The notes under the pieces: model-generated
Database searches by the model: none
Seen by the model: only the letters and a program-made list of their open reading frames with translations
What the model was told of the DNA's origin: nothing
Assembly (NCBI GenBank): GCA_015272515.1
Contig: JACYLN010000111.1
Span: 1 to 64,000 of the forward strand
Direction: 5' to 3'
DNA from: Leptolyngbyaceae cyanobacterium C42_A2020_001
GTDB taxonomy: Bacteria > Cyanobacteriota > Cyanobacteriia > Leptolyngbyales > Leptolyngbyaceae
DNA: 64,000 nt
Shown: positions 1-64,000 of the stretch, piece after piece
How the letters are laid out: every line of letters starts with the position of its first letter
Position numbering within the stretch: the stretch's first letter is position 1
Position numbers and translations under genes: made by a program

Positions 1-160
1 ATCTCTGCATTTTACGCCGCAGAGCGGCGGGGAATTGACCCGCAGAGATTAAATATTGCCTCCCCCCGTTGTCCAAGCGCATCCTTCATTTCTATCTCTA
101 TCCTAATCCCACCAAACACTTAACCAGGGTAACCGTATCAGCTAGTGTATACCTGCTGGC
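1..160. other. Window edge with nested hairpin; possible 3' end of a gene
   Basis: The first 50 bases hold two nested inverted repeats: ATCTCTGC (1-8) pairs with GCAGAGAT (43-50), and inside it CGCCGC and GCGGCG are separated by three bases. Frame 1 stays open from base 1 to a stop at 121-123 and could be the last 40 codons of an upstream gene, but I recognise no domain and frame 2 is also open for 16 codons. The hairpin could equally be an intergenic RNA structure. Nothing firmer can be said without the preceding sequence. Confidence 0.2.
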
Positions 161-1141
161 TTACTTTTTAGACCCCAATCCTGTCCATTGGTAGTTTCTG
201 ACGGTTTCCCAGGCGATGCGTTGATAAATGGCGGCTTGCTCGGTCGTAAGCCCAGTATTGGCGACGGTTACACCCGTCGGATCGCGGCGATAAATACAGG
301 CATAGTGAACCAGGGAGATGAGATATTTGCCTTTTGGGTTTAAGTGCAAATCGTCTTCAAACTGAGTGGCAAAGAAATTGTTCATTCCTGGCACTTTTCC
401 AGCTTCAATTTCTTGTTTCAGACGAATGAGTGCCGAGCCACCCGGAACAATGAGAACAGGTTTGCCTTCGTTTTGGTCATCCAGGCGTTGACGAACTGCC
501 TCGTGGTACACAAGATGGTTGCGTACTGCCTCTTCCCAATTTTTAGCAGGTTGCAGTCCCAGTCCAGCAGCGCTGTCTTTGGCTTTTGCCCAGGGATCAT
601 CCAAACTTTGGGCTGCCCACTGAGCATAGACCCAAAGCTGAACATTGGGGCTTTTCTGGCGTGCTAGCCGATAGAAACGACCGCTGTAGTCGGTTTCGTT
701 TTCCAGCGATCGCCCATGTCCAGCAAAGGGTTGGATAAACAAATGATCAAGCGGTGCTTTCGTCTCAAACACGGTGCGGTAGTCCGGTTCTCCTAACGCC
801 TGACCGGGATGATCCCAATTCCAATCAGTGGGTGCGCCAGGAATGGTGGAGCGCAGATAGTCATGTTGGTAGCCAGCACTTTGAGCAATTTTGGCAAGGG
901 AATCGTTGAGTGAATCAGTCAGGCTATTGCCAATGTGGTAGGTTCGCTGTCCTGTGGCAACAGGGGTCGCCGCTTGAACAACTTCAGCCATTGGCGGGGA
1001 TGTGGGCTGGGAATTGGTTGGAGTTGTATTTGTTTGTGCCTCTGGAGAAATAGCACAATTTTGCAACAAAAACGCCAGTAGAACTGTGCTCGAAGCGGTT
1101 GCTGTTTGAGTGAACAGGGTGCGATCGCTCAATTTTCTCAT
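161..1141 (-). CDS. Exported SGNH/GDSL-like hydrolase
   Basis: The protein has 326 residues. The N-terminus has basic residues and a hydrophobic stretch ending LLQNC, a poor lipobox, so it is exported and possibly lipid-anchored. A Thr/Pro-rich linker follows to about residue 65. The motif YHIGNSLTDS near residue 70 resembles block I of SGNH hydrolases (usually GDS, here GNS), and DDLHLNPKGKY near residue 265 fits the block V Asp-x-x-His with its trailing Asn-Pro-Lys-Gly. This suggests a secreted esterase or carbohydrate deacetylase; the substrate is unknown. It is transcribed away from the cysteine synthase gene across a gap of about 175 bp. The family call is fairly safe, the activity is inference. 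Confidence 0.6.
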   Translation of the reverse strand: MRKLSDRTLFTQTATASSTVLLAFLLQNCAISPEAQTNTTPTNSQPTSPPMAEVVQAATPVATGQRTYHIGNSLTDSLNDSLAKIAQSAGYQHDYLRSTIPGAPTDWNWDHPGQALGEPDYRTVFETKAPLDHLFIQPFAGHGRSLENETDYSGRFYRLARQKSPNVQLWVYAQWAAQSLDDPWAKAKDSAAGLGLQPAKNWEEAVRNHLVYHEAVRQRLDDQNEGKPVLIVPGGSALIRLKQEIEAGKVPGMNNFFATQFEDDLHLNPKGKYLISLVHYACIYRRDPTGVTVANTGLTTEQAAIYQRIAWETVRNYQWTGLGSKK

Positions 1142-1317
1142 TCAGATCCCTCAACGTCTGCCGCCCCTATTCTAGAAAGCCATCTCTGCGATCGCCCCGC
1201 CTATGCAAAGACCATTTCCAATAATTTCTCCAGAAGATCAAACTGTTCTGGGCAATTTAGCGTGAATCTGCGGCGGCTATCCTTCACAATCGTTACAAGG
1301 ACTTAGGTAGCTTCAGA

Positions 1318-2295
1318 ATGGATATCAAAAACGGATTTGTTGGCACCATCGGCAATACGCCCCTAATTCGCTTGAACAGCTTCAGCGACGAAACAGGCTG
1401 CGAAATTCTTGGCAAAGCAGAGTTTTTAAATCCAGGCGGATCGGTAAAAGACCGGGCAGCGCTCTACATCATCCAGGATGCGGAAGAACAGGGCTTGTTG
1501 AAACCAGGTGGAACTGTGGTGGAAGGCACAGCAGGCAACACGGGCATTGGCTTAGCTCATATTTGCAACGCCAAAGGATACAAATGCTTGATCATCATTC
1601 CAGAAACCCAGTCTCAAGAAAAAATTGATCTGTTGAGAACATTGGGTGCCGAAGTTCGCACAGTTCCAGCAGTGCCCTACAAAGATCCCAACAACTACGT
1701 CAGACTATCAGGCAGAATCGCCTCAGAACTGGAAAACGCCATTTGGGCAAACCAGTTTGATAACCTGGCAAATCGCCGCGCTCATTACGAAACCACCGGA
1801 CCGGAAATTTGGCAGCAAACGGATGGCAAGGTTGATGCCTGGGTTGCCGCAACGGGTACGGGCGGAACTTACGCCGGAGTCGCTTTGTACTTGAAGGAGA
1901 AAAACCCTAACATCAAATGCGTGGTTGCCGATCCCTATGGCAGTGGGCTGTACAGCTATGTAAAAACCGGAGAACCCCATTCGGAAGGTAACTCAATTAC
2001 CGAGGGAATTGGGAATAGCCGCGTGACTGCCAATATGCAAGGCGCACCTGCGGATGATGCGATTCGCATTGATGATGGGGAAGCGGTGCGGGTGATTTAT
2101 CAGTTGTTGGAAAAAGATGGGCTGTTTATGGGCGGTTCTGTGGGAATTAATGTGGGGGCGGCGGTTGATCTGGCGAAACAACTGGGACCGGGACACACGA
2201 TCGCGACAGTGTTGTGTGATGGCGGTAGTCGCTATCAATCCAAGCTATTCAACCGGGCGTGGTTAACCGAGAAGGGACTTTTACCAACTGGTTAA
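1318..2295 (+). CDS. cysK: Cysteine synthase A-type PLP enzyme
   Basis: The 325-residue protein is a fold-type II PLP enzyme that makes L-cysteine from O-acetylserine and sulfide in the cytoplasm. Near the N-terminus it has GNTPLIRL, then NPGGSVKDR, whose Lys44 should hold PLP. The substrate loop reads EGTAGNTG, where classical CysK has TSGNTG, and GTGGTYAG binds the PLP phosphate. The TAGNTG variant belongs to a CysK subgroup seen in cyanobacteria and alpha-proteobacteria, so a related activity such as S-sulfocysteine synthesis is not excluded. The start lies about 20 bases after an AAGGA sequence. The length is normal for the family and it is monocistronic. Confidence 0.85.
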   Translation: MDIKNGFVGTIGNTPLIRLNSFSDETGCEILGKAEFLNPGGSVKDRAALYIIQDAEEQGLLKPGGTVVEGTAGNTGIGLAHICNAKGYKCLIIIPETQSQEKIDLLRTLGAEVRTVPAVPYKDPNNYVRLSGRIASELENAIWANQFDNLANRRAHYETTGPEIWQQTDGKVDAWVAATGTGGTYAGVALYLKEKNPNIKCVVADPYGSGLYSYVKTGEPHSEGNSITEGIGNSRVTANMQGAPADDAIRIDDGEAVRVIYQLLEKDGLFMGGSVGINVGAAVDLAKQLGPGHTIATVLCDGGSRYQSKLFNRAWLTEKGLLPTG

Positions 2296-2408
2296 AGAAT
2301 TTTCTTGCTTGCCTCTCACTTCTCACTTCAGCCCCTAGAATTTAGAGTGATGCAGGTGTTCTGCCTGCGATCGCGGCTGGATTATGATCTGAACATCTGG
2401 GAGTTCCA

Positions 2409-2870
2409 ATGGAAGTGCGTTTGGTCAGGAGTTTTGTTTTATGGAAAGTATCGCAACTCAGAAGTGTTGCAGTTGGCGCTTTGACCGCGATCGTACTGGG
2501 CAGCGGGATGACCTCAGGGCTTGCAAAGTCTATTTCTTTCCCACCTTCTCCTGCTTCCACTCCAAGCGTTCAGTCTAACGTCCTGTTAGCTCAACGTTTG
2601 GTTTGCCGTCGGGTGGTTCGGGAAGGAGGAACGCCATTTTACAGAAATCTGCCCCAGCCCAACTCTTATTATGAATACCTGGATCAGGGAGCCAGAGTGG
2701 GGGTGAATCCGAATCAACAGGTGGAACGGGCACCCGATGGGCGCTTCTATGTGCGGGTGGCATACCCGTTCAATGGCAACAATGCCCTAAATGGTTATGT
2801 GTTAGAGCAATATCAAGCTCAAAATGGCAGTTTTAGAAGAACGTTGGGTGCTTGCCGGATTATGTGGTGA
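2409..2870 (+). CDS. Secreted SH3-like small protein
   Basis: This 153-residue protein has an N-terminal export signal (hydrophobic core at about residues 20-38, then a small-residue cleavage region). The mature part starts with LVCRRVVREGGTPFYRN and continues with DGRFYVRVAYPF and LNGYVLEQYQ, the spacing of a bacterial SH3-like fold that often binds cell-wall peptides. Two cysteines (CRR near the start of the mature part and ACRIMW at the end) could form a disulfide. The gene ends 11 bases inside the convergent nnr gene. I do not recognise a characterised relative; the fold is inferred from pattern only. Confidence 0.55.
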   Translation: MEVRLVRSFVLWKVSQLRSVAVGALTAIVLGSGMTSGLAKSISFPPSPASTPSVQSNVLLAQRLVCRRVVREGGTPFYRNLPQPNSYYEYLDQGARVGVNPNQQVERAPDGRFYVRVAYPFNGNNALNGYVLEQYQAQNGSFRRTLGACRIMW

Positions 2871-4410
2871 CCGATGCCAGTAGGGGAATCAGGTAGCTTG
2901 CCAACGTTTGTGGCTCCACCCCCAACACGGTTCGCTCCTGTGCTGCCAAGATTCCAGCCTGGGCGTGCCACCAGGTAGCGGATTTCACAACATCTAAATG
3001 AGATACCGAGGATGGAGACGCGATCGCTTGAGCCAGTAACCCACCCGTTAATCCAGTGAGTACATCGCCACTGCCACCACGCGCCAAGGCGGCTGTACTG
3101 TCAGGATTGATCCAGACTGTGTGCGAATCGGCGATCGCCACCCGTGCGCCTTTCAGTAAAACAATCGCACCTGTTTGAGTTGCTGCCTGCCGCACTGCTG
3201 CGATGCGACAGGTCACTGCGTCTTCCAGTTCAGGAAATAACCGCTTAAATTCTCCCAAATGTGGCGTTAACACCGTTGAGGCAGACCGATTCTGCAAGGT
3301 TTTTAGGGTTCCCAGGTGTGCCAACGCATTCAACCCATCCGCATCCAACACCAGCGATCGCTGACTGTCCAGCACCGCTCGTACTACAGGTAATGCATCC
3401 AGCGTCATTCCCGGACCACAGGCGATCGCTGAGTATTTCTCTAACTCCAGATCAGCAGGGAAAGCTGCGATCGCGCCGGATTCTGTTTCTGGACAGCCAA
3501 TAATTAGCGCTTCGGGCAAAAGCTGGCTCAGGACGGGTTTAATCGATTCGGGCACTGCGATGCTCAACATACCAACCCCGCTGGCACGCGCCCCCAAACC
3601 AGCCAGAGTTGCCGCCCCCCCATAGCGACGAGAACCAGCCACAAGCAAGAGATGTCCCACGGTGTACTTATGAGCAGTTGGCGATCGCGTTAATGGCAAA
3701 TGGGCGATCGCGGCTTGGGGGGTAATTCGCTGAATCTGAGGTTCCTGTTCCAATACTGCCTGAATATCTGTCAGCGGCAAGTCAAAATCAATCAACTCCG
3801 CCTTCCCAACCCATTCCAATGCCTGGTCTTGCAACAAACCTAGTTTCCAAAGTCCGAGGCAAAGGGTGTGAGTTGCTTGAATCGCCATTCCCAGCACTTG
3901 CCCAGTGTCGGTATGCAACCCCGATGGCAGGTCAATACTGACAATGGGAATTTTCATCTGGTTGAGTTGGGCGATCGCGTCAGCAATTTCCCCTTCCAGC
4001 GATCGCTCCAGCCCAAAGCCAAATAACCCATCTATCAGCAAATCGCACTCTTGCAAAGCATTGACGTGTTCAACAAACGAAATTCCTAAACTGCGGCAAT
4101 ACTGAGCGTGAGCCTGGGTTAACTCTTTCATTTTCTCAAAAGGCTGATAAAGCCTCACCTGACAGCCCTTAAAATGCAATTCTCGCGCTACGACCAGCGC
4201 ATCGCCACCGTTGTGCCCTGGCCCGACTAGAACCCCAACGCGATCGCCAGCCCCACAGGAATACAAGTCCTCAATGCGTTGAGTAATTCGTTGTGCCACT
4301 TTTTCCATCAATGCCGCAACGGGCATTCCAGCCGCAAACACACGCCCTTCTATCTGCCGCATCTGGTCAGCAGTAACAACAAACTGATGAATTGGGCGGA
4401 TTTCAACCAT
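2860..4410 (-). CDS. nnr: Bifunctional NAD(P)H-hydrate repair enzyme (epimerase + dehydratase)
   Basis: The 516-residue protein joins two metabolite-repair domains. Residues about 10-220 form the YjeF_N epimerase, with VGVLVGPGHNGGDALVVARELH for dinucleotide binding and VSIDLPSGLHTDTG as the second signature. Residues about 240-510 form the ribokinase-like ADP-dependent dehydratase, with HKYTVGHLLLVAGS and, near the end, NPDSTAALARGGSGDVLTG, the nucleotide and catalytic region. Together they recover NAD(P)H damaged to the hydrated form. Length and domain order match the usual bacterial fusion. It converges on the SH3-like gene with an 11-base overlap; the SPOR-like gene lies 59 bases upstream on the same strand. 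Confidence 0.9.
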   Translation of the reverse strand: MVEIRPIHQFVVTADQMRQIEGRVFAAGMPVAALMEKVAQRITQRIEDLYSCGAGDRVGVLVGPGHNGGDALVVARELHFKGCQVRLYQPFEKMKELTQAHAQYCRSLGISFVEHVNALQECDLLIDGLFGFGLERSLEGEIADAIAQLNQMKIPIVSIDLPSGLHTDTGQVLGMAIQATHTLCLGLWKLGLLQDQALEWVGKAELIDFDLPLTDIQAVLEQEPQIQRITPQAAIAHLPLTRSPTAHKYTVGHLLLVAGSRRYGGAATLAGLGARASGVGMLSIAVPESIKPVLSQLLPEALIIGCPETESGAIAAFPADLELEKYSAIACGPGMTLDALPVVRAVLDSQRSLVLDADGLNALAHLGTLKTLQNRSASTVLTPHLGEFKRLFPELEDAVTCRIAAVRQAATQTGAIVLLKGARVAIADSHTVWINPDSTAALARGGSGDVLTGLTGGLLAQAIASPSSVSHLDVVKSATWWHAQAGILAAQERTVLGVEPQTLASYLIPLLASVTT

Positions 4411-4469
4411 GAGTGAATTGTAGATGCAGAATTTCCATCAGCGGCTTGCATCTTCCCATCAGTCACGCT

Positions 4470-5273
4470 TCATCGCACAAAAAAGACTCTGGCATCCATG
4501 CCACCCGTCCGCAGATACTGACTCACACTCTCAGCTTCTTTTTGGTCGAGAAACGGACCAATTGCTAGATGCGGACCCAGCGGAGCACGTTTTGCCTGAA
4601 TCGCATCCGGGCGAACTCCCATTCCTACCATTTTGTTTGCCAGGGTTGCAAACATCTCTGGACGAGTAGGTACCACAACCTGATAGTGAGAAACTTTGGC
4701 AATGCTCGGAGTCGCTCCCAGCGAGTTCATGCCAGTTCCCTGCCCAAAAGATGCATTTGCGCTGACAACCTGGGCTGCCACACCTTGTTGAGCCAGTGCC
4801 ATCACTCGGTTTTGGGCATCTCCTTCAGTTTGAAACTCACCCGCTTGAATCACCCGCCGCCCCTGATACTCTCGCACGTAAGCTGCTTGGTCAGAAAGCT
4901 GAATTTGTTGCAGCAGGTAGGGGCTGTCCCCATTCACAATCACCTGATAAGACGATGCTGAGTAAGCTCCTGGCACGGGCATCGGTGCTGGATACCCAGA
5001 AGCGTCTTGGGGATAGTTGAAACCTGCACTTGGGAATGCAGTGGGAGCAGCCATTGGCAATCCTGAAGTTGGGGGAGGAACAGGGGCAAGGCTGGGTAGG
5101 GCGTTTGTATCGGAGATGGATGGAGGTGGGGGGAGGGCTTGTTGAGCACGCACAACGGAAACGGCGAAAGTGGGTGACGCGATCGCCGCTACAACCGCCA
5201 GACCTAAATTCAATGATTTGCGAGATAAGAATTTCACAACGCGGTTCTGCCAGCGGCTCGAATGCGCCTTCAT
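4470..5273 (-). CDS. Secreted protein with SPOR-like repeats
   Basis: The protein has 267 residues. A basic N-terminus and a hydrophobic segment at about 21-43 ending VRAQQA give an export signal, followed by a Pro-rich linker to about residue 105. Two similar halves follow. The first contains SYQVIVNGDSPYLLQQI, then VIQAGEFQTEGDAQNRVMAL. The second contains HYQVVVPTRPEMFATLA, then HLAIGPFLDQKEAESVSQYL and ARVFFVR. The G-x-F-x-x-x-x-x-A pattern fits SPOR domains, which bind denuded glycan strands at division sites. It lies upstream of nnr on the same strand, and cotranscription is possible. The SPOR call is by pattern; a specific role in septation is unproven. Confidence 0.6.
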   Translation of the reverse strand: MKAHSSRWQNRVVKFLSRKSLNLGLAVVAAIASPTFAVSVVRAQQALPPPPSISDTNALPSLAPVPPPTSGLPMAAPTAFPSAGFNYPQDASGYPAPMPVPGAYSASSYQVIVNGDSPYLLQQIQLSDQAAYVREYQGRRVIQAGEFQTEGDAQNRVMALAQQGVAAQVVSANASFGQGTGMNSLGATPSIAKVSHYQVVVPTRPEMFATLANKMVGMGVRPDAIQAKRAPLGPHLAIGPFLDQKEAESVSQYLRTGGMDARVFFVR

Positions 5274-5603
5274 ACGCCAATCCCTCAGTGTCGTTGCCTA
5301 TGGGAAGCTATGTTACACGCAGAATTTGCGATTGGTGCAGGAATTATTGAGCAGCCAATGCATGAAGATGCCCCTGACCGTGCCAGAGTACGCTAGCAGC
5401 AAGAATTCCTCTTGGCAAGGAAATGAGAATTAATTAAAAATGAAAAGATTGAAATGCTTTCCAATAAGGCTTTGCCATTTTATAGCCATAGCCATCTGTA
5501 ACGTGGCTATGGCGAATCAGAACACCTACCCAGCATTGGCTTTGCCACTTTTTCCTGTCCTAAGCGTTCTGACCAAAGCTATGATTTAGATTTGCATTGT
5601 GAA
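5274..5603. other. Intergenic stretch with an interspersed palindromic repeat
   Basis: About 330 bases separate the SPOR-like gene from the 3' end of the metallo-beta-lactamase-fold gene. No ORF with a ribosome-binding site or domain is visible on either strand. The 5' flank must carry the promoter of the SPOR-like gene. The middle holds the 22-base palindromic element listed separately, with GGCTTTGCCA occurring on both sides of it. Confidence 0.6.
5489..5510. repeat. Interspersed palindromic repeat, copy 1
   Basis: TAGCCA and TGGCTA arms enclose ten bases (TCTGTAACG plus edge). The same 22 bases occur again at 60255-60276 in the same orientation, also between genes. Identity is exact by eye, and the arms can form a short hairpin. 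Confidence 0.7.
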
Positions 5604-6521
5604 TTATTCATTGTCCAAAGCAGTTTTTAGTTGCTCATAGCCCTGCTCAACTGCCGATTTACCGCGCAAAAAACCCAGGTTTGCACCGGGGCAGATGATG
5701 TTCAGCGTTTCTGGGGTGAATTCGTCGATCAGTTTTTGTACGCTGTTGAGTTGTCGCTGCCAGTGAAACGTTTTAGCAGTGCGAATTGGCATGAGGGTGC
5801 CTTGTGGGGTGGGGAGCAAATGCCTTCCAGTGAATAAAACGCCACCAAACCCGGTGTAATAAAGGCAAGAGGAACCAGGAGTGTATCCGGGTGTCCAGAG
5901 CACACGGCTTTGGGAAGTGGGCGTGAACGTGTGGTGAAACGTTGTTACGTCTAACCCTGGCAGCAAATAAGCTTCTTGCTCCTGAATCAGGAGCTTGCAA
6001 TTAAAGGCTTGTTGAAATTCTCGTGCTTTGCCAATGCTGTCTCGATGGGTGAGAAAAAGCCACTGCACGCCGCCCTGCTGTTGCAAAAAGGTTTGATAGG
6101 GTTCTTCCCAGGCGGGGCAATCGACTAAAATGTTGGCGCTTCCTGGAGCCGAGTTTTCTACAATAAAGTAAGCGGTGCCACCTAAAGTATCGCGATTGGG
6201 CGGAAAGGCATAGATGGCGTGAGAGGGATGGGCGATCGCGTCGCCCAAAACCAATCGGGGCGGTTTAGCCGGACGAGAATCCACGGTTGGTGGAGCAGAT
6301 TCGGGAGGGGGAGTAGAGTCGAGAGTCACAGCGGGCGATCGTGCATAGAGGGCAGACGTTGAAAGCGAATTCGTGGAATGAGGAGCGGAAATGTAACGAA
6401 GTTTGCAAACCTCGCAGAAAAAACCTGATAGCTCCTGAACAATTTTGGCACTTTCCAGCGAATGGAACTTAAACTGATTGAGTTCAAATGAATGCAGTGA
6501 GTTTCTCAAAAAGCAACTCAC
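5604..6521 (-). CDS. Metallo-beta-lactamase-fold protein with altered metal motifs
   Basis: The reading frame codes for up to 305 residues. The recognisable domain begins near residue 85 (HAIYAFPPNRDTLGGTAYFIVE) and ends with IICPGANLGFLRGK. It follows the MBL order, but the canonical THxHxDH motif reads LFLTHRDSIGK and TPGHTPGS reads TPGYTPGSS, so most metal ligands are missing. The family is common in cyanobacteria with this altered motif, so this is a lineage feature and not local decay. The GTG start at 6521 leaves only 12 bases to the divergent protease gene and has no clear ribosome-binding site; the real start may lie downstream. The N-terminal 80 residues are Ser/Pro-rich with a CEVC pair. 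Function unknown. Confidence 0.6.
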   Translation of the reverse strand: MSCFLRNSLHSFELNQFKFHSLESAKIVQELSGFFCEVCKLRYISAPHSTNSLSTSALYARSPAVTLDSTPPPESAPPTVDSRPAKPPRLVLGDAIAHPSHAIYAFPPNRDTLGGTAYFIVENSAPGSANILVDCPAWEEPYQTFLQQQGGVQWLFLTHRDSIGKAREFQQAFNCKLLIQEQEAYLLPGLDVTTFHHTFTPTSQSRVLWTPGYTPGSSCLYYTGFGGVLFTGRHLLPTPQGTLMPIRTAKTFHWQRQLNSVQKLIDEFTPETLNIICPGANLGFLRGKSAVEQGYEQLKTALDNE

Positions 6522-6533
6522 CAGGCAGACCTA

Positions 6534-8054
6534 TTGAAATTAAGGCACATGCATCCCCTATTTCTGCTGTTTTTACTGGGACTCACCACCTACTTTATCG
6601 TGCAGCGCGTGTCTGATGAAACGCGAACTCCAACCTGGCTGCTATGGGTTGTTGCCATGATGCCTGCCTTCATCTGGAGTGGTTGGGCGATTGTCAATGG
6701 AGGACGTAAAGCTCCACCCTCTTACTTGGTGATTATCCCACTCATGGTTTGCTTGTTGCTCTATTGGTTTTTGATTCAGTGGGGGCGGGTATCATCAAAC
6801 GCAGGCACCACAGAGAGGCAGGAGGCAACGACGACAAAGCAAGAGAATGCGGACCCCCCAAGCGAAATGCCCATCCTCAAACCTATTGACAAATCTGAAG
6901 AACAATCCTTGCAAACTTGTTTTCCTTGGTCGATCTATTACCTGCAAAACATTGAATATCGCCCACAAGCGGTGATTTGTCGGGGGCAATTGCGAAGTAA
7001 GCCGGAAGTCGCGTATCAAACTATTCGCGAGAACGTGGAAGAGCAATTTGGCGATCGCTTTTTAGTGGTGTTTCAAGAAGGGGCAAACGGCAAACCCTTT
7101 TTCGCCCTAGTTGCCAATCCCTATTCTAAGCAGTCTCCCGGACAAGCAGCGAGAGACGTGGTGACGCGCCCTGCTCTTGCCATCTCGTTACTCGTCATCA
7201 CCTTTTTCACAACTTGTTTTGCCTGGTTACAGATTGTTGGCAAACTTGGCTCAAACAATGGATTTGTGCAAATTTCTCCAGATGTGCTGGTGCAGGGGTT
7301 ACCTTACGCACTATCGCTGTTATTGATCCTCGGTTCTCACGAATTGGCACACTACCTCACCGCTCGCCGCTACAAAATTCGTGCCACCCTGCCCTACTTT
7401 ATTCCGGTGTTGCCGTTGCCCTGGTTTCCCTTTGGCACCTTTGGCGCATTCATCCAACTGCGATCGCCCATTCCCAACCGCCGAGCGCTATTTGATGTGG
7501 GCATCGCCGGACCACTGGTGGGGTTTATCATTGCCTTGCCGCTGTTAATTTGGGGATTGGCTCACTCTGAAGTCGTACCAATGCCGCAAAATCCTGAACT
7601 ATTCAACTTTCAGGCATTCGACCCCAAATTCTCCCTGCTGCTCACCCTCCTTAGCAAACTAATGCTCGGCAGCGTTCTCACGACAGAAACCGCCATCAAA
7701 ATGCATCCTGTGGCTGTTGCCAGTTCCCTCGGTCTGGTTGTCACTGCGTTTAACCTGATGCCCGTAGGACAACTCGACGGTGGGCATATTGTTCACGCCA
7801 TGCTGGGGCAGCGGGCAGGCGCAATGGTTGGTCAGTTTGCCCGCTTAATGTTGCTGCTTCTTTCATTCGCGCAGCGCTACCTGATGCTGTGGGCTATTAT
7901 TCTCTTCCTCATGCCTGCTAACGATGAACCTGCGCTCAACGATGTCACCGAATTGGATAATCGCCGCGATTTTTGGGGTATTGTATCGCTGGCAATTCTG
8001 CTACTGATCATTCTGCCTGCGCCTGCCTTCGTTACTAACCTCTTTAATATTTGA
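6534..8054 (+). CDS. Site-2 protease family (M50) intramembrane metalloprotease, EGY-like
   Basis: The protein has 506 residues from a TTG start; an ATG at 6549 is an equally good start. Two membrane segments lie in the first 85 residues, followed by a soluble part (about 90-210) containing ENVEEQFGDRFLVVFQE, as in the chloroplast EGY proteases. The catalytic zinc motif SHELAHYLTAR is near residue 269, and the third ligand sits in NLMPVGQLDGGH (Asp near 415), both inside membrane helices. FIPVLPLPWFPFGTFGAF and the GIAGPLVGF segment are typical of this subgroup. It should cleave transmembrane substrates such as anti-sigma factors; the substrate is not shown. It is monocistronic and divergent from the MBL-fold gene. 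Confidence 0.85.
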   Translation: MKLRHMHPLFLLFLLGLTTYFIVQRVSDETRTPTWLLWVVAMMPAFIWSGWAIVNGGRKAPPSYLVIIPLMVCLLLYWFLIQWGRVSSNAGTTERQEATTTKQENADPPSEMPILKPIDKSEEQSLQTCFPWSIYYLQNIEYRPQAVICRGQLRSKPEVAYQTIRENVEEQFGDRFLVVFQEGANGKPFFALVANPYSKQSPGQAARDVVTRPALAISLLVITFFTTCFAWLQIVGKLGSNNGFVQISPDVLVQGLPYALSLLLILGSHELAHYLTARRYKIRATLPYFIPVLPLPWFPFGTFGAFIQLRSPIPNRRALFDVGIAGPLVGFIIALPLLIWGLAHSEVVPMPQNPELFNFQAFDPKFSLLLTLLSKLMLGSVLTTETAIKMHPVAVASSLGLVVTAFNLMPVGQLDGGHIVHAMLGQRAGAMVGQFARLMLLLLSFAQRYLMLWAIILFLMPANDEPALNDVTELDNRRDFWGIVSLAILLLIILPAPAFVTNLFNI

Positions 8055-8147
8055 TGGCTATTCATAGCATCTCGCCCCTGACTCGGCTAGACTTTTTGGA
8101 TGATGCGACGCTAGGGCGATGAGACGCGATCGCACAAAGGAGCCGGG

Positions 8148-8591
8148 ATGACCCAAAACGTGACGCAGTGGTTGGATGAAATTAAAACCCTGAAACAGCA
8201 GCTTGCCGAAGCTCAACGTGAGCGCGAAGAAGCTTACGCCAGCGCCATTAATTGGCAGCGCTTGTACGAAACCGAAGCCCAACAGCGGCGAATGGAAGCC
8301 GCGATCGCCAAACAAACCATTGAAACTTTGCAGCAAGAAGTGCAGAAACTCAAAGGCTACACCTTTGCTGAACCTGGTTCAGACACCGATCTTGACCGGA
8401 TTCAATCTACTGTTGAAGGCTTAAATACCTCGACAGAACTGAAATCCCACTTAATTCAGGCATTGGCAGAATGCGATCGCCTCACCAAAGCTCTACAAAC
8501 CGAACAAACTAACCATGCCCAAACCCGCAAAAGCCTGACCACCGCCCTCGGAGACGCGATCGATGCACTTTCTAAGAAAGAAGACAAATAG
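8148..8591 (+). CDS. Coiled-coil protein, cytoplasmic
   Basis: The 147-residue protein has no signal peptide or membrane segment. It is almost entirely charged helix: residues about 8-75 form a heptad-rich stretch (LDEIKTLKQQLAEAQREREEAY, then EAAIAKQTIETLQQEVQKLK). A break around 76-90 is followed by a second helix region. A good ribosome-binding site, AAGGAG, lies eight bases before the ATG. I do not recognise a characterised family; oligomerisation or scaffolding is the most that can be inferred. The gene is followed by low-complexity DNA and then by the MoxR gene. Confidence 0.65.
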   Translation: MTQNVTQWLDEIKTLKQQLAEAQREREEAYASAINWQRLYETEAQQRRMEAAIAKQTIETLQQEVQKLKGYTFAEPGSDTDLDRIQSTVEGLNTSTELKSHLIQALAECDRLTKALQTEQTNHAQTRKSLTTALGDAIDALSKKEDK

Positions 8592-8792
8592 GGAGGTGAG
8601 GGAGTTAGAGAGTGGATGAGTAGGTGAGTGGATGAGTGGGCGAGTGAGTGAGCGAGTGAGTGAGCGAGTGGGCGAGTGAGCGAAAATTCGTCTACCCATC
8701 TCATCTACCTATTTACCCACCCACCCATCCACCCACCTACCCTCATACTTCTTCTCCCATCCCCCATCCCCTATTCCCTATCCCCATTCCCT
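8592..8792. repeat. Low-complexity element with G-rich and C-rich arms
   Basis: The left part (to about 8682) is a run of GAGT/GAGC/GGTGAGTG units. The right part (from about 8694) is a run of CCCA/CCCAT/CTACC units, so the two arms are broadly complementary and could fold back. The open frame that runs through the right arm into the MoxR gene is repeat-derived and is not taken as coding. A similar layout occurs at 14545-14634, 20070-20280 and 37678-37810. Confidence 0.65.
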
Positions 8793-9743
8793 ATGACCGA
8801 ACTCAATGCCGCCTTCGATCGCCTTTCTGAAGCCCTGAGCAATATTGTGGTAGGGCAATCCTCCCTGGTGCAGCAACTGATGGTAGCGCTGCTAGCAGGG
8901 GGACACGTGATTTTAGAAGGCGTGCCAGGAACTGGAAAGACGCTGACGGTAAAAGCGATCGCCCAACTGGTACAGGCAGAATTTCGGCGCATTCAGCTCA
9001 CGCCCGACGTGTTGCCCTCCGACATTTTGGGCACGAATATCTTTGACCTGAACACCCGCGACTTCATCCTCAAAAAAGGACCCGTTTTTACACAAATTTT
9101 GCTGGCAGACGAGGTAAACCGTACCCCACCCAAAACCCAGTCTGCGCTGCTAGAAGCGATGGAAGAACAGCAGGTTACCCTGGATGGACAAGGCTTGTCG
9201 CTACCGGAATTGTTTTGGGTGATTGCCACGCAAAACTCGCTGGAGTTTGAAGGCACCTATCCCCTGCCCGAAGCCCAACTCGATCGCTTTTTGTTCAAGT
9301 TAGTCGTGGACTATCCCGAAGCCAAAGCTGAAAAGCAAATGCTGCTCAACAGTCAGGCAGGAATGCAAACAAAGCGGTTAGATCTGGCCAAACTGAAGCC
9401 AATTATGGCGGTTGAGCAAATTCTGGCAGCCCGCAAAGCTGTGCAAACCGTCCAACTCACCGATCAACTGGTGGAATACCTGCTGGCACTGGTGCAGCGA
9501 TCGCGGCAGCACCCCGACCTTGCCCTCGGTGCCTCGCCTCGTGCGGGGGTTGCCTGGTTGCAAGCAAGTAAAGCGATCGCCTGGCTGTCTGATCGCAACT
9601 TCGTCACACCCGACGACATCAAAGCCGTTGCTTCCCCCGTCCTTCGCCATCGCCTCATCCTCCGCCCCGAAGCCCAACTCGATGGCTTACAAGTGGATGC
9701 CGTGATTGGCTCCCTGCTAGGACAGGTTCCTGTACCCCGTTGA
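8793..9743 (+). CDS. MoxR-family AAA+ ATPase
   Basis: The 316-residue protein starts at the ATG at 8793, just after the pyrimidine-rich tract. It has Walker A GVPGTGKT near residue 47, Walker B LLADEVNRTPPKTQSALLEAMEE, sensor 1 IATQNSLEFEGTYPLPEAQLDRF and a C-terminal lid with GASPRAGVAWLQASKA. This matches the MoxR subfamily, chaperone-like ATPases that usually work with DUF58 and VWA proteins to mature membrane or metal proteins. In many genomes moxR sits next to DUF58; here the DUF58 gene is 35 kb away, near SpoIIM and RDD genes. Length and motifs are complete. Confidence 0.9.
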   Translation: MTELNAAFDRLSEALSNIVVGQSSLVQQLMVALLAGGHVILEGVPGTGKTLTVKAIAQLVQAEFRRIQLTPDVLPSDILGTNIFDLNTRDFILKKGPVFTQILLADEVNRTPPKTQSALLEAMEEQQVTLDGQGLSLPELFWVIATQNSLEFEGTYPLPEAQLDRFLFKLVVDYPEAKAEKQMLLNSQAGMQTKRLDLAKLKPIMAVEQILAARKAVQTVQLTDQLVEYLLALVQRSRQHPDLALGASPRAGVAWLQASKAIAWLSDRNFVTPDDIKAVASPVLRHRLILRPEAQLDGLQVDAVIGSLLGQVPVPR

Positions 9744-9903
9744 ACCTGTTGACAGACTTGAAATACATCTGTAGTATATGTAGTATAGCGGTTGCGCGAT
9801 ACTGGAAGTACAGTAGTGCCGCGATCGCGAAACCGAGTCGCAGCTAGCTGCTTGACTCACTTGATTGACAAGATTGACCGATTGAGGAGAGGAGGCAACC
9901 ACG

Positions 9904-11085
9904 ATGCCTTACGAAGCACTGAAAATTTCAACACCTAACCCCGTTCTTTCCTGGGCAAACCACGACCTGGGAGCAGACGAAACCAAAATGGCAAAAAACG
10001 TTGCCTCCCTCCCATTTGTGTTTAAGCACGTTGCCCTCATGCCCGATGTGCATCTGGGTAAGGGAGCGCTAGTTGGCTCCGTCATTGCCACCAAAGACGC
10101 GATCATGCCCGCCGCGGTCGGCGTAGACATTGGTTGTGGGATGTGCGCCATCAAAACGCCCTTCATTGCCGATCAACTGGATGGCAAACTCAAAAAGATC
10201 CGCCAGGAGATTGAAGCCGCAATTCCCGTGGGCTTTAACGAAAACAAGGACGTGGATAAAACCGTCTCTAATTGGCAGGGTTGGAGTGCCTTCAAAGACC
10301 TGCATACCGGCGTTCAAAATTTACAGACAAAAGCCATGCGCCAGATGGGGTCGCTCGGTGGTGGCAACCACTTTATTGAGATTTGCCTGGATACCGAAAA
10401 TCAGGTGTGGATTATGCTGCACTCTGGCTCTCGGAACATTGGCAATATGCTGGCCCAGTGCCACATCAACACGGGTAAGCAACTAGCAAAATTGGTAGGC
10501 AACAAGCTTCCCGATCCCGACCTGGCTTACTTTATCGCAGGGACACCAGAGTTTGATGCTTACTGGCGAGATCTCCAGTGGGCACAGAACTACGCCCGTA
10601 TAAACCGCGACGTGATGATGGAGCGGGTGAAGCACATTGTGGAGAAGCATTTGGCAGGTGGGAAGCCCACCAAGCCGTTACTCTCAGTTAACTGTCACCA
10701 TAACTATGCTGAGAAAGAAGTTCACTACGGCGAAGAGGTGTATGTGACCCGAAAAGGTGCCGTCCGTGCCCAGGAGGGAGACTATGGCATCATTCCGGGA
10801 TCAATGGGGGCAAAGTCCTTCATTGTAAAAGGTAAGGGCAACCACGAAAGCTACTGCTCTTGCTCGCATGGGGCAGGGCGGCAAATGTCTCGCAACAAGG
10901 CGAAGCTGCACTTCTCGCTGGATGACTTGATTCAGCAAACGGAAGGCGTGGAATGCCGTAAAGATGGCGGCGTTCTCGATGAAATTCCGGGAGCTTACAA
11001 ACCCATCGACCAGGTGATGGCAAACCAGGCGGATCTGGTTGAAATCGTGGCAACGTTGAAACAGGTTGTGTGTGTGAAAGGGTAA
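9904..11085 (+). CDS. rtcB: RtcB-type RNA ligase
   Basis: The 393-residue protein is a GTP- and Mn2+-dependent RNA ligase that joins 2',3'-cyclic phosphate or 3'-phosphate ends to 5'-OH ends. ALMPDVHLGKG and GVDIGCGM (Cys78) supply metal ligands, LGGGNHFIE and HSGSRNIGN follow, and SCSHGAGR holds the His (about 322) that becomes guanylylated. Length is close to the short bacterial form. The ATG is preceded by a strong GGAGAGGAGG ribosome-binding site. No rtcA, rtcR or archease gene is nearby, so the sigma-54 control known from Escherichia coli is not seen. The gene ends at a good terminator. Confidence 0.92.
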   Translation: MPYEALKISTPNPVLSWANHDLGADETKMAKNVASLPFVFKHVALMPDVHLGKGALVGSVIATKDAIMPAAVGVDIGCGMCAIKTPFIADQLDGKLKKIRQEIEAAIPVGFNENKDVDKTVSNWQGWSAFKDLHTGVQNLQTKAMRQMGSLGGGNHFIEICLDTENQVWIMLHSGSRNIGNMLAQCHINTGKQLAKLVGNKLPDPDLAYFIAGTPEFDAYWRDLQWAQNYARINRDVMMERVKHIVEKHLAGGKPTKPLLSVNCHHNYAEKEVHYGEEVYVTRKGAVRAQEGDYGIIPGSMGAKSFIVKGKGNHESYCSCSHGAGRQMSRNKAKLHFSLDDLIQQTEGVECRKDGGVLDEIPGAYKPIDQVMANQADLVEIVATLKQVVCVKG

Positions 11086-11115
11086 TTCCTGGAACCTAAC
11101 AACCGAATGCACGTC

Positions 11116-11150
11116 AACTCCTGTGGGGCATCTACCAACAGGAGTTTTTT
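11116..11150 (+). terminator. Rho-independent terminator after rtcB
   Basis: AACTCCTGT (11116-11124) pairs perfectly with ACAGGAGTT (11138-11146), and a T run continues to 11150. It lies 31 bases after the rtcB stop. Confidence 0.85.
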
Positions 11151-11228
11151 CTAGGCATAATTTTTTGCCGGAGAACGTAAGTAATCCTTAGAAGCCCCTG
11201 CTTCCTGTCTATCTAAGGATGAAACGGT

Positions 11229-11450
11229 ATGATCTTTAACACTGGTGTCGCGTACTCACTGCTGCTGTCTGTGACAACGATCGCCCTGACTCAAGCCAGC
11301 ACGATCGCCCATCCCTCATGGAGTCAGCTTCGCCCATTGCAACATTCTCACTCCACCCGCAGTCAACCCACGCTCATACCGCAACCAATTCTCGCTGGAA
11401 AACCAGGACTCCCGCGACGGCGAGTGGGGGGAGGGAGCCGACTTTACTGA
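11229..11450 (+). pseudogene. Truncated DUF928-like secreted protein (remnant)
   Basis: The 73-codon ORF has an AAGGA ribosome-binding site, a signal-peptide-like start (GVAYSLLLSVTTIALTQAS) and then GKPGLPRRRVGGGSR. That last motif resembles the first conserved block of cyanobacterial DUF928 proteins (Gly-x-Pro-x-x-Arg-x-Gly-Gly-Gly-x-Arg), which normally continue for well over 100 residues. Here a stop follows immediately and the convergent SDR gene occupies the next bases, overlapping by seven. I infer a 3'-truncated DUF928 gene. It could also be a functional short peptide or a chance ORF. Confidence 0.35.
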
Positions 11451-12268
11451 TGCATGGTGTCCTGATTCTGAAATGTTTTGCGAAAAATCCACTGCATCAA
11501 GGATGGAAATAGTCTGTGGGAGGCGATCGATAAATTCGCTGACCCCACATTCACGTTGGGCTGCTGGTTCTGCACCGCTTCCCAAATGGCATTTGCTACA
11601 TCCTGCGGCTTTTCTACAAAAGGAACCTGCAAAATCTCTTCAAGTTGCTGACGGCGGGCTTGTTGATCTTCCTCATGCTTGCCTCGAAAGATTGCCCGCT
11701 CCATAAAGTCTGACTTGATCAAGTTGGGATAGATGCCGCAAACGTGAATTCCTTTGGGGCTAAGTTCCGTATGGAGTGCTTCGGTTAGACCAGTGATTGC
11801 AAATTTGCTGGTGGTGTAGGGAGCCAGATAAGGAATGGGAACTTTACCACCGACTGAAGCTACGTTGACAATCGTGCCACTGCCACGTGATACAAAGTGA
11901 GGTAGGAGGGCATGAATCGTGTGGATGTATCCCCAGAGATTGGTGTCGATCGCCTGATGCCAATCGTCCAGGGTGAACTCTTCTACGGGCCCAGAAATAT
12001 AAATGCCCGCATTGTTCACTAGCACATCAATAGCGCTATAGGCATCGATCGCTTTCTCTACCAGGGTTTGCACCTGCTGAGGATCGCGCACATCCGTGGG
12101 AATGGCGATCGCTCCGTGGTTTGCGTCCCGGAGTGCCTGAGCGACTGTCTGTAGGCGATTATGATTGCGTGCTGCCAACACCACTCGATAGCCATGCTGT
12201 GCAAACAAAAAAGCTGTTTCTTTGCCGATGCCTTGCGAGGCACCCGTAATCAAAACTGTCGGTTCCAT
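11444..12268 (-). CDS. SDR-family oxidoreductase
   Basis: The 274-residue protein is a classical short-chain dehydrogenase. It has TGASQGIGKE at the N-terminus for NAD(P) binding, VLVNNAGIYISGP, then NVASVGG with the catalytic Ser and YTTSKFAITG with the Tyr-x-x-x-Lys. VLAARN after the second strand, with Arg in place of an acidic residue, favours NADP(H). The C-terminal part, ILQVPFVEKPQDVANAIWEA, is typical of broad-specificity members. The substrate cannot be read from sequence. The gene is alone on its strand, 90 bases downstream of the SLH gene. Confidence 0.85.
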   Translation of the reverse strand: MEPTVLITGASQGIGKETAFLFAQHGYRVVLAARNHNRLQTVAQALRDANHGAIAIPTDVRDPQQVQTLVEKAIDAYSAIDVLVNNAGIYISGPVEEFTLDDWHQAIDTNLWGYIHTIHALLPHFVSRGSGTIVNVASVGGKVPIPYLAPYTTSKFAITGLTEALHTELSPKGIHVCGIYPNLIKSDFMERAIFRGKHEEDQQARRQQLEEILQVPFVEKPQDVANAIWEAVQNQQPNVNVGSANLSIASHRLFPSLMQWIFRKTFQNQDTMHQ

Positions 12269-12357
12269 GAGCGTGTGAAGAAAGATGACGCTTACCAGTG
12301 TGATCAGTCTTCCACACGCTGCCGTCTAACTTTTGTCGGAATTTCTGCCCAGTTAAC

Positions 12358-12702
12358 TTATTCTTCTGGAATCAGCTTCACTCGCTCATTCAATTGCTTC
12401 ACTTCCTGGTTAAGTTGCTGCTGAGTCTGTAACAGGGTTTCCACTTCTTGCTTGGTAGCAAAGTTGCCTTTATCTGCCTCAAATTGCTGAAGCTGGCGAT
12501 CCAAACAGGCTGCCATGCCTGCGGCAAATTCGTACCGGGTGAGGGCGCGATCGCTCCGAAAAGAGCCATCCGGATATCCCACCAGGCAATCGAGTTGAGT
12601 AAGACGATTTCTAGAAGGGGTTTGTGCGGATGCCACACCTACAGCAGAGAAGAAGGAACATAAGGTAAGTCCCAATCCTGCCATCCAGTAATGTGCTTTC
12701 AT
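12358..12702 (-). CDS. Short secreted SLH-domain protein with coiled coil
   Basis: From the chosen ATG the protein has 114 residues; another ATG eight codons upstream is possible. A signal peptide ends at VGVASAQT. One S-layer-homology-type motif follows (DCLVGYPDGSFRSDRALTRYEFAAGMAACLDR), then a coiled coil of about 45 residues (KQEVETLLQTQQQLNQEVKQLNERV). This is exactly the N-terminal layout of cyanobacterial SLH/OprB porins, which use SLH to bind the cell wall, but the porin barrel is absent. It may be a stand-alone wall-anchoring protein or a truncated porin. No frame downstream continues the barrel. Confidence 0.65.
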   Translation of the reverse strand: MKAHYWMAGLGLTLCSFFSAVGVASAQTPSRNRLTQLDCLVGYPDGSFRSDRALTRYEFAAGMAACLDRQLQQFEADKGNFATKQEVETLLQTQQQLNQEVKQLNERVKLIPEE

Positions 12703-12847
12703 GAATTCAGCCTCTCGTCGTGGCACTGCATCTAGGGTAGCGGATGAAACAGTTTATTTGGAAACGTAAGATGATGAGCTAGCCTTGCTGTCCAAACCTG
12801 TTACACTTTGCCTTCAGAAAATCATTGCGCGATCGCCCCCCAACCCA

Positions 12848-13591
12848 ATGGCAAAACACCGCTCTCAACTCAAGATTCTCCTCATGCAGATCCGGGATGA
12901 CGAACAAACCCGCTTCGAGGAATTGAATGAGTTTGTGCGCTACAGCCACTTGGAGTCAGCCCAATTTGCGGTGCTCGATGTATTCAAACGTCCTCAGTTT
13001 GATGCAAGCTGTTTAGATGGCTACGATGCCTTATTCGTTGGAGGTTCCAGCGATGCTTCCGTAACCCAACCCGAACGTTATCCTTTCGTTCAATCTGCCA
13101 AGCATTTGCTCGTTTATTGTTTAGAGCAAAGTATTCCCGTTTTTGCTTCCTGCTTTGGCTTTCAGGCAGCCGTAGAAGCACTAGGCGGCAGGGTAATTGT
13201 AGACAAAGACAACATGGAAATGGGCACTTACCCACTGTGGCTTACAGATGCTGCGGCTGAGGATTTGCTCTTTCACGATGTGCCTAACGGTTTCTGGGCA
13301 GTATCTGGACACAAAGAAAGAGCCATAACCATGCCGAAAGGTGCAACACTACTAGCGTTTTCAGACCGTTGTCCGTACCACGCCTTCAACATGCAAGGGA
13401 AGCCGTTCTATGGTTTCCAATTTCATCCTGAAGTCGATACTAAAGATTTAGCAACTCGCATCACGCGCTACCATTCCCGCTATCTTGATGACAGCAATCT
13501 TCTGACTGCCATTTTGCAGAACTTGCAAGACACGCCAGTTTCTAACCAACTGATTGAGAAGTTTGTCGATCGCGTTTTACTGGCAAGTTGA
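12848..13591 (+). CDS. Class I glutamine amidotransferase-like protein
   Basis: The protein has 247 residues from the ATG at 12848; the frame is open upstream, but that stretch is HIP1 and C-rich filler. The triad is complete: Cys102 in ASCFGFQAAVEALGG, with His193 and Glu195 in FQFHPEVD. YDALFVGGSSDASV resembles the oxyanion region. It has the fold of GMP-synthase-like or YfeJ-type stand-alone amidotransferases, possibly acting on a gamma-glutamyl substrate. No synthetase partner is adjacent, so the substrate is unknown. About 300 bases separate it from the next small gene. Confidence 0.8.
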   Translation: MAKHRSQLKILLMQIRDDEQTRFEELNEFVRYSHLESAQFAVLDVFKRPQFDASCLDGYDALFVGGSSDASVTQPERYPFVQSAKHLLVYCLEQSIPVFASCFGFQAAVEALGGRVIVDKDNMEMGTYPLWLTDAAAEDLLFHDVPNGFWAVSGHKERAITMPKGATLLAFSDRCPYHAFNMQGKPFYGFQFHPEVDTKDLATRITRYHSRYLDDSNLLTAILQNLQDTPVSNQLIEKFVDRVLLAS

Positions 13592-13888
13592 AGGAAAGGG
13601 ACCGGAAGATGAAACACCTCGATCCCCCAAAACCCTATCCCCCATTCCAACAAGCTGTACCTCACTTCAAAAAATGAGCTGCACTCGTGACTCAAATCAC
13701 AGCTTGACGAACATCAGATCACAACGTTCAAAGCTCTGGGACACAAGCATTCTAGCCAAGCATCACACTCCATAAAGCTGAGCATCACTTCAGGAATTTG
13801 ACTGATCGTTGATGATGATCAGTATAGAGACATAAGTCACTAAGCCCAGTCAATCCTATCAGTCTCTCAAGTCTACCTGGAGGTTCCT
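13592..13888. other. Intergenic region with small inverted repeat
   Basis: About 300 bases follow the amidotransferase gene. The first 70 contain C-rich filler (CCCCCAAAACCC and similar). ACTGATC (13801-13807) and GATCAGT (13817-13823) form a 7-bp inverted repeat that could be an operator or a hairpin in the leader of the 50-residue gene. No other gene is visible. Confidence 0.45.
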
Positions 13889-14041
13889 ATGCAACGGAGT
13901 TCTGAATTTCCACTATTTCTGCAAACCGCGATCGCCATCTTTGGATTCCTGTTTTTGATTTCAGTTCTTTCTTCCGTTTCCGCACCTAAAACAAGTGCTA
14001 ATTACGCTCCTGACGCGATCGTTAAAGTTGCCCAAAGCTAA
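13889..14041 (+). CDS. Small single-span membrane or secreted protein, 50 residues
   Basis: Too short for ordinary gene calling, this ORF starts at an ATG placed six bases after a strong TGGAGG ribosome-binding site and ends at TAA. It reads MQRSSEFPLFLQ, a hydrophobic segment (about residues 12-31, AIAIFGFLFLISVLSSV) and a polar tail SAPKTSANYAPDAIVKVAQS. The segment could be a signal peptide cut after VSA, or a membrane anchor. An inverted repeat, ACTGATC/GATCAGT (13801-13823), lies about 70 bases before the ATG and may be part of its promoter. I do not recognise a family. Confidence 0.6.
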   Translation: MQRSSEFPLFLQTAIAIFGFLFLISVLSSVSAPKTSANYAPDAIVKVAQS

Positions 14042-14157
14042 AGCTTTTACCGTGTGTTCGTCGTTCCTTCAAGTTCATTTTGAAACGAATATTGTTGCCC
14101 CAATATTCAATATTTGCCCTCGTTCATTAAATTCTGCCCCCTGCTGAGGAAAGCCCC

Positions 14158-14373
14158 ATGAGTTCTGCATCCAATCACAAGAAACAGCCCGATGGAAAAC
14201 CAGCATCCGAAGCTGGAGCATTGGGTGGACCAATTGAAATTAACAAACCTGCTAAACCTGCTGTTCCAGGAATTGACCTGAAGCGCCTCAAAGAAATTGA
14301 ACAGCAGATTAATGAGAATGTTAAACAGAATCGACCCAAACCTTCACCCGGTCGAATTAAGATTGAGCTTTAA
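14158..14373 (+). CDS. Small hydrophilic protein, 71 residues
   Basis: The sequence begins MSSASNHKKQPDGKP and is polar throughout, rich in Lys, Pro and Glu, with GIDLKRLKEIEQQINENVKQN as a predicted amphipathic helix. There is no signal peptide or membrane segment. GAGG stands about ten bases before the ATG. The gene is followed at once by a convincing terminator, which supports real transcription. It lies 116 bases after the 50-residue membrane protein and may share its promoter. No family recognised. Confidence 0.6.
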   Translation: MSSASNHKKQPDGKPASEAGALGGPIEINKPAKPAVPGIDLKRLKEIEQQINENVKQNRPKPSPGRIKIEL

Positions 14374-14406
14374 AGTGTCAGTTTTGGATTCCTCTCTTTA
14401 GCTTGG

Positions 14407-14438
14407 AGATCTCAGCAACTTGCTGGGGTCTTTTTTTT
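14407..14438 (+). terminator. Rho-independent terminator
   Basis: AGATCTCAGCAA pairs with TTGCTGGGGTCT through Watson-Crick and two G-U pairs, followed by eight T (14431-14438). It ends the 71-residue gene and abuts the 3' end of the opposing tRNA gene. Confidence 0.8.
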
Positions 14439-14441
14439 AAC

Positions 14442-14514
14442 GGGACTGGCGCGATTCGAACGCGCGACCTGTCGCTTAGGAGGCGACCGCTCTATCCTGC
14501 TGAGCTACAGCCCC
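14442..14514 (-). tRNA. tRNA-Arg (anticodon CCU)
   Basis: The reverse strand folds into a full 73-nt cloverleaf. The acceptor stem GGGGCTG/CAGTCCC has one G-U pair, the D arm is GCTC/GAGC, the anticodon stem GTCGC/GCGAC carries loop CTCCTAA (anticodon CCT), and the T arm GCGCG/CGCGC has loop TTCGAAT. It reads AGG codons. The CCA end is not encoded. Downstream on its strand lies the reverse of the opposing terminator. Confidence 0.95.
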
Positions 14515-14544
14515 AATTGCAGACTTCTATCCGAGTCAATCATA

Positions 14545-14634
14545 CCAGGGAGGGGAAATTGGTGGATGGGATTGCGCTCACTCCCTAACTCGCCAACTCG
14601 CCCACTGATCCACCTCTCTCCTCCCCCACCTGCC
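14545..14634. repeat. Low-complexity element, short G-rich and C-rich arms
   Basis: GGGAGGGGAAATTGGTGGATGGG faces a run of ACTCGCC/ACTCACC and CCTCCCCC units ending at the 3' end of the PgpH-like gene. The layout (G-rich left, C-rich right) is the same as at 8592-8792. Confidence 0.5.
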
Positions 14635-17154
14635 TCACCCCTTCACCAGTGATTGGGGGCTGGGTGGAGTTAGTTTGGGATAGACGATGCGTTGGTGGTT
14701 AAATTGCTGCCAAACCTGGACAAAGATTTCGGCAATTTGGGTCATTTCTGCGCGGGTGATGCCAGAGTCCAGGAGTTGGTTGTCTTGCCAGCGTGCCCGC
14801 AAAATTTTGTTGATCATTGAGAGGGCTTCTTCGGGAGTGGCATCTTTGAGCGATCGCAGCGCGGCTTCACAAGAATCCGCCAGCATCACGATCCCAGTTT
14901 CGCGAGACTGCGGAATCGGACCATCGTAGCGAAAATCGGCTTCGTGGACGATCTCAGCACTCATACCAGTTGGGCAATCGAGTTGTTTTGCCTGGTGATG
15001 GAAGTAGGCAATCAGCATAGTTCCCTGATGCTCTGGAATAAAGGCTTGAACAGCCTTCGGTAGTCGAGCTTTGCGCGCCATGACCAACCCTTCACTCACA
15101 TGCTTCTTGATAATTTCAGCGCTTTTCCAGGGGTCATTCATGATGTCGTGCTTATTGGGACCACCCATCTGGTTTTCAATAAAGCCAAGTGGGTCATGCA
15201 TTTTGCCGATGTCATGGTAGAGCGTTCCAGTTCGCACCAGTTCTACGTTACAGCCCAGCGCTCGGGCGGCAGCCTCTGCCAACGTTGCCACAAATAAAGT
15301 GTGCTGAAAGGTGCCTGGAGCATTTGCCGCCAAGCGTTTTAAGAGGGGACGATTGGGGTTTGCCAGTTCGACTAATCGGATCGTGGTTACCAGGTCAAAT
15401 AATTGCTCCAGGTAGGCGCTACTGCCCATGCCCCCAATCACCCAGGCTAGCCCAATGACTGCCTGAATCACACTTGCCCCCAGTAAGGTGTACCAGACCG
15501 TGCCCGATGCCACATTCAACAGCAGGTATAAGGCTCCCTGCAAGAAGCCCACACCCACGCCCAATAGTGCTAATTCTTCGCGCGATCGCAACCGTCCACC
15601 CAACCACCCACATAGCAGCCCACCTGCCGCACTCGATATCAAATAACTGAGATTGGTATCCATGCCCACCGCCAGCAACACGGTCAGGAGTCCGGTGACA
15701 GCTACGCCTAATGGGGCACCATAAAAACTACCAATCAGCAAACCCACTGCCGGTAAGTTGGTAGACGGAACGTGCAACGCAATCAGCAACGGCGTACTCA
15801 GGCTCAGCAACCAAAGCAACACGCCATCGCGTCTGCGGAGGTTGGGGTAGAAGCGCTGCTTAATCACCCAAACCATGACCACCGCACCGCTGACCAGGGT
15901 GGCAAACCCAATGAGACCGACCCAATCAATTTCTCGACGGCTGAGTTTAAAGTGCTCCAGCAACGCGAAGTCTTCGGTGGTGATAGTTTCGCCCTGGCGC
16001 ACAATTGGGTCACCCCGACGAATGCTAACCATAACTGGCTTAATCTGTTGTGCGGCTTGCTCTGCCAGCAAACGGGTTTGTTCTTCATCCCGCATTAAGT
16101 TGGGTTGCAGAAACGCAAATAAGAGTTGATTGGCTAACCCTTGAGCACTGCCTGGGAGTTCTTGGTCAACGTGGCGTTTCGCAGCATTCTGCAAAATGGT
16201 GTCGGGCAACCCCCAGGGAATTCCCTGCATCAGCATTCGTTCCGCAATAGCAGGGACGCTGACCTGAATGCTTTTCCATTCAGCATCGGTTAATTCTAAA
16301 ACTGAGAGATCAAAGGTGGCAGGCAAGTCTGGGGAAATGGGATGCGTCACGGAGGTCGTTGCGGCTGAGTAGCGCATCCGAGCTTCGGTGATCTCTTGTA
16401 CGAGCAGCATATAAGCGCCTAAATCAGTTGAGCGGCGATACGCTCGCAGTTCAGCGATCGCGCGTTTGCGTTCAGGCTGCGTAATTGGCGGAACTGTGCT
16501 GGCGGTTCCACTGCCATCTGTTCCTAACATGAGTGGGTTTTGGGGAAACTTTCGATCCACTGTCGTGAGAATGCTCTGCCAATCTGCCTCAGGAATTTTA
16601 CGCAGGGTTGCCTGCACCGAAATGGACAGGGCAGACGTTCTAACGTAGGGAAATGACCCCGCTAGCTGCCGCACTGTGTTGCCCTGCTGAATTTGCTGTT
16701 GCAGTTGGCGCTGAATTTGCTGAGTATTAGTTTGGTCAATCTGAAGCACTGGAACAGAACCGCTTCGAGCGATTTTGCGGCTTTCCTCAGTTGCCTTGAT
16801 GTCTTCAATCGTGGCAGTTTCTGGGGCGTAAATGGTTTGGATTGCCTGTTTGCCTACATCCAGTTTGGGAGTGTTGTAAAACCGATAGCCCAATGTACTG
16901 GTTAACGTAATCACCGCCACTCCTAACACCAGGGGCGATCGCGCCGCTCGATGCAGCAACCGACCTGAAACAGCAAACTCAGTAGGTACCGATTTTACAA
17001 ACGGTTGCTGATTTTCGCGTGGCAACTGTCCCGCCGCCTGAATTACTTGACGGATAGTGCCAGCATACTGACTCAAACGACGAATCGGATGTTGAGAGCG
17101 CGTTTCCTCAAACTGACGCACCAGCGATTGCAACAGCTTCATTACGAGCACCAT
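14635..17154 (-). CDS. pgpH: 7TM-HD phosphohydrolase, PgpH (c-di-AMP phosphodiesterase) type
   Basis: The protein has 839 residues. It starts with a cytosolic stretch and a membrane anchor near residue 78 (SPLVLGVAVITLTSTLGY), then a large extracytoplasmic 7TMR-HDED domain (about 100-380, with SGSVPVLQIDQTNTQQIQ and PVMVSIRRGDPIVRQGETIT). About seven membrane helices occupy 405-580, and a cytosolic HD domain 600-800 contains LYHDIGKM (His-Asp near 647) and IPEHQGTMLIAYFHHQA. This is the architecture of PgpH, which hydrolyses cyclic di-AMP. An ATG four codons inside is an alternative start. The tRNA-Arg gene lies downstream on the same strand. No cyclase gene is in the window. Confidence 0.85.
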   Translation of the reverse strand: MVLVMKLLQSLVRQFEETRSQHPIRRLSQYAGTIRQVIQAAGQLPRENQQPFVKSVPTEFAVSGRLLHRAARSPLVLGVAVITLTSTLGYRFYNTPKLDVGKQAIQTIYAPETATIEDIKATEESRKIARSGSVPVLQIDQTNTQQIQRQLQQQIQQGNTVRQLAGSFPYVRTSALSISVQATLRKIPEADWQSILTTVDRKFPQNPLMLGTDGSGTASTVPPITQPERKRAIAELRAYRRSTDLGAYMLLVQEITEARMRYSAATTSVTHPISPDLPATFDLSVLELTDAEWKSIQVSVPAIAERMLMQGIPWGLPDTILQNAAKRHVDQELPGSAQGLANQLLFAFLQPNLMRDEEQTRLLAEQAAQQIKPVMVSIRRGDPIVRQGETITTEDFALLEHFKLSRREIDWVGLIGFATLVSGAVVMVWVIKQRFYPNLRRRDGVLLWLLSLSTPLLIALHVPSTNLPAVGLLIGSFYGAPLGVAVTGLLTVLLAVGMDTNLSYLISSAAGGLLCGWLGGRLRSREELALLGVGVGFLQGALYLLLNVASGTVWYTLLGASVIQAVIGLAWVIGGMGSSAYLEQLFDLVTTIRLVELANPNRPLLKRLAANAPGTFQHTLFVATLAEAAARALGCNVELVRTGTLYHDIGKMHDPLGFIENQMGGPNKHDIMNDPWKSAEIIKKHVSEGLVMARKARLPKAVQAFIPEHQGTMLIAYFHHQAKQLDCPTGMSAEIVHEADFRYDGPIPQSRETGIVMLADSCEAALRSLKDATPEEALSMINKILRARWQDNQLLDSGITRAEMTQIAEIFVQVWQQFNHQRIVYPKLTPPSPQSLVKG

Positions 17155-17264
17155 CGGGAAAGGGACGCAACGATCTCCAGCAGGGTTAAATCACAGCAGG
17201 TCGATTAGCACTCCTCGATTATAGAAACCTTAATTACCCCTCACAGAATACTTAGATGACATCC

Positions 17265-18149
17265 TCATGGAAAATGTACAACCCAGGGTGCAGCGACTGG
17301 TAAAGGATCGGTATTGGATAGTTTAGATGGAACATACACCCCTGACCAGGCTGCTAGCAGTTGCGCTGCCAGAGCGTGAATGGGTTCTGGCGAAGAAATA
17401 GGGTTAAGCGTCTGGGGAAGTTGCCAGGTGGCTGGAATGCCAATTGAACTGTTGTACGCGCCAGAAAGCGCTCCTGTAAGGGCGTTGATACTGGGGGAGG
17501 CGGCTGAAATCTGGCTGACTCGAAGCAGAGCCAGTGGGAAGTGATATGGGGTATGCAAAAAACAGGCGATCGCGATCGCAATGGGGTTTGTCAATTGGGC
17601 AGTTTGCTCCAATGAGCAATAACCCCGTTTGATCTGCTCTAACTGTTCCAAAACTTCCTCTAAAGCCGTAGCAGCATCGGATGTAGTCACACGCATGTAA
17701 GCCTGGCTTTGATCCACAAATGTGTTGGGATCTAAGTGTCCTTTAAGGGCTTGAGATACGGCATAGGCGAAGATCGTGACCCATTCCCGTGATTGATTAT
17801 CCTGCTGCAACCCGGCAGCGATTTGTCCCAATGCCTGACGCTGACGATTCAAATCATCGTGGTAGAACAGCATAACGGGCAACGACGCGATCGCCAGGGC
17901 AGCATCGGTTAAGTTTTCCTTACTTAAGGACTTGATCTCAGAGCGATCAAGCATAGTTGGCTTCCAGGTTTGCGCTGCAATCATTGCCGCCAGAAGGCGG
18001 AGCGCTACTGGTGTGTAGTACCCATGGGCAGGCGGCGAAAATTGCTCCTGAGGCAACGATAACGACGGAACTGCATAGGAACTAAAACACTCTCCCAGTG
18101 CCATGCCCCATAGACATCCCTGAAATCGACTGAACAGCGAATAGTTCAT
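17265..18149 (-). CDS. ADP-ribosylglycohydrolase-like protein lacking the metal-binding Asp residues
   Basis: This 294-residue protein begins RFQGCLWGMALGECFSSYA, where active DraG-family enzymes have a Gly-Asp near this position. Helix-rich sequence follows, and near the C-terminus is INALTGALSGAYNSSIGIPATWQ, matching the DraG segment GALAGAYYG-x-x-x-IP-x-W. The Thr-Asp-Asp-Thr and Gly-Asp-x-Asp-Thr motifs that bind two Mg2+ are absent. I infer an ADP-ribosylglycohydrolase fold without that chemistry, perhaps binding ADP-ribose or acting as a regulatory protein. It lies 110 bases upstream of the PgpH-like gene on the same strand, so cotranscription is possible. Confidence 0.55.
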   Translation of the reverse strand: MNYSLFSRFQGCLWGMALGECFSSYAVPSLSLPQEQFSPPAHGYYTPVALRLLAAMIAAQTWKPTMLDRSEIKSLSKENLTDAALAIASLPVMLFYHDDLNRQRQALGQIAAGLQQDNQSREWVTIFAYAVSQALKGHLDPNTFVDQSQAYMRVTTSDAATALEEVLEQLEQIKRGYCSLEQTAQLTNPIAIAIACFLHTPYHFPLALLRVSQISAASPSINALTGALSGAYNSSIGIPATWQLPQTLNPISSPEPIHALAAQLLAAWSGVYVPSKLSNTDPLPVAAPWVVHFP

Positions 18150-18369
18150 AAAACGATCAGGCGTGAAAGCGTGGAATATTTCTCTACAGATTTATTCAAA
18201 TTTTTTAAAGAGCGATCGCTTTGAAAAGCGACTTCGGTCACGTATATTAGCTCTAACTTAAAGACCCCCGCTCACCCCTTGCTCTAGTATCGCCACAAGA
18301 ACCCACTATTTACCTGGTTACTTTCCCCCATTTGTAGAGGTCTATTTTATCCAACATTACGGAAATCGC

Positions 18370-19179
18370 ATGATGCGCGGCACCTCCAACTTTATTTCTC
18401 GGCATTGTCTTCATCGTATCGATTGGTTTATTCCCTCAACAGTTTTGGCACTCTGCATTGGCGGATTTGTACTGCCCCCTGAGGCATTGGGACAATCATC
18501 CCCCAAAACTCCTGCCAAAGCGCCAACTAGAGCAGCCTCTCCATCCTCGGTAGCCAAACCGCTCTTAAAGTCAGGCAGCCAGGGAGCCGAAGTAACTGAG
18601 TTGCAAGCTTTACTAAAACTTATGGGCTACTACAGCGGTGCAGTCAACGGCATGTACGACGAAGGCACCGCCAGTGCAGTCGCTAGTTTTCAAAAAGCTG
18701 CTAATCTGAGCACTGATGGCATCGTTGGAGCGGAAACCTGGAACCGATTATTGCCTCCGGCTCCTGCGGTAGCGACGAATGCGACGGCTCCTGCTCCTAA
18801 ACCCACGACTTCCACCGCAGCAGAGTCATTTCCGGCTCCTGCCGGAATGCAGCCGAGTACAACCGCCCCTGGCAGCAAGCCTGCCGCCGCTAAACCGCCC
18901 GCCGCTAAACCTACCCCTTCGCCTGCCCAACCGGGAGGAGACGGTACTCAGGCGAAGATTCAGGAGGCGGCAACATTCCGAATTTTGCGACTGGGAATGA
19001 AGGGACCCGCAGTGGAGGGGTTGCAAGAACGGTTGAAATCACTTGGTTTTTTGAAAGGGGCAACCGATGGCGTGTTTGGTCCCGAAACGCAAGCTGCGGT
19101 TAAAGCTGCTCAGCGTCGGCTCAGCCTGGAACCCGATGGCGTGGTTGGTAACTCAACGTGGATTGGAATCTTGCGCTAG
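18370..19179 (+). CDS. Secreted protein with two peptidoglycan-binding domains
   Basis: The 269-residue protein has an N-terminal signal (hydrophobic core at about 22-36, ending ALGQSS). Two PG_binding_1 domains follow. The first, at about 62-120, reads LLKSGSQGAEVTELQALLKLMGYYSGAVNGMYDEGT and ends with DGIVGAETWNRLL. The second, at about 200-268, reads LRLGMKGPAVEGLQERLKSLGFL and ends with DGVVGNSTWIGIL. A Pro/Ala/Thr linker of about 75 residues joins them. There is no catalytic domain, so it probably decorates or cross-bridges the cell wall. The first base of the convergent lipoprotein gene's stop is four bases beyond its stop. Confidence 0.85.
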   Translation: MMRGTSNFISRHCLHRIDWFIPSTVLALCIGGFVLPPEALGQSSPKTPAKAPTRAASPSSVAKPLLKSGSQGAEVTELQALLKLMGYYSGAVNGMYDEGTASAVASFQKAANLSTDGIVGAETWNRLLPPAPAVATNATAPAPKPTTSTAAESFPAPAGMQPSTTAPGSKPAAAKPPAAKPTPSPAQPGGDGTQAKIQEAATFRILRLGMKGPAVEGLQERLKSLGFLKGATDGVFGPETQAAVKAAQRRLSLEPDGVVGNSTWIGILR

Positions 19180-19183
19180 TGAG

Positions 19184-20008
19184 TTACAGTTCAAATCCCT
19201 GAACCATTGTTCTGCCTAGAGTGCCTTCAAATGCTCGTTCAGCAGCCGTGACCAATACTGCAATGTGGTTGCCGTCGGGTGATTGCTGAACGTCTTGAAT
19301 GCTAAATTTCTGAGTCCAATCGCGCATTTGAGTTATGGAACCAATGGTGCGCGTTTTGCCAGCGTAGGTGATTTCTAGCTGCATGGATGCTTGTTCTTTT
19401 TCACCGCCACCGTCTAGTTTGGCGATCGCTTGTTTTTGTTGCAGTTTGAGTTGCAGTGGTTGGTTGTTGGCGAGTCGCAAGGTGACGGTTTCGCTGCCAT
19501 CGGCGTTACGCGATCGCGCCGTGACAGGCAGGCTGGTTCCAGCAATGGGAGGTGTGAGCTTGAGGTCTTGTCGTAGCGCTTGAGTTTGCTCTAACAAGCT
19601 ATTTTCTGCTGCCTTAGTGCTCAAATTTGCCTGCGATTCATTGAACCGGGTTCTGACGCAGCCATTAGCAACACAGGCATTGGCCGGAAGATTGACAATT
19701 TGCATAGCTGCATGGGGAATTCCGGCTCCCATGTCGCGCCAACTTTCTAAATGTATGTAGTGTTTGCCATCCCCCGAAAAGCCTGCCATCTGGGCCTCTG
19801 CTTGCAAGGTCGCGATCGCTGAAGGTGGCGAAGTCTGCGCGATCGTGCCGGATTGCGGGCTGGTCTTTGCTACGGTAGGAGCCACCGACACCGACGTATT
19901 GACCGTTGGGGTATTCTCAGGTGCCGTACACGCTGCCACAATTACACACACCAAAACGGGCGAGAACCACTGCCCAATCCATTGAAACTGATTTTTCATA
20001 CGAGCCAT
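19184..20008 (-). CDS. Hypothetical lipoprotein
   Basis: The 274-residue protein has a clear lipoprotein signal with lipobox VAAC near residue 27, then a Thr/Pro-rich linker. The mature part contains HYIHLESWRDMGAGIPHAAMQIVNLPANACVANGCVRTRF, where the two close cysteines may pair, and a C-terminal repeat-like region with SPDGNHIAVLVTAAERAFEGTLGRTMVQG, typical of a final beta strand and TolB-like turn. An ATG three codons in is an equally likely start. The family is one of the DUF2259-like exported proteins by pattern, which is only a guess. Convergent with the peptidoglycan-binding gene. Confidence 0.55.
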   Translation of the reverse strand: MARMKNQFQWIGQWFSPVLVCVIVAACTAPENTPTVNTSVSVAPTVAKTSPQSGTIAQTSPPSAIATLQAEAQMAGFSGDGKHYIHLESWRDMGAGIPHAAMQIVNLPANACVANGCVRTRFNESQANLSTKAAENSLLEQTQALRQDLKLTPPIAGTSLPVTARSRNADGSETVTLRLANNQPLQLKLQQKQAIAKLDGGGEKEQASMQLEITYAGKTRTIGSITQMRDWTQKFSIQDVQQSPDGNHIAVLVTAAERAFEGTLGRTMVQGFEL

Positions 20009-20069
20009 CCAACAAGGAATCTAACCCAATAATCACAAATACGCTGCCCGTAAGATTTCCTCCGGATGG

Positions 20070-20280
20070 CGAGTTAGAGAGAGGAGGGAGGGGATAGGGT
20101 GGGTGAGTGGGTGAATGGGTGGGTGAGTGGGTGAGTGGGTAATTAATTAGTGATCAGGAATGGGGGATGGGAAGGATGGGGAAGAGAGGTAGAGGTGAAA
20201 GAATGGATCAGTGGGTAGATGGAACTTCACGCACCGACTCACCGACTCACCCACTCCCTAGCTTCCTTCCCCTTCTCCTG
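20070..20280. repeat. Low-complexity element with G-rich and C-rich arms
   Basis: From about 20073 a purine tract passes into GGGTGAGT/GGGTGAAT octamer repeats (20098-20140). A right arm of ACTCACC/ACTCCC and CTTCCCC units ends at 20278. The arms are broadly complementary. Together with the flanks it fills the 280 bases between the lipoprotein gene start and the 3' end of the small membrane protein gene; no ORF is convincing. Confidence 0.6.
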
Positions 20281-20288
20281 TCATAAAG

Positions 20289-20594
20289 CTATATATGCAG
20301 CACTCGCACGGCATAAACTCCCGCAGTAGACAGCAGCACACCTAGCGAAAACAACGCTGCTAAACGCACTTTTTGAGCATGAATGGAGGGTGATACAACT
20401 TCTCGTGCCAAAATTGATGCGATCGCGCCCAAAATGTAGCTCAAGGTCAGCAGCAGGTATTGCCAATCTTGCCGCAGCCACCACAATGCCAAGACCATCA
20501 ACGCGAACACAAGCATCGTTGCCTCAACCAATCGAGGCGGGTTCTCCCAACTCGACTGCACAATTGCATTCCACCAAGACTTTAGCTGTCTCAT
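20289..20594 (-). CDS. Small membrane protein, 101 residues
   Basis: Three hydrophobic segments are visible, at about residues 23-41 (VEATMLVFALMVLALWWL), 45-62 (YLLLTLSYILGAIASIL) and 77-98. The N-terminal 20 residues are Trp-rich and amphipathic (MRQLKSWWNAIVQSSW). Loops are short and the C-terminal segment ends at VLHI. No ribosome-binding site of note and no family recognised; coding potential is supported by the clean helix pattern and codon use like its neighbours. Confidence 0.55.
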   Translation of the reverse strand: MRQLKSWWNAIVQSSWENPPRLVEATMLVFALMVLALWWLRQDWQYLLLTLSYILGAIASILAREVVSPSIHAQKVRLAALFSLGVLLSTAGVYAVRVLHI

Positions 20595-20753
20595 TGCGGC
20601 TCTCCAAAAGCTATTTGTAGGATAGTCCAGCCAGGTCTATTTTGAGAAATCCGATGAGCAAATTCTCAAGATCCCCAGAGTGGCAAAAACGCACTCCAGA
20701 CTTTTCTATAATTGCTTTGTCCGCGGTGAAGAGACACCACAACCCAAGCTGGA

Positions 20754-20806
20754 AACAGAAAAGCCTTACCCAAGCTCCAAGGAGATACTGACTTGAGTAA
20801 GGCTTT
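20754..20806 (-). terminator. Probable terminator of the cmpA-carbonic anhydrase unit
   Basis: AAAGCCTTACCCAAG (20760-20774) and CTTGAGTAAGGCTTT (20792-20806) pair over 15 bases with one imperfect position, which is a G-U pair on this strand. Read on the minus strand the stem is followed by a T-rich stretch (TTTTCTGTTT). It lies 120 bases after the carbonic anhydrase stop. Confidence 0.6.
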
Positions 20807-20835
20807 GGGTCAGTTAACCCAACCGTGTGATAGGG

Positions 20836-20878
20836 CTGTTGTCCCGATCGCAGTTACCAGCAGCGATTGGGACAACAG
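20836..20878 (-). repeat. 16-bp inverted repeat downstream of carbonic anhydrase
   Basis: CTGTTGTCCCGATCGC (20836-20851) pairs with GCGATTGGGACAACAG (20863-20878) with one imperfect position. No T run follows on either strand. It may protect the 3' end of the transcript or act with the neighbouring terminator. Confidence 0.6.
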
Positions 20879-20928
20879 TCTGGTCACGCCTTTTTATCTA
20901 GAAACTCCACCTTGCCAGTGTCTAAATC

Positions 20929-21675
20929 TTAGTAAGCACCAACAATTTTGAGTTTGTTTTCTTTGATTAACCCTGCCAAGATAGGCGACCTCTTCAAGGT
21001 TTCAACCTGTACCAGCGTTGTTGCTTTGACAGAGTTCATCAAATCATTGCCAGATTTGTTTTTTGCCTTGTCTACACCCGGTTCAATGTAAGGAACTAAA
21101 GTGCCAATCTTGCTCTCAGCGGGCAGTTTTTGTTGCCGAAGCACCGCATTTACGGCACCGCACCCCTCATGCCCCAGCACTACTAGCACTTTCGACCCCA
21201 ATACGGCAGTTCCAAACTCCAAACTTCCGATACCTTCTGGGGTTGCCACGTTGCCTGCCATCCGCACCACAAAACAGTCACCAATACCCTGATCAAACAC
21301 GACTTCAACGGGAACTCGTGAATCGGCGCAGCTCAAAAACGCAGCAAAGGGAAACTGGTCGGCTCCAGTCTCGGTGAGGCGAGCGAAGTCTTGCCGAGGA
21401 TGGGCAAGTTTTTGATCGGTAAAGCGCTTGTTGCCGTCCACTAGAAGCTGCAACGCCTGTTCTGGAGTCATATCGTCTGAGAAGGGGCGAACGTAAGGCT
21501 CTTTCGTCTTGTCGGTTGCATTGGCAACGGGTTGGGCCGCAGGCGATGCGGGTGCTTGGGTTGTGGAAGTTTGTTTTGCCTGGTTACAGGCAGTTGTGGC
21601 AACCGCGCTGACTCCGGCAATTCCCATCAGTTTGATCAAATTTCGACGACCCAAAAAACCATTAATGCGACTCAT
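20929..21675 (-). CDS. Exported beta-class carbonic anhydrase
   Basis: The 248-residue protein interconverts CO2 and bicarbonate. Zinc ligands are Cys116 and Asp118 in SCADSR, with His169 and Cys172 in LGHEGCGAVNA; the Asp-Arg pair is intact. The N-terminus has a twin-arginine-like start (GRRNLIKLMG) and then ATTAC, so Cys30 is a likely lipobox and the enzyme would act outside the cytoplasm, like the extracytoplasmic EcaB of Synechocystis. The last residues (KIVGAY) end where the family usually adds a few more, so the C-terminus is short. It lies 15 bases after the cmpA stop and is almost certainly cotranscribed with it. Confidence 0.9.
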   Translation of the reverse strand: MSRINGFLGRRNLIKLMGIAGVSAVATTACNQAKQTSTTQAPASPAAQPVANATDKTKEPYVRPFSDDMTPEQALQLLVDGNKRFTDQKLAHPRQDFARLTETGADQFPFAAFLSCADSRVPVEVVFDQGIGDCFVVRMAGNVATPEGIGSLEFGTAVLGSKVLVVLGHEGCGAVNAVLRQQKLPAESKIGTLVPYIEPGVDKAKNKSGNDLMNSVKATTLVQVETLKRSPILAGLIKENKLKIVGAY

Positions 21676-21690
21676 GATTGTGTCTCCTGC

Positions 21691-23037
21691 TTAAACGTTA
21701 ACCTTTTTAACTTTGAGGCTCTTGAGATAGGCGGTTGGGTCGTTTGCATCAAACTTGATGCCATCAAAGAAGGTTTCAACACCGCGAGTCTTTTCTTTGG
21801 GAACGTCTGCATCGGTAATTCCGGCTTCTTTGGCAGCTTCGCGCCAAAGGTCTTCTCGATTCACCTTACCGACCCATCCCTTCACGTCAGTTTCAGCAGG
21901 AAGCATTCCCCAACGGATGTTTTCTGTTAGGAACCAGGTGTCGTGACTTTGATAGGGATACGACACACTGCCTTTCGCATCCTTCCAAAATAGGGGTCCC
22001 TTTTTGACATCGTTGATATCGGGTTGCCCATCGCCCATGGTGTATTTGCCATCCAGGGGAGGAGTGAGGATGTCTGGAGCGAGTCCAATAAATTGCCGCC
22101 CAGAAAGAATTTGGGCTAGTTCTTTGCGGTTTTCGGGCTTGTCGCACCATTGTTGAGCTTCCATGATGCCTTTCATCAAGGCTTTTGTGGCTTTGGGGTA
22201 CTTATCGACCCAATCTGCTCGCATGGCAAAGTATTCTTCTGGGTGGTCGGGCCAGATTTGGGCGGTCAGGGCTGCCATGAAGCCAATTTTGTCTGCCAGG
22301 ATGCGATAGGGCCAGGGATCACCCGTGCTAAATCCATCCATTGTGCCCGTCTTCATATTGGCTACGGTTTGAGCTGAAGAAACGGTGATGAGTTTGACAT
22401 CGGTATCTGGGTTGATGCCGCCTGCTGCCAGCCAGTAGCGAATCCAAAGTTCTTGATTGGCGGCAGGGAAGGTGTAGGCGGCTGTAAACGGTGTGCCTGC
22501 ACTTTTGAGTTGGTTGATGTACTCTCTGGCTTTGGAGACATCTAGATGCAACCCTTTGCCGAGGTGTTTGTTGGCGATCGCAATGCCGTTGCCCTGGGTT
22601 GAGGTTTGCATCAATACGTACATGGGAATTTTTTTGTTGTCCGTAATGATTCCCTCACTAATTAAGTAGGGCATGGGCATTTGCCATTGGCTACCGTCAA
22701 TTCCTCCTCCTTCTGCACCAATCACTAGATTGTCACGAGCAGATCCCCAGGAAGATTGTTTTAAAACTTGCACACCTGTCATGCCATATTTGGCAAAAAA
22801 GCCTTTTTCTTGGGCAACAATCAAGGGTGAAGACTCAAAAATTGGAATGTATCCAATTCGTGCAGTTGTAGTTTCTGGACCTTCACCGCCCCCCACATTT
22901 GCGGCTGGGCTAGCAACTGGAGATGAAGTTTGTTCACTGGTTTCGGGTGGATTTCCAGCGCATCCTTTGAGGGCGATCGCACCTATTGTAGTTGCACCAG
23001 CCGTAGCAATAAACTTTCGTCTTGAAAGCTGAGACAC
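21691..23037 (-). CDS. cmpA: CmpA-type bicarbonate-binding lipoprotein
   Basis: The 448-residue protein is an ABC transporter substrate-binding protein of the NrtA/CmpA family. The N-terminus is twin-arginine-like ([10 protein letters not shown]) with lipobox LKGC at Cys26. [21 protein letters not shown] opens the ligand domain, and [17 protein letters not shown] and [12 protein letters not shown] follow. As I remember the family, the STGDPWP segment is the CmpA form, while nitrate-binding NrtA has a GEPWN form; that favours bicarbonate. No cmpB, cmpC or cmpD lies next to it; the next gene is a carbonic anhydrase. It may serve a transporter encoded elsewhere. Nitrate or nitrite remains possible. 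Confidence 0.8.
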
Positions 23038-23768
23038 TTGATTTTCCTCCGCAAGTTTTGGTGATGGAATTCAATAAAAATTCAGCAGAAATTTGATTCT
23101 TCCTGAGACTTATCAGCTTGTGTATGCGCTGCCAAGCAACTCAGTTGCGATAAAAGTTAGGAATGCAATTTAGCGAGTCTAGAGTTAATAGCCAAAGCAC
23201 ACACGAGTTTTCGCGACTTTTTCACATCAAAAAATAAACCATGTGCAAGACAAGGTTTAAATATTCTAAGGAAGTTGCACTAGTTTGAAATTTCAGTCTG
23301 AAAGTTCAGACAATGTTTAGTGCTCTCAGAATTGATTATGAGCAAGTCACTGCAATAGTGCGTGGCTCTCTGATTAAATTACTAAGTGCAAACCAACTTT
23401 AAACTGCCAATCGAATCAAGGAAAAAACAAGGTGGGTTATGACCTTAGCTATAAGCTTACAGCCTTTATCTTTTTTTCAGATCCGTGTTGAAGTACTTAC
23501 TCAAATTAAATATTCGATTTAATTAATAAGCAAATCTTTTAGTTTGAAAATATAAATATTTTTTAATCAAATCATTCAATCTAACTCTATTAGAAGGATT
23601 GAGAATAATCTGGCAATTACTCACTTTTTAAGTACTTTATCGAGGTTACTCTACGATGCAAATTGGTTTGCCTCTATTGCAAGCTGTTTGTGATAGATGA
23701 ATCTTTAATGGGTTGATAAAATTTCAGTTGTGCTATGTTCATCTATCGTTCTGTTGGCTAATACGCTC
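23038..23768. promoter_or_regulatory. AT-rich divergent regulatory region of cmpA and the DUF6671 gene
   Basis: About 730 bases carry no ORF and are more AT-rich than the surrounding genes. Two sites fit the LysR-type CmpR/CcmR half-site pattern TTA-N7-TAA: 23257-23269 (TTAAATATTCTAA) and 23497-23509 (TTACTCAAATTAA). CmpR is known to activate cmp operons under low CO2. In DNA this AT-rich such matches also arise by chance, so they are only candidates. A downstream stretch (23515-23560) is nearly pure A/T. Confidence 0.3.
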
Positions 23769-24632
23769 ATGTCTTTAAGCTCGAAGTCGGATTTTGCAAA
23801 TCGGCAAGCAGTATTGGCAACGATGCACCAAAAAGAAGCTGTGATTGCGCCGTTGCTGAAACAAGAGTTGGGGATTGAGGTAGTGGTGCCGCCAAACTTC
23901 AATAGCGATCGCTTTGGGACGTTCACTCGCGAAATTGATCGTCCCGCTAATCAGGTTGAAACGGCAAAGTTAAAAGCGTTAGCAGTTCTGGAATTGACGG
24001 ATGCAACTATGGCGATCGCCAGTGAGGGTAGTTTCACGCCCCATCCAGCCATGCCCTTTTTGCCTTGCGATCGGGAAGTGGTATTGATGATCGACCGTCA
24101 CCATGATTTAGAGGTGGTGGGCGAGGTAATTTCGATGGAAACAAACTTCCGCCACGCTGCGATCACTACGTTGGAAGAAGCCCTGATCTTTGCTCAGAAC
24201 GTTGGTTTCCCAGCGCATGGGCTGATTGCCATGCCCGATGCCGATTGCCACAATGCCACCCTAATTTACAAAGGGATTACAACCGAACCGGAGCTGATTG
24301 ACCGGGTAACGCAATTGCTAAAAACCTTTGGGAACGCCCACCTGGAAACAGATATGCGGGCGATGCACAACCCCACCCGCATGAACGTGATTCGGCAAGC
24401 AACCTGTGATCTCATCCGCAAACTGAAACAAGCGTGCCCCCAATGCCACACGCCAGGCTTTGATGTGGTGGAACGGCGGCATGGCTTACCTTGTGCACTT
24501 TGCTTTCATCCAACGGATCAAATCTTGGCGTTGATTTATCGTTGCCAACGATGCCGTTTTGAGCAACCTGTGATGTTTCCCAATGGAGTAGAGACGGCTA
24601 ATCCAGCAGGCTGTGAGTTTTGCAATCCGTAG
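23769..24632 (+). CDS. DUF6671 family protein with zinc-ribbon-like tail
   Basis: From the ATG at 23769 the protein has 287 residues; the frame is open from a GTG at 23730. The N-terminal two thirds (from FANRQAVLATMHQKEAVIAPLL) has conserved acidic and His residues, including RFGTFTREIDRP, LASEGSF-type ASEGSFTPHP and MIDRHH. ETDMRAMHNPTRM is the family signature. The C-terminus has CPQCHTPGF, CALC, CQRCRFEQP and CEFC, four Cys pairs fit for a zinc ribbon. The family is uncharacterised. It is convergent with the HD-domain gene (one base between stops). Confidence 0.7.
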   Translation: MSLSSKSDFANRQAVLATMHQKEAVIAPLLKQELGIEVVVPPNFNSDRFGTFTREIDRPANQVETAKLKALAVLELTDATMAIASEGSFTPHPAMPFLPCDREVVLMIDRHHDLEVVGEVISMETNFRHAAITTLEEALIFAQNVGFPAHGLIAMPDADCHNATLIYKGITTEPELIDRVTQLLKTFGNAHLETDMRAMHNPTRMNVIRQATCDLIRKLKQACPQCHTPGFDVVERRHGLPCALCFHPTDQILALIYRCQRCRFEQPVMFPNGVETANPAGCEFCNP

Positions 24633-24633
24633 T

Positions 24634-25071
24634 CTAGAGTTTTGCCATGATTCGTTGATGGGCTGTGTGGTAGCGATGCAGGCGTTCCATGTCTTTATCG
24701 CCCAGTTGTGCCAGGCGGGTGAGAGTCATGTTGTCTTCCAGGTCGTAGCGTTTAACGCGGGTGGCTAAAGGGTTGGGCAAAATGCGATCGATAAATTCGT
24801 CATAATTTTCATTTTCCCGCCGTGTGAGACAGGCGATCGCGTCTACAATTTGGGGCGGAAAGCCTTCTGCGGCAAGTTGTTCCAGCGTCCAGTCGGAGTC
24901 TTCCACCACATCATGCAAAACCGCCACGATTTGTTCTTCGAGGGTTTGTCCCCGCATCATCATGCGGAGTGGATGCAGAATGTAGGGGGCGTTGGCGCGA
25001 TCGCGCTGGTTTTGATGGGCAGATGCAGCGATCGCGATCGCCCGTGCCAGCAACTCAGATAAGTCTGTCAT
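24634..25071 (-). CDS. Small HD-domain protein, alarmone-hydrolase-like
   Basis: The 145-residue protein has the compact RelA/SpoT hydrolase fold. AIAIAASAHQNQRDRANAPYILHPLRM supplies the first His, VAVLHDVVEDS the His-Asp pair, and VKRYDLEDNM a later Asp in place of the usual VKLADLxDN. These match single-domain alarmone hydrolases (SAH/Mesh1-like) that may degrade (p)ppGpp. No synthetase domain is present. It lies 11 bases downstream of the Deg protease gene and could share its transcript. Alarmone hydrolysis is inferred; other guanosine or NADPH phosphatase substrates are known for the family. Confidence 0.7.
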   Translation of the reverse strand: MTDLSELLARAIAIAASAHQNQRDRANAPYILHPLRMMMRGQTLEEQIVAVLHDVVEDSDWTLEQLAAEGFPPQIVDAIACLTRRENENYDEFIDRILPNPLATRVKRYDLEDNMTLTRLAQLGDKDMERLHRYHTAHQRIMAKL

Positions 25072-25082
25072 GGGGTGCCTCT

Positions 25083-26258
25083 CTAACCAGGTTCTTTGTC
25101 AGGTAGAGGAGCAGGTTTAACATTGAGGGTCCGCGACTGTCCATTGCGATTCACAGTAATTGGCAACGGTGTACCAATGGCAATTGTTTCCACTTTTTGC
25201 TGAACCTGGTTAGCGGTTTCCACAGCCGTTCCCCCCACACTTTCAATAATGTCACCAGGACGGATCCCCCCCTGAGCAGCAGGTGAGTTGGGCAGCACCG
25301 CCAACACAATCACACCCTGTTCTTGCTTAATCCGAACATCCGAATTCGAGTTGTTGATTTGTTCCCGCAGTTCAGGGGTGAGTTCTGCCATTTGAACACC
25401 CAAATAGGGATGCTCGGCGCGTCCTTTGGTGACAATCTGGTCGGCAACTCGCTGGGCGGTGGCAATGGGCACGGCAAACCCAATTCCAGAAGCTCCCTGA
25501 ATAATAGCGGTGTTGATCCCCACCACCTCGCCTTTGGAGTTGAGCAAGGGACCGCCAGAGTTGCCGGGGTTAATGGCAGTATCGGTTTGAATGAAGTTGA
25601 CCCTGGCGGAGCCGCCAAAGTCGGCACCCGATCGCCCCGTGGCGCTGATGATCCCTTGAGTGACTGTGAAATCTAAGCCAAGCGGATTCCCGATCGCGAT
25701 TGCGGCTTGTCCAGGTAGGAGGCTATCGGAGTTGCCAATTTTAACTGTAGGCAGTCCACTCGCATCAATTTCAACCACCGCCACATCCGTTGTTCGGTCT
25801 GCGCCTCGCACACGCCCATTAAAGCGTCGCCCATCTTGAAGCACTACCGAGACATTGTCTGCCCCTTCAACCACGTGAGCATTGGTAAAAATTCGTCCAT
25901 TTGCCGACACAATAAAGCCGGAGCCAGTTCCTCGTTGCACCCGTTCTTGGGGAGCGCGACCACCGAAGGGATCAAACCCCAAGTCACCAAACGGTTGATC
26001 CACCACTCGGCTAGCATTAATTCGCACAACGGCGGGTGCCGCGTCTTTTACAATCTGCGCCACGAAATCGGGGCTACCCGGATTGAGCGAAAGTGAGGGG
26101 GTGGCGGGCGATCGCTCTAGCTGCTGGGGTTGGGCAGAAACAGATTGTTCTCCCGCCGGATTACGTTCCAAAATTCCCTGACACCCGGCACTACCCACAC
26201 CCGCCAACAGCACCAAATAAATGAGAGGTTGTTTCAACACACACTTCAAGAGATTCAT
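25083..26258 (-). CDS. Deg/HtrA-family serine protease, lipoprotein type
   Basis: The 391-residue protein has a lipoprotein signal (VGSAGC, Cys26), a linker, a trypsin-like domain and one PDZ domain. The triad is His128 (FTNAHVVEG), Asp158 (TTDVAVVEID) and Ser234 (GNSGGPLL). The PDZ domain at about 285-380 contains VIVLAVLPNSPAAQGGIRPGDIIESVGG. This is the layout of cyanobacterial HhoA/HhoB/HtrA proteases, which degrade misfolded envelope proteins. It cannot be assigned to one of the three paralogues from this sequence alone. It is followed closely by the HD gene. Confidence 0.92.
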   Translation of the reverse strand: MNLLKCVLKQPLIYLVLLAGVGSAGCQGILERNPAGEQSVSAQPQQLERSPATPSLSLNPGSPDFVAQIVKDAAPAVVRINASRVVDQPFGDLGFDPFGGRAPQERVQRGTGSGFIVSANGRIFTNAHVVEGADNVSVVLQDGRRFNGRVRGADRTTDVAVVEIDASGLPTVKIGNSDSLLPGQAAIAIGNPLGLDFTVTQGIISATGRSGADFGGSARVNFIQTDTAINPGNSGGPLLNSKGEVVGINTAIIQGASGIGFAVPIATAQRVADQIVTKGRAEHPYLGVQMAELTPELREQINNSNSDVRIKQEQGVIVLAVLPNSPAAQGGIRPGDIIESVGGTAVETANQVQQKVETIAIGTPLPITVNRNGQSRTLNVKPAPLPDKEPG

Positions 26259-26347
26259 GGTTTTAATACGAGCGATCGCAATACATCTACAGCAATCCTA
26301 GATGATCCCTCGTGCGATCGTCTGGCTATTTTCAACCGTAAAGAAAT

Positions 26348-26385
26348 AAGGAGCCTTGCCAAAGACAAAGCTCCCTTACTAGCTC
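26348..26385 (-). terminator. Possible terminator downstream of the 50-residue gene
   Basis: On the minus strand AAGGGAGC is followed after about 15 bases by GCTCCTT and a T-rich tail (ATTTCTTT). The pairing has one bulge. It lies about 110 bases after the stop of the small gene at 26489. Confidence 0.4.
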
Positions 26386-26488
26386 TCTAAATAGAGCCAC
26401 TCAACCCATTGTGATCAGGAATTTAAACCGTCAAGATGCAGTTAGATACTTCTCCCAATAACTGTAGTTCTTAGGGTTAAAAGAAAGA

Positions 26489-26641
26489 TCAATAGTCAGC
26501 CGAGCGATCTCTTCTATTAGAGTCACCATCATAAGGCTGTACACCCGTATTTGGGTACTTATCATCACTAACCGAGAAAATGCGGGAAACAGCCCCAGAA
26601 ACGAACTGAATCGCATCATCAATGATTTTGGGAATGCTCAT
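26489..26641 (-). CDS. Small protein, 50 residues, not in standard calls
   Basis: The ATG lies six bases after a strong GGAGG (GGAGGAAGATT), and the frame closes with TGA after 50 codons. The product begins MSIPKIIDDAIQFVSGAVSR, an amphipathic helix, then FSVSDDKYPNTGVQPYDGD with alternating acidic residues and a basic end SNRRDRSADY. There is no signal peptide. The longer ORF on the same strand in another frame (26431-26622) lacks a ribosome-binding site and is less protein-like at its start. No family recognised; the ribosome-binding site and composition make coding likely. Confidence 0.6.
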   Translation of the reverse strand: MSIPKIIDDAIQFVSGAVSRIFSVSDDKYPNTGVQPYDGDSNRRDRSADY

Positions 26642-27249
26642 AATCTTCCTCCAGAGTGGCTTGATTGAAGTCTTTGTAGGGACAAGACGTTGCGGTTTGA
26701 GTAAACTTCAATGCTCAATAGCCTTACGCTTTTATTATGGCAATTCTTCTCCCAATGGGAGCAATTTGAATTAATTGTTCAAACCCTGAGCTGTATTGTT
26801 TGACGCTTCTTTATATAATGTAACCTCTTCACAATTCATCTAGCGCACCCGAAAATCAATACTCATCAGAAACGCAGAAAAATTACTCATTTAGATTCAA
26901 TATACTTTTATTAAACTAACCCGTGATTGATTTATTCAACGTTGCAATCAAACACACTTCTTAAAGCAGAAAGTAGTTTACTCTTAATTTTTCCATGTCT
27001 AAGGAATGTTTAGAAAGTGTCACTTAAGGTTCAGTTGACTTAAGTTTGGGCGTAAGAGTCATCGGCTAATTTTAATAAGGCGTACTATAAATCTTTCCCC
27101 TTCAGAGGATGTCAACTTCTCTTAAAAACTTGCAGTGAAGGGAATCCAGGTTACACCAGTCAGCGCTAAGGAACAAATAATTCTAGAGTACATCTTCCTA
27201 ATTATGGTTTTTATTACTATAATTAGGAAGATGTATCCTGCAACTGAGC
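26642..27249. promoter_or_regulatory. Long AT-rich regulatory region upstream of the NAD operon
   Basis: Some 600 bases hold no convincing ORF. Besides the 17-bp inverted repeat next to pncB, ACTTAAG (27022-27028) and CTTAAGT (27039-27045) form a second inverted repeat with a ten-base spacer. A TTGACG and a TATAAT near 26805-26820 are too close together to be one -35/-10 pair. The promoters of the 50-residue gene and of pncB must both lie here. Confidence 0.4.
27189..27235. promoter_or_regulatory. 17-bp perfect inverted repeat before pncB
   Basis: TACATCTTCCTAATTAT (27189-27205) is repeated in inverted form at 27219-27235 with 13 bases between. It ends 14 bases before the pncB ATG. The stem is AT-rich and there is no T run, so an operator is more likely than a terminator. 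Because the operon encodes NrtR, whose known sites are palindromes in front of NAD genes, this is a candidate NrtR operator. A leader-RNA hairpin that covers the ribosome-binding site is the alternative. Confidence 0.55.
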
Positions 27250-28662
27250 ATGAGTTCTTTAACCGCTAGTATGTTGCGATCGCCCAGCTTGGAAGATCAA
27301 GCGCTAGTTGTCACCCCAACCGATCTCAGCCTTCTAACCGACTTGTATCAACTCACAATGACCGCTTGCTATGTTGGTGAGCAGCTCGATCAACGTACTG
27401 CCAGTTTTGAGCTGTTTGCCCGCCGTTTGCCGCCAGGGTTTGGCTATCTGATCGCGATGGGGTTGGCGCAGGCTCTAGAGTATCTAGAAAATCTGCATTT
27501 CAGCCAGAAGCAATTAGAGCAGTTGCAGGCGACTAGGATTTTTGCCCATGCTCCCGATGAGTTCTGGTCGTTGCTGGCAAATGGGCGGTTTACAGGAGAG
27601 GTGTGGGCAGTGCCAGAAGGGACGGCTGTATTTGCCAATGAGCCATTGCTGCGGGTAGAAGCCCCGTTGTGGCAAGCCCAATTGGTTGAAACCTATTTAC
27701 TCAATGCTGTGAACTATCAAACGCTGATTGCCACACGGGCAGCCCGAATGCGGGATGCGGCGGGTTTAGAAGCGACCCTGCTGGAATTTGGTACTCGTCG
27801 AGCGTTTGGTCCACAGGCATCGGTATGGGCGGCACGGGCAGCGCTTGCGGCTGGCATGAATGCGACTTCTAACGTGTTGGCGGCACTGCAACTGGGGCGA
27901 AAACCTGCGGGTACAATGGCTCATTCTCTTGTGATGGCGCTGGCAGCAACCGAGGGCGGCGAAACCCAAGCGTTTACGGCGTTTCATCGCTACTTTCCGG
28001 GTGCGCCGTTGTTGATTGACACCTACGATGTAGTAGCGGCAGCAAAATCCCTTGCTGAGAGGGTAGAGTGTGGAGAATTGCAACTGGCAGGGGTACGGCT
28101 GGACTCTGGCGATTTGTTATCGTTGTCCAAACAAGTGCGCCAACTGTTGCCAGGCGTGTCGATTTTTGCCAGTGGCGATTTAGATGAATATCGTATTGCC
28201 GAACTAAGGGCAGCGGGTGCTTGCATCGATGGGTATGGCTTGGGCACACAACTGGTGACGGGGTCACCGGTGAATGGAGTGTATAAACTGGTCGAAATTG
28301 ATGGTATTCCAGTGATGAAAGAGGCAATCGGGAAGGTGACCTATCCAGGACGCAAGCAGGTGTTTCGGCGCTATGAGAGTGGAGTGGCAGTGAGCGATCG
28401 CCTGGGATTGGTGCCTGCAACCGACGAGGAAACCCATCAGCCTAGCGGGGATGAGCAACCGCTGTTGCAGTGTGTAATGCGGCACGGTCAGCGAGTTAGC
28501 CCACCGGAATCATTAGATGCGATCGCCCAACGAACGATGCAATCCGTCGCCAGTTTGCCCCTCGAAACCCGCAACTTCCATACGCCAGTTTCGCTTCCCG
28601 TCCAGTTGTCCTCTGAGTTGGAGGCATTAATTGAGCAAACGCAGCGGAGGATCCACCAATGA
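27250..28662 (+). CDS. pncB: Nicotinate phosphoribosyltransferase
   Basis: The 470-residue enzyme joins nicotinate to PRPP to give nicotinate mononucleotide, the entry to NAD salvage. LLTDLYQLTMTACYVGEQLDQRTASFELFARRLP is the family N-terminus. EFGTRRAFGPQASVWAARAALAAGMNATSNV and TMAHSLVMA (the His region phosphorylated in relatives) follow. LDSGDLLSLSKQVRQLL and FASGDLDEYRIAEL bind the phosphate. Length is normal. It is the first gene of a four-gene operon: its stop overlaps the nadD start by ATGA. A 17-bp inverted repeat ends 14 bases before the ATG. Confidence 0.93.
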   Translation: MSSLTASMLRSPSLEDQALVVTPTDLSLLTDLYQLTMTACYVGEQLDQRTASFELFARRLPPGFGYLIAMGLAQALEYLENLHFSQKQLEQLQATRIFAHAPDEFWSLLANGRFTGEVWAVPEGTAVFANEPLLRVEAPLWQAQLVETYLLNAVNYQTLIATRAARMRDAAGLEATLLEFGTRRAFGPQASVWAARAALAAGMNATSNVLAALQLGRKPAGTMAHSLVMALAATEGGETQAFTAFHRYFPGAPLLIDTYDVVAAAKSLAERVECGELQLAGVRLDSGDLLSLSKQVRQLLPGVSIFASGDLDEYRIAELRAAGACIDGYGLGTQLVTGSPVNGVYKLVEIDGIPVMKEAIGKVTYPGRKQVFRRYESGVAVSDRLGLVPATDEETHQPSGDEQPLLQCVMRHGQRVSPPESLDAIAQRTMQSVASLPLETRNFHTPVSLPVQLSSELEALIEQTQRRIHQ

Positions 28663-29285
28663 ATAAACGGCAAAAGAAACCTCCAAGGCTGAACATTGCG
28701 TTGTTTGGCACCAGTGCCGATCCGCCAACGGTTGGGCATCAATTCATCATTGCCTGGTTAGCCCAACGGTTTGATTGGGTCGCTGTTTGGGCAGCAGATA
28801 ATCCATTTAAGGGGCATCAAACTCCGCTGGCTCACCGTATGACCATGTTGGATTTAATGATTCAAGATCTCGATCTGCCTCGCGACAATGTGCATCTGCA
28901 TCCAGAATTGAGTCAATCTCGCACGATTCATACGTTGGAGATTGCCACACAGCGCTGGAAAAATGCTCACTTTACCCTGGTCATTGGGTCGGATCTGGTG
29001 GCTCAGTTGCCAAACTGGTATCGGATTGAGGAACTGTTACAAGCGGTCGATCTCCTCATTGTGCCAAGACCGGGCTATCCTTTGAGTGAGCCTGCTCTGG
29101 AGGAATTGAGGCATCGAGGAGCCAGAGTAGCGATCGCGGATTTAACCTGTCCAGATACCTCTTCTACTGCCTATCGAGCGCAAGGGAAAACCGACGGGTT
29201 AACGCCTCCCATTGAAGACTACATCCACCGGGAGCACCTATACCTATGCCAGGACGCGCCCAGAGAAAAGCAACCAAGTCACTAA
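28659..29285 (+). CDS. nadD: Nicotinate-nucleotide adenylyltransferase
   Basis: The 208-residue protein transfers AMP from ATP to nicotinate mononucleotide. The nucleotidyltransferase motif is ALFGTSADPPTVGHQ (a Gly-Thr-x-x-x-Pro-x-x-x-Gly-His variant), followed by RMTMLDLMI, FTLVIGSDLVAQLPNWYRIEELLQ for the adenine region and DTSSTAYR for the C-terminal ATP-phosphate motif. Its ATG overlaps the pncB stop, and its last 40 bases overlap the start of nrtR. The overlaps imply translational coupling. Family assignment is strong. Confidence 0.9.
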   Translation: MNKRQKKPPRLNIALFGTSADPPTVGHQFIIAWLAQRFDWVAVWAADNPFKGHQTPLAHRMTMLDLMIQDLDLPRDNVHLHPELSQSRTIHTLEIATQRWKNAHFTLVIGSDLVAQLPNWYRIEELLQAVDLLIVPRPGYPLSEPALEELRHRGARVAIADLTCPDTSSTAYRAQGKTDGLTPPIEDYIHREHLYLCQDAPREKQPSH

Positions 29286-29992
29286 GCCACCCACCGCTCG
29301 CCGACTTCAAAGTGGGAGTCGATAACGTGATTTTTTCAGTCGATACGGATCAAAATCGGCTCTTGGTGCTCTTGGTCATGCGGCAAGAAGAACCTTTTTT
29401 TGGGCAGTGGAGTTTGCCTGGAACGCTGGTACGCCACGGTGAATCGCTGGAAGACGCAGCCTATCGCATTTTGGCAGAAAAAATTCGCGCCCGGAACCTC
29501 TATCTGGAACAGTTGTATACCTTTGGGGGTCCAGACCGCGACCCGCGAGAAGCCCCTGATAGTTATGGCGATCGCTATCTATCTGTCAGCTACTTTGCAT
29601 TGGTGCGCTATGCCGAAGCCGAACTGATTGCCGATCGCGTTAGTGGCATCGCCTGGTATTCATTAGAGCAAGTGCCCGATCTGGCTTTCGATCACAAACA
29701 GATTTTGGAATACGGGCATCGCCGTCTGCGAAACAAGTTGGAATACAGCCCCGTTGCCTTTGAAGTGTTGCCGGAGCTGTTTACCTTGAGTGATCTCTAC
29801 CAGCTTTACACCACTGTTTTAGGCGAAAACTTTTCCGACTATTCCAATTTCCGCTCTCGCCTACTCAAGCTGGGTTTTTTGGAAGATACCGGGGTAAAAG
29901 TCTCCCGTGGTGCCGGACGGCCCGCCAGCCTTTATCGCTTTGATGCCGAAGCCTTTGCACCTTACAAAGACAAACCAATGGTGTTTATTTAA
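29246..29992 (+). CDS. nrtR: NrtR-type Nudix-domain transcriptional regulator of NAD genes
   Basis: The 248-residue protein has a Nudix fold (residues about 20-155, DFKVGVDNVIFSVD then WSLPGTLVRHGESLEDAA) and a C-terminal winged helix (about 165-245, LFTLSDLYQLYTTVLGENF, then GRPASLYRFD). The Nudix box is broken: the REUxEExGU part reads R-I-L-A-E-K-I-R, so catalytic Glu residues are missing. This is the mark of NrtR, which senses ADP-ribose or related products and represses NAD genes. The known Synechocystis homologue, next to nadE, supports the call. It lies four bases before nadE and overlaps nadD. Confidence 0.85.
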   Translation: MPGRAQRKATKSLSHPPLADFKVGVDNVIFSVDTDQNRLLVLLVMRQEEPFFGQWSLPGTLVRHGESLEDAAYRILAEKIRARNLYLEQLYTFGGPDRDPREAPDSYGDRYLSVSYFALVRYAEAELIADRVSGIAWYSLEQVPDLAFDHKQILEYGHRRLRNKLEYSPVAFEVLPELFTLSDLYQLYTTVLGENFSDYSNFRSRLLKLGFLEDTGVKVSRGAGRPASLYRFDAEAFAPYKDKPMVFI

Positions 29993-29995
29993 TTT

Positions 29996-31738
29996 ATGAA
30001 AATTGCGATCGCTCAACTGAATCCCATCATTGGGGATATTGACGGGAATGCCCAGCGTATTTTAGCCACTGCTCAAACGGCTGCTGCGCAGGGTGCTGAG
30101 GTATTTCTCACACCGGAACTATCGCTCTGTGGTTATCCGCCCCGTGACCTGTTGACGCATCCTGATTTTGTCGAAGCAATGGGGCAGGCATTGGAGCAAC
30201 TCGCGATCACCCTTCCCCCCCAACTGATAGCACTCGTTGGAGTCGTCACCATTAACCCCAACGCAGGCATCGCAGGCGGTAAACCCCTCTTCAATAGCAG
30301 CGCCCTTCTCGCCAACGGGCAAATTCAGCAAATCTTTCACAAACGCCTGCTGCCCACCTACGACGTCTTTGATGAAGACCGCTACTTTGAACCCGGTGAA
30401 AAGCCGAATCATTTCGTGTTTCCTTCCTCTCTTCACCTCGGCGTGACCATCTGCGAAGACCTGTGGAATGATGAGGAATTTTGGGGCAAACGCACTTACG
30501 AAATTAACCCGATCGCCGATTTAGCGCAGATTGGGGTTCATCTCACGATTAATTTATCGGCATCGCCTTTCACGGTGGGCAAGCAGGCATTACGCGAAGC
30601 CATGTTGAAGCACGCAGCAACGCGGTTCAATCAGCCTGTGATTTATGTGAATCAGGTGGGCGGTAATGATGATCTAATTTTTGACGGCAATAGTGTGGCG
30701 TTCAATCGGCGAGGGGAACTGGTGTGTCGTGCTCGTGCCTTTGAAACCGATTTGCTGCTGGTGGACTACGACGAGGAGCAGCAAGATTTGGTGGCGATCG
30801 CCCCTGATATTACCCCTTTGCCGGAAAACGATGATGCCGAAATTTGGGGGGCGTTAGTCCTGGGTGTGAAAGATTACGCCCGCAAGTGTGGCTTTCGCAA
30901 AGCAGTGATTGGGTTGAGTGGCGGAATTGATTCGGCGTTGGTGGCGGCGATCGCAACCGCAGCTCTCGGTCGAGAAAACGTATTAGGAGTGTTGATGCCG
31001 TCTCCCTACAGTTCCGAACACTCGGTCAAAGATGCGCTCCAGCTTGCTGAAAACCTGGGCATCCCCACCCAAACCCTGCCCATTGGCGAACTAATGCAGG
31101 GCTACGACCACACCTTAGAAACCCTGTTTGCCAACACCGAATTTGGATTGGCGGAAGAAAATATCCAGTCCCGGATTCGCGGCAACTTGCTGATGGCAAT
31201 CTCCAACAAGTTTGGACATCTGCTGCTCTCCACTGGTAATAAATCTGAAATGGCAGTCGGTTACTGTACCCTCTATGGCGACATGAACGGCGGACTTGCC
31301 GTCATTGCTGATGTCCCCAAGACGCGAGTTTACTCCATTTGCAATTGGCTAAATCAAACTGAGCGATCGCGTTCCAATCCCCCATCCCCAATCATCCCTC
31401 CCAATATCTTGACCAAAGCACCCAGTGCCGAACTCAAGCCGGGACAAGTGGATCAAGACTCGCTGCCACCCTACGAAATCTTGGATGATATTCTGGTGCG
31501 GCTGATTCACAATCATCAAACGCCGGATCAAATCGTACTGGCAGGACACGATCCAGCAGTGGTGGATAAGGTCACTCGGTTAGTATCGCGGGCAGAATTC
31601 AAACGTCGTCAGGCTCCTCCCGTGCTTAAAGTCACCGATCGCGCGTTTGGAGTGGGCTGGCGGATGCCGATCGCGAGTCGATGGCTATCTAAAACTACTC
31701 AAACTGTCAATCGTGAGGCTATTTGGAATCAGTTTTAA
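29996..31738 (+). CDS. nadE: Glutamine-dependent NAD+ synthetase
   Basis: The 580-residue enzyme amidates deamido-NAD to NAD. The N-terminal nitrilase domain has Glu41 (LTPELSLCG), Lys116 (FHKRLLPTYD) and Cys153 (VTICEDLW) and releases ammonia from glutamine. The C-terminal synthetase has the pyrophosphate loop IGLSGGIDSALV near residue 304 and STGNKSEMAVGY, with TKAPSAELKPGQVDQDSLPPYE near the end. Just before the latter lies a short Ser/Pro stretch (TERSRSNPPSPIIPP) that appears extra compared with relatives I remember, encoded by C-rich filler-like DNA. It is the last gene of the operon. Confidence 0.93.
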   Translation: MKIAIAQLNPIIGDIDGNAQRILATAQTAAAQGAEVFLTPELSLCGYPPRDLLTHPDFVEAMGQALEQLAITLPPQLIALVGVVTINPNAGIAGGKPLFNSSALLANGQIQQIFHKRLLPTYDVFDEDRYFEPGEKPNHFVFPSSLHLGVTICEDLWNDEEFWGKRTYEINPIADLAQIGVHLTINLSASPFTVGKQALREAMLKHAATRFNQPVIYVNQVGGNDDLIFDGNSVAFNRRGELVCRARAFETDLLLVDYDEEQQDLVAIAPDITPLPENDDAEIWGALVLGVKDYARKCGFRKAVIGLSGGIDSALVAAIATAALGRENVLGVLMPSPYSSEHSVKDALQLAENLGIPTQTLPIGELMQGYDHTLETLFANTEFGLAEENIQSRIRGNLLMAISNKFGHLLLSTGNKSEMAVGYCTLYGDMNGGLAVIADVPKTRVYSICNWLNQTERSRSNPPSPIIPPNILTKAPSAELKPGQVDQDSLPPYEILDDILVRLIHNHQTPDQIVLAGHDPAVVDKVTRLVSRAEFKRRQAPPVLKVTDRAFGVGWRMPIASRWLSKTTQTVNREAIWNQF

Positions 31739-31871
31739 ACACGACGGCTTTACACGCATAAAGAAATTACGAACCGTTGTTGCAAAAGGAACCTTACGCC
31801 AGCATTCAAATTCCTGTGTTTTAACTTGCACGATTTGCAAGGACATTACACGGTTTCCAATGGAGGAGAGG

Positions 31872-32774
31872 ATGTTGTCACGTTCACCTGTGTTCGCCCT
31901 TTTACACAAAGGTGTTTTAACCGCTACCGGGCTTGCAATTCTCGCAACTACACCCACCCTTGCCAGTGCATCCGCCTTTACAACTCAATCCAACAATCTG
32001 CATGATCATCTCATCGGTCAAACTCAAAAATCGACCAGCCTGCTCAACAGCATGGCGCAGCAAGGTTGGCTAATCGCCGACCGAGACGATGATGACGACG
32101 ATGATGATGATGATAAAAAGGGGCGTAAGCGGGAATATAAGAAAGACGGTCGCGAAATTCGAGAAGTTCAAGTGGTTCGCGTTGACTTAAACCGGGCGAA
32201 AAACCTGGCTCGCCAAGCCGCAGAAGCCGCCAATGGTGGAATCCGCTATTACCGTGCGGAAGCTTCCATGCATGGACCTGCGGCTCAATGTCCCTACGTT
32301 GACAATGGTGATTCCTGGACGTTTACCTTTCTGGGAGGTCGTCCCGGCTCAACGGTGATGACGACTGAAAGTGTGGTGACGGTTTACAAGAACAATCCCA
32401 GAGTCGTGGTGGCTTATAACGGAGCAATTCGTAATGTGCGCCAAACTCAGATTCAAAGCTTTACTTCCAGTCAGCGCACGGTGCTGGTTGATTTGCTGCG
32501 TGGCAACTGCGAGTGCAACTACTTGCTGAGTGATTCGCTCCGGACTCAAATTGTGAGCCAAACGCGATCGCTACCACCCGGCATTCAAAAGCAACTTCTG
32601 CGCGGTAAAGGCTTACCTCCTGGCATTGCTAAGAAATTGGTGAAGTTGCCAAAACAAGTGAATACCTACATTAATCTGCCATCGCAATACGACTTGGTTG
32701 TGGTTGGTTCCAATCTGGTGTTGTTAGATCAGGTGCGCTACGTCGTGGTCGATTACATCTCCAACATCATCTAG
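31872..32774 (+). CDS. Exported protein with a ten-Asp run
   Basis: From the ATG at 31872, with GGAGG five bases before it, the protein has 300 residues; the frame is open further upstream without another good ribosome-binding site. A signal peptide ends near TLASASA. Residues near 70-80 form a run of ten Asp preceded by DR and followed by KKGRKREYKKD, a likely cation-binding or charge-pair segment. Then comes a globular part with ACQ-type CPYVDNGDSW and CECN, and a C-terminal LPPGIAKKL and VVVGSNLVLLDQVRYVVVDYI, which recall RcnB-type proteins. Function unknown; cation binding is inference. Confidence 0.55.
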   Translation: MLSRSPVFALLHKGVLTATGLAILATTPTLASASAFTTQSNNLHDHLIGQTQKSTSLLNSMAQQGWLIADRDDDDDDDDDDKKGRKREYKKDGREIREVQVVRVDLNRAKNLARQAAEAANGGIRYYRAEASMHGPAAQCPYVDNGDSWTFTFLGGRPGSTVMTTESVVTVYKNNPRVVVAYNGAIRNVRQTQIQSFTSSQRTVLVDLLRGNCECNYLLSDSLRTQIVSQTRSLPPGIQKQLLRGKGLPPGIAKKLVKLPKQVNTYINLPSQYDLVVVGSNLVLLDQVRYVVVDYISNII

Positions 32775-32789
32775 CAACCAAGAATAGAT

Positions 32790-32813
32790 AAGGGCGAACA
32801 ATGGTTCGCCCTT
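32790..32813. terminator. Hairpin after the Asp-run gene
   Basis: AAGGGCGAAC and GTTCGCCCTT pair perfectly over ten bases with a four-base loop. There is no T run. It is placed 15 bases after the gene and may end transcription for both sides, because the PIN-TRAM gene converges on it. Confidence 0.5.
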
Positions 32814-32911
32814 ACACAGGCTTCTCTGCTTATTTCTCGGCTTTCCAGGTGCCGCCGTAGGTGTAGAAGGGGTTGTTAAAGTTTCTGCATCGTTTTCCCA
32901 TACCTAGTCCC

Positions 32912-33994
32912 TCAAGACGGGACCATCAAAGTCTTTGGGCGGGCAAAAATCATCCTCCCAGCGGAGGTTTGGAGAGCACTCGTCACAATTACTTGAATTT
33001 CGCCACCCAAATAGCTACGCCCGTCTTCTACCACTACCATCGTACCGTCTTCCAGATAACCAACCCCTTGCGTCGGTTCCTTCCCTTCCCGCAGAATTTT
33101 CAGATCAATGCTGTCACCAGGCAGGTAAGTGGGACGAACTGATTGAGCAAGATCGTTGATGTTCAGCACGGGAACGGTTTGCACACTGGCAACTTTGCTG
33201 AGGTTGTAATCAGTTGTCAGCAATGTCCCATTGATTTCTTGAGCTAAGCGAATGAGTTTAGCATCAACAGTTGCCACATCTTCGTAGTCAGCCGAGTTAA
33301 TCACAATGCGATCGGGGTAGGCATCTCGAATGCGATTGAGAATATCCAAACCACGCCGCCCACGAGTACGCTTCTGATCGTTCGATGCATCTGCAATGTT
33401 TTGTAGCTCCTGCAACACAAACTGTGGCACTAAAATTTGCCCTTCTAAAAAACCTGTTGCCAACAGTTCTTCAATTCGCCCATCAATAATGCAACTCGTG
33501 TCTAACAACTTTGTTGCTGCTGGCTTTAAAGTTCCTTCCGACACAAGCAGCGTTTCAAAGGAGCTAGGGTTAATCAATCGCAGCAACGCCCGACCATGAA
33601 TATCTGCCAGAGAAATTCCCGTGAATGCAAAAAGCACACTGCCCACCAGCGCAATCAGCGGTTTGATAAACGAAAACTCTGGTGGAATGGGCAACAAGAA
33701 AGTAGGAGCCAGCAACAGGTTAGCAACCAGCAAACCGATTACTAACCCGATCGCCCGACTCAACAAGATATCAGCAGGCATAGCGCGAACCTGTTTTTCC
33801 AGTCGTCGATAAGCTTGCTGCACCGATAACCCGATCGCGAAACCGAGCAAAGCACCAAACCCAGCAGCAACAAATCGCAGCGCTGTTTCATTAGAGACTT
33901 GCGACAGAACCTGGCTGGGCAAATCTTCAATGCTGTTAAAGCCAATCCCCGCCCCTGCCAGGATGAATGAGATAATAATGATGGCATCAAGCAT
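32912..33994 (-). CDS. Membrane-anchored PIN-TRAM protein (YacL-like)
   Basis: The 360-residue protein has four hydrophobic segments in the first 135 residues (MLDAIIIISFILAGAGIGF, FVAAGFGALLGFAIGLSV, AIGLVIGLLVANLLL and PLIALVGSVLFAFTGI). A PIN nuclease domain follows (about 160-300, KLLDTSCIIDGRIEEL with acidic residues, TLLTTDYNLSKVA), and a TRAM-like RNA-binding C-terminus contains GVGYLEDGTMVVVEDGRSYLGGEIQV. This is the YacL family, proposed RNA nucleases, widely conserved in Gram-positives and cyanobacteria. CTCGAAT/ATTCGAG (34024-34045) lies about 30 bases before the start and may be an operator. Function of the family is poorly known. Confidence 0.85.
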   Translation of the reverse strand: MLDAIIIISFILAGAGIGFNSIEDLPSQVLSQVSNETALRFVAAGFGALLGFAIGLSVQQAYRRLEKQVRAMPADILLSRAIGLVIGLLVANLLLAPTFLLPIPPEFSFIKPLIALVGSVLFAFTGISLADIHGRALLRLINPSSFETLLVSEGTLKPAATKLLDTSCIIDGRIEELLATGFLEGQILVPQFVLQELQNIADASNDQKRTRGRRGLDILNRIRDAYPDRIVINSADYEDVATVDAKLIRLAQEINGTLLTTDYNLSKVASVQTVPVLNINDLAQSVRPTYLPGDSIDLKILREGKEPTQGVGYLEDGTMVVVEDGRSYLGGEIQVIVTSALQTSAGRMIFARPKTLMVPS

Positions 33995-34240
33995 AAATTT
34001 TGGTGGTTTTGGGGGAACGGTAACTCGAATCTAATGAAATTCGAGGTTGCCAGTCTAGCTTGAAGTCAGTGGAACGGGCAAAAAAGTGTTCGACATAACA
34101 GAAACAGGCACTGGAACTGACTCGGTGTCAGGCTGACATGGATTCATTATACTCTTCGCGCTCTATTCTACTTTCGTCAGTAATGTGGTAGGCACTGTCT
34201 CCCCTGTCTTCCTGCTGTCCATTTCCCGTTCCCAATTTCC

Positions 34241-35491
34241 ATGTCTCCTGTGCGTTCTGCCTATATCCACATTCCCTTTTGCCGCAGGCGTTGCTATTAC
34301 TGCGATTTTCCTGTGTCTGTGGTAGGTGATAAACCGCCGGGCGGCAGTGGAGCACAAATTAATGGCAGCAATTCAGGGACAATTGCTCAGTACGTTCAAG
34401 TGCTCTGTCAGGAAATCCGCCAATATGTAAGCTCTGGTGAGTTGTTGCAAACGGTTTTCTTTGGAGGCGGGACTCCGTCATTGCTCTCGGTGGAGCAACT
34501 CAACCAGATTTTGACAGCGCTGGATCAGCAGTTTGGCATTGCTACCGATGCTGAAATTTCAATGGAAATTGATCCGGCAACGTTTGATTTAGCACAAGTC
34601 AAAGGATACAAGGCGGCTGGAGTAAATCGTGTCAGTTTAGGAGTGCAGGCATTTCAACCAGAATTGTTGCAGGTAGCAGGGCGATCGCACACCGTCGCAG
34701 ACATTCTGATGGCTGTAGATCTAATTCAGCAAGCAGGATTTACGAACCTCAGTCTAGATTTAATCTCTGGCTTACCCCACCAAACCTTAGAGCAGTGGGA
34801 AGAATCGCTAGAACAGGCGATCGCCCTTTCTCCCACCCATCTCTCTTGCTATGACTTGATTGTCGAAGCCGGTACACCCTTCAGTCGGCAATACAAGCTG
34901 GGAAACACCCCTCTGCCTTCTGATGAAATGGCGGCAGAGATGTACCGCACAGCCCAGCGCCTGTTGGCTGCTAACAAGTTTGAGCATTACGAAATTTCTA
35001 ATTACGCCAAACCAGGGTATCAGTGTCAGCACAATCGGGTGTACTGGAAAAATCGTCCCTTTTATGGGTTTGGCATGGGAGCAACCAGTTACTTGTATGG
35101 TGAGCGGTTTGCCCGCCCCCGCAAAACCTGGGAGTATTACGAGTGGGTGAAGCAGGAGGGCAGAAGAGAGAAGGCAGTTGGGGAGGATGAGAGAGTCAGA
35201 AGTCAGACGAGAGTGGGGAAACCTGCGCTGGACTTGCTGGATACACTAATGCTGGGGTTACGACTGGCTGAGGGGCTGGATATGGCATGGTTGATTGAGC
35301 AGTTTGGAGAGGAGGCGATCGCGCGACTGTGGAAATGCCTTCAGCCTTATTTGCAAGATGGATTGGTGGCGATCGTGCCAGCACCAAAGGACGATCAACT
35401 GCCAACTTCAAGCCATTTGAGGTTGACTGATCCTGAGGGCTTTTTGCTGTCTAACGTGGTGCTGACGACAATTTTTGAGGAATTTGAGTAA
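34241..35491 (+). CDS. hemW: HemW-type radical SAM protein
   Basis: The 416-residue protein has AYIHIPFCRRRCYYCDFP, with Cys14, Cys18 and Cys21 for the 4Fe-4S cluster, FFGGGTPSLL, and GVNRVSLGVQAFQ. The extra first-position cysteine typical of true HemN (Cys-x-x-x-Cys-x-x-Cys-x-Cys) is absent, as in HemW, which inserts heme and is not the oxidase. Near residue 305 a segment rich in Arg, Glu and Lys (EGRREKAVGEDERVRSQTR) is encoded by a purine-rich low-complexity tract. The family name HemN is still often used for such proteins. Confidence 0.88.
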   Translation: MSPVRSAYIHIPFCRRRCYYCDFPVSVVGDKPPGGSGAQINGSNSGTIAQYVQVLCQEIRQYVSSGELLQTVFFGGGTPSLLSVEQLNQILTALDQQFGIATDAEISMEIDPATFDLAQVKGYKAAGVNRVSLGVQAFQPELLQVAGRSHTVADILMAVDLIQQAGFTNLSLDLISGLPHQTLEQWEESLEQAIALSPTHLSCYDLIVEAGTPFSRQYKLGNTPLPSDEMAAEMYRTAQRLLAANKFEHYEISNYAKPGYQCQHNRVYWKNRPFYGFGMGATSYLYGERFARPRKTWEYYEWVKQEGRREKAVGEDERVRSQTRVGKPALDLLDTLMLGLRLAEGLDMAWLIEQFGEEAIARLWKCLQPYLQDGLVAIVPAPKDDQLPTSSHLRLTDPEGFLLSNVVLTTIFEEFE

Positions 35492-35669
35492 AGCAATCTC
35501 CTTCGCAGGGCGGACGCATGACTCATCAATCCCCACCCACTCAAGCATCTTCGGCACGATCTGCCTTTTGTCTACCCTTGAACAAGCAAAACCTCTGTCT
35601 GGGGGTCGGTTTGGACGCTGAGCCGAATGCAGTAGAAGTAGAGTACAAAATTGATGGAGATTGTATTCT

Positions 35670-36113
35670 ATGAAACTGAATTATTTGAACAAGCCTCTAT
35701 CTGCTGTAGGACGCTGGATCGCAACTGCATTGTTTTGTGTAGCAGCGATCGCTTTTGTGTGGCAAGGCAGCTTCTTCTCAAACACGGCAGCATGGGCTGG
35801 TTCTACGTATATGATTGCAACGGCAGATGCGGGCAATCAGGTTAAAGATAAAGTCAATAAAGATGCCGGACGGGCTAAAGGCTTTATTCGTGACACCGCA
35901 GATAAGGTTGAACAAACCGCCAACAAAAACGCCCGTCGTGTTGAAAATGCCACCGACAATGACAATAATCTTCTGGAGCGCCGGGCTAAAAGCGATCGCG
36001 ACCTGATTGAGAAGCGGGCAGAAGAAGATGCATCTCGCACTCAAGAAGCCGTTGATAATACCAAAAACGCGGTCAAGCGCGCCGTTGATGGCATTAAAGA
36101 TGCTTTCAACTAG
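35670..36113 (+). CDS. Exported amphipathic-helix protein, 147 residues
   Basis: An ATG nine bases after the usual frame start is chosen. A signal-like segment (TALFCVAAIAFVWQGSFF) is followed by TAAWAGS. The mature part is a long charged helix with 11-residue-like periodicity (KDKVNKDAGRAKGFIRDTADKVEQTANKNARRVENATDN, then KRAVDGIKDAF). It recalls LEA- or apolipoprotein-like stress helices, and in cyanobacteria similar proteins are common and uncharacterised. A ribosome-binding site (GGAG) is about 11 bases upstream. The gene ends in a good terminator. Confidence 0.6.
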   Translation: MKLNYLNKPLSAVGRWIATALFCVAAIAFVWQGSFFSNTAAWAGSTYMIATADAGNQVKDKVNKDAGRAKGFIRDTADKVEQTANKNARRVENATDNDNNLLERRAKSDRDLIEKRAEEDASRTQEAVDNTKNAVKRAVDGIKDAFN

Positions 36114-36178
36114 CTGCTGAACTGCATCAGCAATTCCATAAGACAGTCAAATCATTTGAAGCAATCCTAAAAAACATT

Positions 36179-36211
36179 TGCGGTCAGGTCATTGATTCTG
36201 ACCGCATTTTT
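36179..36211 (+). terminator. Rho-independent terminator
   Basis: TGCGGTCAG (36179-36187) pairs with CTGACCGCA (36198-36206), followed by five T to 36211. It ends the amphipathic-helix gene. Confidence 0.85.
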
Positions 36212-36293
36212 GATGCATTGCAGCACTTTTTCATACGGAACAATCTCGTCTGGGCGTGAAGTCTGAAAACACACAGATGCGATCGCAGACTCT

Positions 36294-37670
36294 ATGTTTC
36301 TGGCTCAAGGCATTCCCGCCATCCCCGACTTAACTCAACCTCAAACACTGCTGCAATTTGGACAACACGTACTCCAGTTCAGTCAGTGGTTCTTAGTGTT
36401 CCTGGCAGGAGTAGGATTGGTCTTGGCCGCGATGAATTTTTCGTACCGCAATCCGCGCCCTGCCCAGCTAGAAACCGACCTGACAAATTACGGGCAAATT
36501 TGGAACGGAGTGCGACACGGTCTGCTGGTCGTCGTGATTTTAGTCATCGGCTTCTTTCTCTGTTCCACGCTTGCCAACCGCTATCACCATTGGGAACGAG
36601 ACAAAATCAGCCGCGTGGCAGGTAGCGTTGCCGGGGAACGAGTCGAGCATCTTGCTCCACTGGTGCGCTATTCCGTGGAGGAGCCGTTTACCACCATCAC
36701 CTATATCGATGGCAAACCTACCGAAGTTGAAAAACGCCGCCAGGTTGACCGATTCCTCGCTCCCAGTAGCACTGAGGCAGAAACAACCATCACGCTAGCC
36801 ACCGATCCAGCAACCTCACGAATCATCTACCAATCCAATTTCAAGGGCACGTTTCAGGTCACCAATTCCCTCGACGTAACGCAAGATTTTGTGTTTGAGA
36901 CGCCGCTGCCTGTTGGCTACACACTGTTGCAAGATTACCGCGTTGAGCGGCAAGGCAAACGCCTAGAGCCAGAAAATCAGGGGGAGTACCGGTTTCCAGT
37001 CAAACTGGTACCAGGAGAAACGACTCGGTTTCAGGTGAGTTACAAGGCGCAGGGCGCACCTCGCTGGGTGTATAACGCCAATGGGCGATCGCTCGCCAAA
37101 TTCCGCCTTACCGTCTTGGCAGACTTCCCCAACGCCGATTTCGCCAGCGGCATCCTCCCCACCGAAACGCAAACCGAGGGGCAGGGAACCCGCTTCACCT
37201 GGGCATTTGAAGAGAACGTATCAGGACAAAACCCGTTTGGAGTCTTCACGGCAACCCAACGCTTCCAAAACACAGGCATCTTGCCACGCCTCTTGCTGCT
37301 AGCTCCAGGCATTTTGCTGTGGTGGTTGCTGCTGCTTTACCTGACAACGCCCCTACGGTTGCAGGATGTGGCGATCGCGGCAGCAGTCTTTTTTGCCTGC
37401 CTGCTAGCGCTCACCTATGCCAGCCGTATCATGGATGCCAAATTAGTCTGGGGTGCGTTGCTCTGGGTGTTGCTGGCGTTTGGCTGGGGTGTGGGTACTC
37501 AAAATCACAAATTGGGCAGTGTGGCAGCAACCTTGTGCGGAGCGGTGTTGCCCGTGATGGCATTCCTCGTTCCCTATACAGGATTGACCCTGGGAGCGGC
37601 AGGCTTACTGTCGGCTGGGTTGCTGCTGAAGCGGTATTACACAGAAAGTTCTCGGCTTACGCCCGTTTAA
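36294..37670 (+). CDS. Polytopic membrane protein with large exported domain (CreD-like layout)
   Basis: The 458-residue protein has two N-terminal membrane helices (about 32-48 and 76-95), a beta-rich soluble domain to about residue 345 (TYIDGKPTEVEKRRQVDRF, FVFETPLPVGYTLLQDYRVE, RFTWAFEENVSGQNPFGVF) and then about five closely spaced helices to the end. This order, a big extracytoplasmic domain flanked by helices, resembles inner-membrane proteins of the CreD type. I cannot assign a family with certainty. It is followed by filler DNA and then the DUF4336 gene. Confidence 0.5.
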   Translation: MFLAQGIPAIPDLTQPQTLLQFGQHVLQFSQWFLVFLAGVGLVLAAMNFSYRNPRPAQLETDLTNYGQIWNGVRHGLLVVVILVIGFFLCSTLANRYHHWERDKISRVAGSVAGERVEHLAPLVRYSVEEPFTTITYIDGKPTEVEKRRQVDRFLAPSSTEAETTITLATDPATSRIIYQSNFKGTFQVTNSLDVTQDFVFETPLPVGYTLLQDYRVERQGKRLEPENQGEYRFPVKLVPGETTRFQVSYKAQGAPRWVYNANGRSLAKFRLTVLADFPNADFASGILPTETQTEGQGTRFTWAFEENVSGQNPFGVFTATQRFQNTGILPRLLLLAPGILLWWLLLLYLTTPLRLQDVAIAAAVFFACLLALTYASRIMDAKLVWGALLWVLLAFGWGVGTQNHKLGSVAATLCGAVLPVMAFLVPYTGLTLGAAGLLSAGLLLKRYYTESSRLTPV

Positions 37671-37677
37671 GAGAAAG

Positions 37678-37810
37678 AGAATCGGGGAGAAATTGGAGAT
37701 TGAGGATTGAAGATTGGTAATAGGCAGTCGGGGATAGGGAAGATGGGTAGGTGGCATTTTGCTCACCTGCTCCTCCACTCACTCACCTCTTGCCTCCTGG
37801 CTCCTGCTCT
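37678..37810. repeat. Low-complexity element with G-rich and C-rich arms
   Basis: A purine-rich arm (GGAGATTGAGGATTGAAGATTGG and similar) is followed by a C-rich arm with CTCACC/CTCC repeats. The layout is the same as at 8592-8792. The open frame through it into the DUF4336 gene is not taken as coding. Confidence 0.55.
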
Positions 37811-37832
37811 AACAACTGACTTGGAATCCTCA

Positions 37833-39131
37833 ATGTTGTGGTCTAGCATGAGAGATCAACGATGGGCGATCGCGAAGTCACAGGGCATGGGATTCATCCA
37901 CACAAATGAAAAAGCAGGTCAACTAGAAGAGGCAACCAGGGTTGCGAAAGATTGGTTTTGGCGGTTCTGGTATTTAGTACCGCTCTACCCCTACAGCAAA
38001 CGGCGCACTCTACGGCGAGAAGTGGTCAAAGACACGATTTGGACATTTGACCAGATGCAGGGCATTCTCTACGTGGTAGTACCAATTCGGATGACGGTGG
38101 TGAAGCTGGCAGCGGGGGGATTGCTGGTTTATGCACCCGTTGCACCCACGGCTGAATGCTTGCAACTGATGAATGAGCTGGTGGAGCAACATGGCGAGGT
38201 GAAGTACATCATCCTGTCAACGATTTCGGGGTTGGAGCATAAGGTATTTGTCGGTCCATTTGCCCGCTATTTCCCTAATGCCCAAGTGTTCATTGCACCG
38301 GGACAGTGGAGTTTCCCGCTGAATTTGCCCCTGAGTTGGCTGGGCTTTCCGATGAAGCGAACTCAAGTTTTGCCAGAGTACAGTTGCAATGCCCCGTTTG
38401 GGGATGAGTTTGAGTATGCCATCCTGGGACCCATTGATTTGGGCCCGGGAAAGTTTGCCGAGGTGGCTCTATACCATCCGCGATCGCGCACCTTGCTGGT
38501 TACCGATTCGGTCGTTTCGGTACCTGATGAGCCACCAGACATTGTTGAACTTGACCCGTACCCGCTGCTGTTCCACGCCAAAGACACGGCGTTTGACGTG
38601 GTAGAGAATACGGCTGAAAATCGCCGCAAGGGCTGGCACCGGATGATGCTGTTTGCGTTTTTCTTTCGCCCCAGTGCGCTGGAACCTGTGAAAACCTGGC
38701 GTTCCATTCGGGATGCTTTCAAAGCACCCGATCGCTCTAAACGGGCGTACTTTGGCTGGTTTCCGTTTAAGTGGAATGAAAAATGGCAGCGATCGTTTGA
38801 GGCACTGCGCGGGAATGGACGCTTATTTGTTGCCCCAATTTTGCAAACGTTAATTCTCAACCGTGCCCCGCAAGAAACCATTGATTGGGCAAATGATGTC
38901 GCTGGCTGGGATTTTCAGCGAATTATTCCCTGCCATCTGGATGGACCAGTTGATGCCACGCCGCGTCAGTTTCGCCAAGCATTCGCCTTCTTAGAAAAAT
39001 CAACTTCCGAAACAGACACCTTCGATGTAGAGAGTCATCCCTTACCAGACGAAGACTTTGAACTGTTGCGCGAATTGGATAAAGGCCTAAGTCGCACGCG
39101 ATTGGTGCCAGCGGCAAAAGAAAAAATTTAA
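37833..39131 (+). CDS. DUF4336 protein (metallo-beta-lactamase-like fold)
   Basis: From the ATG at 37833 the protein has 432 residues; a further ATG at 37848 is possible. RVAKDWFWRFWYLVPLYPYSKRRTLRREVV, VPIRMTVVKLAAGGLLVYAPVAPTAECL and KYIILSTISGLEHKVFVGPFARYFPNA are typical of DUF4336, a family found widely in cyanobacteria and plants and related to MBL hydrolases. The histidines in ISGLEHK and in CHLDGPV may bind metal. The function is not known to me. There is no signal peptide. The spacer upstream is low-complexity DNA. Confidence 0.7.
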   Translation: MLWSSMRDQRWAIAKSQGMGFIHTNEKAGQLEEATRVAKDWFWRFWYLVPLYPYSKRRTLRREVVKDTIWTFDQMQGILYVVVPIRMTVVKLAAGGLLVYAPVAPTAECLQLMNELVEQHGEVKYIILSTISGLEHKVFVGPFARYFPNAQVFIAPGQWSFPLNLPLSWLGFPMKRTQVLPEYSCNAPFGDEFEYAILGPIDLGPGKFAEVALYHPRSRTLLVTDSVVSVPDEPPDIVELDPYPLLFHAKDTAFDVVENTAENRRKGWHRMMLFAFFFRPSALEPVKTWRSIRDAFKAPDRSKRAYFGWFPFKWNEKWQRSFEALRGNGRLFVAPILQTLILNRAPQETIDWANDVAGWDFQRIIPCHLDGPVDATPRQFRQAFAFLEKSTSETDTFDVESHPLPDEDFELLRELDKGLSRTRLVPAAKEKI

Positions 39132-39222
39132 CTCAGCGATCGCAGCTTAGCCTATCCTCTTTCTCATTCAGCTTGTTATCTTGAATTAACAAAGCTTTAA
39201 CCCTCACTTCTAAAAAACCTCA

Positions 39223-40413
39223 ATGAGCCACGCTGCACCAACTATCAGGATGCGCCTGTTTTCGCTAACTCAGCTTCTGATGGTGCTTTGGGAGTTAGTC
39301 CTGGCAGCAGCAATTGGGTTGGGGTTGCTATTTCTTGGCGCGGATGGTGCTGCCTGGATTTTGGGAGGGATTGTGTCAGGCGCGATCGCCTTCTTAATCA
39401 GCCATCAAGCTTTGAATATCAGCGTGGCACCTAACCGCACCGCTCGCAAAATTGGTCAGCTCCTGGTTGGGCTAACGGTTGGCTTCTCGGTGCAGCACAG
39501 CAACTTGTTGGCACTGTCTACCGAGATTCCGCTGTTCCTGCTGCTAACTGGGTGCCTGCTCTTGGGCGGAATCGTTGTTGCTGCTATGTATGCCAGGTTA
39601 GAAAAAACAGATTTACTCACTGCTCTCCTGGCAACTACTCCCGGCAACATTGGCGTGATGGCAAGCATTGCCGCAGACTACGGCAGCAATCCAGCGCTGG
39701 TATCGCTAGTGCAGCTCATGCGGTTTACCCTCGTGACCTTTGCCATTCCCTTGCTCTCGAATGTGACTCACCCATCCGATCCCTGGGCAACGCTGCACGC
39801 TCTCACGCAGCACCCCATTGATCTCCATTCCTGGTATTTATTCTGGCTGGTTTTAGTTTTGTTACTGGCAGGGATGAGTGTCAGGGTTGGGGCACTGCTG
39901 CGGCTGCCCGTACCAGGGCTGCTTTGTCCGTTGATAGTTGGCATTGGTTTCAATACGCTATTTAGCGCAGTGCCGTTTTTCCCCGTGGTTGATTTCAATC
40001 CACCAGCTTTACTGAACCTGCTGGGTCAAATTCTGCTGGGCATCACGATTGGGGAATATTGGGGCATGAATCCCAAATTGGGCACGGCTGCGATCGCCCG
40101 TGCCACCATTCCAGCCATCCTCACACTAGTCGCAGGGTTGAGCGTTGCCGGAATTGCCAAATTGCTGACTTCCTGGGATTGGCTCACCTGTTTGCTGGTG
40201 ACGGCTCCAGGTGGCTCGCCTGAAATGATCTGGATTGCCCTGACACTAAATCAAGATGTGGAAGTGGTAACCGCTGGTCATTTAGTCAGGCTGATTGCGA
40301 TCAATGCCCTGTTGCCGTTGATGATTTCGGCAGTGGGGTATGTGCAGCGATCGCCCCATTTGATTCCTATCAGAAACTGGCTTACTTCCAGCCAAAATAC
40401 TTCTGAGACATAA
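39223..40413 (+). CDS. AbrB-family (PF05145-like) membrane protein
   Basis: The 396-residue protein has about ten hydrophobic segments in two similar halves. The repeated block at about 60-180 contains ARKIGQLLVGLTVGFSV and LLATTPGNIGVMASIA, and the second at about 260-360 contains LLGQILLGITIGEYW and LVTAPGGSPEMIWIA. The ATTPGN and TAPGGSPEM motifs are the two halves of the family signature. The name AbrB refers to an old misannotation; it is a membrane transporter or regulator of unknown substrate. The cytochrome b561-like gene follows 32 bases downstream, so they may be cotranscribed. Confidence 0.78.
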   Translation: MSHAAPTIRMRLFSLTQLLMVLWELVLAAAIGLGLLFLGADGAAWILGGIVSGAIAFLISHQALNISVAPNRTARKIGQLLVGLTVGFSVQHSNLLALSTEIPLFLLLTGCLLLGGIVVAAMYARLEKTDLLTALLATTPGNIGVMASIAADYGSNPALVSLVQLMRFTLVTFAIPLLSNVTHPSDPWATLHALTQHPIDLHSWYLFWLVLVLLLAGMSVRVGALLRLPVPGLLCPLIVGIGFNTLFSAVPFFPVVDFNPPALLNLLGQILLGITIGEYWGMNPKLGTAAIARATIPAILTLVAGLSVAGIAKLLTSWDWLTCLLVTAPGGSPEMIWIALTLNQDVEVVTAGHLVRLIAINALLPLMISAVGYVQRSPHLIPIRNWLTSSQNTSET

Positions 40414-40445
40414 TTGGGTTGTTGCTGCGATAGCCCTCCAACCTT

Positions 40446-41036
40446 ATGAGAATTACACCTTACCAACCGTTACTGCTCCGCCTGCTCCACGGTATTAGCG
40501 CCTTGCTGGTGTTGGGTGCCTGGGCAACCGGTTTCTTAGTGTATGACAGTTGGGACAGGCGCTTTGGTGGGTTAGGGGTTACCACTCGCGATCGCAACCT
40601 GATTGATATTCACGGTACTTTTGGCTTTTTCTTGTTTTTTGTTTTCATTGCCTTTGCCATTTACAGCCTTTCCATTGGACGCAAACGCCTGATTCAACGC
40701 GAGTCCTTAAGCCAATTAACCCAGCTTGGCAGACCGATCTGGTGGGTAGCACTGCAACGAGTCACCAATACCACCATGCTGGCAGCCGCTACGTTAGCAG
40801 TTGGTTCTGGCAAACTCCAAGATGAGAACTGGTTACCCAACGGCGAACTACATCACATCGCTTACTTTGTGCATCTGACTGCCTGGGTCTTGATTATCTT
40901 GAGCATCGCTGCCCATGTGTTAATGAGCGCCAAAGTCGGCGGCATTCCCTTACTGCTTTCCATGACCACCCTAAAAACCCGCTCCGATGATTGGCTAGTC
41001 AAAAAGATTCAGAAGTTCGCCCGAAGCAAAAAATGA
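40446..41036 (+). CDS. Cytochrome b561-like membrane protein
   Basis: The 196-residue protein has four membrane helices. Histidines that could bind two hemes lie in LRLLHGISALL, IDIHGTFGFFLFF, LHHIAYFVHLTAWV and AAHVLMSAKVGG. This is the layout of the Ni-hydrogenase/cytochrome b561 type, electron carriers across the membrane. No soluble redox partner is next to it. It follows the AbrB-family gene closely. The heme ligands are inferred from position and not proven. Confidence 0.7.
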   Translation: MRITPYQPLLLRLLHGISALLVLGAWATGFLVYDSWDRRFGGLGVTTRDRNLIDIHGTFGFFLFFVFIAFAIYSLSIGRKRLIQRESLSQLTQLGRPIWWVALQRVTNTTMLAAATLAVGSGKLQDENWLPNGELHHIAYFVHLTAWVLIILSIAAHVLMSAKVGGIPLLLSMTTLKTRSDDWLVKKIQKFARSKK

Positions 41037-41148
41037 GAGAACAGGTCGAATTAAGACGATGCAGAGTTTCCCCAGGTAGAGGTCTTGTGCCTACCCTGTA
41101 ATGGTTAGAGCAATCACGAGATTTCACCGGGAGTTCAAATGCCCGCCC

Positions 41149-41793
41149 TTAGCCATCTTGTAAGCGGCGAAGTTCTTCGTGCGTGTTTAACGCAATTTGC
41201 AACGCTTCATTCAAAATGCGTCCGTGTTCACTGGCTTGGTCCGCCACTTGTAGAGACGTGAGTGCATAGATGTTGTTATCAAACAGGATGGCGTTGTTGG
41301 CAATAAAGTCGTTGTTTTCTCGCAGAATGCGTTCGGTTTTGAGTGCCCGCACCAGATCTTCTCGCGTCAACCAGAGAGCGTGCAGCACTTGCTCCCGATC
41401 TTGGATGGCAACGCTGCTATTGCCCGCATCTTCGAGTTGATCATTAATCGCGATCGCCCGCACCACTGAATTAAACTGCTTCACATCTGCAACCAGGTTT
41501 CGCAGCGGCGGAGAGGCAGATTCTTTCAGCCAGCGCCAGCGGTGATAAATCGCCGTGCCAACTCCTAGAATTGCGCTAATCCAAAAATGGGCTTGCCAGG
41601 TGAGGGTTAATGGCGAAATCGATGCCAGAACGATGCGAAGGAGGGCGATCGCGCCATAATCTAGCGTGAAGTACCACAGGCTCAGCCAACCCACTCGCAC
41701 CCAGAACGGCGCAAAGATATGGCGGGGTGCAAACCCAATCAGCCGTCGCAGTTCTCCTTTGGAGATTTCTAAACCCTGAAGGTCAGGTTTCAT
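41149..41793 (-). CDS. Two-helix membrane protein coupled to spoIIM
   Basis: From the ATG at 41793 the protein has 214 residues; the same frame is open for 41 codons upstream inside the spoIIM-like gene, with an ATG at 41916. Two hydrophobic segments (about 35-55 and 65-90, WLSLWYFTLDYGAIALLRIVL and FWISAILGVGTAIYHRW) precede a charged helix-rich tail (AIQDREQVLHALWLTREDLVRALKTERILREN, then SEHGRILNEALQIALNTHEELRRL). The start overlaps the spoIIM stop by 11 bases, which implies translational coupling. I recognise no family. A partner of SpoIIM is a reasonable guess. Confidence 0.55.
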   Translation of the reverse strand: MKPDLQGLEISKGELRRLIGFAPRHIFAPFWVRVGWLSLWYFTLDYGAIALLRIVLASISPLTLTWQAHFWISAILGVGTAIYHRWRWLKESASPPLRNLVADVKQFNSVVRAIAINDQLEDAGNSSVAIQDREQVLHALWLTREDLVRALKTERILRENNDFIANNAILFDNNIYALTSLQVADQASEHGRILNEALQIALNTHEELRRLQDG

Positions 41794-42748
41794 ACCCTTG
41801 TCGCTTTCGCCCCAAATACCATACCAGGCTAACAAATAGCCCCGTGCCAACGACGTATTTAATAATGTCGGGAACATTGGGATTGGGCGAGAAAAACCCC
41901 TCAATAATTCCAGCAATCACCAGCATGGGCACCACGCCAAACAACAGTTGCGCCGCCTGAATCCCATAAAACTTGAGCGCATCCACTCGCCGATATTTAC
42001 CCGGAAATAAAATCGCTCTTGCTAGCAAGAAACCTGCCCCTCCCGCCAGAAAGATTGCAGGCAATTCCAGAGAACCGTGGGGAAACACGAACGCCCAAAA
42101 GGGAAACGCAAGATTATTTTGCCCCACCAGGGTACCAATGGTACCAATCAAGATGCCATTGATCAGCATGATGTAAGCCGTGAACAACCCTGCGGTGATG
42201 CCGCCTGCCACTGCCCCAAAGGACACCTGAATGTTGTTGATCATGATGCTACTGGAGGCAAAGGGTTCGATGCCGACGATCGCCCCCATCCACAATTCAC
42301 CCCGATCGCGCACCTGCTCAATCAGACTCGCAGGCACAATTAGCTCGATAAATGAGGGATCATGCCATGCGATCCACCAGGCAACTAACCCCGCAAATAC
42401 AAACATCCCGGTTGCCAAAGCAATGTAACCCCGCGATCGCTGCACCACTGCCGGAAAGCCCCACCCGTAAAACTCCAGCAGCGATCGCCACTCTTGCCTG
42501 CGCGACCCTTGATAGATCTGAGAGTAAGCGCGAGTGGTCAGCGTTTGCAGATCGCGCACAATCATCTCCCCCACCTGATTGGTTTTTGCCCGCGCCAGAT
42601 CGGCGGAAACAGAACGGTATAAACTAGCAAGTTGACGGATTTCGTCTGCTTTTAGCGACTTCAAACCCCGCTTTTCCAGTTTTTTGAGTAAATCATCCAG
42701 CGTGTTCCAACTAGTCTGACGGCGACCAATCCAGCGTTGAATATTCAT
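41783..42748 (-). CDS. SpoIIM (stage II sporulation protein M)-like membrane protein
   Basis: From MNIQRWIGRRQTSW the protein has 321 residues; the frame is open nine codons upstream. A cytosolic N-terminal helix region (ELASLYRSVSADLARAKT, residues about 40-60) is followed by six membrane helices, with NNIQVSFGAVAGGITAGLFTAYIMLINGILIG and FVFPHGSLELPAIFLAGGAGFLLARAILFPG as family signatures. It is a DUF95/SpoIIM-family protein, common with DUF58, MoxR and RDD genes; in non-sporulating bacteria the role is not known. It is the first gene of a two-gene minus-strand unit. Confidence 0.8.
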   Translation of the reverse strand: MNIQRWIGRRQTSWNTLDDLLKKLEKRGLKSLKADEIRQLASLYRSVSADLARAKTNQVGEMIVRDLQTLTTRAYSQIYQGSRRQEWRSLLEFYGWGFPAVVQRSRGYIALATGMFVFAGLVAWWIAWHDPSFIELIVPASLIEQVRDRGELWMGAIVGIEPFASSSIMINNIQVSFGAVAGGITAGLFTAYIMLINGILIGTIGTLVGQNNLAFPFWAFVFPHGSLELPAIFLAGGAGFLLARAILFPGKYRRVDALKFYGIQAAQLLFGVVPMLVIAGIIEGFFSPNPNVPDIIKYVVGTGLFVSLVWYLGRKRQGYET

Positions 42749-42829
42749 AGATTGTTTACATTTCACAGAGATCAAGACGAGGTGGATTAGGATAGCGACA
42801 GCATCATCAGCCTAGCAGGAGTGTAGCTC

Positions 42830-43804
42830 ATGGCTTCCGGCTCACGTTCTTCACCTACCGAACCGCTTAGCGTCGGAAATGTTGTTAGTACAGGTTTTCA
42901 ACTTTATCGAGCAAATGCAAAACAATATCTTGGCATCGCCCTGATCTCAGTCGGTTGGTCATTATTACCAATTTTGGCACTGATTGCACTGGCTATTATT
43001 GCTGCCGCAGTGGGCGGTGCAACTGGAGAACCCGCAGCAGGTATTGGATTTTTTGTATTGGCATTTGTTGTTGTCATTGTGTTAGCAGTTTATTGTTTTG
43101 CCAAGTCTCTGGCAAATTCTGCCTTAATTTCACGACTGGCATTTTCTGAGATCAGCAATCAATCAGAAGATTTTTTAGCTTCTCGACGTTTTGTTGATTC
43201 GCGTAAGTGGAGCTTTTTATTTACGCAAATTTTGGTGGGTTTAATTGCTGGTGGAGCAGTCATCGCATTTTATATCGTGCTTGGCATTCTGTTTGCTGCT
43301 ACCGTTGCGGCCTCTGGTGGCTTTGGCGGCAGTGGTGGTAATTCAGGCGTTGCTGCTATTTTTGGGCTGTTGATCTTTGTGCTGGTGATTGCCGCACTGG
43401 TCTTTTTCCTGTGGTTAGGGGCACGCTTGTTTGGGGCAGAAGTGCCGCTGGCAGTGGAAGCACAAAGTTCTGCATCTCAGTCAATTGGTCGGTTTTGGAA
43501 TTTGACCAAAGGCAATGCCTGGCGGATTGTGCTGGTATTGCTCGTGGCGGTTCTCGTTACCTTGCCGATTATTCTCGTGAGCCAACTGCTTGCCAGCATT
43601 CCTCAAGCAATTGTTGAAAATGGGGTGGCTTCGGGTTCTGCCACTGTGACCACCCTCGCCATTCTTTCGGCCTTAATCAGTTATGCGGTGAGTGTGCTGC
43701 TGAACCTCCTCGTTTTACCGTTTTGGCAGGTGATCAAGTCGGTGGTTTATTACGACTTGCGAAATCGTCGTGAGGGGTTGGGTTTGCAGTTCCGCGATCG
43801 CTAG
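42830..43804 (+). CDS. Polytopic membrane protein, DUF975/GDPD-membrane-domain-like
   Basis: The 324-residue protein starts with a soluble stretch (GNVVSTGFQLYRANAKQYLGIALI) and then has about six membrane helices. A Gly/Ser-rich loop (SGGFGGSGGNSG) lies near the middle, and near residue 200 is RFWNLTKGNAWRIVLVLLV. The helix layout and the N-terminal phrase recall the membrane domain of DUF975 or of glycerophosphodiester phosphodiesterase proteins, without a catalytic part. It ends 20 bases before the RDD gene start, in which the upstream frame overlaps it, so both are cotranscribed. Confidence 0.55.
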   Translation: MASGSRSSPTEPLSVGNVVSTGFQLYRANAKQYLGIALISVGWSLLPILALIALAIIAAAVGGATGEPAAGIGFFVLAFVVVIVLAVYCFAKSLANSALISRLAFSEISNQSEDFLASRRFVDSRKWSFLFTQILVGLIAGGAVIAFYIVLGILFAATVAASGGFGGSGGNSGVAAIFGLLIFVLVIAALVFFLWLGARLFGAEVPLAVEAQSSASQSIGRFWNLTKGNAWRIVLVLLVAVLVTLPIILVSQLLASIPQAIVENGVASGSATVTTLAILSALISYAVSVLLNLLVLPFWQVIKSVVYYDLRNRREGLGLQFRDR

Positions 43805-43823
43805 GCATCTCCAACGTCCACCT

Positions 43824-44666
43824 ATGCGCTTTTTCAATCGAATTTCTTTATCCACGCCTGAAAGTGTTGAGTTGGAGTTTACTCTAGCTGGCATTGGCAA
43901 CCGCGCCCTGGCATTAATTATTGACTACAACATTCTGGCAATCATCTTGCTGGTCTTTTGGGGAGCGTGGTTGCTGTTCTTCTTTGGGTTGATGAGTTAT
44001 TTAGAACAACTTGAGGGAGACTACAGCCAGGTTCCCTATTGGTTGCTGGGGATTGCGTTACTGGCGAGCTTTGTCATTTACAACGGTTATTTCGTCTACT
44101 TTGAGGTAGTGCGACAGGGACAAAGCCCTGGCAAACGCATCGCCAAAATCCGTGTGATTCGGGATGATGGACGACCTGTAGGAATATCACAGTCGGTAAT
44201 TCGATCGCTGTTGCGGGCGATCGATGACTTATTCTTCATTGGTACGTTGTTTATTCTGTTTGGCAAACAGGAAAAGCGGATTGGTGATTGGGCAGCCGGA
44301 ACGCTGGTAATTCAAGAAGAGACAGGGAATCCCTCTCGCGATCGCCGTTTCTCTATCTTGCAAGGCAAATCTTCCGACACCCCGGACAATAACAATGCGT
44401 TGGGTATCTCCAAAGAGGCTGCCATCCTGGCTGAACAATTGCCGGAAATTGCCGATCTCAGCCAATTACTTCCCGATGATTTTGCGGTGATTCGCGAATA
44501 TCTGCGTCGCCGTCGCCAAATGGCACACATCGCCCGGACTGAAAAAAGTATGCAACTTGCTCATCAATTGCAAACGCTGATTCATCTAGAAATGATTCCT
44601 CAGGGTACTTCCTCCGATCACTTTCTGGAAGCCGTTTACCTGGCATATCAGCGGCAGGAGCGGTAA
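43824..44666 (+). CDS. RDD-family membrane protein
   Basis: From the ATG at 43824 the protein has 280 residues; the frame is open into the previous gene. The RDD hallmark is GIGNRALALIIDYNILAIILLVF (Arg and Asp in the first helix), and the second family region KRIAKIRVIRDDGRPVGISQSVIRSLLRAIDD follows with a third helix. A C-terminal soluble part of about 100 residues (from SILQGKSSDTPDNN to AVYLAYQRQE) is not typical and contains ARTEKSMQLAHQLQTL. RDD proteins are membrane proteins of uncertain role, found near DUF58 and MoxR. The gene converges on the DUF58 gene. Confidence 0.82.
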   Translation: MRFFNRISLSTPESVELEFTLAGIGNRALALIIDYNILAIILLVFWGAWLLFFFGLMSYLEQLEGDYSQVPYWLLGIALLASFVIYNGYFVYFEVVRQGQSPGKRIAKIRVIRDDGRPVGISQSVIRSLLRAIDDLFFIGTLFILFGKQEKRIGDWAAGTLVIQEETGNPSRDRRFSILQGKSSDTPDNNNALGISKEAAILAEQLPEIADLSQLLPDDFAVIREYLRRRRQMAHIARTEKSMQLAHQLQTLIHLEMIPQGTSSDHFLEAVYLAYQRQER

Positions 44667-44678
44667 GGTTGTGGCTTC

Positions 44679-44706
44679 GGTGCGTTACGCTGTCGCTAAC
44701 GGCACC
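44679..44706. repeat. GGTGCGTTA-type hairpin between convergent genes
   Basis: GGTGCGTTA and TAACGGCACC pair with one bulged G and a loop of about nine bases. Repeats with this core (GGTGCGTTA...TAACGCACC) are widespread intergenic elements in filamentous cyanobacteria as I remember them. It sits between the RDD and DUF58 genes and may act as a two-way terminator. Confidence 0.45.
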
Positions 44707-44738
44707 CTACGTTAAGGGGACCTCTTTTTGAAAGGGGT

Positions 44739-46067
44739 TTACAACTGGTTGCGAGCTTTGAGTTGCAGGTAGCGATCGACCAGATCTTCACTAATCTGGT
44801 TGGCGGGCGCATCCAAAATCAACACGCCTTTTTGCTTCAACTTTTCCAGGGCAAGTTGCCGTTGGGAGAGTAAGTCAAGCGCTACGGCACGGGCATAGGT
44901 ATCTGGAATCGTTGTGGTGAGGGAATGGGCCTTCGCATCGACTTGGGGATCGCGCAGGGTGACACAAAACGGCAAATGACGAGAAGACAGGCGACTCATT
45001 GCTGCTAGCAGTTCAGCAGAGGCAATTTCGTCAATTACATCGGTAATCAGCACCACCAGAGCGCGGCGAGTTTGGCGGGTTGCCACAGTGGTCACTGCGC
45101 CCAGGTAATCGGGTTCCAGCAACACGGGTTGGATCGGGGTGAGGGTTTCGATCAGTTTAGCCAATTGGGTTTGTCCACGTTCAGGCGGAACCCAAGTAGT
45201 CATTTGTCGATCAAATACGCCAATGCCAACGCGATCGCCCCGCTGCAACCCCGCTAACGCCAGCGATAAAGTGGCATTCAAGCCCCAATCAAACCGTGCC
45301 AAGCCTTTTACCTGGGCGGTCATTAAGCGTCCGCGATCGAGCAACACAACCAGGGTTTGTTCTTGCTCTGGTTCCAGCACTTTTACCAAGACGCGATTGC
45401 GACGAGCGGTAGCTTTCCAGTCGATCAAGCGGGGGTCATCCCCAGTGCCATAATCTCTGAGTTCAGCAAATTCGGTGCCCATACCCTGCCGTCGCGCCCG
45501 CCGGATATTGCCTGATGTTTGCAGGGTGAGCTTGATGGAGAGCGATCGCAGCCCGATCAGGTCAGGATAAACGGCAACGGTTTGTTGTTGGGGACTTTTC
45601 CAGTCGTCCCACGCCAAGCCCCACCGACCCAACTGCCGCACCTGCAGGTTGCCCCATTTGTACTCCCCTCGCTGAAAAGGCATCGCTGTGTAGGTAATTT
45701 CTTGGGTTTTCTGAGCTGATAATGAGAGGGTATGAGTTGCTTCTGAAACCTGAAATGCTTGCGGATAGTTGTCTCGAATCTGAATGATGGCAGGGCGATC
45801 GCTCGTCTGTACTGTTAACTTCACAGGATTGTCTCGCCCAATCGATAAGCGCTGGAGCGAATCTCGCGTTACCGTTACCCGATGCGCTCTAGTGCTAAAG
45901 CCATCGATCGCCATTGCTAGTAGCACTACTGCATCAAATCCCAACGTTGCCAAAATCGACCAACCCAACAGTCGGGGATTGATGAAATCACCTCCCAGGG
46001 TGGCGGCGATCATGCCAGCGATCGTCCCACCAACCAACCACAAATAAACGCGACGCGAGGGAATCAT
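44739..46067 (-). CDS. DUF58 domain protein
   Basis: The 442-residue protein begins MIPSRRVYLWLVGGTIAG, the usual start of this family, with two membrane helices in the first 55 residues. A beta-rich middle follows, then the DUF58 signature around EFAELRDYGTGDDPRLIDWKATARRNRVLVKVLEPEQ and a VWA-like C-terminal part (TLVVLLDRGRLMTA). DUF58 proteins pair with MoxR ATPases. The gene order here (SpoIIM, RDD, DUF58) is the common neighbourhood, but MoxR is 35 kb away. Its ATG overlaps the stop of the upstream methyltransferase by ATGA. Confidence 0.87.
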   Translation of the reverse strand: MIPSRRVYLWLVGGTIAGMIAATLGGDFINPRLLGWSILATLGFDAVVLLAMAIDGFSTRAHRVTVTRDSLQRLSIGRDNPVKLTVQTSDRPAIIQIRDNYPQAFQVSEATHTLSLSAQKTQEITYTAMPFQRGEYKWGNLQVRQLGRWGLAWDDWKSPQQQTVAVYPDLIGLRSLSIKLTLQTSGNIRRARRQGMGTEFAELRDYGTGDDPRLIDWKATARRNRVLVKVLEPEQEQTLVVLLDRGRLMTAQVKGLARFDWGLNATLSLALAGLQRGDRVGIGVFDRQMTTWVPPERGQTQLAKLIETLTPIQPVLLEPDYLGAVTTVATRQTRRALVVLITDVIDEIASAELLAAMSRLSSRHLPFCVTLRDPQVDAKAHSLTTTIPDTYARAVALDLLSQRQLALEKLKQKGVLILDAPANQISEDLVDRYLQLKARNQL

Positions 46068-46957
46068 AAAGACAAACTAGAAGATGATTGGGCAAAATCT
46101 AAAACTAATTGACTACTCAAATTAAGATTTCCATCCGCACACCTCTCATGATCAACTGCATAGTTTGTAATGAATAGCTCTTTTCCTTTAGCCGCACGGA
46201 TTTGCTTATAGTTATTCATGCCGTATTGAAGTTGCCATTCATAAAGGTAAGCGAATTGAAACTTTTCTCTGATTTCGGGGCAATCATCATAGGTCACCAG
46301 CCATTGATGATTACAGTTTTTCAAAAGTTCAGCAAATCTATCGTGATCAAAAGATGTATGAAGGTCACCTTTCTTTCCATAGAGCTTCGATTTTCTAACG
46401 CTAAGATATGGAGGATCTAAGAACAGAAAAACATTGTCTCCAGAAACTTTTAAAAGATCACTGTAATCCAAATTTGTAATCATCACACCATTGAGCAAAT
46501 TCTCTAATCTTGATAATCGCTCAATGGAAGACTCAGTAAATCTTTTGTGAAAAGCTTCTTCTGAATATCCGCCCGACTCTACCGTGCCTGAAAATGTAAT
46601 TCGATTCAATACAAAGAAACGAATCGCTCTCTCCAGTTCAGATAAATCTTGAGTGCTATCGTGCGTTAGTTTTGCAAAAAGCTCTCTTCCATTTTTATAG
46701 TGATTTTTGATTTCACGAATACCAGAAACCAAATCAGATAAACGAGATTGGGCACAATGCCAAAAAAGGAACAAATCGTAATTTAAATCATTCACCCAAA
46801 AACGCAGGTCTTTTCGTTTTTGCTTTAAGTGAATAAACAAAGAACCACCACCTAAAAAAGGCTCTCGATAATCTGAGAAGGCTGCTGGCAAATAATTAAT
46901 AATCTGGGGAATTGCTCTTGATTTTCCACCCGGATAGCGTAACGGACTTTTGATCAT
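46064..46957 (-). CDS. D12-class adenine-specific DNA methyltransferase
   Basis: The protein has 297 residues from MIKSPLRYPGGKSRAIPQI, the SAM-binding motif I of the D12 (Dam-like) class. REPFLGGGSLF, WVNDLN and FLFLDPPYLSV (Asp181, catalytic motif IV) follow. It adds a methyl group to adenine N6; the recognised site cannot be read. The stretch is AT-richer than its neighbours and lacks HIP1 octamers, which points to horizontal arrival. It is translationally linked on both sides: its ATG overlaps the stop of a 55-residue ORF, and its stop overlaps the DUF58 start. No restriction enzyme gene is visible. Confidence 0.88.
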   Translation of the reverse strand: MIKSPLRYPGGKSRAIPQIINYLPAAFSDYREPFLGGGSLFIHLKQKRKDLRFWVNDLNYDLFLFWHCAQSRLSDLVSGIREIKNHYKNGRELFAKLTHDSTQDLSELERAIRFFVLNRITFSGTVESGGYSEEAFHKRFTESSIERLSRLENLLNGVMITNLDYSDLLKVSGDNVFLFLDPPYLSVRKSKLYGKKGDLHTSFDHDRFAELLKNCNHQWLVTYDDCPEIREKFQFAYLYEWQLQYGMNNYKQIRAAKGKELFITNYAVDHERCADGNLNLSSQLVLDFAQSSSSLSL

Positions 46958-47121
46958 ATGGGTAAAACCCACTCGTTAAGAGCAAAGCCATTATCTTGAG
47001 CTTGAATGATGCAACAAGCTGGGAGCTGATTAACGTCTAGCGCCTCAAGACTAAATGTTTTTAAGGGATGACGAAGCGTTGTTTGATATTGAATTCCTTC
47101 AATGACGGCCGTAATGCTCAT
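46954..47121 (-). CDS. 55-residue protein coupled to the DNA methyltransferase
   Basis: The ORF runs from the ATG at 47121 to a TGA that overlaps the methyltransferase ATG (ATGA at 46957-46954). The product begins MSITAVIEGIQYQTTLRHPL and ends FALNEWVLPI, with two adjacent cysteines (PACCIIQ). There is no signal peptide. It has the same AT-rich composition as the methyltransferase and starts 27 bases after the NTF2-like gene. I do not recognise it. Its place before an adenine methyltransferase suggests a controller, a specificity or antirestriction partner, or the remnant of a lost restriction subunit; all are guesses. Confidence 0.6.
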   Translation of the reverse strand: MSITAVIEGIQYQTTLRHPLKTFSLEALDVNQLPACCIIQAQDNGFALNEWVLPI

Positions 47122-47148
47122 GATACAAATTCATCACCCGCAAGCACC

Positions 47149-48012
47149 TTATCTTCGTCCTTGAATTTTTAAGCGCTGAGTCACCATTGTGATCCCATCA
47201 TGCCGAACAACAACGGCTGAAAGCCAGTGCTGCTCAGCATTGTTAGGGGCGCGTCCCACCTTAAAAATACCACCAGAGTTTAAGGGTTCCAGGGTTGCAG
47301 TTGTGATGTTGGTGAAACCTTCGGGTTTGATGGTTTCTTCCAGGGCGGCACCCATCAGCAGATCGTCTCCCAATGGCTCTTGCACGATCGCATCAAAATT
47401 AAACTCCTGTCCACTCCGCACCTGCTCTGGCAAACTAATTTTCAACGTGGGCGGATTGGTACCACTGGTGATCTGGCTGCGCTCATTCAGCACTTCCTGG
47501 CTAACAATTTTTTGGTTCTCAACCCGCTGCCGTGCCTCCAGTTGGGCATTGAGCTTAAATTCGCGATCGCCCTCTTTCTTCGTTCCCGTAATGTAGGTTA
47601 CCGTCTCTGCCACAAAGGCGTTGCCTTCCTGCTTCCAAGATTTCAACTCAGTGCGGTAGCTCAAATTAGGATAGCGCTTCCACAATGCTGATAACGACTC
47701 TTGCAAGGTTTGCCGATTCAACCCATCCGAATGCGTGAATGTGGGGCTATAAAACTCCACCACTGTTTGAGCATTTTGGCGATTTGCTGCCGCGTCTAGA
47801 TTGCTCAACAGGGTTTTTAGCTGGTCGGGGGCGGCGGCTGCGATCGAGCTTTGGGCTTGAGCGGGATAGGCAAGACTCAAACCCGATGTCAACAAACCAA
47901 TGGTGAGAAGCCATGCCTGCCAATGGTGACGAGGGCGAGATGGTTGAAAACGGGAAGGGGGGAACGATGGGCGATCGCTGGAAGGCATTTGCATAACGAG
48001 AGACAATAACAC
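47149..48012 (-). CDS. Exported NTF2/SnoaL-like protein
   Basis: The 287-residue protein has a long signal region (HHWQAWLLTIGLLTSGLSLAYPAQAQS). The domain at about 60-165 (LLSNLDAAANRQNAQTVVEFYSPTFTHSDGL, then YPNLSYRTELKSWKQEGNAFVAETVTYITG) is the cone-shaped NTF2-like fold. The C-terminal 120 residues form another beta-rich region ending MVTQRLKIQGRR. An ATG six codons downstream (47994) is an alternative start. It is divergent from murG and is followed by the 55-residue ORF, so it may head the methyltransferase/DUF58 transcript. Confidence 0.62.
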   Translation of the reverse strand: MLLSLVMQMPSSDRPSFPPSRFQPSRPRHHWQAWLLTIGLLTSGLSLAYPAQAQSSIAAAAPDQLKTLLSNLDAAANRQNAQTVVEFYSPTFTHSDGLNRQTLQESLSALWKRYPNLSYRTELKSWKQEGNAFVAETVTYITGTKKEGDREFKLNAQLEARQRVENQKIVSQEVLNERSQITSGTNPPTLKISLPEQVRSGQEFNFDAIVQEPLGDDLLMGAALEETIKPEGFTNITTATLEPLNSGGIFKVGRAPNNAEQHWLSAVVVRHDGITMVTQRLKIQGRR

Positions 48013-48162
48013 TATTTAAGCTCAAGCACTAGACTACTGAGGGTCTTGCCATTTGGCATGGATCATTATCTTAAGTTAATGAACTCATTTCCTTAGTAGA
48101 CTTTGTGACAGCTCACTGTTAGTGTAATCACTTCCAGGATGTCTGCAAGCGGGTGCGCTCCT

Positions 48163-49242
48163 ATGACTTCTAAACGACTATTGATAGCGGCAAGTGGAAC
48201 AGGGGGACACGTCTTTCCAGCGCTTGCTGTTGCCGAACAACTGCCCAACTACGAGATTGAGTGGCTGGGCGTACCTGATCGACTGGAAAAGCAATTAGTT
48301 CCAGCGCAATACCCGCTGCATTTTGTTGATGTAGAAGGCTTTCAGCAGCGAGGCTTGGCGATCGTTCGAGTGTTGGCAAAATTTGCTCGATCGCTGTGGC
48401 AGGTGCGATCGCTCCTGCGTCAGGGCAAGTTTGATGGCATATTTACCACGGGTGGATACATTGCAGCTCCCGCTGTGATTGCCGCCCGGATGCAGGGCAT
48501 TCCCGTGATCTTGCATGAGTCCAACGCGCTACCAGGAAAGGTGACCCGTTTCCTAAGTCCCTGGTGTGATGTGGTAGCGATCGGGTTTAAGGATGCAGCC
48601 CAGTTTCTGCCCCGCGCCAAGCAAACGCTCCATACTGGAACACCCGTGCGTGCCCAGTTTTTGCAAACTCCGCCCCCCAAGCTCACAGATTTGCCAATTC
48701 CGCCGGATGTGCCGCTGTTGGCGATCGTAGGGGGCAGTCAGGGGGCAGTTGCAGTCAACAAACTCGTGCGGGAATGTGCATCTGTTTGGTTAGAGGCTGG
48801 AATCTGGATTGTGCATCAAACCGGGGAAAATGACCCCGATGCCAAAACCCTTACTCATCCTCACTACTTTCCGTTGCCGTTTTATACCAATATGGCGGCG
48901 TTGTTTCATCGTGCAAATTTGGTGATTGGGCGTTCGGGTGCCGGAACGTTGACTGAATTGGCGATCGCTCACACCCCGTCCATCTTAATCCCCTACCCAT
49001 TTGCTGCGGATGATCACCAAACCTACAACGCTAACGTCTTTGTCAATGCTGGCGCTGCTAAACTTTTCCAGCAAAAAGAGCTAACAGTAAAACAGTTGCA
49101 AACTGAGGTATTGCAGTTGTTGGTGAAGAATGCCAGCGAACTCAAGCAAATGACCACAAATACCGCAAATCTTGCGATTCCAGACAGTGCTATGCGTTTA
49201 GCACACTTGCTGAGAGATACAATTGAGCCACAAGATAAGTAA
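48163..49242 (+). CDS. murG: MurG, lipid II glycosyltransferase
   Basis: From the ATG at 48163 the protein has 359 residues; an ATG at 48139 (367 residues) is also possible. IAASGTGGHVFPALAVAEQL is the acceptor-side glycine loop, GIFTTGGYIAAPAVIAARMQGIPVILHESNA the middle, and FHRANLVIGRSGAGTLTELAI the UDP-GlcNAc-binding region. It transfers GlcNAc to lipid I to give lipid II at the cytoplasmic side of the membrane. The gene is solitary, not in a division cluster, as is usual in cyanobacteria. Divergent from the NTF2-like gene. Confidence 0.93.
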   Translation: MTSKRLLIAASGTGGHVFPALAVAEQLPNYEIEWLGVPDRLEKQLVPAQYPLHFVDVEGFQQRGLAIVRVLAKFARSLWQVRSLLRQGKFDGIFTTGGYIAAPAVIAARMQGIPVILHESNALPGKVTRFLSPWCDVVAIGFKDAAQFLPRAKQTLHTGTPVRAQFLQTPPPKLTDLPIPPDVPLLAIVGGSQGAVAVNKLVRECASVWLEAGIWIVHQTGENDPDAKTLTHPHYFPLPFYTNMAALFHRANLVIGRSGAGTLTELAIAHTPSILIPYPFAADDHQTYNANVFVNAGAAKLFQQKELTVKQLQTEVLQLLVKNASELKQMTTNTANLAIPDSAMRLAHLLRDTIEPQDK

Positions 49243-49361
49243 TTATCTCGGTAACTCGTTCATTTCCCGGCGCTCGCGCCTTAAATCAACATTCAGCCAG
49301 ATGCAAATGGGGATCGAGTTTCAGCATAATAGCCAGTAGCACAAAAATATCTGCGACGTTA

Positions 49362-50579
49362 ATGGTCAGTTCTGGAACCCCAAAACCCAAAAGCCGATTG
49401 TTGAATTGGTGGGACTCGCTTACACCGCTCTCGCGAGCATTAGCGATCGCGCTGGCTGCACCGCTTACTGTGCTTAATGCCTGGGCATTCTCGTCCATCT
49501 TCAGCTATTTCCAGTCGTTGCTGGTGCTGATGATTGTGGCATCCTTGTTTGCCTTTCTGCTGAATTACCCAGTGAGTTGGTTACAAAGACGTGGCACCCA
49601 ACGCACGCAGGCAGCAATTGTCGTCTTTCTGCTGGCACTGTTAGGGGTTTTGGTGTTGGCAGTGACCTTGCTACCGTTAGCGATCGCCCAGGCGCAACAG
49701 CTCGTTGTCCGTCTGCCCGAATGGTTCGACTCTGGACAGCGGCAACTCGTCATGTTGGATCAACGGCTGACTGATATGGGGCTGCCCGTTAGTCTAGATG
49801 GAATCATCGTTCAGATTAACGATCGCCTGAAAAGTCAGTTACAGATCATCGCCGGAAAAGCTTTAAACCTGACGCTGGATCTGGCAGTGTTCACTGTCGC
49901 CAAATTAATCGACGTGCTGTTGACTGTAATCTCCACATTTTACCTACTTCAGCATGGGGATGAAGTGTGGGAGAACATTGTGGGCTGGCTACCCAACCGG
50001 ATTCAAGCACCGTTTTCCAATACGTTGCGCCTCAGTTTTCAAAATTATTTCTTGGGTCAAATTATTTCGTCTACCTGTATGGCAGTGGGCTTAACCTCCA
50101 CGTTCTGGTTGCTGAAAGTGCCCTTTGGGCTGCTGTTTGGTTTGACGATTGGCTTCATGGCATTGGTGCCGTTTGGTGGCTCCGTGGGAATTGCGATCGT
50201 CACCTTTTTAGTAGGGCTGCGAGATATTGGTACTGCCTTTCAGGTGCTTGCAGTTGCCTTGATCGTTCAGCAAATTGTGGAAAATGGCATCGCACCCAGA
50301 GTCCTGGGAAGTGTAACAGGTCTCAATCCCTTCTGGGTATTCGTGGCAATTTTGACGGGTGCGCGAGTGGGTGGTTTTTTAGGCGTGGTAGTTGCTGTTC
50401 CCACAGCGGTCATGGTGCGAGAAGCCCTAGATGCGGTTCGTTCGACCCGCAAGAATGTGGAAATTATCATGACCGATTCGGAACACAACGATCCTGGCTA
50501 CCACGCTTCCCTGTCCAATCCGCCGATGCCCCCAGAAGAGAGGCTTGACCCTTCTAAGAGAACAGAAACTGTTTCTTGA
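49362..50579 (+). CDS. AI-2E family permease
   Basis: The 405-residue protein has about eight membrane helices. A pair near residues 30-75 (FQSLLVLMIVASLFAFLLNYPVSWLQRRG), one near 80-105, an amphipathic stretch around 120-170 and further helices from about 185 are visible. IGFMALVPFGGSVGIAIVTFLV and LNPFWVFVAILTGARVGGFLGVVVAVPTAVMV are signatures of the YdiK/PerM (AI-2E) family. Family members export quorum signals or exchange ions; the substrate is unknown. The gene is convergent with the TxlA-like gene, one base between the stops. Confidence 0.85.
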   Translation: MVSSGTPKPKSRLLNWWDSLTPLSRALAIALAAPLTVLNAWAFSSIFSYFQSLLVLMIVASLFAFLLNYPVSWLQRRGTQRTQAAIVVFLLALLGVLVLAVTLLPLAIAQAQQLVVRLPEWFDSGQRQLVMLDQRLTDMGLPVSLDGIIVQINDRLKSQLQIIAGKALNLTLDLAVFTVAKLIDVLLTVISTFYLLQHGDEVWENIVGWLPNRIQAPFSNTLRLSFQNYFLGQIISSTCMAVGLTSTFWLLKVPFGLLFGLTIGFMALVPFGGSVGIAIVTFLVGLRDIGTAFQVLAVALIVQQIVENGIAPRVLGSVTGLNPFWVFVAILTGARVGGFLGVVVAVPTAVMVREALDAVRSTRKNVEIIMTDSEHNDPGYHASLSNPPMPPEERLDPSKRTETVS

Positions 50580-50580
50580 T

Positions 50581-51180
50581 TTAATTGACGACTTGGCTAC
50601 TGTGGCTACGGGGATCGGTTGTGCTGGCTTTGGCAGGAGTAACCGGAGCTGAGAAAGCTGAGGTTTCGCCGCTGGATTGAGCATAGGGCAGGGGTGAATG
50701 ATCTGCCAGGGCTACAAGATTGGCTTCCATCACGGTGCGGGGTTGTTCACCGATCGTTTGAGCGATCGCACCTCCAGCCGCATCTAGAAATACAAAATGG
50801 GGAATTCCATCGACTCGATAATGCAGAATTTCGGGCAACCATTTGCTGTTATCTACATTCAGCATCACGAAGTTGACGCGATCGCTGTACTGCTGTTTCA
50901 AAGCCTCCATCTCTGAAGCCATCGCCTGGCAACTTGTGCACCAGTTTGCATAAAACTCCATCAACGTTGGTTTACCGTTAGTCAGTGCCACTTCTAAGGG
51001 CACCACATCCTCTGCCATTGCCGACAGCAGCCCTGGCGCGGTATCTGCCTTGAAGCCAAAGAACAATGCCGTACCAAGCAAGATTGCAACGATCGCGATC
51101 GCGAAGTTTCTGAGGCGAGTTCCGATGCCTGCTGGAGTTGGCTCTTGAGGAGGAAGTGAGTCTGACGAATTCCCAGTCAT
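50581..51180 (-). CDS. txlA: Membrane-anchored thioredoxin, TxlA/HCF164-like
   Basis: The 199-residue protein has one anchor helix (about residues 25-43, FAIAIVAILLGTALFFGF), then a thioredoxin fold with FYANWCTSCQAM (Cys81 and Cys84) and the cis-Pro region GIPHFVFLD. The Thr-Ser between the cysteines and the anchor fit TxlA, the cyanobacterial relative of chloroplast HCF164, which passes reductant to cytochrome c and b6f assembly in the thylakoid lumen. It lies 28 bases downstream of the histidine kinase gene on the same strand, so it may be the last gene of the tsaC-kinase transcript. Confidence 0.87.
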   Translation of the reverse strand: MTGNSSDSLPPQEPTPAGIGTRLRNFAIAIVAILLGTALFFGFKADTAPGLLSAMAEDVVPLEVALTNGKPTLMEFYANWCTSCQAMASEMEALKQQYSDRVNFVMLNVDNSKWLPEILHYRVDGIPHFVFLDAAGGAIAQTIGEQPRTVMEANLVALADHSPLPYAQSSGETSAFSAPVTPAKASTTDPRSHSSQVVN

Positions 51181-51208
51181 AAGCGAGTACCACGATTACT
51201 CTTTCAGT

Positions 51209-52132
51209 CTACCGAGCTTCTGAGGACGCTAGCGGCACAGTGCAGAGAATTCGTGTAAAACCAGGTTGTTCAATCTCTTTCACAAGTTCCAATTTCCCTT
51301 GCATCGATTGCAGCAGCGATCGCGCGATGGCAATGCTAAAACTCGGTAGGGGAAACGGCTGATTTGCCAGATCTACAATAGTGCGCTTATCCGGCTGAAG
51401 GTTATCGAGCATGGGACACGTCAGGGGTTGCTCCAAGTCAGCGCTCCATACGCTCATCGCAATTGGTGTTGCAATCGCGATCTGGCAATATTCACCCGTA
51501 GACTCAGCCGTAACTGTAATGCTGCCTTCTTCTAAATGGGCGATCGCGCTATCCACCAGCATCACCAGCGCTTGCCGTAGCCGCCGCGAATCGACTAATA
51601 CCTCAATCTCAGAATCAGGAACAACCACCGTCAAACGCAGATTCCGATTTTGTGCCTGCAAATGAGTCAACCCATTCACTTCATACAAGAGGGTAGACAG
51701 GTCAGTGGGGTGCAGAGCCAGTTGGCTAGTACCGTGTTCTACCTTTGCGGCATCAATCACTTCATCCAGCACTTTCACCATTTTGAGGGCAGAGGCGTGA
51801 GCTTGAGTGATGAAGTCTCGCTCTTCTTCGGGACTATCACACAGTTCTGCCAGGATCAGTTGATGCATCCCAATTAAGCCATTTAGGGGCGATCGCAGCT
51901 CATGGGATGACCGCGCCAAAAAGCTACCCTTAAACTGGCTCATTTGCATTGCCATACAGTATGCCAGCTCTGTTTGCCGGAGTTGCTCCTTCAAAACAGC
52001 CGCTTCACCCTCAGCAGGGGAGGTCGCCTCAAAAACGTTGGCTGAAATGGCTGGGAAACGATGCCACACCTGGCTAGCTGCCCACCCAACCCCAACCCCA
52101 GCTAGTAACCACAGCAGGCTTGGCTCGTTCAT
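51209..52132 (-). CDS. Degenerate sensor histidine kinase
   Basis: From MNEPSLLWLL the protein has 307 residues. One membrane helix (about 5-25) is followed by a helix and the dimerisation/His domain with SSHELRSPLNGLIG (His77 candidate). The ATP-binding half is short and degenerate: SRRLRQALVMLVDSAIAHLEEGSITV is like the N-box without the usual Asn pair, and the Asp-x-Gly-x-Gly boxes are absent. It probably cannot phosphorylate itself and may act as a scaffold or a phosphatase. Its ATG overlaps the tsaC stop by ATGA, which implies coupled translation. Confidence 0.65.
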   Translation of the reverse strand: MNEPSLLWLLAGVGVGWAASQVWHRFPAISANVFEATSPAEGEAAVLKEQLRQTELAYCMAMQMSQFKGSFLARSSHELRSPLNGLIGMHQLILAELCDSPEEERDFITQAHASALKMVKVLDEVIDAAKVEHGTSQLALHPTDLSTLLYEVNGLTHLQAQNRNLRLTVVVPDSEIEVLVDSRRLRQALVMLVDSAIAHLEEGSITVTAESTGEYCQIAIATPIAMSVWSADLEQPLTCPMLDNLQPDKRTIVDLANQPFPLPSFSIAIARSLLQSMQGKLELVKEIEQPGFTRILCTVPLASSEAR

Positions 52133-52749
52133 AAAACATCCTCTAAGACAATGGCTCCTTGCCGCAACACTTCCCAGCCATCCCCCCTCCAACGCACAAC
52201 CGTTGAGGGAATACCCAATGTTGGGGCGGTTGGAGACGATGAAGCGTACAGGGCAGCAAGTTCAGTGGGGTGTAGGGTAAGCACGTCTGGAAACTCCGCC
52301 TCAATTTCAGGCATCGTTTGCAGGGGTGGCTGCCCAGAACGGTTAGCGCTGGTCGTTGCGAGGGGACCAGTCTTGGACAGGATAGCACGGGCGATCGCGT
52401 GCTCTGGAACGCGCAGGCCAATGGTAGTCGGATCTTTAGGATTCAATGCGGGGGGAACGAGATCGCTCGCAGGTAACACCATTGTCAACGCCCCGGGAAG
52501 ATAGCGCTTTGCCATGCGCTGCCATACAAGTTGAACTGCCGGAGTGCCTGTGGTGTATTGCCAGAGGTCTGCAACAGTGGCAGCCATTAAAATCAGGGGT
52601 TTATCCAGACTGCGTTGTTTTGCGACAAAGATCAACTCCGCCCGATCAGGACGGGATGCCAGGGCGGGAACAGTATCCGTCGGAAAACTAATCAGGCGAT
52701 CGCCCGAACAAACTCCCGCAATCAAATCATTCAAAGAAACGTGTGGCAT
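52129..52749 (-). CDS. tsaC: TsaC/YrdC, threonylcarbamoyl-AMP synthase
   Basis: The 206-residue protein makes threonylcarbamoyl-AMP for the t6A modification at position 37 of ANN-decoding tRNAs. VCSGDRLISFPTDTVPALASRP opens it, AKQRSLDKPLILMA supplies the Lys/Arg nucleotide region, IGLRVPEHAIARAIL follows, and LATTSANRSGQPP is the family signature. It is the short YrdC form without a Sua5 tail. Its stop overlaps the start of the degenerate kinase gene. The upstream region has an 8-bp inverted repeat, AGCCGTTG/CAACGGCT (52823-52853), of unknown role. Confidence 0.9.
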   Translation of the reverse strand: MPHVSLNDLIAGVCSGDRLISFPTDTVPALASRPDRAELIFVAKQRSLDKPLILMAATVADLWQYTTGTPAVQLVWQRMAKRYLPGALTMVLPASDLVPPALNPKDPTTIGLRVPEHAIARAILSKTGPLATTSANRSGQPPLQTMPEIEAEFPDVLTLHPTELAALYASSSPTAPTLGIPSTVVRWRGDGWEVLRQGAIVLEDVL

Positions 52750-53284
52750 TCAATAGGGATAGTCATTACAAATCAGAACAAGAATAGCCAGTTCAACCAG
52801 CCGTCTGGGAAAGTTGGCCGACAGCCGTTGTTTCACCAAAGTTGGCAACGGCTATAGATTGAGACTGTTCTTTTAGTGTATTAGTGTACCGGTGTTGCTT
52901 CTAGAACAAACCCAGTTTGGCAGAACCCCGCTTATGACAAAAACTTTCATTCCCTCACAGAGGAGTATCTTATACTGGAGCCTACAAAGCAGAAAAAATC
53001 ATTCGGCACTCCTTCTTTATGAGACAAAACAGGTCATCCATTGCCCCCATAATCCTGTCAAAAGCAAACGGAGTGTTGAGAGTTGAGCGGCTGCAAAGTG
53101 AGCGGCCGGGCAACAGTGTAGTGGTTGCATTTACGTGAACACGTGAGCATTGTTTAAAATCAAAGACACACCCCACATCGTTCAACTATGCAAGGAGTCT
53201 TTGCACAGTTGACCTTGCACTGCTTGGTTGAGCAATTAAGCATTTTGCCAAAACGGGCACCAGAGAGCACCTTCTAGGAAATGT
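52750..53284. other. Intergenic region between tsaC and the large histidine kinase
   Basis: About 535 bases, carrying the divergent promoters of tsaC and the 1291-residue kinase. It holds the AGCCGTTG/CAACGGCT inverted repeat and, near 53185-53205, a TGCAA/TTGCA pair. ORFs of 50-65 codons are present but have no convincing ribosome-binding site or protein-like composition. I see nothing else. Confidence 0.5.
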
Positions 53285-56200
53285 ATGAACCTAGAGCAAT
53301 TTGAGAGTTTGCGTCAGTATTGTCGAGATGAAGCCGCCTTTCAAGCGCTCAAGCAAACGCTGTTGGCGATCGCCCACTCGGTTGAACAAGAGAATCAGCA
53401 GCTTCAGCAGCAGCTTGCGATCGCAGAACGCCAGCGCCAGGAGTATTTGCAGAAAAGTAACTTTCAAACCTCGCTGCTCGACCAAGTGTGTAACGCCATC
53501 ATTGCAACCGATCTGAGCGGCAAAATCCTTTATTGGAATCATTATGCCGAGCAGCTTTATCAATGGCAGGCATCCGAGGTTTTAGGCAAAAGCGTTGTCG
53601 CAGTTCTGTCACCCAAAGATGGGCAAGGCGCTGCCAAACACGTTTTAAGTCAAGCATTGAAGACAAACACCTGGGAAGGGGAGTTGCTGCTACAACGACG
53701 AGATGGCTCTCGCTTTTGGGCAGAAATTAAATACACATTGCTGAAAGACGATCGCCGTCCGGTGGGCTTTATCGGCATTTCATTTGATATCACCGAACGC
53801 AAGCAGTTTGAGGCGGCATTGCAACAAGCCCAAGCTGATCTGGAACACCGTGTAGCAGAGCGAACTGAACAATTAGCCCAAACAAACGCTGACCTCCAGA
53901 CAGAAATTAGCGATCGCAAACAGGCAGAAGCTGCCTTAAAAGCGGCGGAAGCAAAATATCACAGTATTTTTGACAACGCGATCGAGGGAATTTTTCAGAC
54001 CACGCCAGATGGTTATTATCTGAGTGCCAACCCCGCTCTGGCAAAACTGTATGGGTATAACTCTCCAGAAGAATTAATCAGTAGCATCACCAGCATTGAG
54101 CACCAACTGTACGTAGATCCCAACCAGCGTGCCGAGTTTATGCAGAAAGTGCAAACACAGGGAGCCGTCACTGGCTTTGAAGCACAAATTTATCACCGCA
54201 ACGGCAGCACTCTTTGGGTTTCAGAAAATGCTCACCCCGTGTACGATGCAGACGGACAACTGCTTTATTTTGAAGGAACGGTTTCGGACATTACAGAGCG
54301 GCGGCAGGCGCAGGCAGCGCTCCAGCAAAGTGAGGAAGCTCTGGCACGGCGAGAACGCTTTTTAGCCACTCTGGTAGAGATTCAAACCTGGTTACTCACC
54401 CACACCCACGCTGAAGAAAGCCTCCATTCCAAAGTGCTGGAACCATTGGGATGGGTAGCAGGAGCTAGCCGAGTGTATTTGTTTGAGAACCATCGCGATG
54501 CGGCTAGCAATCTTTTGATGAGCCAACGAGCAGAGTGGTGCGCTGAGGGGATCTCCGCTCAAATTGACAATCCAACCTTACAAAATCTCTCCTATGACTG
54601 CTTCCCCGGATGGGCAAAGCGATTGGCACGGGGCGATATCATTAACTGCATTGTGCCTGAACTGGTGGGACGGGAACGGCAAATTCTAGAAGAACAGGGA
54701 ATTCTGGCACTCCTGATTTTTCCGTTAATGGTAAATACGGAATTTTGGGGCTTTATTGGGTTTGATAACTGCACTGAAGCACGGCTTTGGGATGGGGTAG
54801 AGGTGAATTTGCTGGGAGCGGCTGCCTCTTCCATCTCCATGACGCTGGAGCGACAACAAACTGAACTACGATCGCGCCAGCAAGCAGACCGCGATCGCTT
54901 ACTAGGATCGATTTCTCTTAGAATTCGCCAATCACTTGATCTCAACGAGATTCTGCATCGCACTGTTGAAGAGATTCGGCAGTTTTTACAAACCGATCGC
55001 GTCTTGATTTATCGATTTGATGGTCAGCATGGAGTTCTGGTAGCTGCCGCTGTTGTTCCAGAGTGGGATGTGCAATCGCAGCCAAGTTGTCACCAAATCT
55101 GGTATCGCGACGAAAGCACCATATATGAACAAGGAACCCCTTACATCCTGAACGATGTTGAGCACCAGGGATTGCCTGCTAACTACCTTAACTTCATGCG
55201 GCAGATTCAGGTAAAAGCCAAAATGGTGGTACCCATCGCTCAAAGCAACCCATCGCCCCTGCGAGAAGGACAATCTTTCGCTCCAGATTCTAACAATTGC
55301 GAAAAAGATAACGAGTTTGCAAACAATTACCTGTGGGGCGTACTCACCGTTCATCATTGCAGCCAGGTGCGGCAGTGGCAACCGTTTGAGGTTGATCTAG
55401 TACAGAAACTAGCGGTTCAAGTGGCGATCGCCATTCAACAAGCCCAACTGTTTAGCCAGGTGCAGCAGCAGGCACAGCGCGAACAATTACTCAATCAACT
55501 CAGTCAGGCACTCAACTCCAGCCTTGATCCCAACCGAATTTTGCAAGAAATCGTGGATCGAACTGGCAAAGAGTTTGGAGTTGATCGAGCGGTCATTTTT
55601 GTCATCGATCACGAAATTCGCGCTCACAAAGAATGGCGGGCAAATGACCAGGTTCCCTCTATGCTGGGGGTTTACTCTCCACTGGAAGAATGGTCTGATC
55701 TTCCTGACCCACACGCTCCCTTTAATCAGGGGCGCGCCTTTTACGCGCTGGATCTTAGCACCCAAGCCGATACACCCGCCCGCCAATTTCTGGTCACTAC
55801 CTTACAAATCCGGTCGGTGTTAAGCATCCCGCTATTTATTCGAGAGCAACTGTTCGGAGCACTGGCACTCCACACCACAACTTGCTATCGCACCTTCACC
55901 AATGAGGAAGTGCAATTTCTTTATCAGATTGCAGCTCAAGCAACAATCGCGCTCTACAATGCCCAAAGCTACGAATATTTAGAGCAACTGGTTAAACAGC
56001 GTACCCAAGAATTAGAGCAAGAAAAACTGGTATCCGAAGCTGCGAATCGGGCCAAGAGCGAATTTTTGGCAACTATGAGCCATGAACTGCGAACGCCACT
56101 CAACGCCATTCTGGGTTTGTCACAGATTCTGCAACTTGAGCTATTTGGTAGCTTGACGGAAAAACAACTGGAGTATATCAACCATATCAATAGCAGCGGC

Positions 56201-57160
56201 GAACACCTGCTGATGTTGATTAATGACATTCTTGACCTGGCAAAGGTTGAATCAGGGCGAGAAACCATCAACCCGGTCGTACTATCTATCGCAGAACTAT
56301 GCAACCACTGCCTTGCGCTCGTCCGAGAACAAGCGATCAGTCAGGGCTTGCATCTCAGCAGCCACCTTGCCCCCGATGCAACCCATTGCATTGCCGATGA
56401 ACGCCGCCTCAAGCAAATGCTGCTAAATCTGCTTTCCAACGCGATCAAATTCACGCCATCGGGCTATGTCAAGTTGATTGTTACTAAACAACCTCAGGGA
56501 ATTACGTTTACCGTTAAGGACACTGGAATCGGCATTGCTGCTGAAAAACTTCCCCTGCTGTTTCAGCCTTTTAGCCAATTGGACAGTCAACTTAGCCGTC
56601 GCTATGAGGGCACGGGTTTAGGGCTTGCTCTAACACGAAAGTTGGCTCGTCTACACGGTGGAGATATCACAGTGGAATCAACCCTGGATCAGGGCAGTGA
56701 GTTCACCCTTTACCTGCCCGATATGCCCTCAGAACCTATCCCAGCCTCTCGTGATCTGATGGCTGATGGCTGTCTCCTGGTGCAGAAGCCCAGCCCAAGT
56801 GGACGCATTTTGATCGTGGAAGATGAAAACTTTAGTGCCACTCTCCTTTACGACTATTTAAAGGCTGTGGGTTATGAGGTTCACCATCTGACAGATGTTA
56901 CCCACTTTTTGCAAGAGGTGCGCCGGTTTACACCTGATTTGATTTTGATGGATGTGCAACTCTCTCAAGAAACTACTGGGTTAGATCTGCTGCAACAACT
57001 CCGGAGTCACTCTGATTTGGAACATCTGCCAGTGGTGATGGTGACAGCAATGGCAATGCCGGGCGATCGCGAGAAGTTTTTGCAGGCTGGTGCAACAGAT
57101 TACCTCAGCAAACCGCTCAACATTGTGCAACTTGAGTCGTTATTGCTGAAGTATCTGTAG
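53285..57160 (+). CDS. Hybrid sensor histidine kinase with PAS, GAF and receiver domains
   Basis: The 1291-residue protein is soluble. A coiled coil (1-60) is followed by PAS (about 62-175, ending FIGISFDITERKQFEAAL), a coiled linker, a second PAS (about 225-345, ending GTVSDITERRQAQAAL), GAF1 (about 360-520), GAF2 (about 540-725), GAF3 (about 735-895), HisKA with FLATMSHELRTPLNAILG (His933), HATPase (KDTGIGIAAEKLP, GTGLGLALTRKLA) and a receiver with LILMDVQ (Asp1223). GAF2 resembles the cyanobacteriochrome type (GVLVAAAVVPEWD) but the position of the bilin Cys reads Ala-Asn-Tyr, so it should not bind a chromophore that way. No response regulator gene is adjacent; the signal is unknown. Confidence 0.88.
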   Translation: MNLEQFESLRQYCRDEAAFQALKQTLLAIAHSVEQENQQLQQQLAIAERQRQEYLQKSNFQTSLLDQVCNAIIATDLSGKILYWNHYAEQLYQWQASEVLGKSVVAVLSPKDGQGAAKHVLSQALKTNTWEGELLLQRRDGSRFWAEIKYTLLKDDRRPVGFIGISFDITERKQFEAALQQAQADLEHRVAERTEQLAQTNADLQTEISDRKQAEAALKAAEAKYHSIFDNAIEGIFQTTPDGYYLSANPALAKLYGYNSPEELISSITSIEHQLYVDPNQRAEFMQKVQTQGAVTGFEAQIYHRNGSTLWVSENAHPVYDADGQLLYFEGTVSDITERRQAQAALQQSEEALARRERFLATLVEIQTWLLTHTHAEESLHSKVLEPLGWVAGASRVYLFENHRDAASNLLMSQRAEWCAEGISAQIDNPTLQNLSYDCFPGWAKRLARGDIINCIVPELVGRERQILEEQGILALLIFPLMVNTEFWGFIGFDNCTEARLWDGVEVNLLGAAASSISMTLERQQTELRSRQQADRDRLLGSISLRIRQSLDLNEILHRTVEEIRQFLQTDRVLIYRFDGQHGVLVAAAVVPEWDVQSQPSCHQIWYRDESTIYEQGTPYILNDVEHQGLPANYLNFMRQIQVKAKMVVPIAQSNPSPLREGQSFAPDSNNCEKDNEFANNYLWGVLTVHHCSQVRQWQPFEVDLVQKLAVQVAIAIQQAQLFSQVQQQAQREQLLNQLSQALNSSLDPNRILQEIVDRTGKEFGVDRAVIFVIDHEIRAHKEWRANDQVPSMLGVYSPLEEWSDLPDPHAPFNQGRAFYALDLSTQADTPARQFLVTTLQIRSVLSIPLFIREQLFGALALHTTTCYRTFTNEEVQFLYQIAAQATIALYNAQSYEYLEQLVKQRTQELEQEKLVSEAANRAKSEFLATMSHELRTPLNAILGLSQILQLELFGSLTEKQLEYINHINSSGEHLLMLINDILDLAKVESGRETINPVVLSIAELCNHCLALVREQAISQGLHLSSHLAPDATHCIADERRLKQMLLNLLSNAIKFTPSGYVKLIVTKQPQGITFTVKDTGIGIAAEKLPLLFQPFSQLDSQLSRRYEGTGLGLALTRKLARLHGGDITVESTLDQGSEFTLYLPDMPSEPIPASRDLMADGCLLVQKPSPSGRILIVEDENFSATLLYDYLKAVGYEVHHLTDVTHFLQEVRRFTPDLILMDVQLSQETTGLDLLQQLRSHSDLEHLPVVMVTAMAMPGDREKFLQAGATDYLSKPLNIVQLESLLLKYL

Positions 57161-57166
57161 TCGGGT

Positions 57167-58693
57167 TTATGCTCCTACCGCTTCTTTGGCGGCATACAGC
57201 ACTTCTGCTGTGATCACTTCGATGTTGCGATCGCGGGCAAATTTTTCGGTGTTGCGTTTCACCTTGCCGCGCACAAATCCGGGGATCTTATTGAGTTCTG
57301 CCAACCCATCTTTGCTCCAGGTCATGTCAGAGTCGGCAGAAATGGTTTTGGTGATCACTTCTTTGGTGTCGTGTCCGCCAAAAATTTCCAGCAGATGGTC
57401 TTCCATGCCCAGAGTGAAAGAGTTGTAGATTAAATCCACGATTTGGTTGGTGCCTTCGTAGCCCAAGAAGGGTTTGTAGCCGATGGGGAAATTTTGGATG
57501 TGGATGGGGGAGGAAATCACACCGCAGGGAATATCCAACCGTTTGCCGACGTGCCGTTCCATCTGAGTGCCAAAAATTGCGGCAGGCTCCGACTTGGCGA
57601 TCGCGTCTCCCACGGCTCCGTGATCCTCGCTGATGATCACCTCATCGCAGTATTCGCTCACTTGTTCCTTGAACCAATCGGCATCGTACTTGCAGAAGGT
57701 GCCTGCCCAAACGACGTGAATTCCCATTTCCCGCGCCAAAATTTTGGTGATAGCTGCTGCGTGGGTGCTGTCACCGTAGACCACAGCTTTTTTGCCCGTC
57801 AAATTTTGGCAGTCGATGGAGCGGGAGAACCAGGCAGCTTGCGAAACGTGTAGGGTTTGCTCGTTGATGTAATCGTCGTAATCGACCGTTGCCCCGTTCT
57901 GGTTGAGGATAGCTTGAATAGCGCGAATGCAGCGAGCAGTTTCCACTACGCCCATCGGGGTAATATCCACATAGGGCATCCCAAATTCTTGTTCAAGATA
58001 AGTAGCGGTCAACACTCCCAGTTCGCGGTAGGGCACAAGGTTAAACCAGGCTTTAGGTAAGTTTTTGAGTTCATGTACCGATGCCCCTTCGGGAATGATG
58101 GCGTTCACTTCAATGCCGAGGTCTGCCATCAGGCGTTTTAGTTCGGTGCAGTCGTGGTTGTTGTGAAAGCCCAGGGTAGAAATGCCGATGATGTTGACGG
58201 AGGGTTTTTCCGTTTTGCTAGTGGGCAATTCCCCTTTTTTGCGGGCTTTTTCGATGTAGAACTGGACAATTTGATGCAACGTGCGATCGCCCGCTTGCAG
58301 TTCATTCACCCGGTAATGGTTCACATCTGCCAGCAGCACATCGCCTTTAGCTTCAATCTGGGCACGATCGACAAAGTTCTGCAAATCTTCCTGCAAGATG
58401 CTGGAGGTGCAGGTGGGCGTTAACACAATCAAATCAGGGTGTTCTTCGGCATCTTTGCGCGTGATATTTTCCACCACTTTTTCTTGCGAACCCCGCGCTA
58501 ACACATTGCGATCGACTACGCTGGCAGTGACGGGGGTAAAATCACGCTCCCGCGAGAGCATCGATCGCATGACGTTGAAATAGTCATCCCCCAGAGGCGC
58601 GTGCATAATGGCATGAACATTCTTAAACGAGCTGGCAATGCGAAGGGTGCCAATATGAGCGGGACCAGCATACATCCAGTAAGCCAACTTCAT
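57167..58693 (-). CDS. chlB: Light-independent protochlorophyllide reductase subunit B
   Basis: The 508-residue protein is the ChlB half of the NB catalytic component, which with ChlN and the ChlL reductase makes chlorophyllide in the dark. [23 protein letters not shown] and [14 protein letters not shown] contain Asp36, the family's unusual cluster ligand. [15 protein letters not shown] holds a cluster Cys, and [25 protein letters not shown] is typical of the second half. The C-terminal part ends [17 protein letters not shown]. Length and features are complete. chlL and chlN are not in the window. The promoter should lie in the 214 bases up to the permease gene. Confidence 0.95.
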
Positions 58694-58907
58694 AAAAAAG
58701 CCTCTCTTATCAGGTGGAGTCGCAAAAATAGGCAGTCAAGTTTTGCCTCTTGATTGTCCCAAACCCATCCCATTTTTGCACTGAATGATTCTGCTTCAAA
58801 CTATCTATGAGGGACAAAAAGCAAATTCTTAAAATGCTTATCAGGAGAAGCTTTGGAGATTTTAAGCTAACCAAAGATTTGACGAAATCCGCAATGATTC
58901 TTGATGG

Positions 58908-60194
58908 TTAAACCCGCGATCGCTGCCTAACCCCATGCCAGATCAATCCCGCAACGATCAAGCCAATGCCCGTGATCCAGATGCTCGGTTCTACCCAAAA
59001 CGCCAAAAATAGGCAGGAGATCAACCCCAGCCAGGCGACCCAGCGAGGAAATAACATTTCCGGCGATCGCAAACGCAATGCTGCAACATTGGTGATGGCG
59101 TAGTAAATCAACACGCTGAAGGCGCTGAATGACCAGGTAGTTTTGACATTGCCAATGAATGTGAGCACGGCGATCAAGCCTCCCACTGCAATCACCGCCC
59201 AGTACGGGGTAGTTTGGGCTTGATTGAGCCTGGCAAACACAGCGGGCATATCCCGCCGTCGCCCCATAGCCAGCAGCACCCGCGACAATCCCAGGATCAA
59301 GTTCAACAATACACCCAGCATGGCAGTAATTGCCCCGATCGCCACAACCACCGCTCCGCCTGCCCCTGCTACCTGCTGCATTACCACTTCCAGGGGAGCC
59401 GAGCGAGTTTGTAAAGTTGCCTGACCCAACACATCTGCCCCCACCGCACCAATGCTGACAGTTGCCACGGTGATATACAGCAGCATCGTCACGATCAAAC
59501 AAACAATCATCGCTTTGGGAATCGTTTGTCGCGGCGATCGCGCCTCTTCCCCCATCGTCGCAATCCGTCCGTAGCCCGTGTAAGCCACAAACATCAAGGC
59601 GCTTGCCTGCAATACATCCGCCGCAGAACCCGTGAAAAACGGGGTAAAGTTCGTTGTTCCGGCAGTCAGAGCGGGCGGCAAACACGCCAGAATGAACACG
59701 GCCAATGCCAGCAGCGTTAGGCTGACAATCACCGTATTGGCCAGATTGGAACGCCGAATGCCACCCAGGACGATCGCCGTGAGCACCACCACTGCCAGCA
59801 ACGCCACTGGAACAGTCCAGCCAGAATCGACCTTGAGCAAATTCAGCAAATAGCCAGAAAAGCCCAGTGCTGCTGTTGCCGCCGAAGCCGATTTGGCAAT
59901 CAAAAACATCCACCCCGCTGTAAAGCCCAGCGCTGGAGTCAGGTATTCATAGCCATACTCATAGGAACCACCGCTAACGGGATGATTGGCAGCGAGTTGA
60001 GCGCTACTTAGCCCATTACAAATTGCCACCAGCGCCCCGATCGCGATCGCCAGTACCACTGCCGGACCAGCCACCCCAGCCGCAATGCCAATACTGACAA
60101 AAATTCCCGTCCCCACAATGGAGCCTAACCCCATCAGGGTTGCCCCAAACACGCCAAGCTCCCGCTTTAGTTGCGGCGATGTCGTCGTTCCCAT
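58908..60194 (-). CDS. Amino acid permease of the APC superfamily
   Basis: From MGTTTSPQLKREL the protein has 428 residues and about twelve membrane helices. LGSIVGTGIFVSIGIAAG is the first unwound helix with the Gly-rich substrate motif. CNGLSSAQLAANHPVSGGSYEYGYEYLTPALGFTAGW is typical of the cationic and general amino acid permease branch, and FVAYTGYGRIATMGEEARSP follows in helix six. The substrate is not predictable. The usual frame also starts six codons earlier. It lies downstream of, and probably unrelated to, the PRC/DUF2382 gene. Confidence 0.85.
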   Translation of the reverse strand: MGTTTSPQLKRELGVFGATLMGLGSIVGTGIFVSIGIAAGVAGPAVVLAIAIGALVAICNGLSSAQLAANHPVSGGSYEYGYEYLTPALGFTAGWMFLIAKSASAATAALGFSGYLLNLLKVDSGWTVPVALLAVVVLTAIVLGGIRRSNLANTVIVSLTLLALAVFILACLPPALTAGTTNFTPFFTGSAADVLQASALMFVAYTGYGRIATMGEEARSPRQTIPKAMIVCLIVTMLLYITVATVSIGAVGADVLGQATLQTRSAPLEVVMQQVAGAGGAVVVAIGAITAMLGVLLNLILGLSRVLLAMGRRRDMPAVFARLNQAQTTPYWAVIAVGGLIAVLTFIGNVKTTWSFSAFSVLIYYAITNVAALRLRSPEMLFPRWVAWLGLISCLFLAFWVEPSIWITGIGLIVAGLIWHGVRQRSRV

Positions 60195-60254
60195 GCATTG
60201 CGTCCCCAACACACAATCAGCTTCTGCTGTTGCAACAAAAACATTGAATAACCG

Positions 60255-60276
60255 TAGCCATCTGTAACGTGGCTAT
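60255..60276. repeat. Interspersed palindromic repeat, copy 2
   Basis: Same 22 bases as at 5489-5510: TAGCCA and TGGCTA arms around a ten-base centre. It lies 60 bases before the permease start, between that gene and the PRC/DUF2382 gene. Confidence 0.7.
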
Positions 60277-60368
60277 AACTCAGTGCTTTTATCATGGCAA
60301 ACACCAGCAGATTGCGCTGTTCCGTGCAGCACATCAGGGGTACAGCAATATTTTTTCAAGCTTGAACC

Positions 60369-63230
60369 CTACATTTGGCTACATTGATTCAACCAATCTT
60401 GATAGGCTTGCTGCAACTTGGGATCATCCAATTCGATTTCGATGCGGACGTTTTTGCAGCGGTGGCGCAGGGTTTTGGCGATCGCATCTAGCACGTAACT
60501 GGCGGTTTTGGCAGACTTAAACTCACCGCTCACTAGAGGTCTACCCGCCACTTCAGGTATTTCCAGTTCATCTAACGCCCCCTGACTCAGATCGACCTCT
60601 GCCAAAGGCTTTTCGCCGCCTACCTGCTCAATTATCAGCTTCTCATAGCGGACTGGCACCTGCACCATGCGAGTTTCAATCTGCTTGCGAATCACCACTT
60701 CTCCAATTTTGCGGCGATCGTATTCAACCTTCAAACGCTCTTCTAGCAGTGGCACAATCATGTCTACTGCATCCGGAGGAACGGTGGTTTCAGGCTGACT
60801 GGACACTTCAGGGGATGAATCTGGTAAATCATAGGTGAGAGCTGGAACACTCTCTAAACCAAACTCAGGCTGGGCAACATCTGCTTCTCTGGCAAGCCCA
60901 AACTCCAGATCGGTGGCAATATCTGCCTCAGCCGTTGTCAAAGTCTCAGGCAAATCGAGCGGAATGCTGCTCAGTTCCAGATCGTCCAGGTTTAGCGCTG
61001 GAGGAGGCTCAACAAAACCAGCCACGGGTTCTGGGGAAACATCAGCAAGCGCCAGTGCATCCAACTCAGCCGCTTCATCCAGTTCTAAATTCAAATCGAT
61101 ACCAGATCTATCCAGGGATGCACCAAAATCGGACAGTTCCAGTGGGGTCTCGTCGTCCGCAGATGTATCCAATTCCAGGGAGTCGGTTAGGTCAAAACTT
61201 GTCGTCTCAAAGTCAGACTCTGGTTCTAAGGAATCGTTGCTGTCGTCGGCAAAGTCTAAGTCTGCCAAGCTGCTAATCATGTCTGGGCTTGATTCCACGG
61301 CTTCAGCGGGAGGTGCCTCCGGTGCGATCGCACCCAGGTCATCATCCAGTTCCAGCAAGCTCATATCGCTCCCCACACCTGGATCTGCATTCAGGTCATC
61401 CAGATCCAGGTCAAGCAGCTCATTGTCTTCAATGAAGGCGATCGCGTCTGCATCTACAGGCTGATCCTGAGTCACTATCGACTCTGGCTCCAGATTCAGT
61501 TCTGGTGACGGTTCGCCCGTATCAGGCAGGGTGGCAAAATCGAAGCCTGCAAATCCTGGTTCATCCTGGGGTTGTTCATCGCTATCGCCGAAGTCAAGAT
61601 TATCCAAGCCGCTGATACTGGGAGCAGACGGCTGTTCCAGGCTGATTAACTCATCGCCAAACACATCAGAGGCTTCACCCGCTTCCAGGTCAAAATCCAA
61701 ATCGCCAGAAGGCGTTGTGGTTAGCTCCTCCCCCAAATCCAGATCCAGCAAATCATCGGGTTGACTGGTGACCTCTGCCAAGTCTAAATCGGGCAGACTG
61801 CTTGCCAGTTCATCAGCAGCAGGCTCGGTGTCAGCACCCAAATTTAACTCCGAGAGATTGTCGCTACCGCCCAGATCCAACCCAGCAAAATCCTCTTCTT
61901 CGGTTGTAAAATCCAGACTTGCTAAAGAATCACCGCTATCTAAGCCCAATCCTGCAAATGCATCTGCTTCAACGGTTGAGTTAAGGCTGGTTAAGCCGCT
62001 TTCCAAATCCAGCCCAGCAAACGCATCTTCCTCGGCGGTCAGGTCTAGCGGTGGCAAGTCTTCGGTTGCGCTCAGGGTTAGATCTGGCAGGGGTTCTTCC
62101 TCCGCCATCAAATCCAGGTCGATCACGCCCTCCGTTGGCTCCAAATTGAACGCCTTACCCGTGTCAGTCTCCTCAATAATCAATGGCTCAGTGTCATCAT
62201 CTGCATCATCCAGGGTGAGTTCGGGTAGGGGTGGGGCAGGGCGATCGCTAGCAGATTCCAACTCAGATAAGGTGAAGGCTTCCGGCAGCGGATCGGCATC
62301 CAACGTTGCTTCATCCAGCGCTGAACTAAGATCAAAAGAATCCACTGTCTCCGTGGATTCGTCGCCCATCATCTCATCAAAAGCTGCCCACTCATCTTCT
62401 TCGGACTCTGCCGGCGCGGTATCCAGATCCGCCAGGGTGTAGGCTTCTGGCAAAGGCTCGACATCGGTGGATTCCATGTCGCTGGCTGCGCCGAAATCCA
62501 GGCTATCTATGAGGGAAAACTCATCAAGCGATCGCGCTTCGTTGGGCATCTCCAGTTCAGATAAGCCACTATCGGATAACTCTTCAAAGGAAATATCTTC
62601 CTCTGGCTTCTGTGATAGCTCCAAGAAATCGAGATCATCCTGAGACTCGGATACTGGCGCAGGTGCCTCAAGCTCTAATGAGGCTGCTGATAAGAAGTCG
62701 TCGCTTGTAAAGGAGACATCTTCAGCAGGCGACTCCATCACGTCGAGGCTAAAGTCTGGACTCGGCTCAACCACTGGTGCAGGAGGGACTAAGGTGACTG
62801 GTGGAGCAGGGGTGGATGTGGCTGGAACGGTTGAGCTGGCGACGGAAAAAGATTCTTCAACCGGACGGGGGGGCTGCACCAGGGTTTCGTCATCTGGCAG
62901 TAGATATTCTGGCAAAAAGCGAACATCTGCCTTTGTGATGTCCACAAAAACCGATTGGGTTTGAACGCTCACCTTGCGAATTCGCCGTCCATTAAGCAAA
63001 ACGGATGGTTGTTGCCCCTGTTCATCGGGCTGAGAAATAACCAGATTGAGTTGATGCCCCGCGTCTAGAATCAGATCGCTAATCTCACCAATCGGCTGTC
63101 CTAGCTCGTCGATGACCGTAAAATTCTTCAGTTTCCCTCTTAGGTTATTGAGGTTATCTAGTAATGTCTTGAGGCGATCGGTTTCTGACTCTGAGGGGTC
63201 ATCCGGTCTTGCAGAAGATTGATAGTACAT
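60369..63230 (-). CDS. PRC-barrel / acidic linker / DUF2382 protein
   Basis: The 953-residue protein has three parts. Residues about 35-105 are a PRC-barrel (VIDELGQPIGEISDLILDAG, then ILLNGRRIRKVSV). From about 110 to 815 runs a very acidic, Asp/Glu/Leu-rich, probably disordered region with many DLDL and FAGLDL-type near-repeats (units around 340-480 are clearest). From about 820 the DUF2382 stress domain follows (VPLLEERLKVEYDRRKIGEVVIRKQIETR, then VPVRYEKLIIEQV) with a C-terminal helix-rich end. PRC and DUF2382 are often fused or paired in cyanobacterial stress proteins; a linker this long is unusual. Two long Ser-rich ORFs on the other strand are its shadow. A small DUF2382-like gene lies 50 bases upstream. 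Confidence 0.8.
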   Translation of the reverse strand: MYYQSSARPDDPSESETDRLKTLLDNLNNLRGKLKNFTVIDELGQPIGEISDLILDAGHQLNLVISQPDEQGQQPSVLLNGRRIRKVSVQTQSVFVDITKADVRFLPEYLLPDDETLVQPPRPVEESFSVASSTVPATSTPAPPVTLVPPAPVVEPSPDFSLDVMESPAEDVSFTSDDFLSAASLELEAPAPVSESQDDLDFLELSQKPEEDISFEELSDSGLSELEMPNEARSLDEFSLIDSLDFGAASDMESTDVEPLPEAYTLADLDTAPAESEEDEWAAFDEMMGDESTETVDSFDLSSALDEATLDADPLPEAFTLSELESASDRPAPPLPELTLDDADDDTEPLIIEETDTGKAFNLEPTEGVIDLDLMAEEEPLPDLTLSATEDLPPLDLTAEEDAFAGLDLESGLTSLNSTVEADAFAGLGLDSGDSLASLDFTTEEEDFAGLDLGGSDNLSELNLGADTEPAADELASSLPDLDLAEVTSQPDDLLDLDLGEELTTTPSGDLDFDLEAGEASDVFGDELISLEQPSAPSISGLDNLDFGDSDEQPQDEPGFAGFDFATLPDTGEPSPELNLEPESIVTQDQPVDADAIAFIEDNELLDLDLDDLNADPGVGSDMSLLELDDDLGAIAPEAPPAEAVESSPDMISSLADLDFADDSNDSLEPESDFETTSFDLTDSLELDTSADDETPLELSDFGASLDRSGIDLNLELDEAAELDALALADVSPEPVAGFVEPPPALNLDDLELSSIPLDLPETLTTAEADIATDLEFGLAREADVAQPEFGLESVPALTYDLPDSSPEVSSQPETTVPPDAVDMIVPLLEERLKVEYDRRKIGEVVIRKQIETRMVQVPVRYEKLIIEQVGGEKPLAEVDLSQGALDELEIPEVAGRPLVSGEFKSAKTASYVLDAIAKTLRHRCKNVRIEIELDDPKLQQAYQDWLNQCSQM

Positions 63231-63280
63231 TTTCCTGCACAGCTAAGGGACAGTAATTGGCTCACGATAAGCCGATAGGT

Positions 63281-63514
63281 TTAGGGCTGCAAATCAGCCG
63301 ACTCTTGAGTCGAGATTTTTTTAATCTGGACTTTTTCTCGAACCACTGTTTCTCGATTCAACTTGGGAACTTCTTCGTACAGTTCAATCCGAATTACTTC
63401 CCCTTCAGCGAAGGGAGCACTCCTATTATGAGCATCCAAATTTGTCCCAGAAGCCTCTGAGGTTTGACCTTGTAGCTCATGGTAAAACGGTTCTGAAGAA
63501 GGAGAATTATCCAT
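63281..63514 (-). CDS. Small DUF2382-like protein
   Basis: The 77-residue protein has a polar N-terminus and then FAEGEVIRIELYEEVPKLNRETVVREKVQIKKIS, which is the first half of the DUF2382 domain (the same pattern VPLLEERLKVEYDRRKIGEVVIRKQ occurs in the next gene). The second half of the domain is missing. It lies 50 bases upstream of the PRC/DUF2382 gene on the same strand and is probably cotranscribed. It may supply a half-domain partner to the large protein. There is no signal peptide. Confidence 0.65.
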   Translation of the reverse strand: MDNSPSSEPFYHELQGQTSEASGTNLDAHNRSAPFAEGEVIRIELYEEVPKLNRETVVREKVQIKKISTQESADLQP

Positions 63515-63815
63515 ATCGGCACGTTGCTTTCGTTACGTTTAAGGATTTCAAGCGGAGACTTTCAGGAGTTTTTTACAGGCAGGTCTTAAAAATAAAGAAT
63601 CACCCTTGCTTTAAAGTTTCTGTAGTTGAGATACCAGGCGTTGGATGTGCCTACCATAATATTAAAGATTTTCTGATTAGGCGTTTTTTCTGGCAGTTTT
63701 CCAGGGCAATCACCAAATGGGAATTTGAATTCAAGGGTTCCCACTTTGCAGTAACGTTCCAACTTTTTCACAAATAATTACAAACAGTAACGGTGCTTGC
63801 ACCTTTGTTAGAAAA
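63515..63815. other. Divergent intergenic region
   Basis: About 300 bases between the DUF2382-like gene and the aldolase gene hold promoters of both. ORFs of 60-110 codons cross it but show no domain or ribosome-binding site. A small GGTGC/GCACC hairpin (63792-63803) lies just before the aldolase start. Confidence 0.4.
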
Positions 63816-64000
63816 ATGTTACCGATCCACATTGATTCAAGTATGCAATCTTGGCGAGCAACCATTCAGCGATCGCCCGTCATTGCTGTTATTCGTGCAC
63901 CTCATCTCAGGCTAGGATTATCGATGGCAAAGGCAGTTGCTGCTGGAGGCTTGCGACTGGTAGAAGTAACCTGGAATAGCGATCGCCCGGCTGAACTGAT
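63816..64000 (+). CDS. eda: KDPG/KHG aldolase, 5' part only
   Basis: The frame starts at ATG 63816, or ATG 63843 in the same frame, and runs off the window. From the second start it reads QRSPVIAVIRAPHLRLGLSMAKAVAAGGLRLVEVTW, with Glu41 in LVEVT matching catalytic Glu45 of the Escherichia coli enzyme. The enzyme splits 2-keto-3-deoxy-6-phosphogluconate to pyruvate and glyceraldehyde 3-phosphate, the last step of the Entner-Doudoroff pathway, which has been shown in cyanobacteria. Only about 52-61 codons are visible, so the Lys Schiff-base residue is not in view. Confidence 0.8.
   Translation, partial: MLPIHIDSSMQSWRATIQRSPVIAVIRAPHLRLGLSMAKAVAAGGLRLVEVTWNSDRPAEL

Follow-up and report, generated by a model that had tools for sequence, protein, structure and literature searches.

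The question raised by this locus is what a 55-codon open reading frame (ORF) placed directly before a DNA methyltransferase gene could be. In the window, i.e., the whole analyzed stretch of 64,000 nucleotides from Leptolyngbyaceae cyanobacterium C42_A2020_001, the ORF occupies positions 46954–47121 of the minus strand; it begins with ATG, ends with TGA, and codes for 55 amino acids. Its TGA overlaps the methyltransferase ATG at 46957, forming an ATGA junction (46954–46957, minus strand). Both genes are AT-rich (the G+C content is 41.7% in the ORF and 36.5% in the methyltransferase gene, vs. 51–54% in the flanking genes), and the ORF product contains a CC pair. On these points the sequence-only reading was accurate; it left undecided whether the ORF is an undescribed partner or controller of the methyltransferase, or the remnant of a lost restriction subunit. 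Unrelated ORFs of 50–70 codons are numerous nearby, and size alone does not place the ORF beyond chance; what does so is its homology to the N-termini of restriction enzymes.

Homology of the ORF to a restriction endonuclease

Searches with the 55 amino acids alone returned zero family matches (Pfam at E up to 10; NCBIfam, PADLOC, and PHROGs at E up to 1). When the same sequence was used as a query against 58 related genomes, two weak matches were obtained, with E-values of 5e-4 (37% identity) and 1e-3. Both corresponded to the N-terminus of a 377–381-residue protein, hereafter referred to as R. The R proteins match the PADLOC REase_II model PDLC03572 with E ~1e-61; this model gave no match to the 55 residues at E ≤ 1, and the window's own genome contained no further match to R (E ≤ 0.001). 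Scored against a profile built from nine N-termini of R, residues 2–54 of the ORF product gave 46.0 bits, while the top score of 20,000 shuffles of the 55 residues against this profile was 10.3 bits. The alignment stops at a conserved W-V-x-P motif, which reads WVLP in the window and, in the majority of the other sequences, WVSPKR. The aligned R proteins have in common a D-E...ESK stretch near residues 255–275, which looks like a nuclease core. The ORF ends at about R residue 54, and the core that a functional type II restriction-modification (R-M) system should contain is missing from the window locus.

The pair formed by the ORF and the methyltransferase gene is not without homologues, and longer forms, which the sequence-only reading had thought worth looking for in other cyanobacteria, do exist. 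Intact R genes, coding for ca. 380 residues, lie directly upstream of homologous methyltransferase genes in G032, G033, G305, G207, G296, G224, and other genomes, including the two that gave the weak matches. Type II R-M systems that combine a PDLC03572-type nuclease with a D12-class methyltransferase (those of G224, G296, G032, and others) have the gene order and the tight R-M junction seen in the window, their methyltransferases are homologous to that of the window over the full length, and the 55 residues align with the N-termini of their nucleases. These systems have the whole of R, whereas the window retains only codons 1–54 and the stop, the nuclease core being gone. By its N-terminal homology and its place directly upstream of the methyltransferase gene, the ORF is best assigned to the PDLC03572 type, as a degraded member. 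R matched nothing on plasmids and no solved structure, and it was found in none of the 36 genomes of the family of G057. The PDLC03572 model also matches Sulfolobus acidocaldarius, in which the GGCC-cutting SuaI appears to be the sole R-M system (PMC5809426); for this reason, R may be SuaI-like.

We consider it very likely (probability of ca. 93%) that the 55-codon ORF is the stump of a mostly deleted type II restriction endonuclease gene, left before a surviving solitary methyltransferase gene. With the profile match, the intact R genes of relatives, and the reading phase in a sister species (see below) taken together, the ORF would be an internally deleted pseudogene that ends at the native stop of R. 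Could the 55-residue peptide instead be an independent partner of the methyltransferase, such as a controller protein or a specificity or inhibitor peptide? Its position directly before the methyltransferase gene and its intact reading frame would fit, but the homology to the R N-terminus spans its whole length, and no match to a controller, to the helix-turn-helix families expected of a controller (C) protein, or to any other family was found for it. Moreover, the stump is lost in the sister species, and the query of the 58 nearest genomes with the 55 residues revealed no other stand-alone homologue beside a methyltransferase gene. A partner or controller, the first of the two possibilities raised from the sequence alone, is thus unsupported and in our view highly improbable.

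Remnants of R in a sister species and beside other methyltransferases

The region around the stump (44739–48012 of the window) has the same layout in the window and in G002, a genome of the same genus, with the module flanked by SnoaL-like and DUF58 genes; the common gene order is DUF58 gene, methyltransferase, SnoaL-like gene, and glycosyltransferase. The upstream neighbor (47149–48012, minus strand; 287 amino acids) is weakly SnoaL-like, with a SnoaL_2 match below the cut-off, and its stop lies 27 bases before the stump start on the same strand. The downstream neighbor (44739–46067, minus strand; 442 amino acids) is the DUF58 gene, whose ATG overlaps the methyltransferase stop, also as ATGA. 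In G001, a third genome of the genus (assembly 84% complete), the upstream gene has a different neighbor, and a search for the DUF58 gene gave no clear orthologue. In the other family members examined, no DUF58 match lies closer to the SnoaL-like gene than about 1.5 kb, and a rearrangement would therefore have accompanied or preceded the insertion of the R-M module.

The methyltransferases of G002 and the window are 82% identical. The dN/dS ratio of 0.16 between them shows that the enzyme is kept by purifying selection. In G002, about 355 bases separate the methyltransferase gene from the SnoaL-like gene. The remnant there starts as in the window (ATGAGCATTACRGCMGTCATTGA), the first seven residues, MSITAVI, being identical. 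After this start, R profile positions 170–202 were matched weakly (8.9 bits), and positions 301–375 with 30.8 bits. The pieces lie in different frames, and the remnant ends in an ATGA junction identical to that of the window. The two sister species have thus each retained different parts of a single R gene. The N-terminal piece of the window and the C-terminal piece of G002 have equal phase relative to the methyltransferase start, and the deletion in the window is therefore net in frame, with the native stop as its end. That the ORF is what remains of a lost restriction subunit, as proposed from the sequence alone, is in this way borne out by homology to the R N-terminus, by relatives in which an intact R gene occupies this position, and by the complementary remnants of the sister species.

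No genome with an intact R gene at exactly the window locus was found, and so we infer the ancestral module, together with the order of the deletions that followed. The common ancestor of the window genome and G002 would have carried a type II R-M module between the SnoaL-like and DUF58 genes, with R first, M second, and the start of M overlapping the stop of R. In the window lineage, a net in-frame deletion would have removed R from about codon 55 to the end, leaving a start, 54 codons, and a stop directly before the intact methyltransferase gene. In the G002 lineage, separate deletions would have spared ~8 codons at the start, a piece from the middle, and the C-terminus. Both lineages now lack the nuclease, and the methyltransferase is kept as a solitary enzyme. 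Known solitary (orphan) methyltransferases that remain after loss of a restriction gene likewise consist of an intact, constrained enzyme encoded beside a broken restriction gene; compared with them, the window stands out in that its broken R can still be read and that complementary pieces of it survive in two sister species. The stump is ordinary in kind and unusually legible in detail.

Decay of R beside other methyltransferase genes takes several forms. In G380, a 94-codon ORF, which stops 3 bases before the methyltransferase gene, joins the N-terminus of R to the C-terminal tail of R (IRANHE, compared to IRANR in G032). About 70 codons have been cut out, in frame, of the R gene of Anabaena azotica. 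Further remnants contain frameshifts or insertions, or comprise the C-terminal 45–70 codons only. In the family of G380, a trace of R was detected in 47 of the 217 genomes. On a methyltransferase tree of 92 tips, intact, broken, and absent R genes are interspersed, "absent" meaning no profile match upstream; part of the tips came from searches for R, which biases the proportions. Parsimony on this tree requires at least 23 changes of the "R intact" state, close to the mean of 26.5 obtained with shuffled labels.

Several loci with R genes or remnants have peculiarities of their own. At L207 (G453:C209:155300-158200), positions 824–2150 contain another 55-codon R stump, with a stop where relatives have a conserved Trp, followed by a 301-residue ORF weakly resembling HaeII-type endonucleases (PF09554, E 2e-5, just under the cut-off), as well as a 77-residue ORF resembling the C-terminus of the methyltransferase; here a second restriction module may have taken the place of the first. 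At L221 (G498:C4) and L209 (G392:C49), the R genes are split by insertions of roughly 1.1–1.6 kb, which may be insertion sequences.

Translational coupling and the fate of the stump

The ATGA overlap raises the question of whether the stump persists as a coupling leader peptide, derived from the dead R gene, whose translation supplies ribosomes to the methyltransferase start. By eye, no clear Shine-Dalgarno sequence is seen just before the methyltransferase ATG, and deletions have preserved the R frame in the window, G380, Anabaena azotica, G022, and at the first joint in G002, all of which agrees with a coupling leader. Yet six joints are out of frame (the second in G002, those in G575, G578, and G446, and two in G526), and 5 in-frame joints out of 11, counted for internal deletions whose frame could be judged, partly by eye, are no signal when one third is expected. 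In G002, furthermore, the frame opened by the start codon of R closes long before it reaches the methyltransferase gene, which is intact and constrained. We regard such a coupling leader as decidedly unlikely.

The idea that the stump has retained a role finds no support, since G002 lost the stump but kept the methyltransferase and the deletions are not clearly in frame above chance. The pseudogene stump that we favor is probably functionless in itself and would at most deliver translating ribosomes to the methyltransferase start. The more general idea that selection has kept R stumps with a native start and stop for solitary GGCC methyltransferases, either to serve as coupling leaders or because they form a small N-terminal domain, is a long shot; if it were true, stump retention would mark a stage at which an R-M system is being domesticated as an epigenetic regulator.

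Chemistry of the methyltransferase

The methyltransferase gene (46064–46957, minus strand) is intact and encodes a 297-residue enzyme of the D12 class, which matches PF02086 (D12) with E 4e-37 and contains both the FxGxG and DPPY motifs. Against TIGR00571 (dam) it scored 111.6 bits, just below the curated cut-off of 114.85. Its closest solved relative by far is 7M6B (E 6e-95, residues 1–272), which is M.CbeI (PMC8616854). M.CbeI of Caldicellulosiruptor bescii, also of the D12 class, was once annotated as an adenine methyltransferase and in fact is an alpha-class N4-cytosine enzyme, which carries DPPY and yet makes m4C at GGCC; it resembles Anabaena DmtB (PMC3425538). In Synechocystis, GGm4CC is produced by M.Ssp6803II, an enzyme with homologues in nearly every cyanobacterial clade (PMC6560206). 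DmtB and M.Ssp6803II, both GGm4CC enzymes of the D12/DPPY kind annotated as adenine methyltransferases, are likened to the window enzyme by description.

The sequence-only reading called the enzyme an adenine methyltransferase, which now appears doubtful: the D12/Dam family name says so, and the nearest characterized relative is an N4-cytosine enzyme. An ordinary m6A methyltransferase, whose R partner cut an adenine-containing site, would agree with the names of the Pfam D12 and TIGR00571 dam families, with the DPPY motif, and with the existence of a Burkholderia GTWWAC adenine methyltransferase resembling type II enzymes. M.CbeI, however, is far ahead of DpnM (E 5e-12) and Dam (E 5e-9) as a match, and it shows that neither DPPY nor a D12 adenine annotation precludes m4C synthesis at GGCC. 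On Nostoc plasmids, genes for relatives of the window enzyme lie next to genes with a HaeIII-family endonuclease annotation, and the R model matches S. acidocaldarius, with GGCC-specific SuaI. The adenine reading is unlikely on this evidence; from the identity of 7M6B, the HaeIII-family neighbors, and the SuaI connection, the window enzyme probably methylates GGCC to GGm4CC. A GTWWAC site, considered through the Burkholderia BCAM0992 methyltransferase, was dropped once 7M6B was recognized as M.CbeI.

A previously unexplained short gene can thus be accounted for as a pseudogene stump, and the likely chemistry of the neighboring enzyme corrected. A cyanobacterial methyltransferase, probably of the GGCC N4-cytosine kind, would here be caught on its way to a solitary state, its nuclease partners being variously intact, broken, or vanished across the tree, and the origin of a widespread GGCC N4-cytosine epigenetic mark may be traceable lineage by lineage.

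On a mobilizable plasmid of Nostoc sp. UHCC 0870 (L227, positions 1648–3343), a methyltransferase gene of the same kind overlaps a HaeIII-family endonuclease gene. R has no homology to the HaeIII-family enzyme, and the nucleases that pair with methyltransferases of this kind therefore belong to at least two families unrelated to each other.
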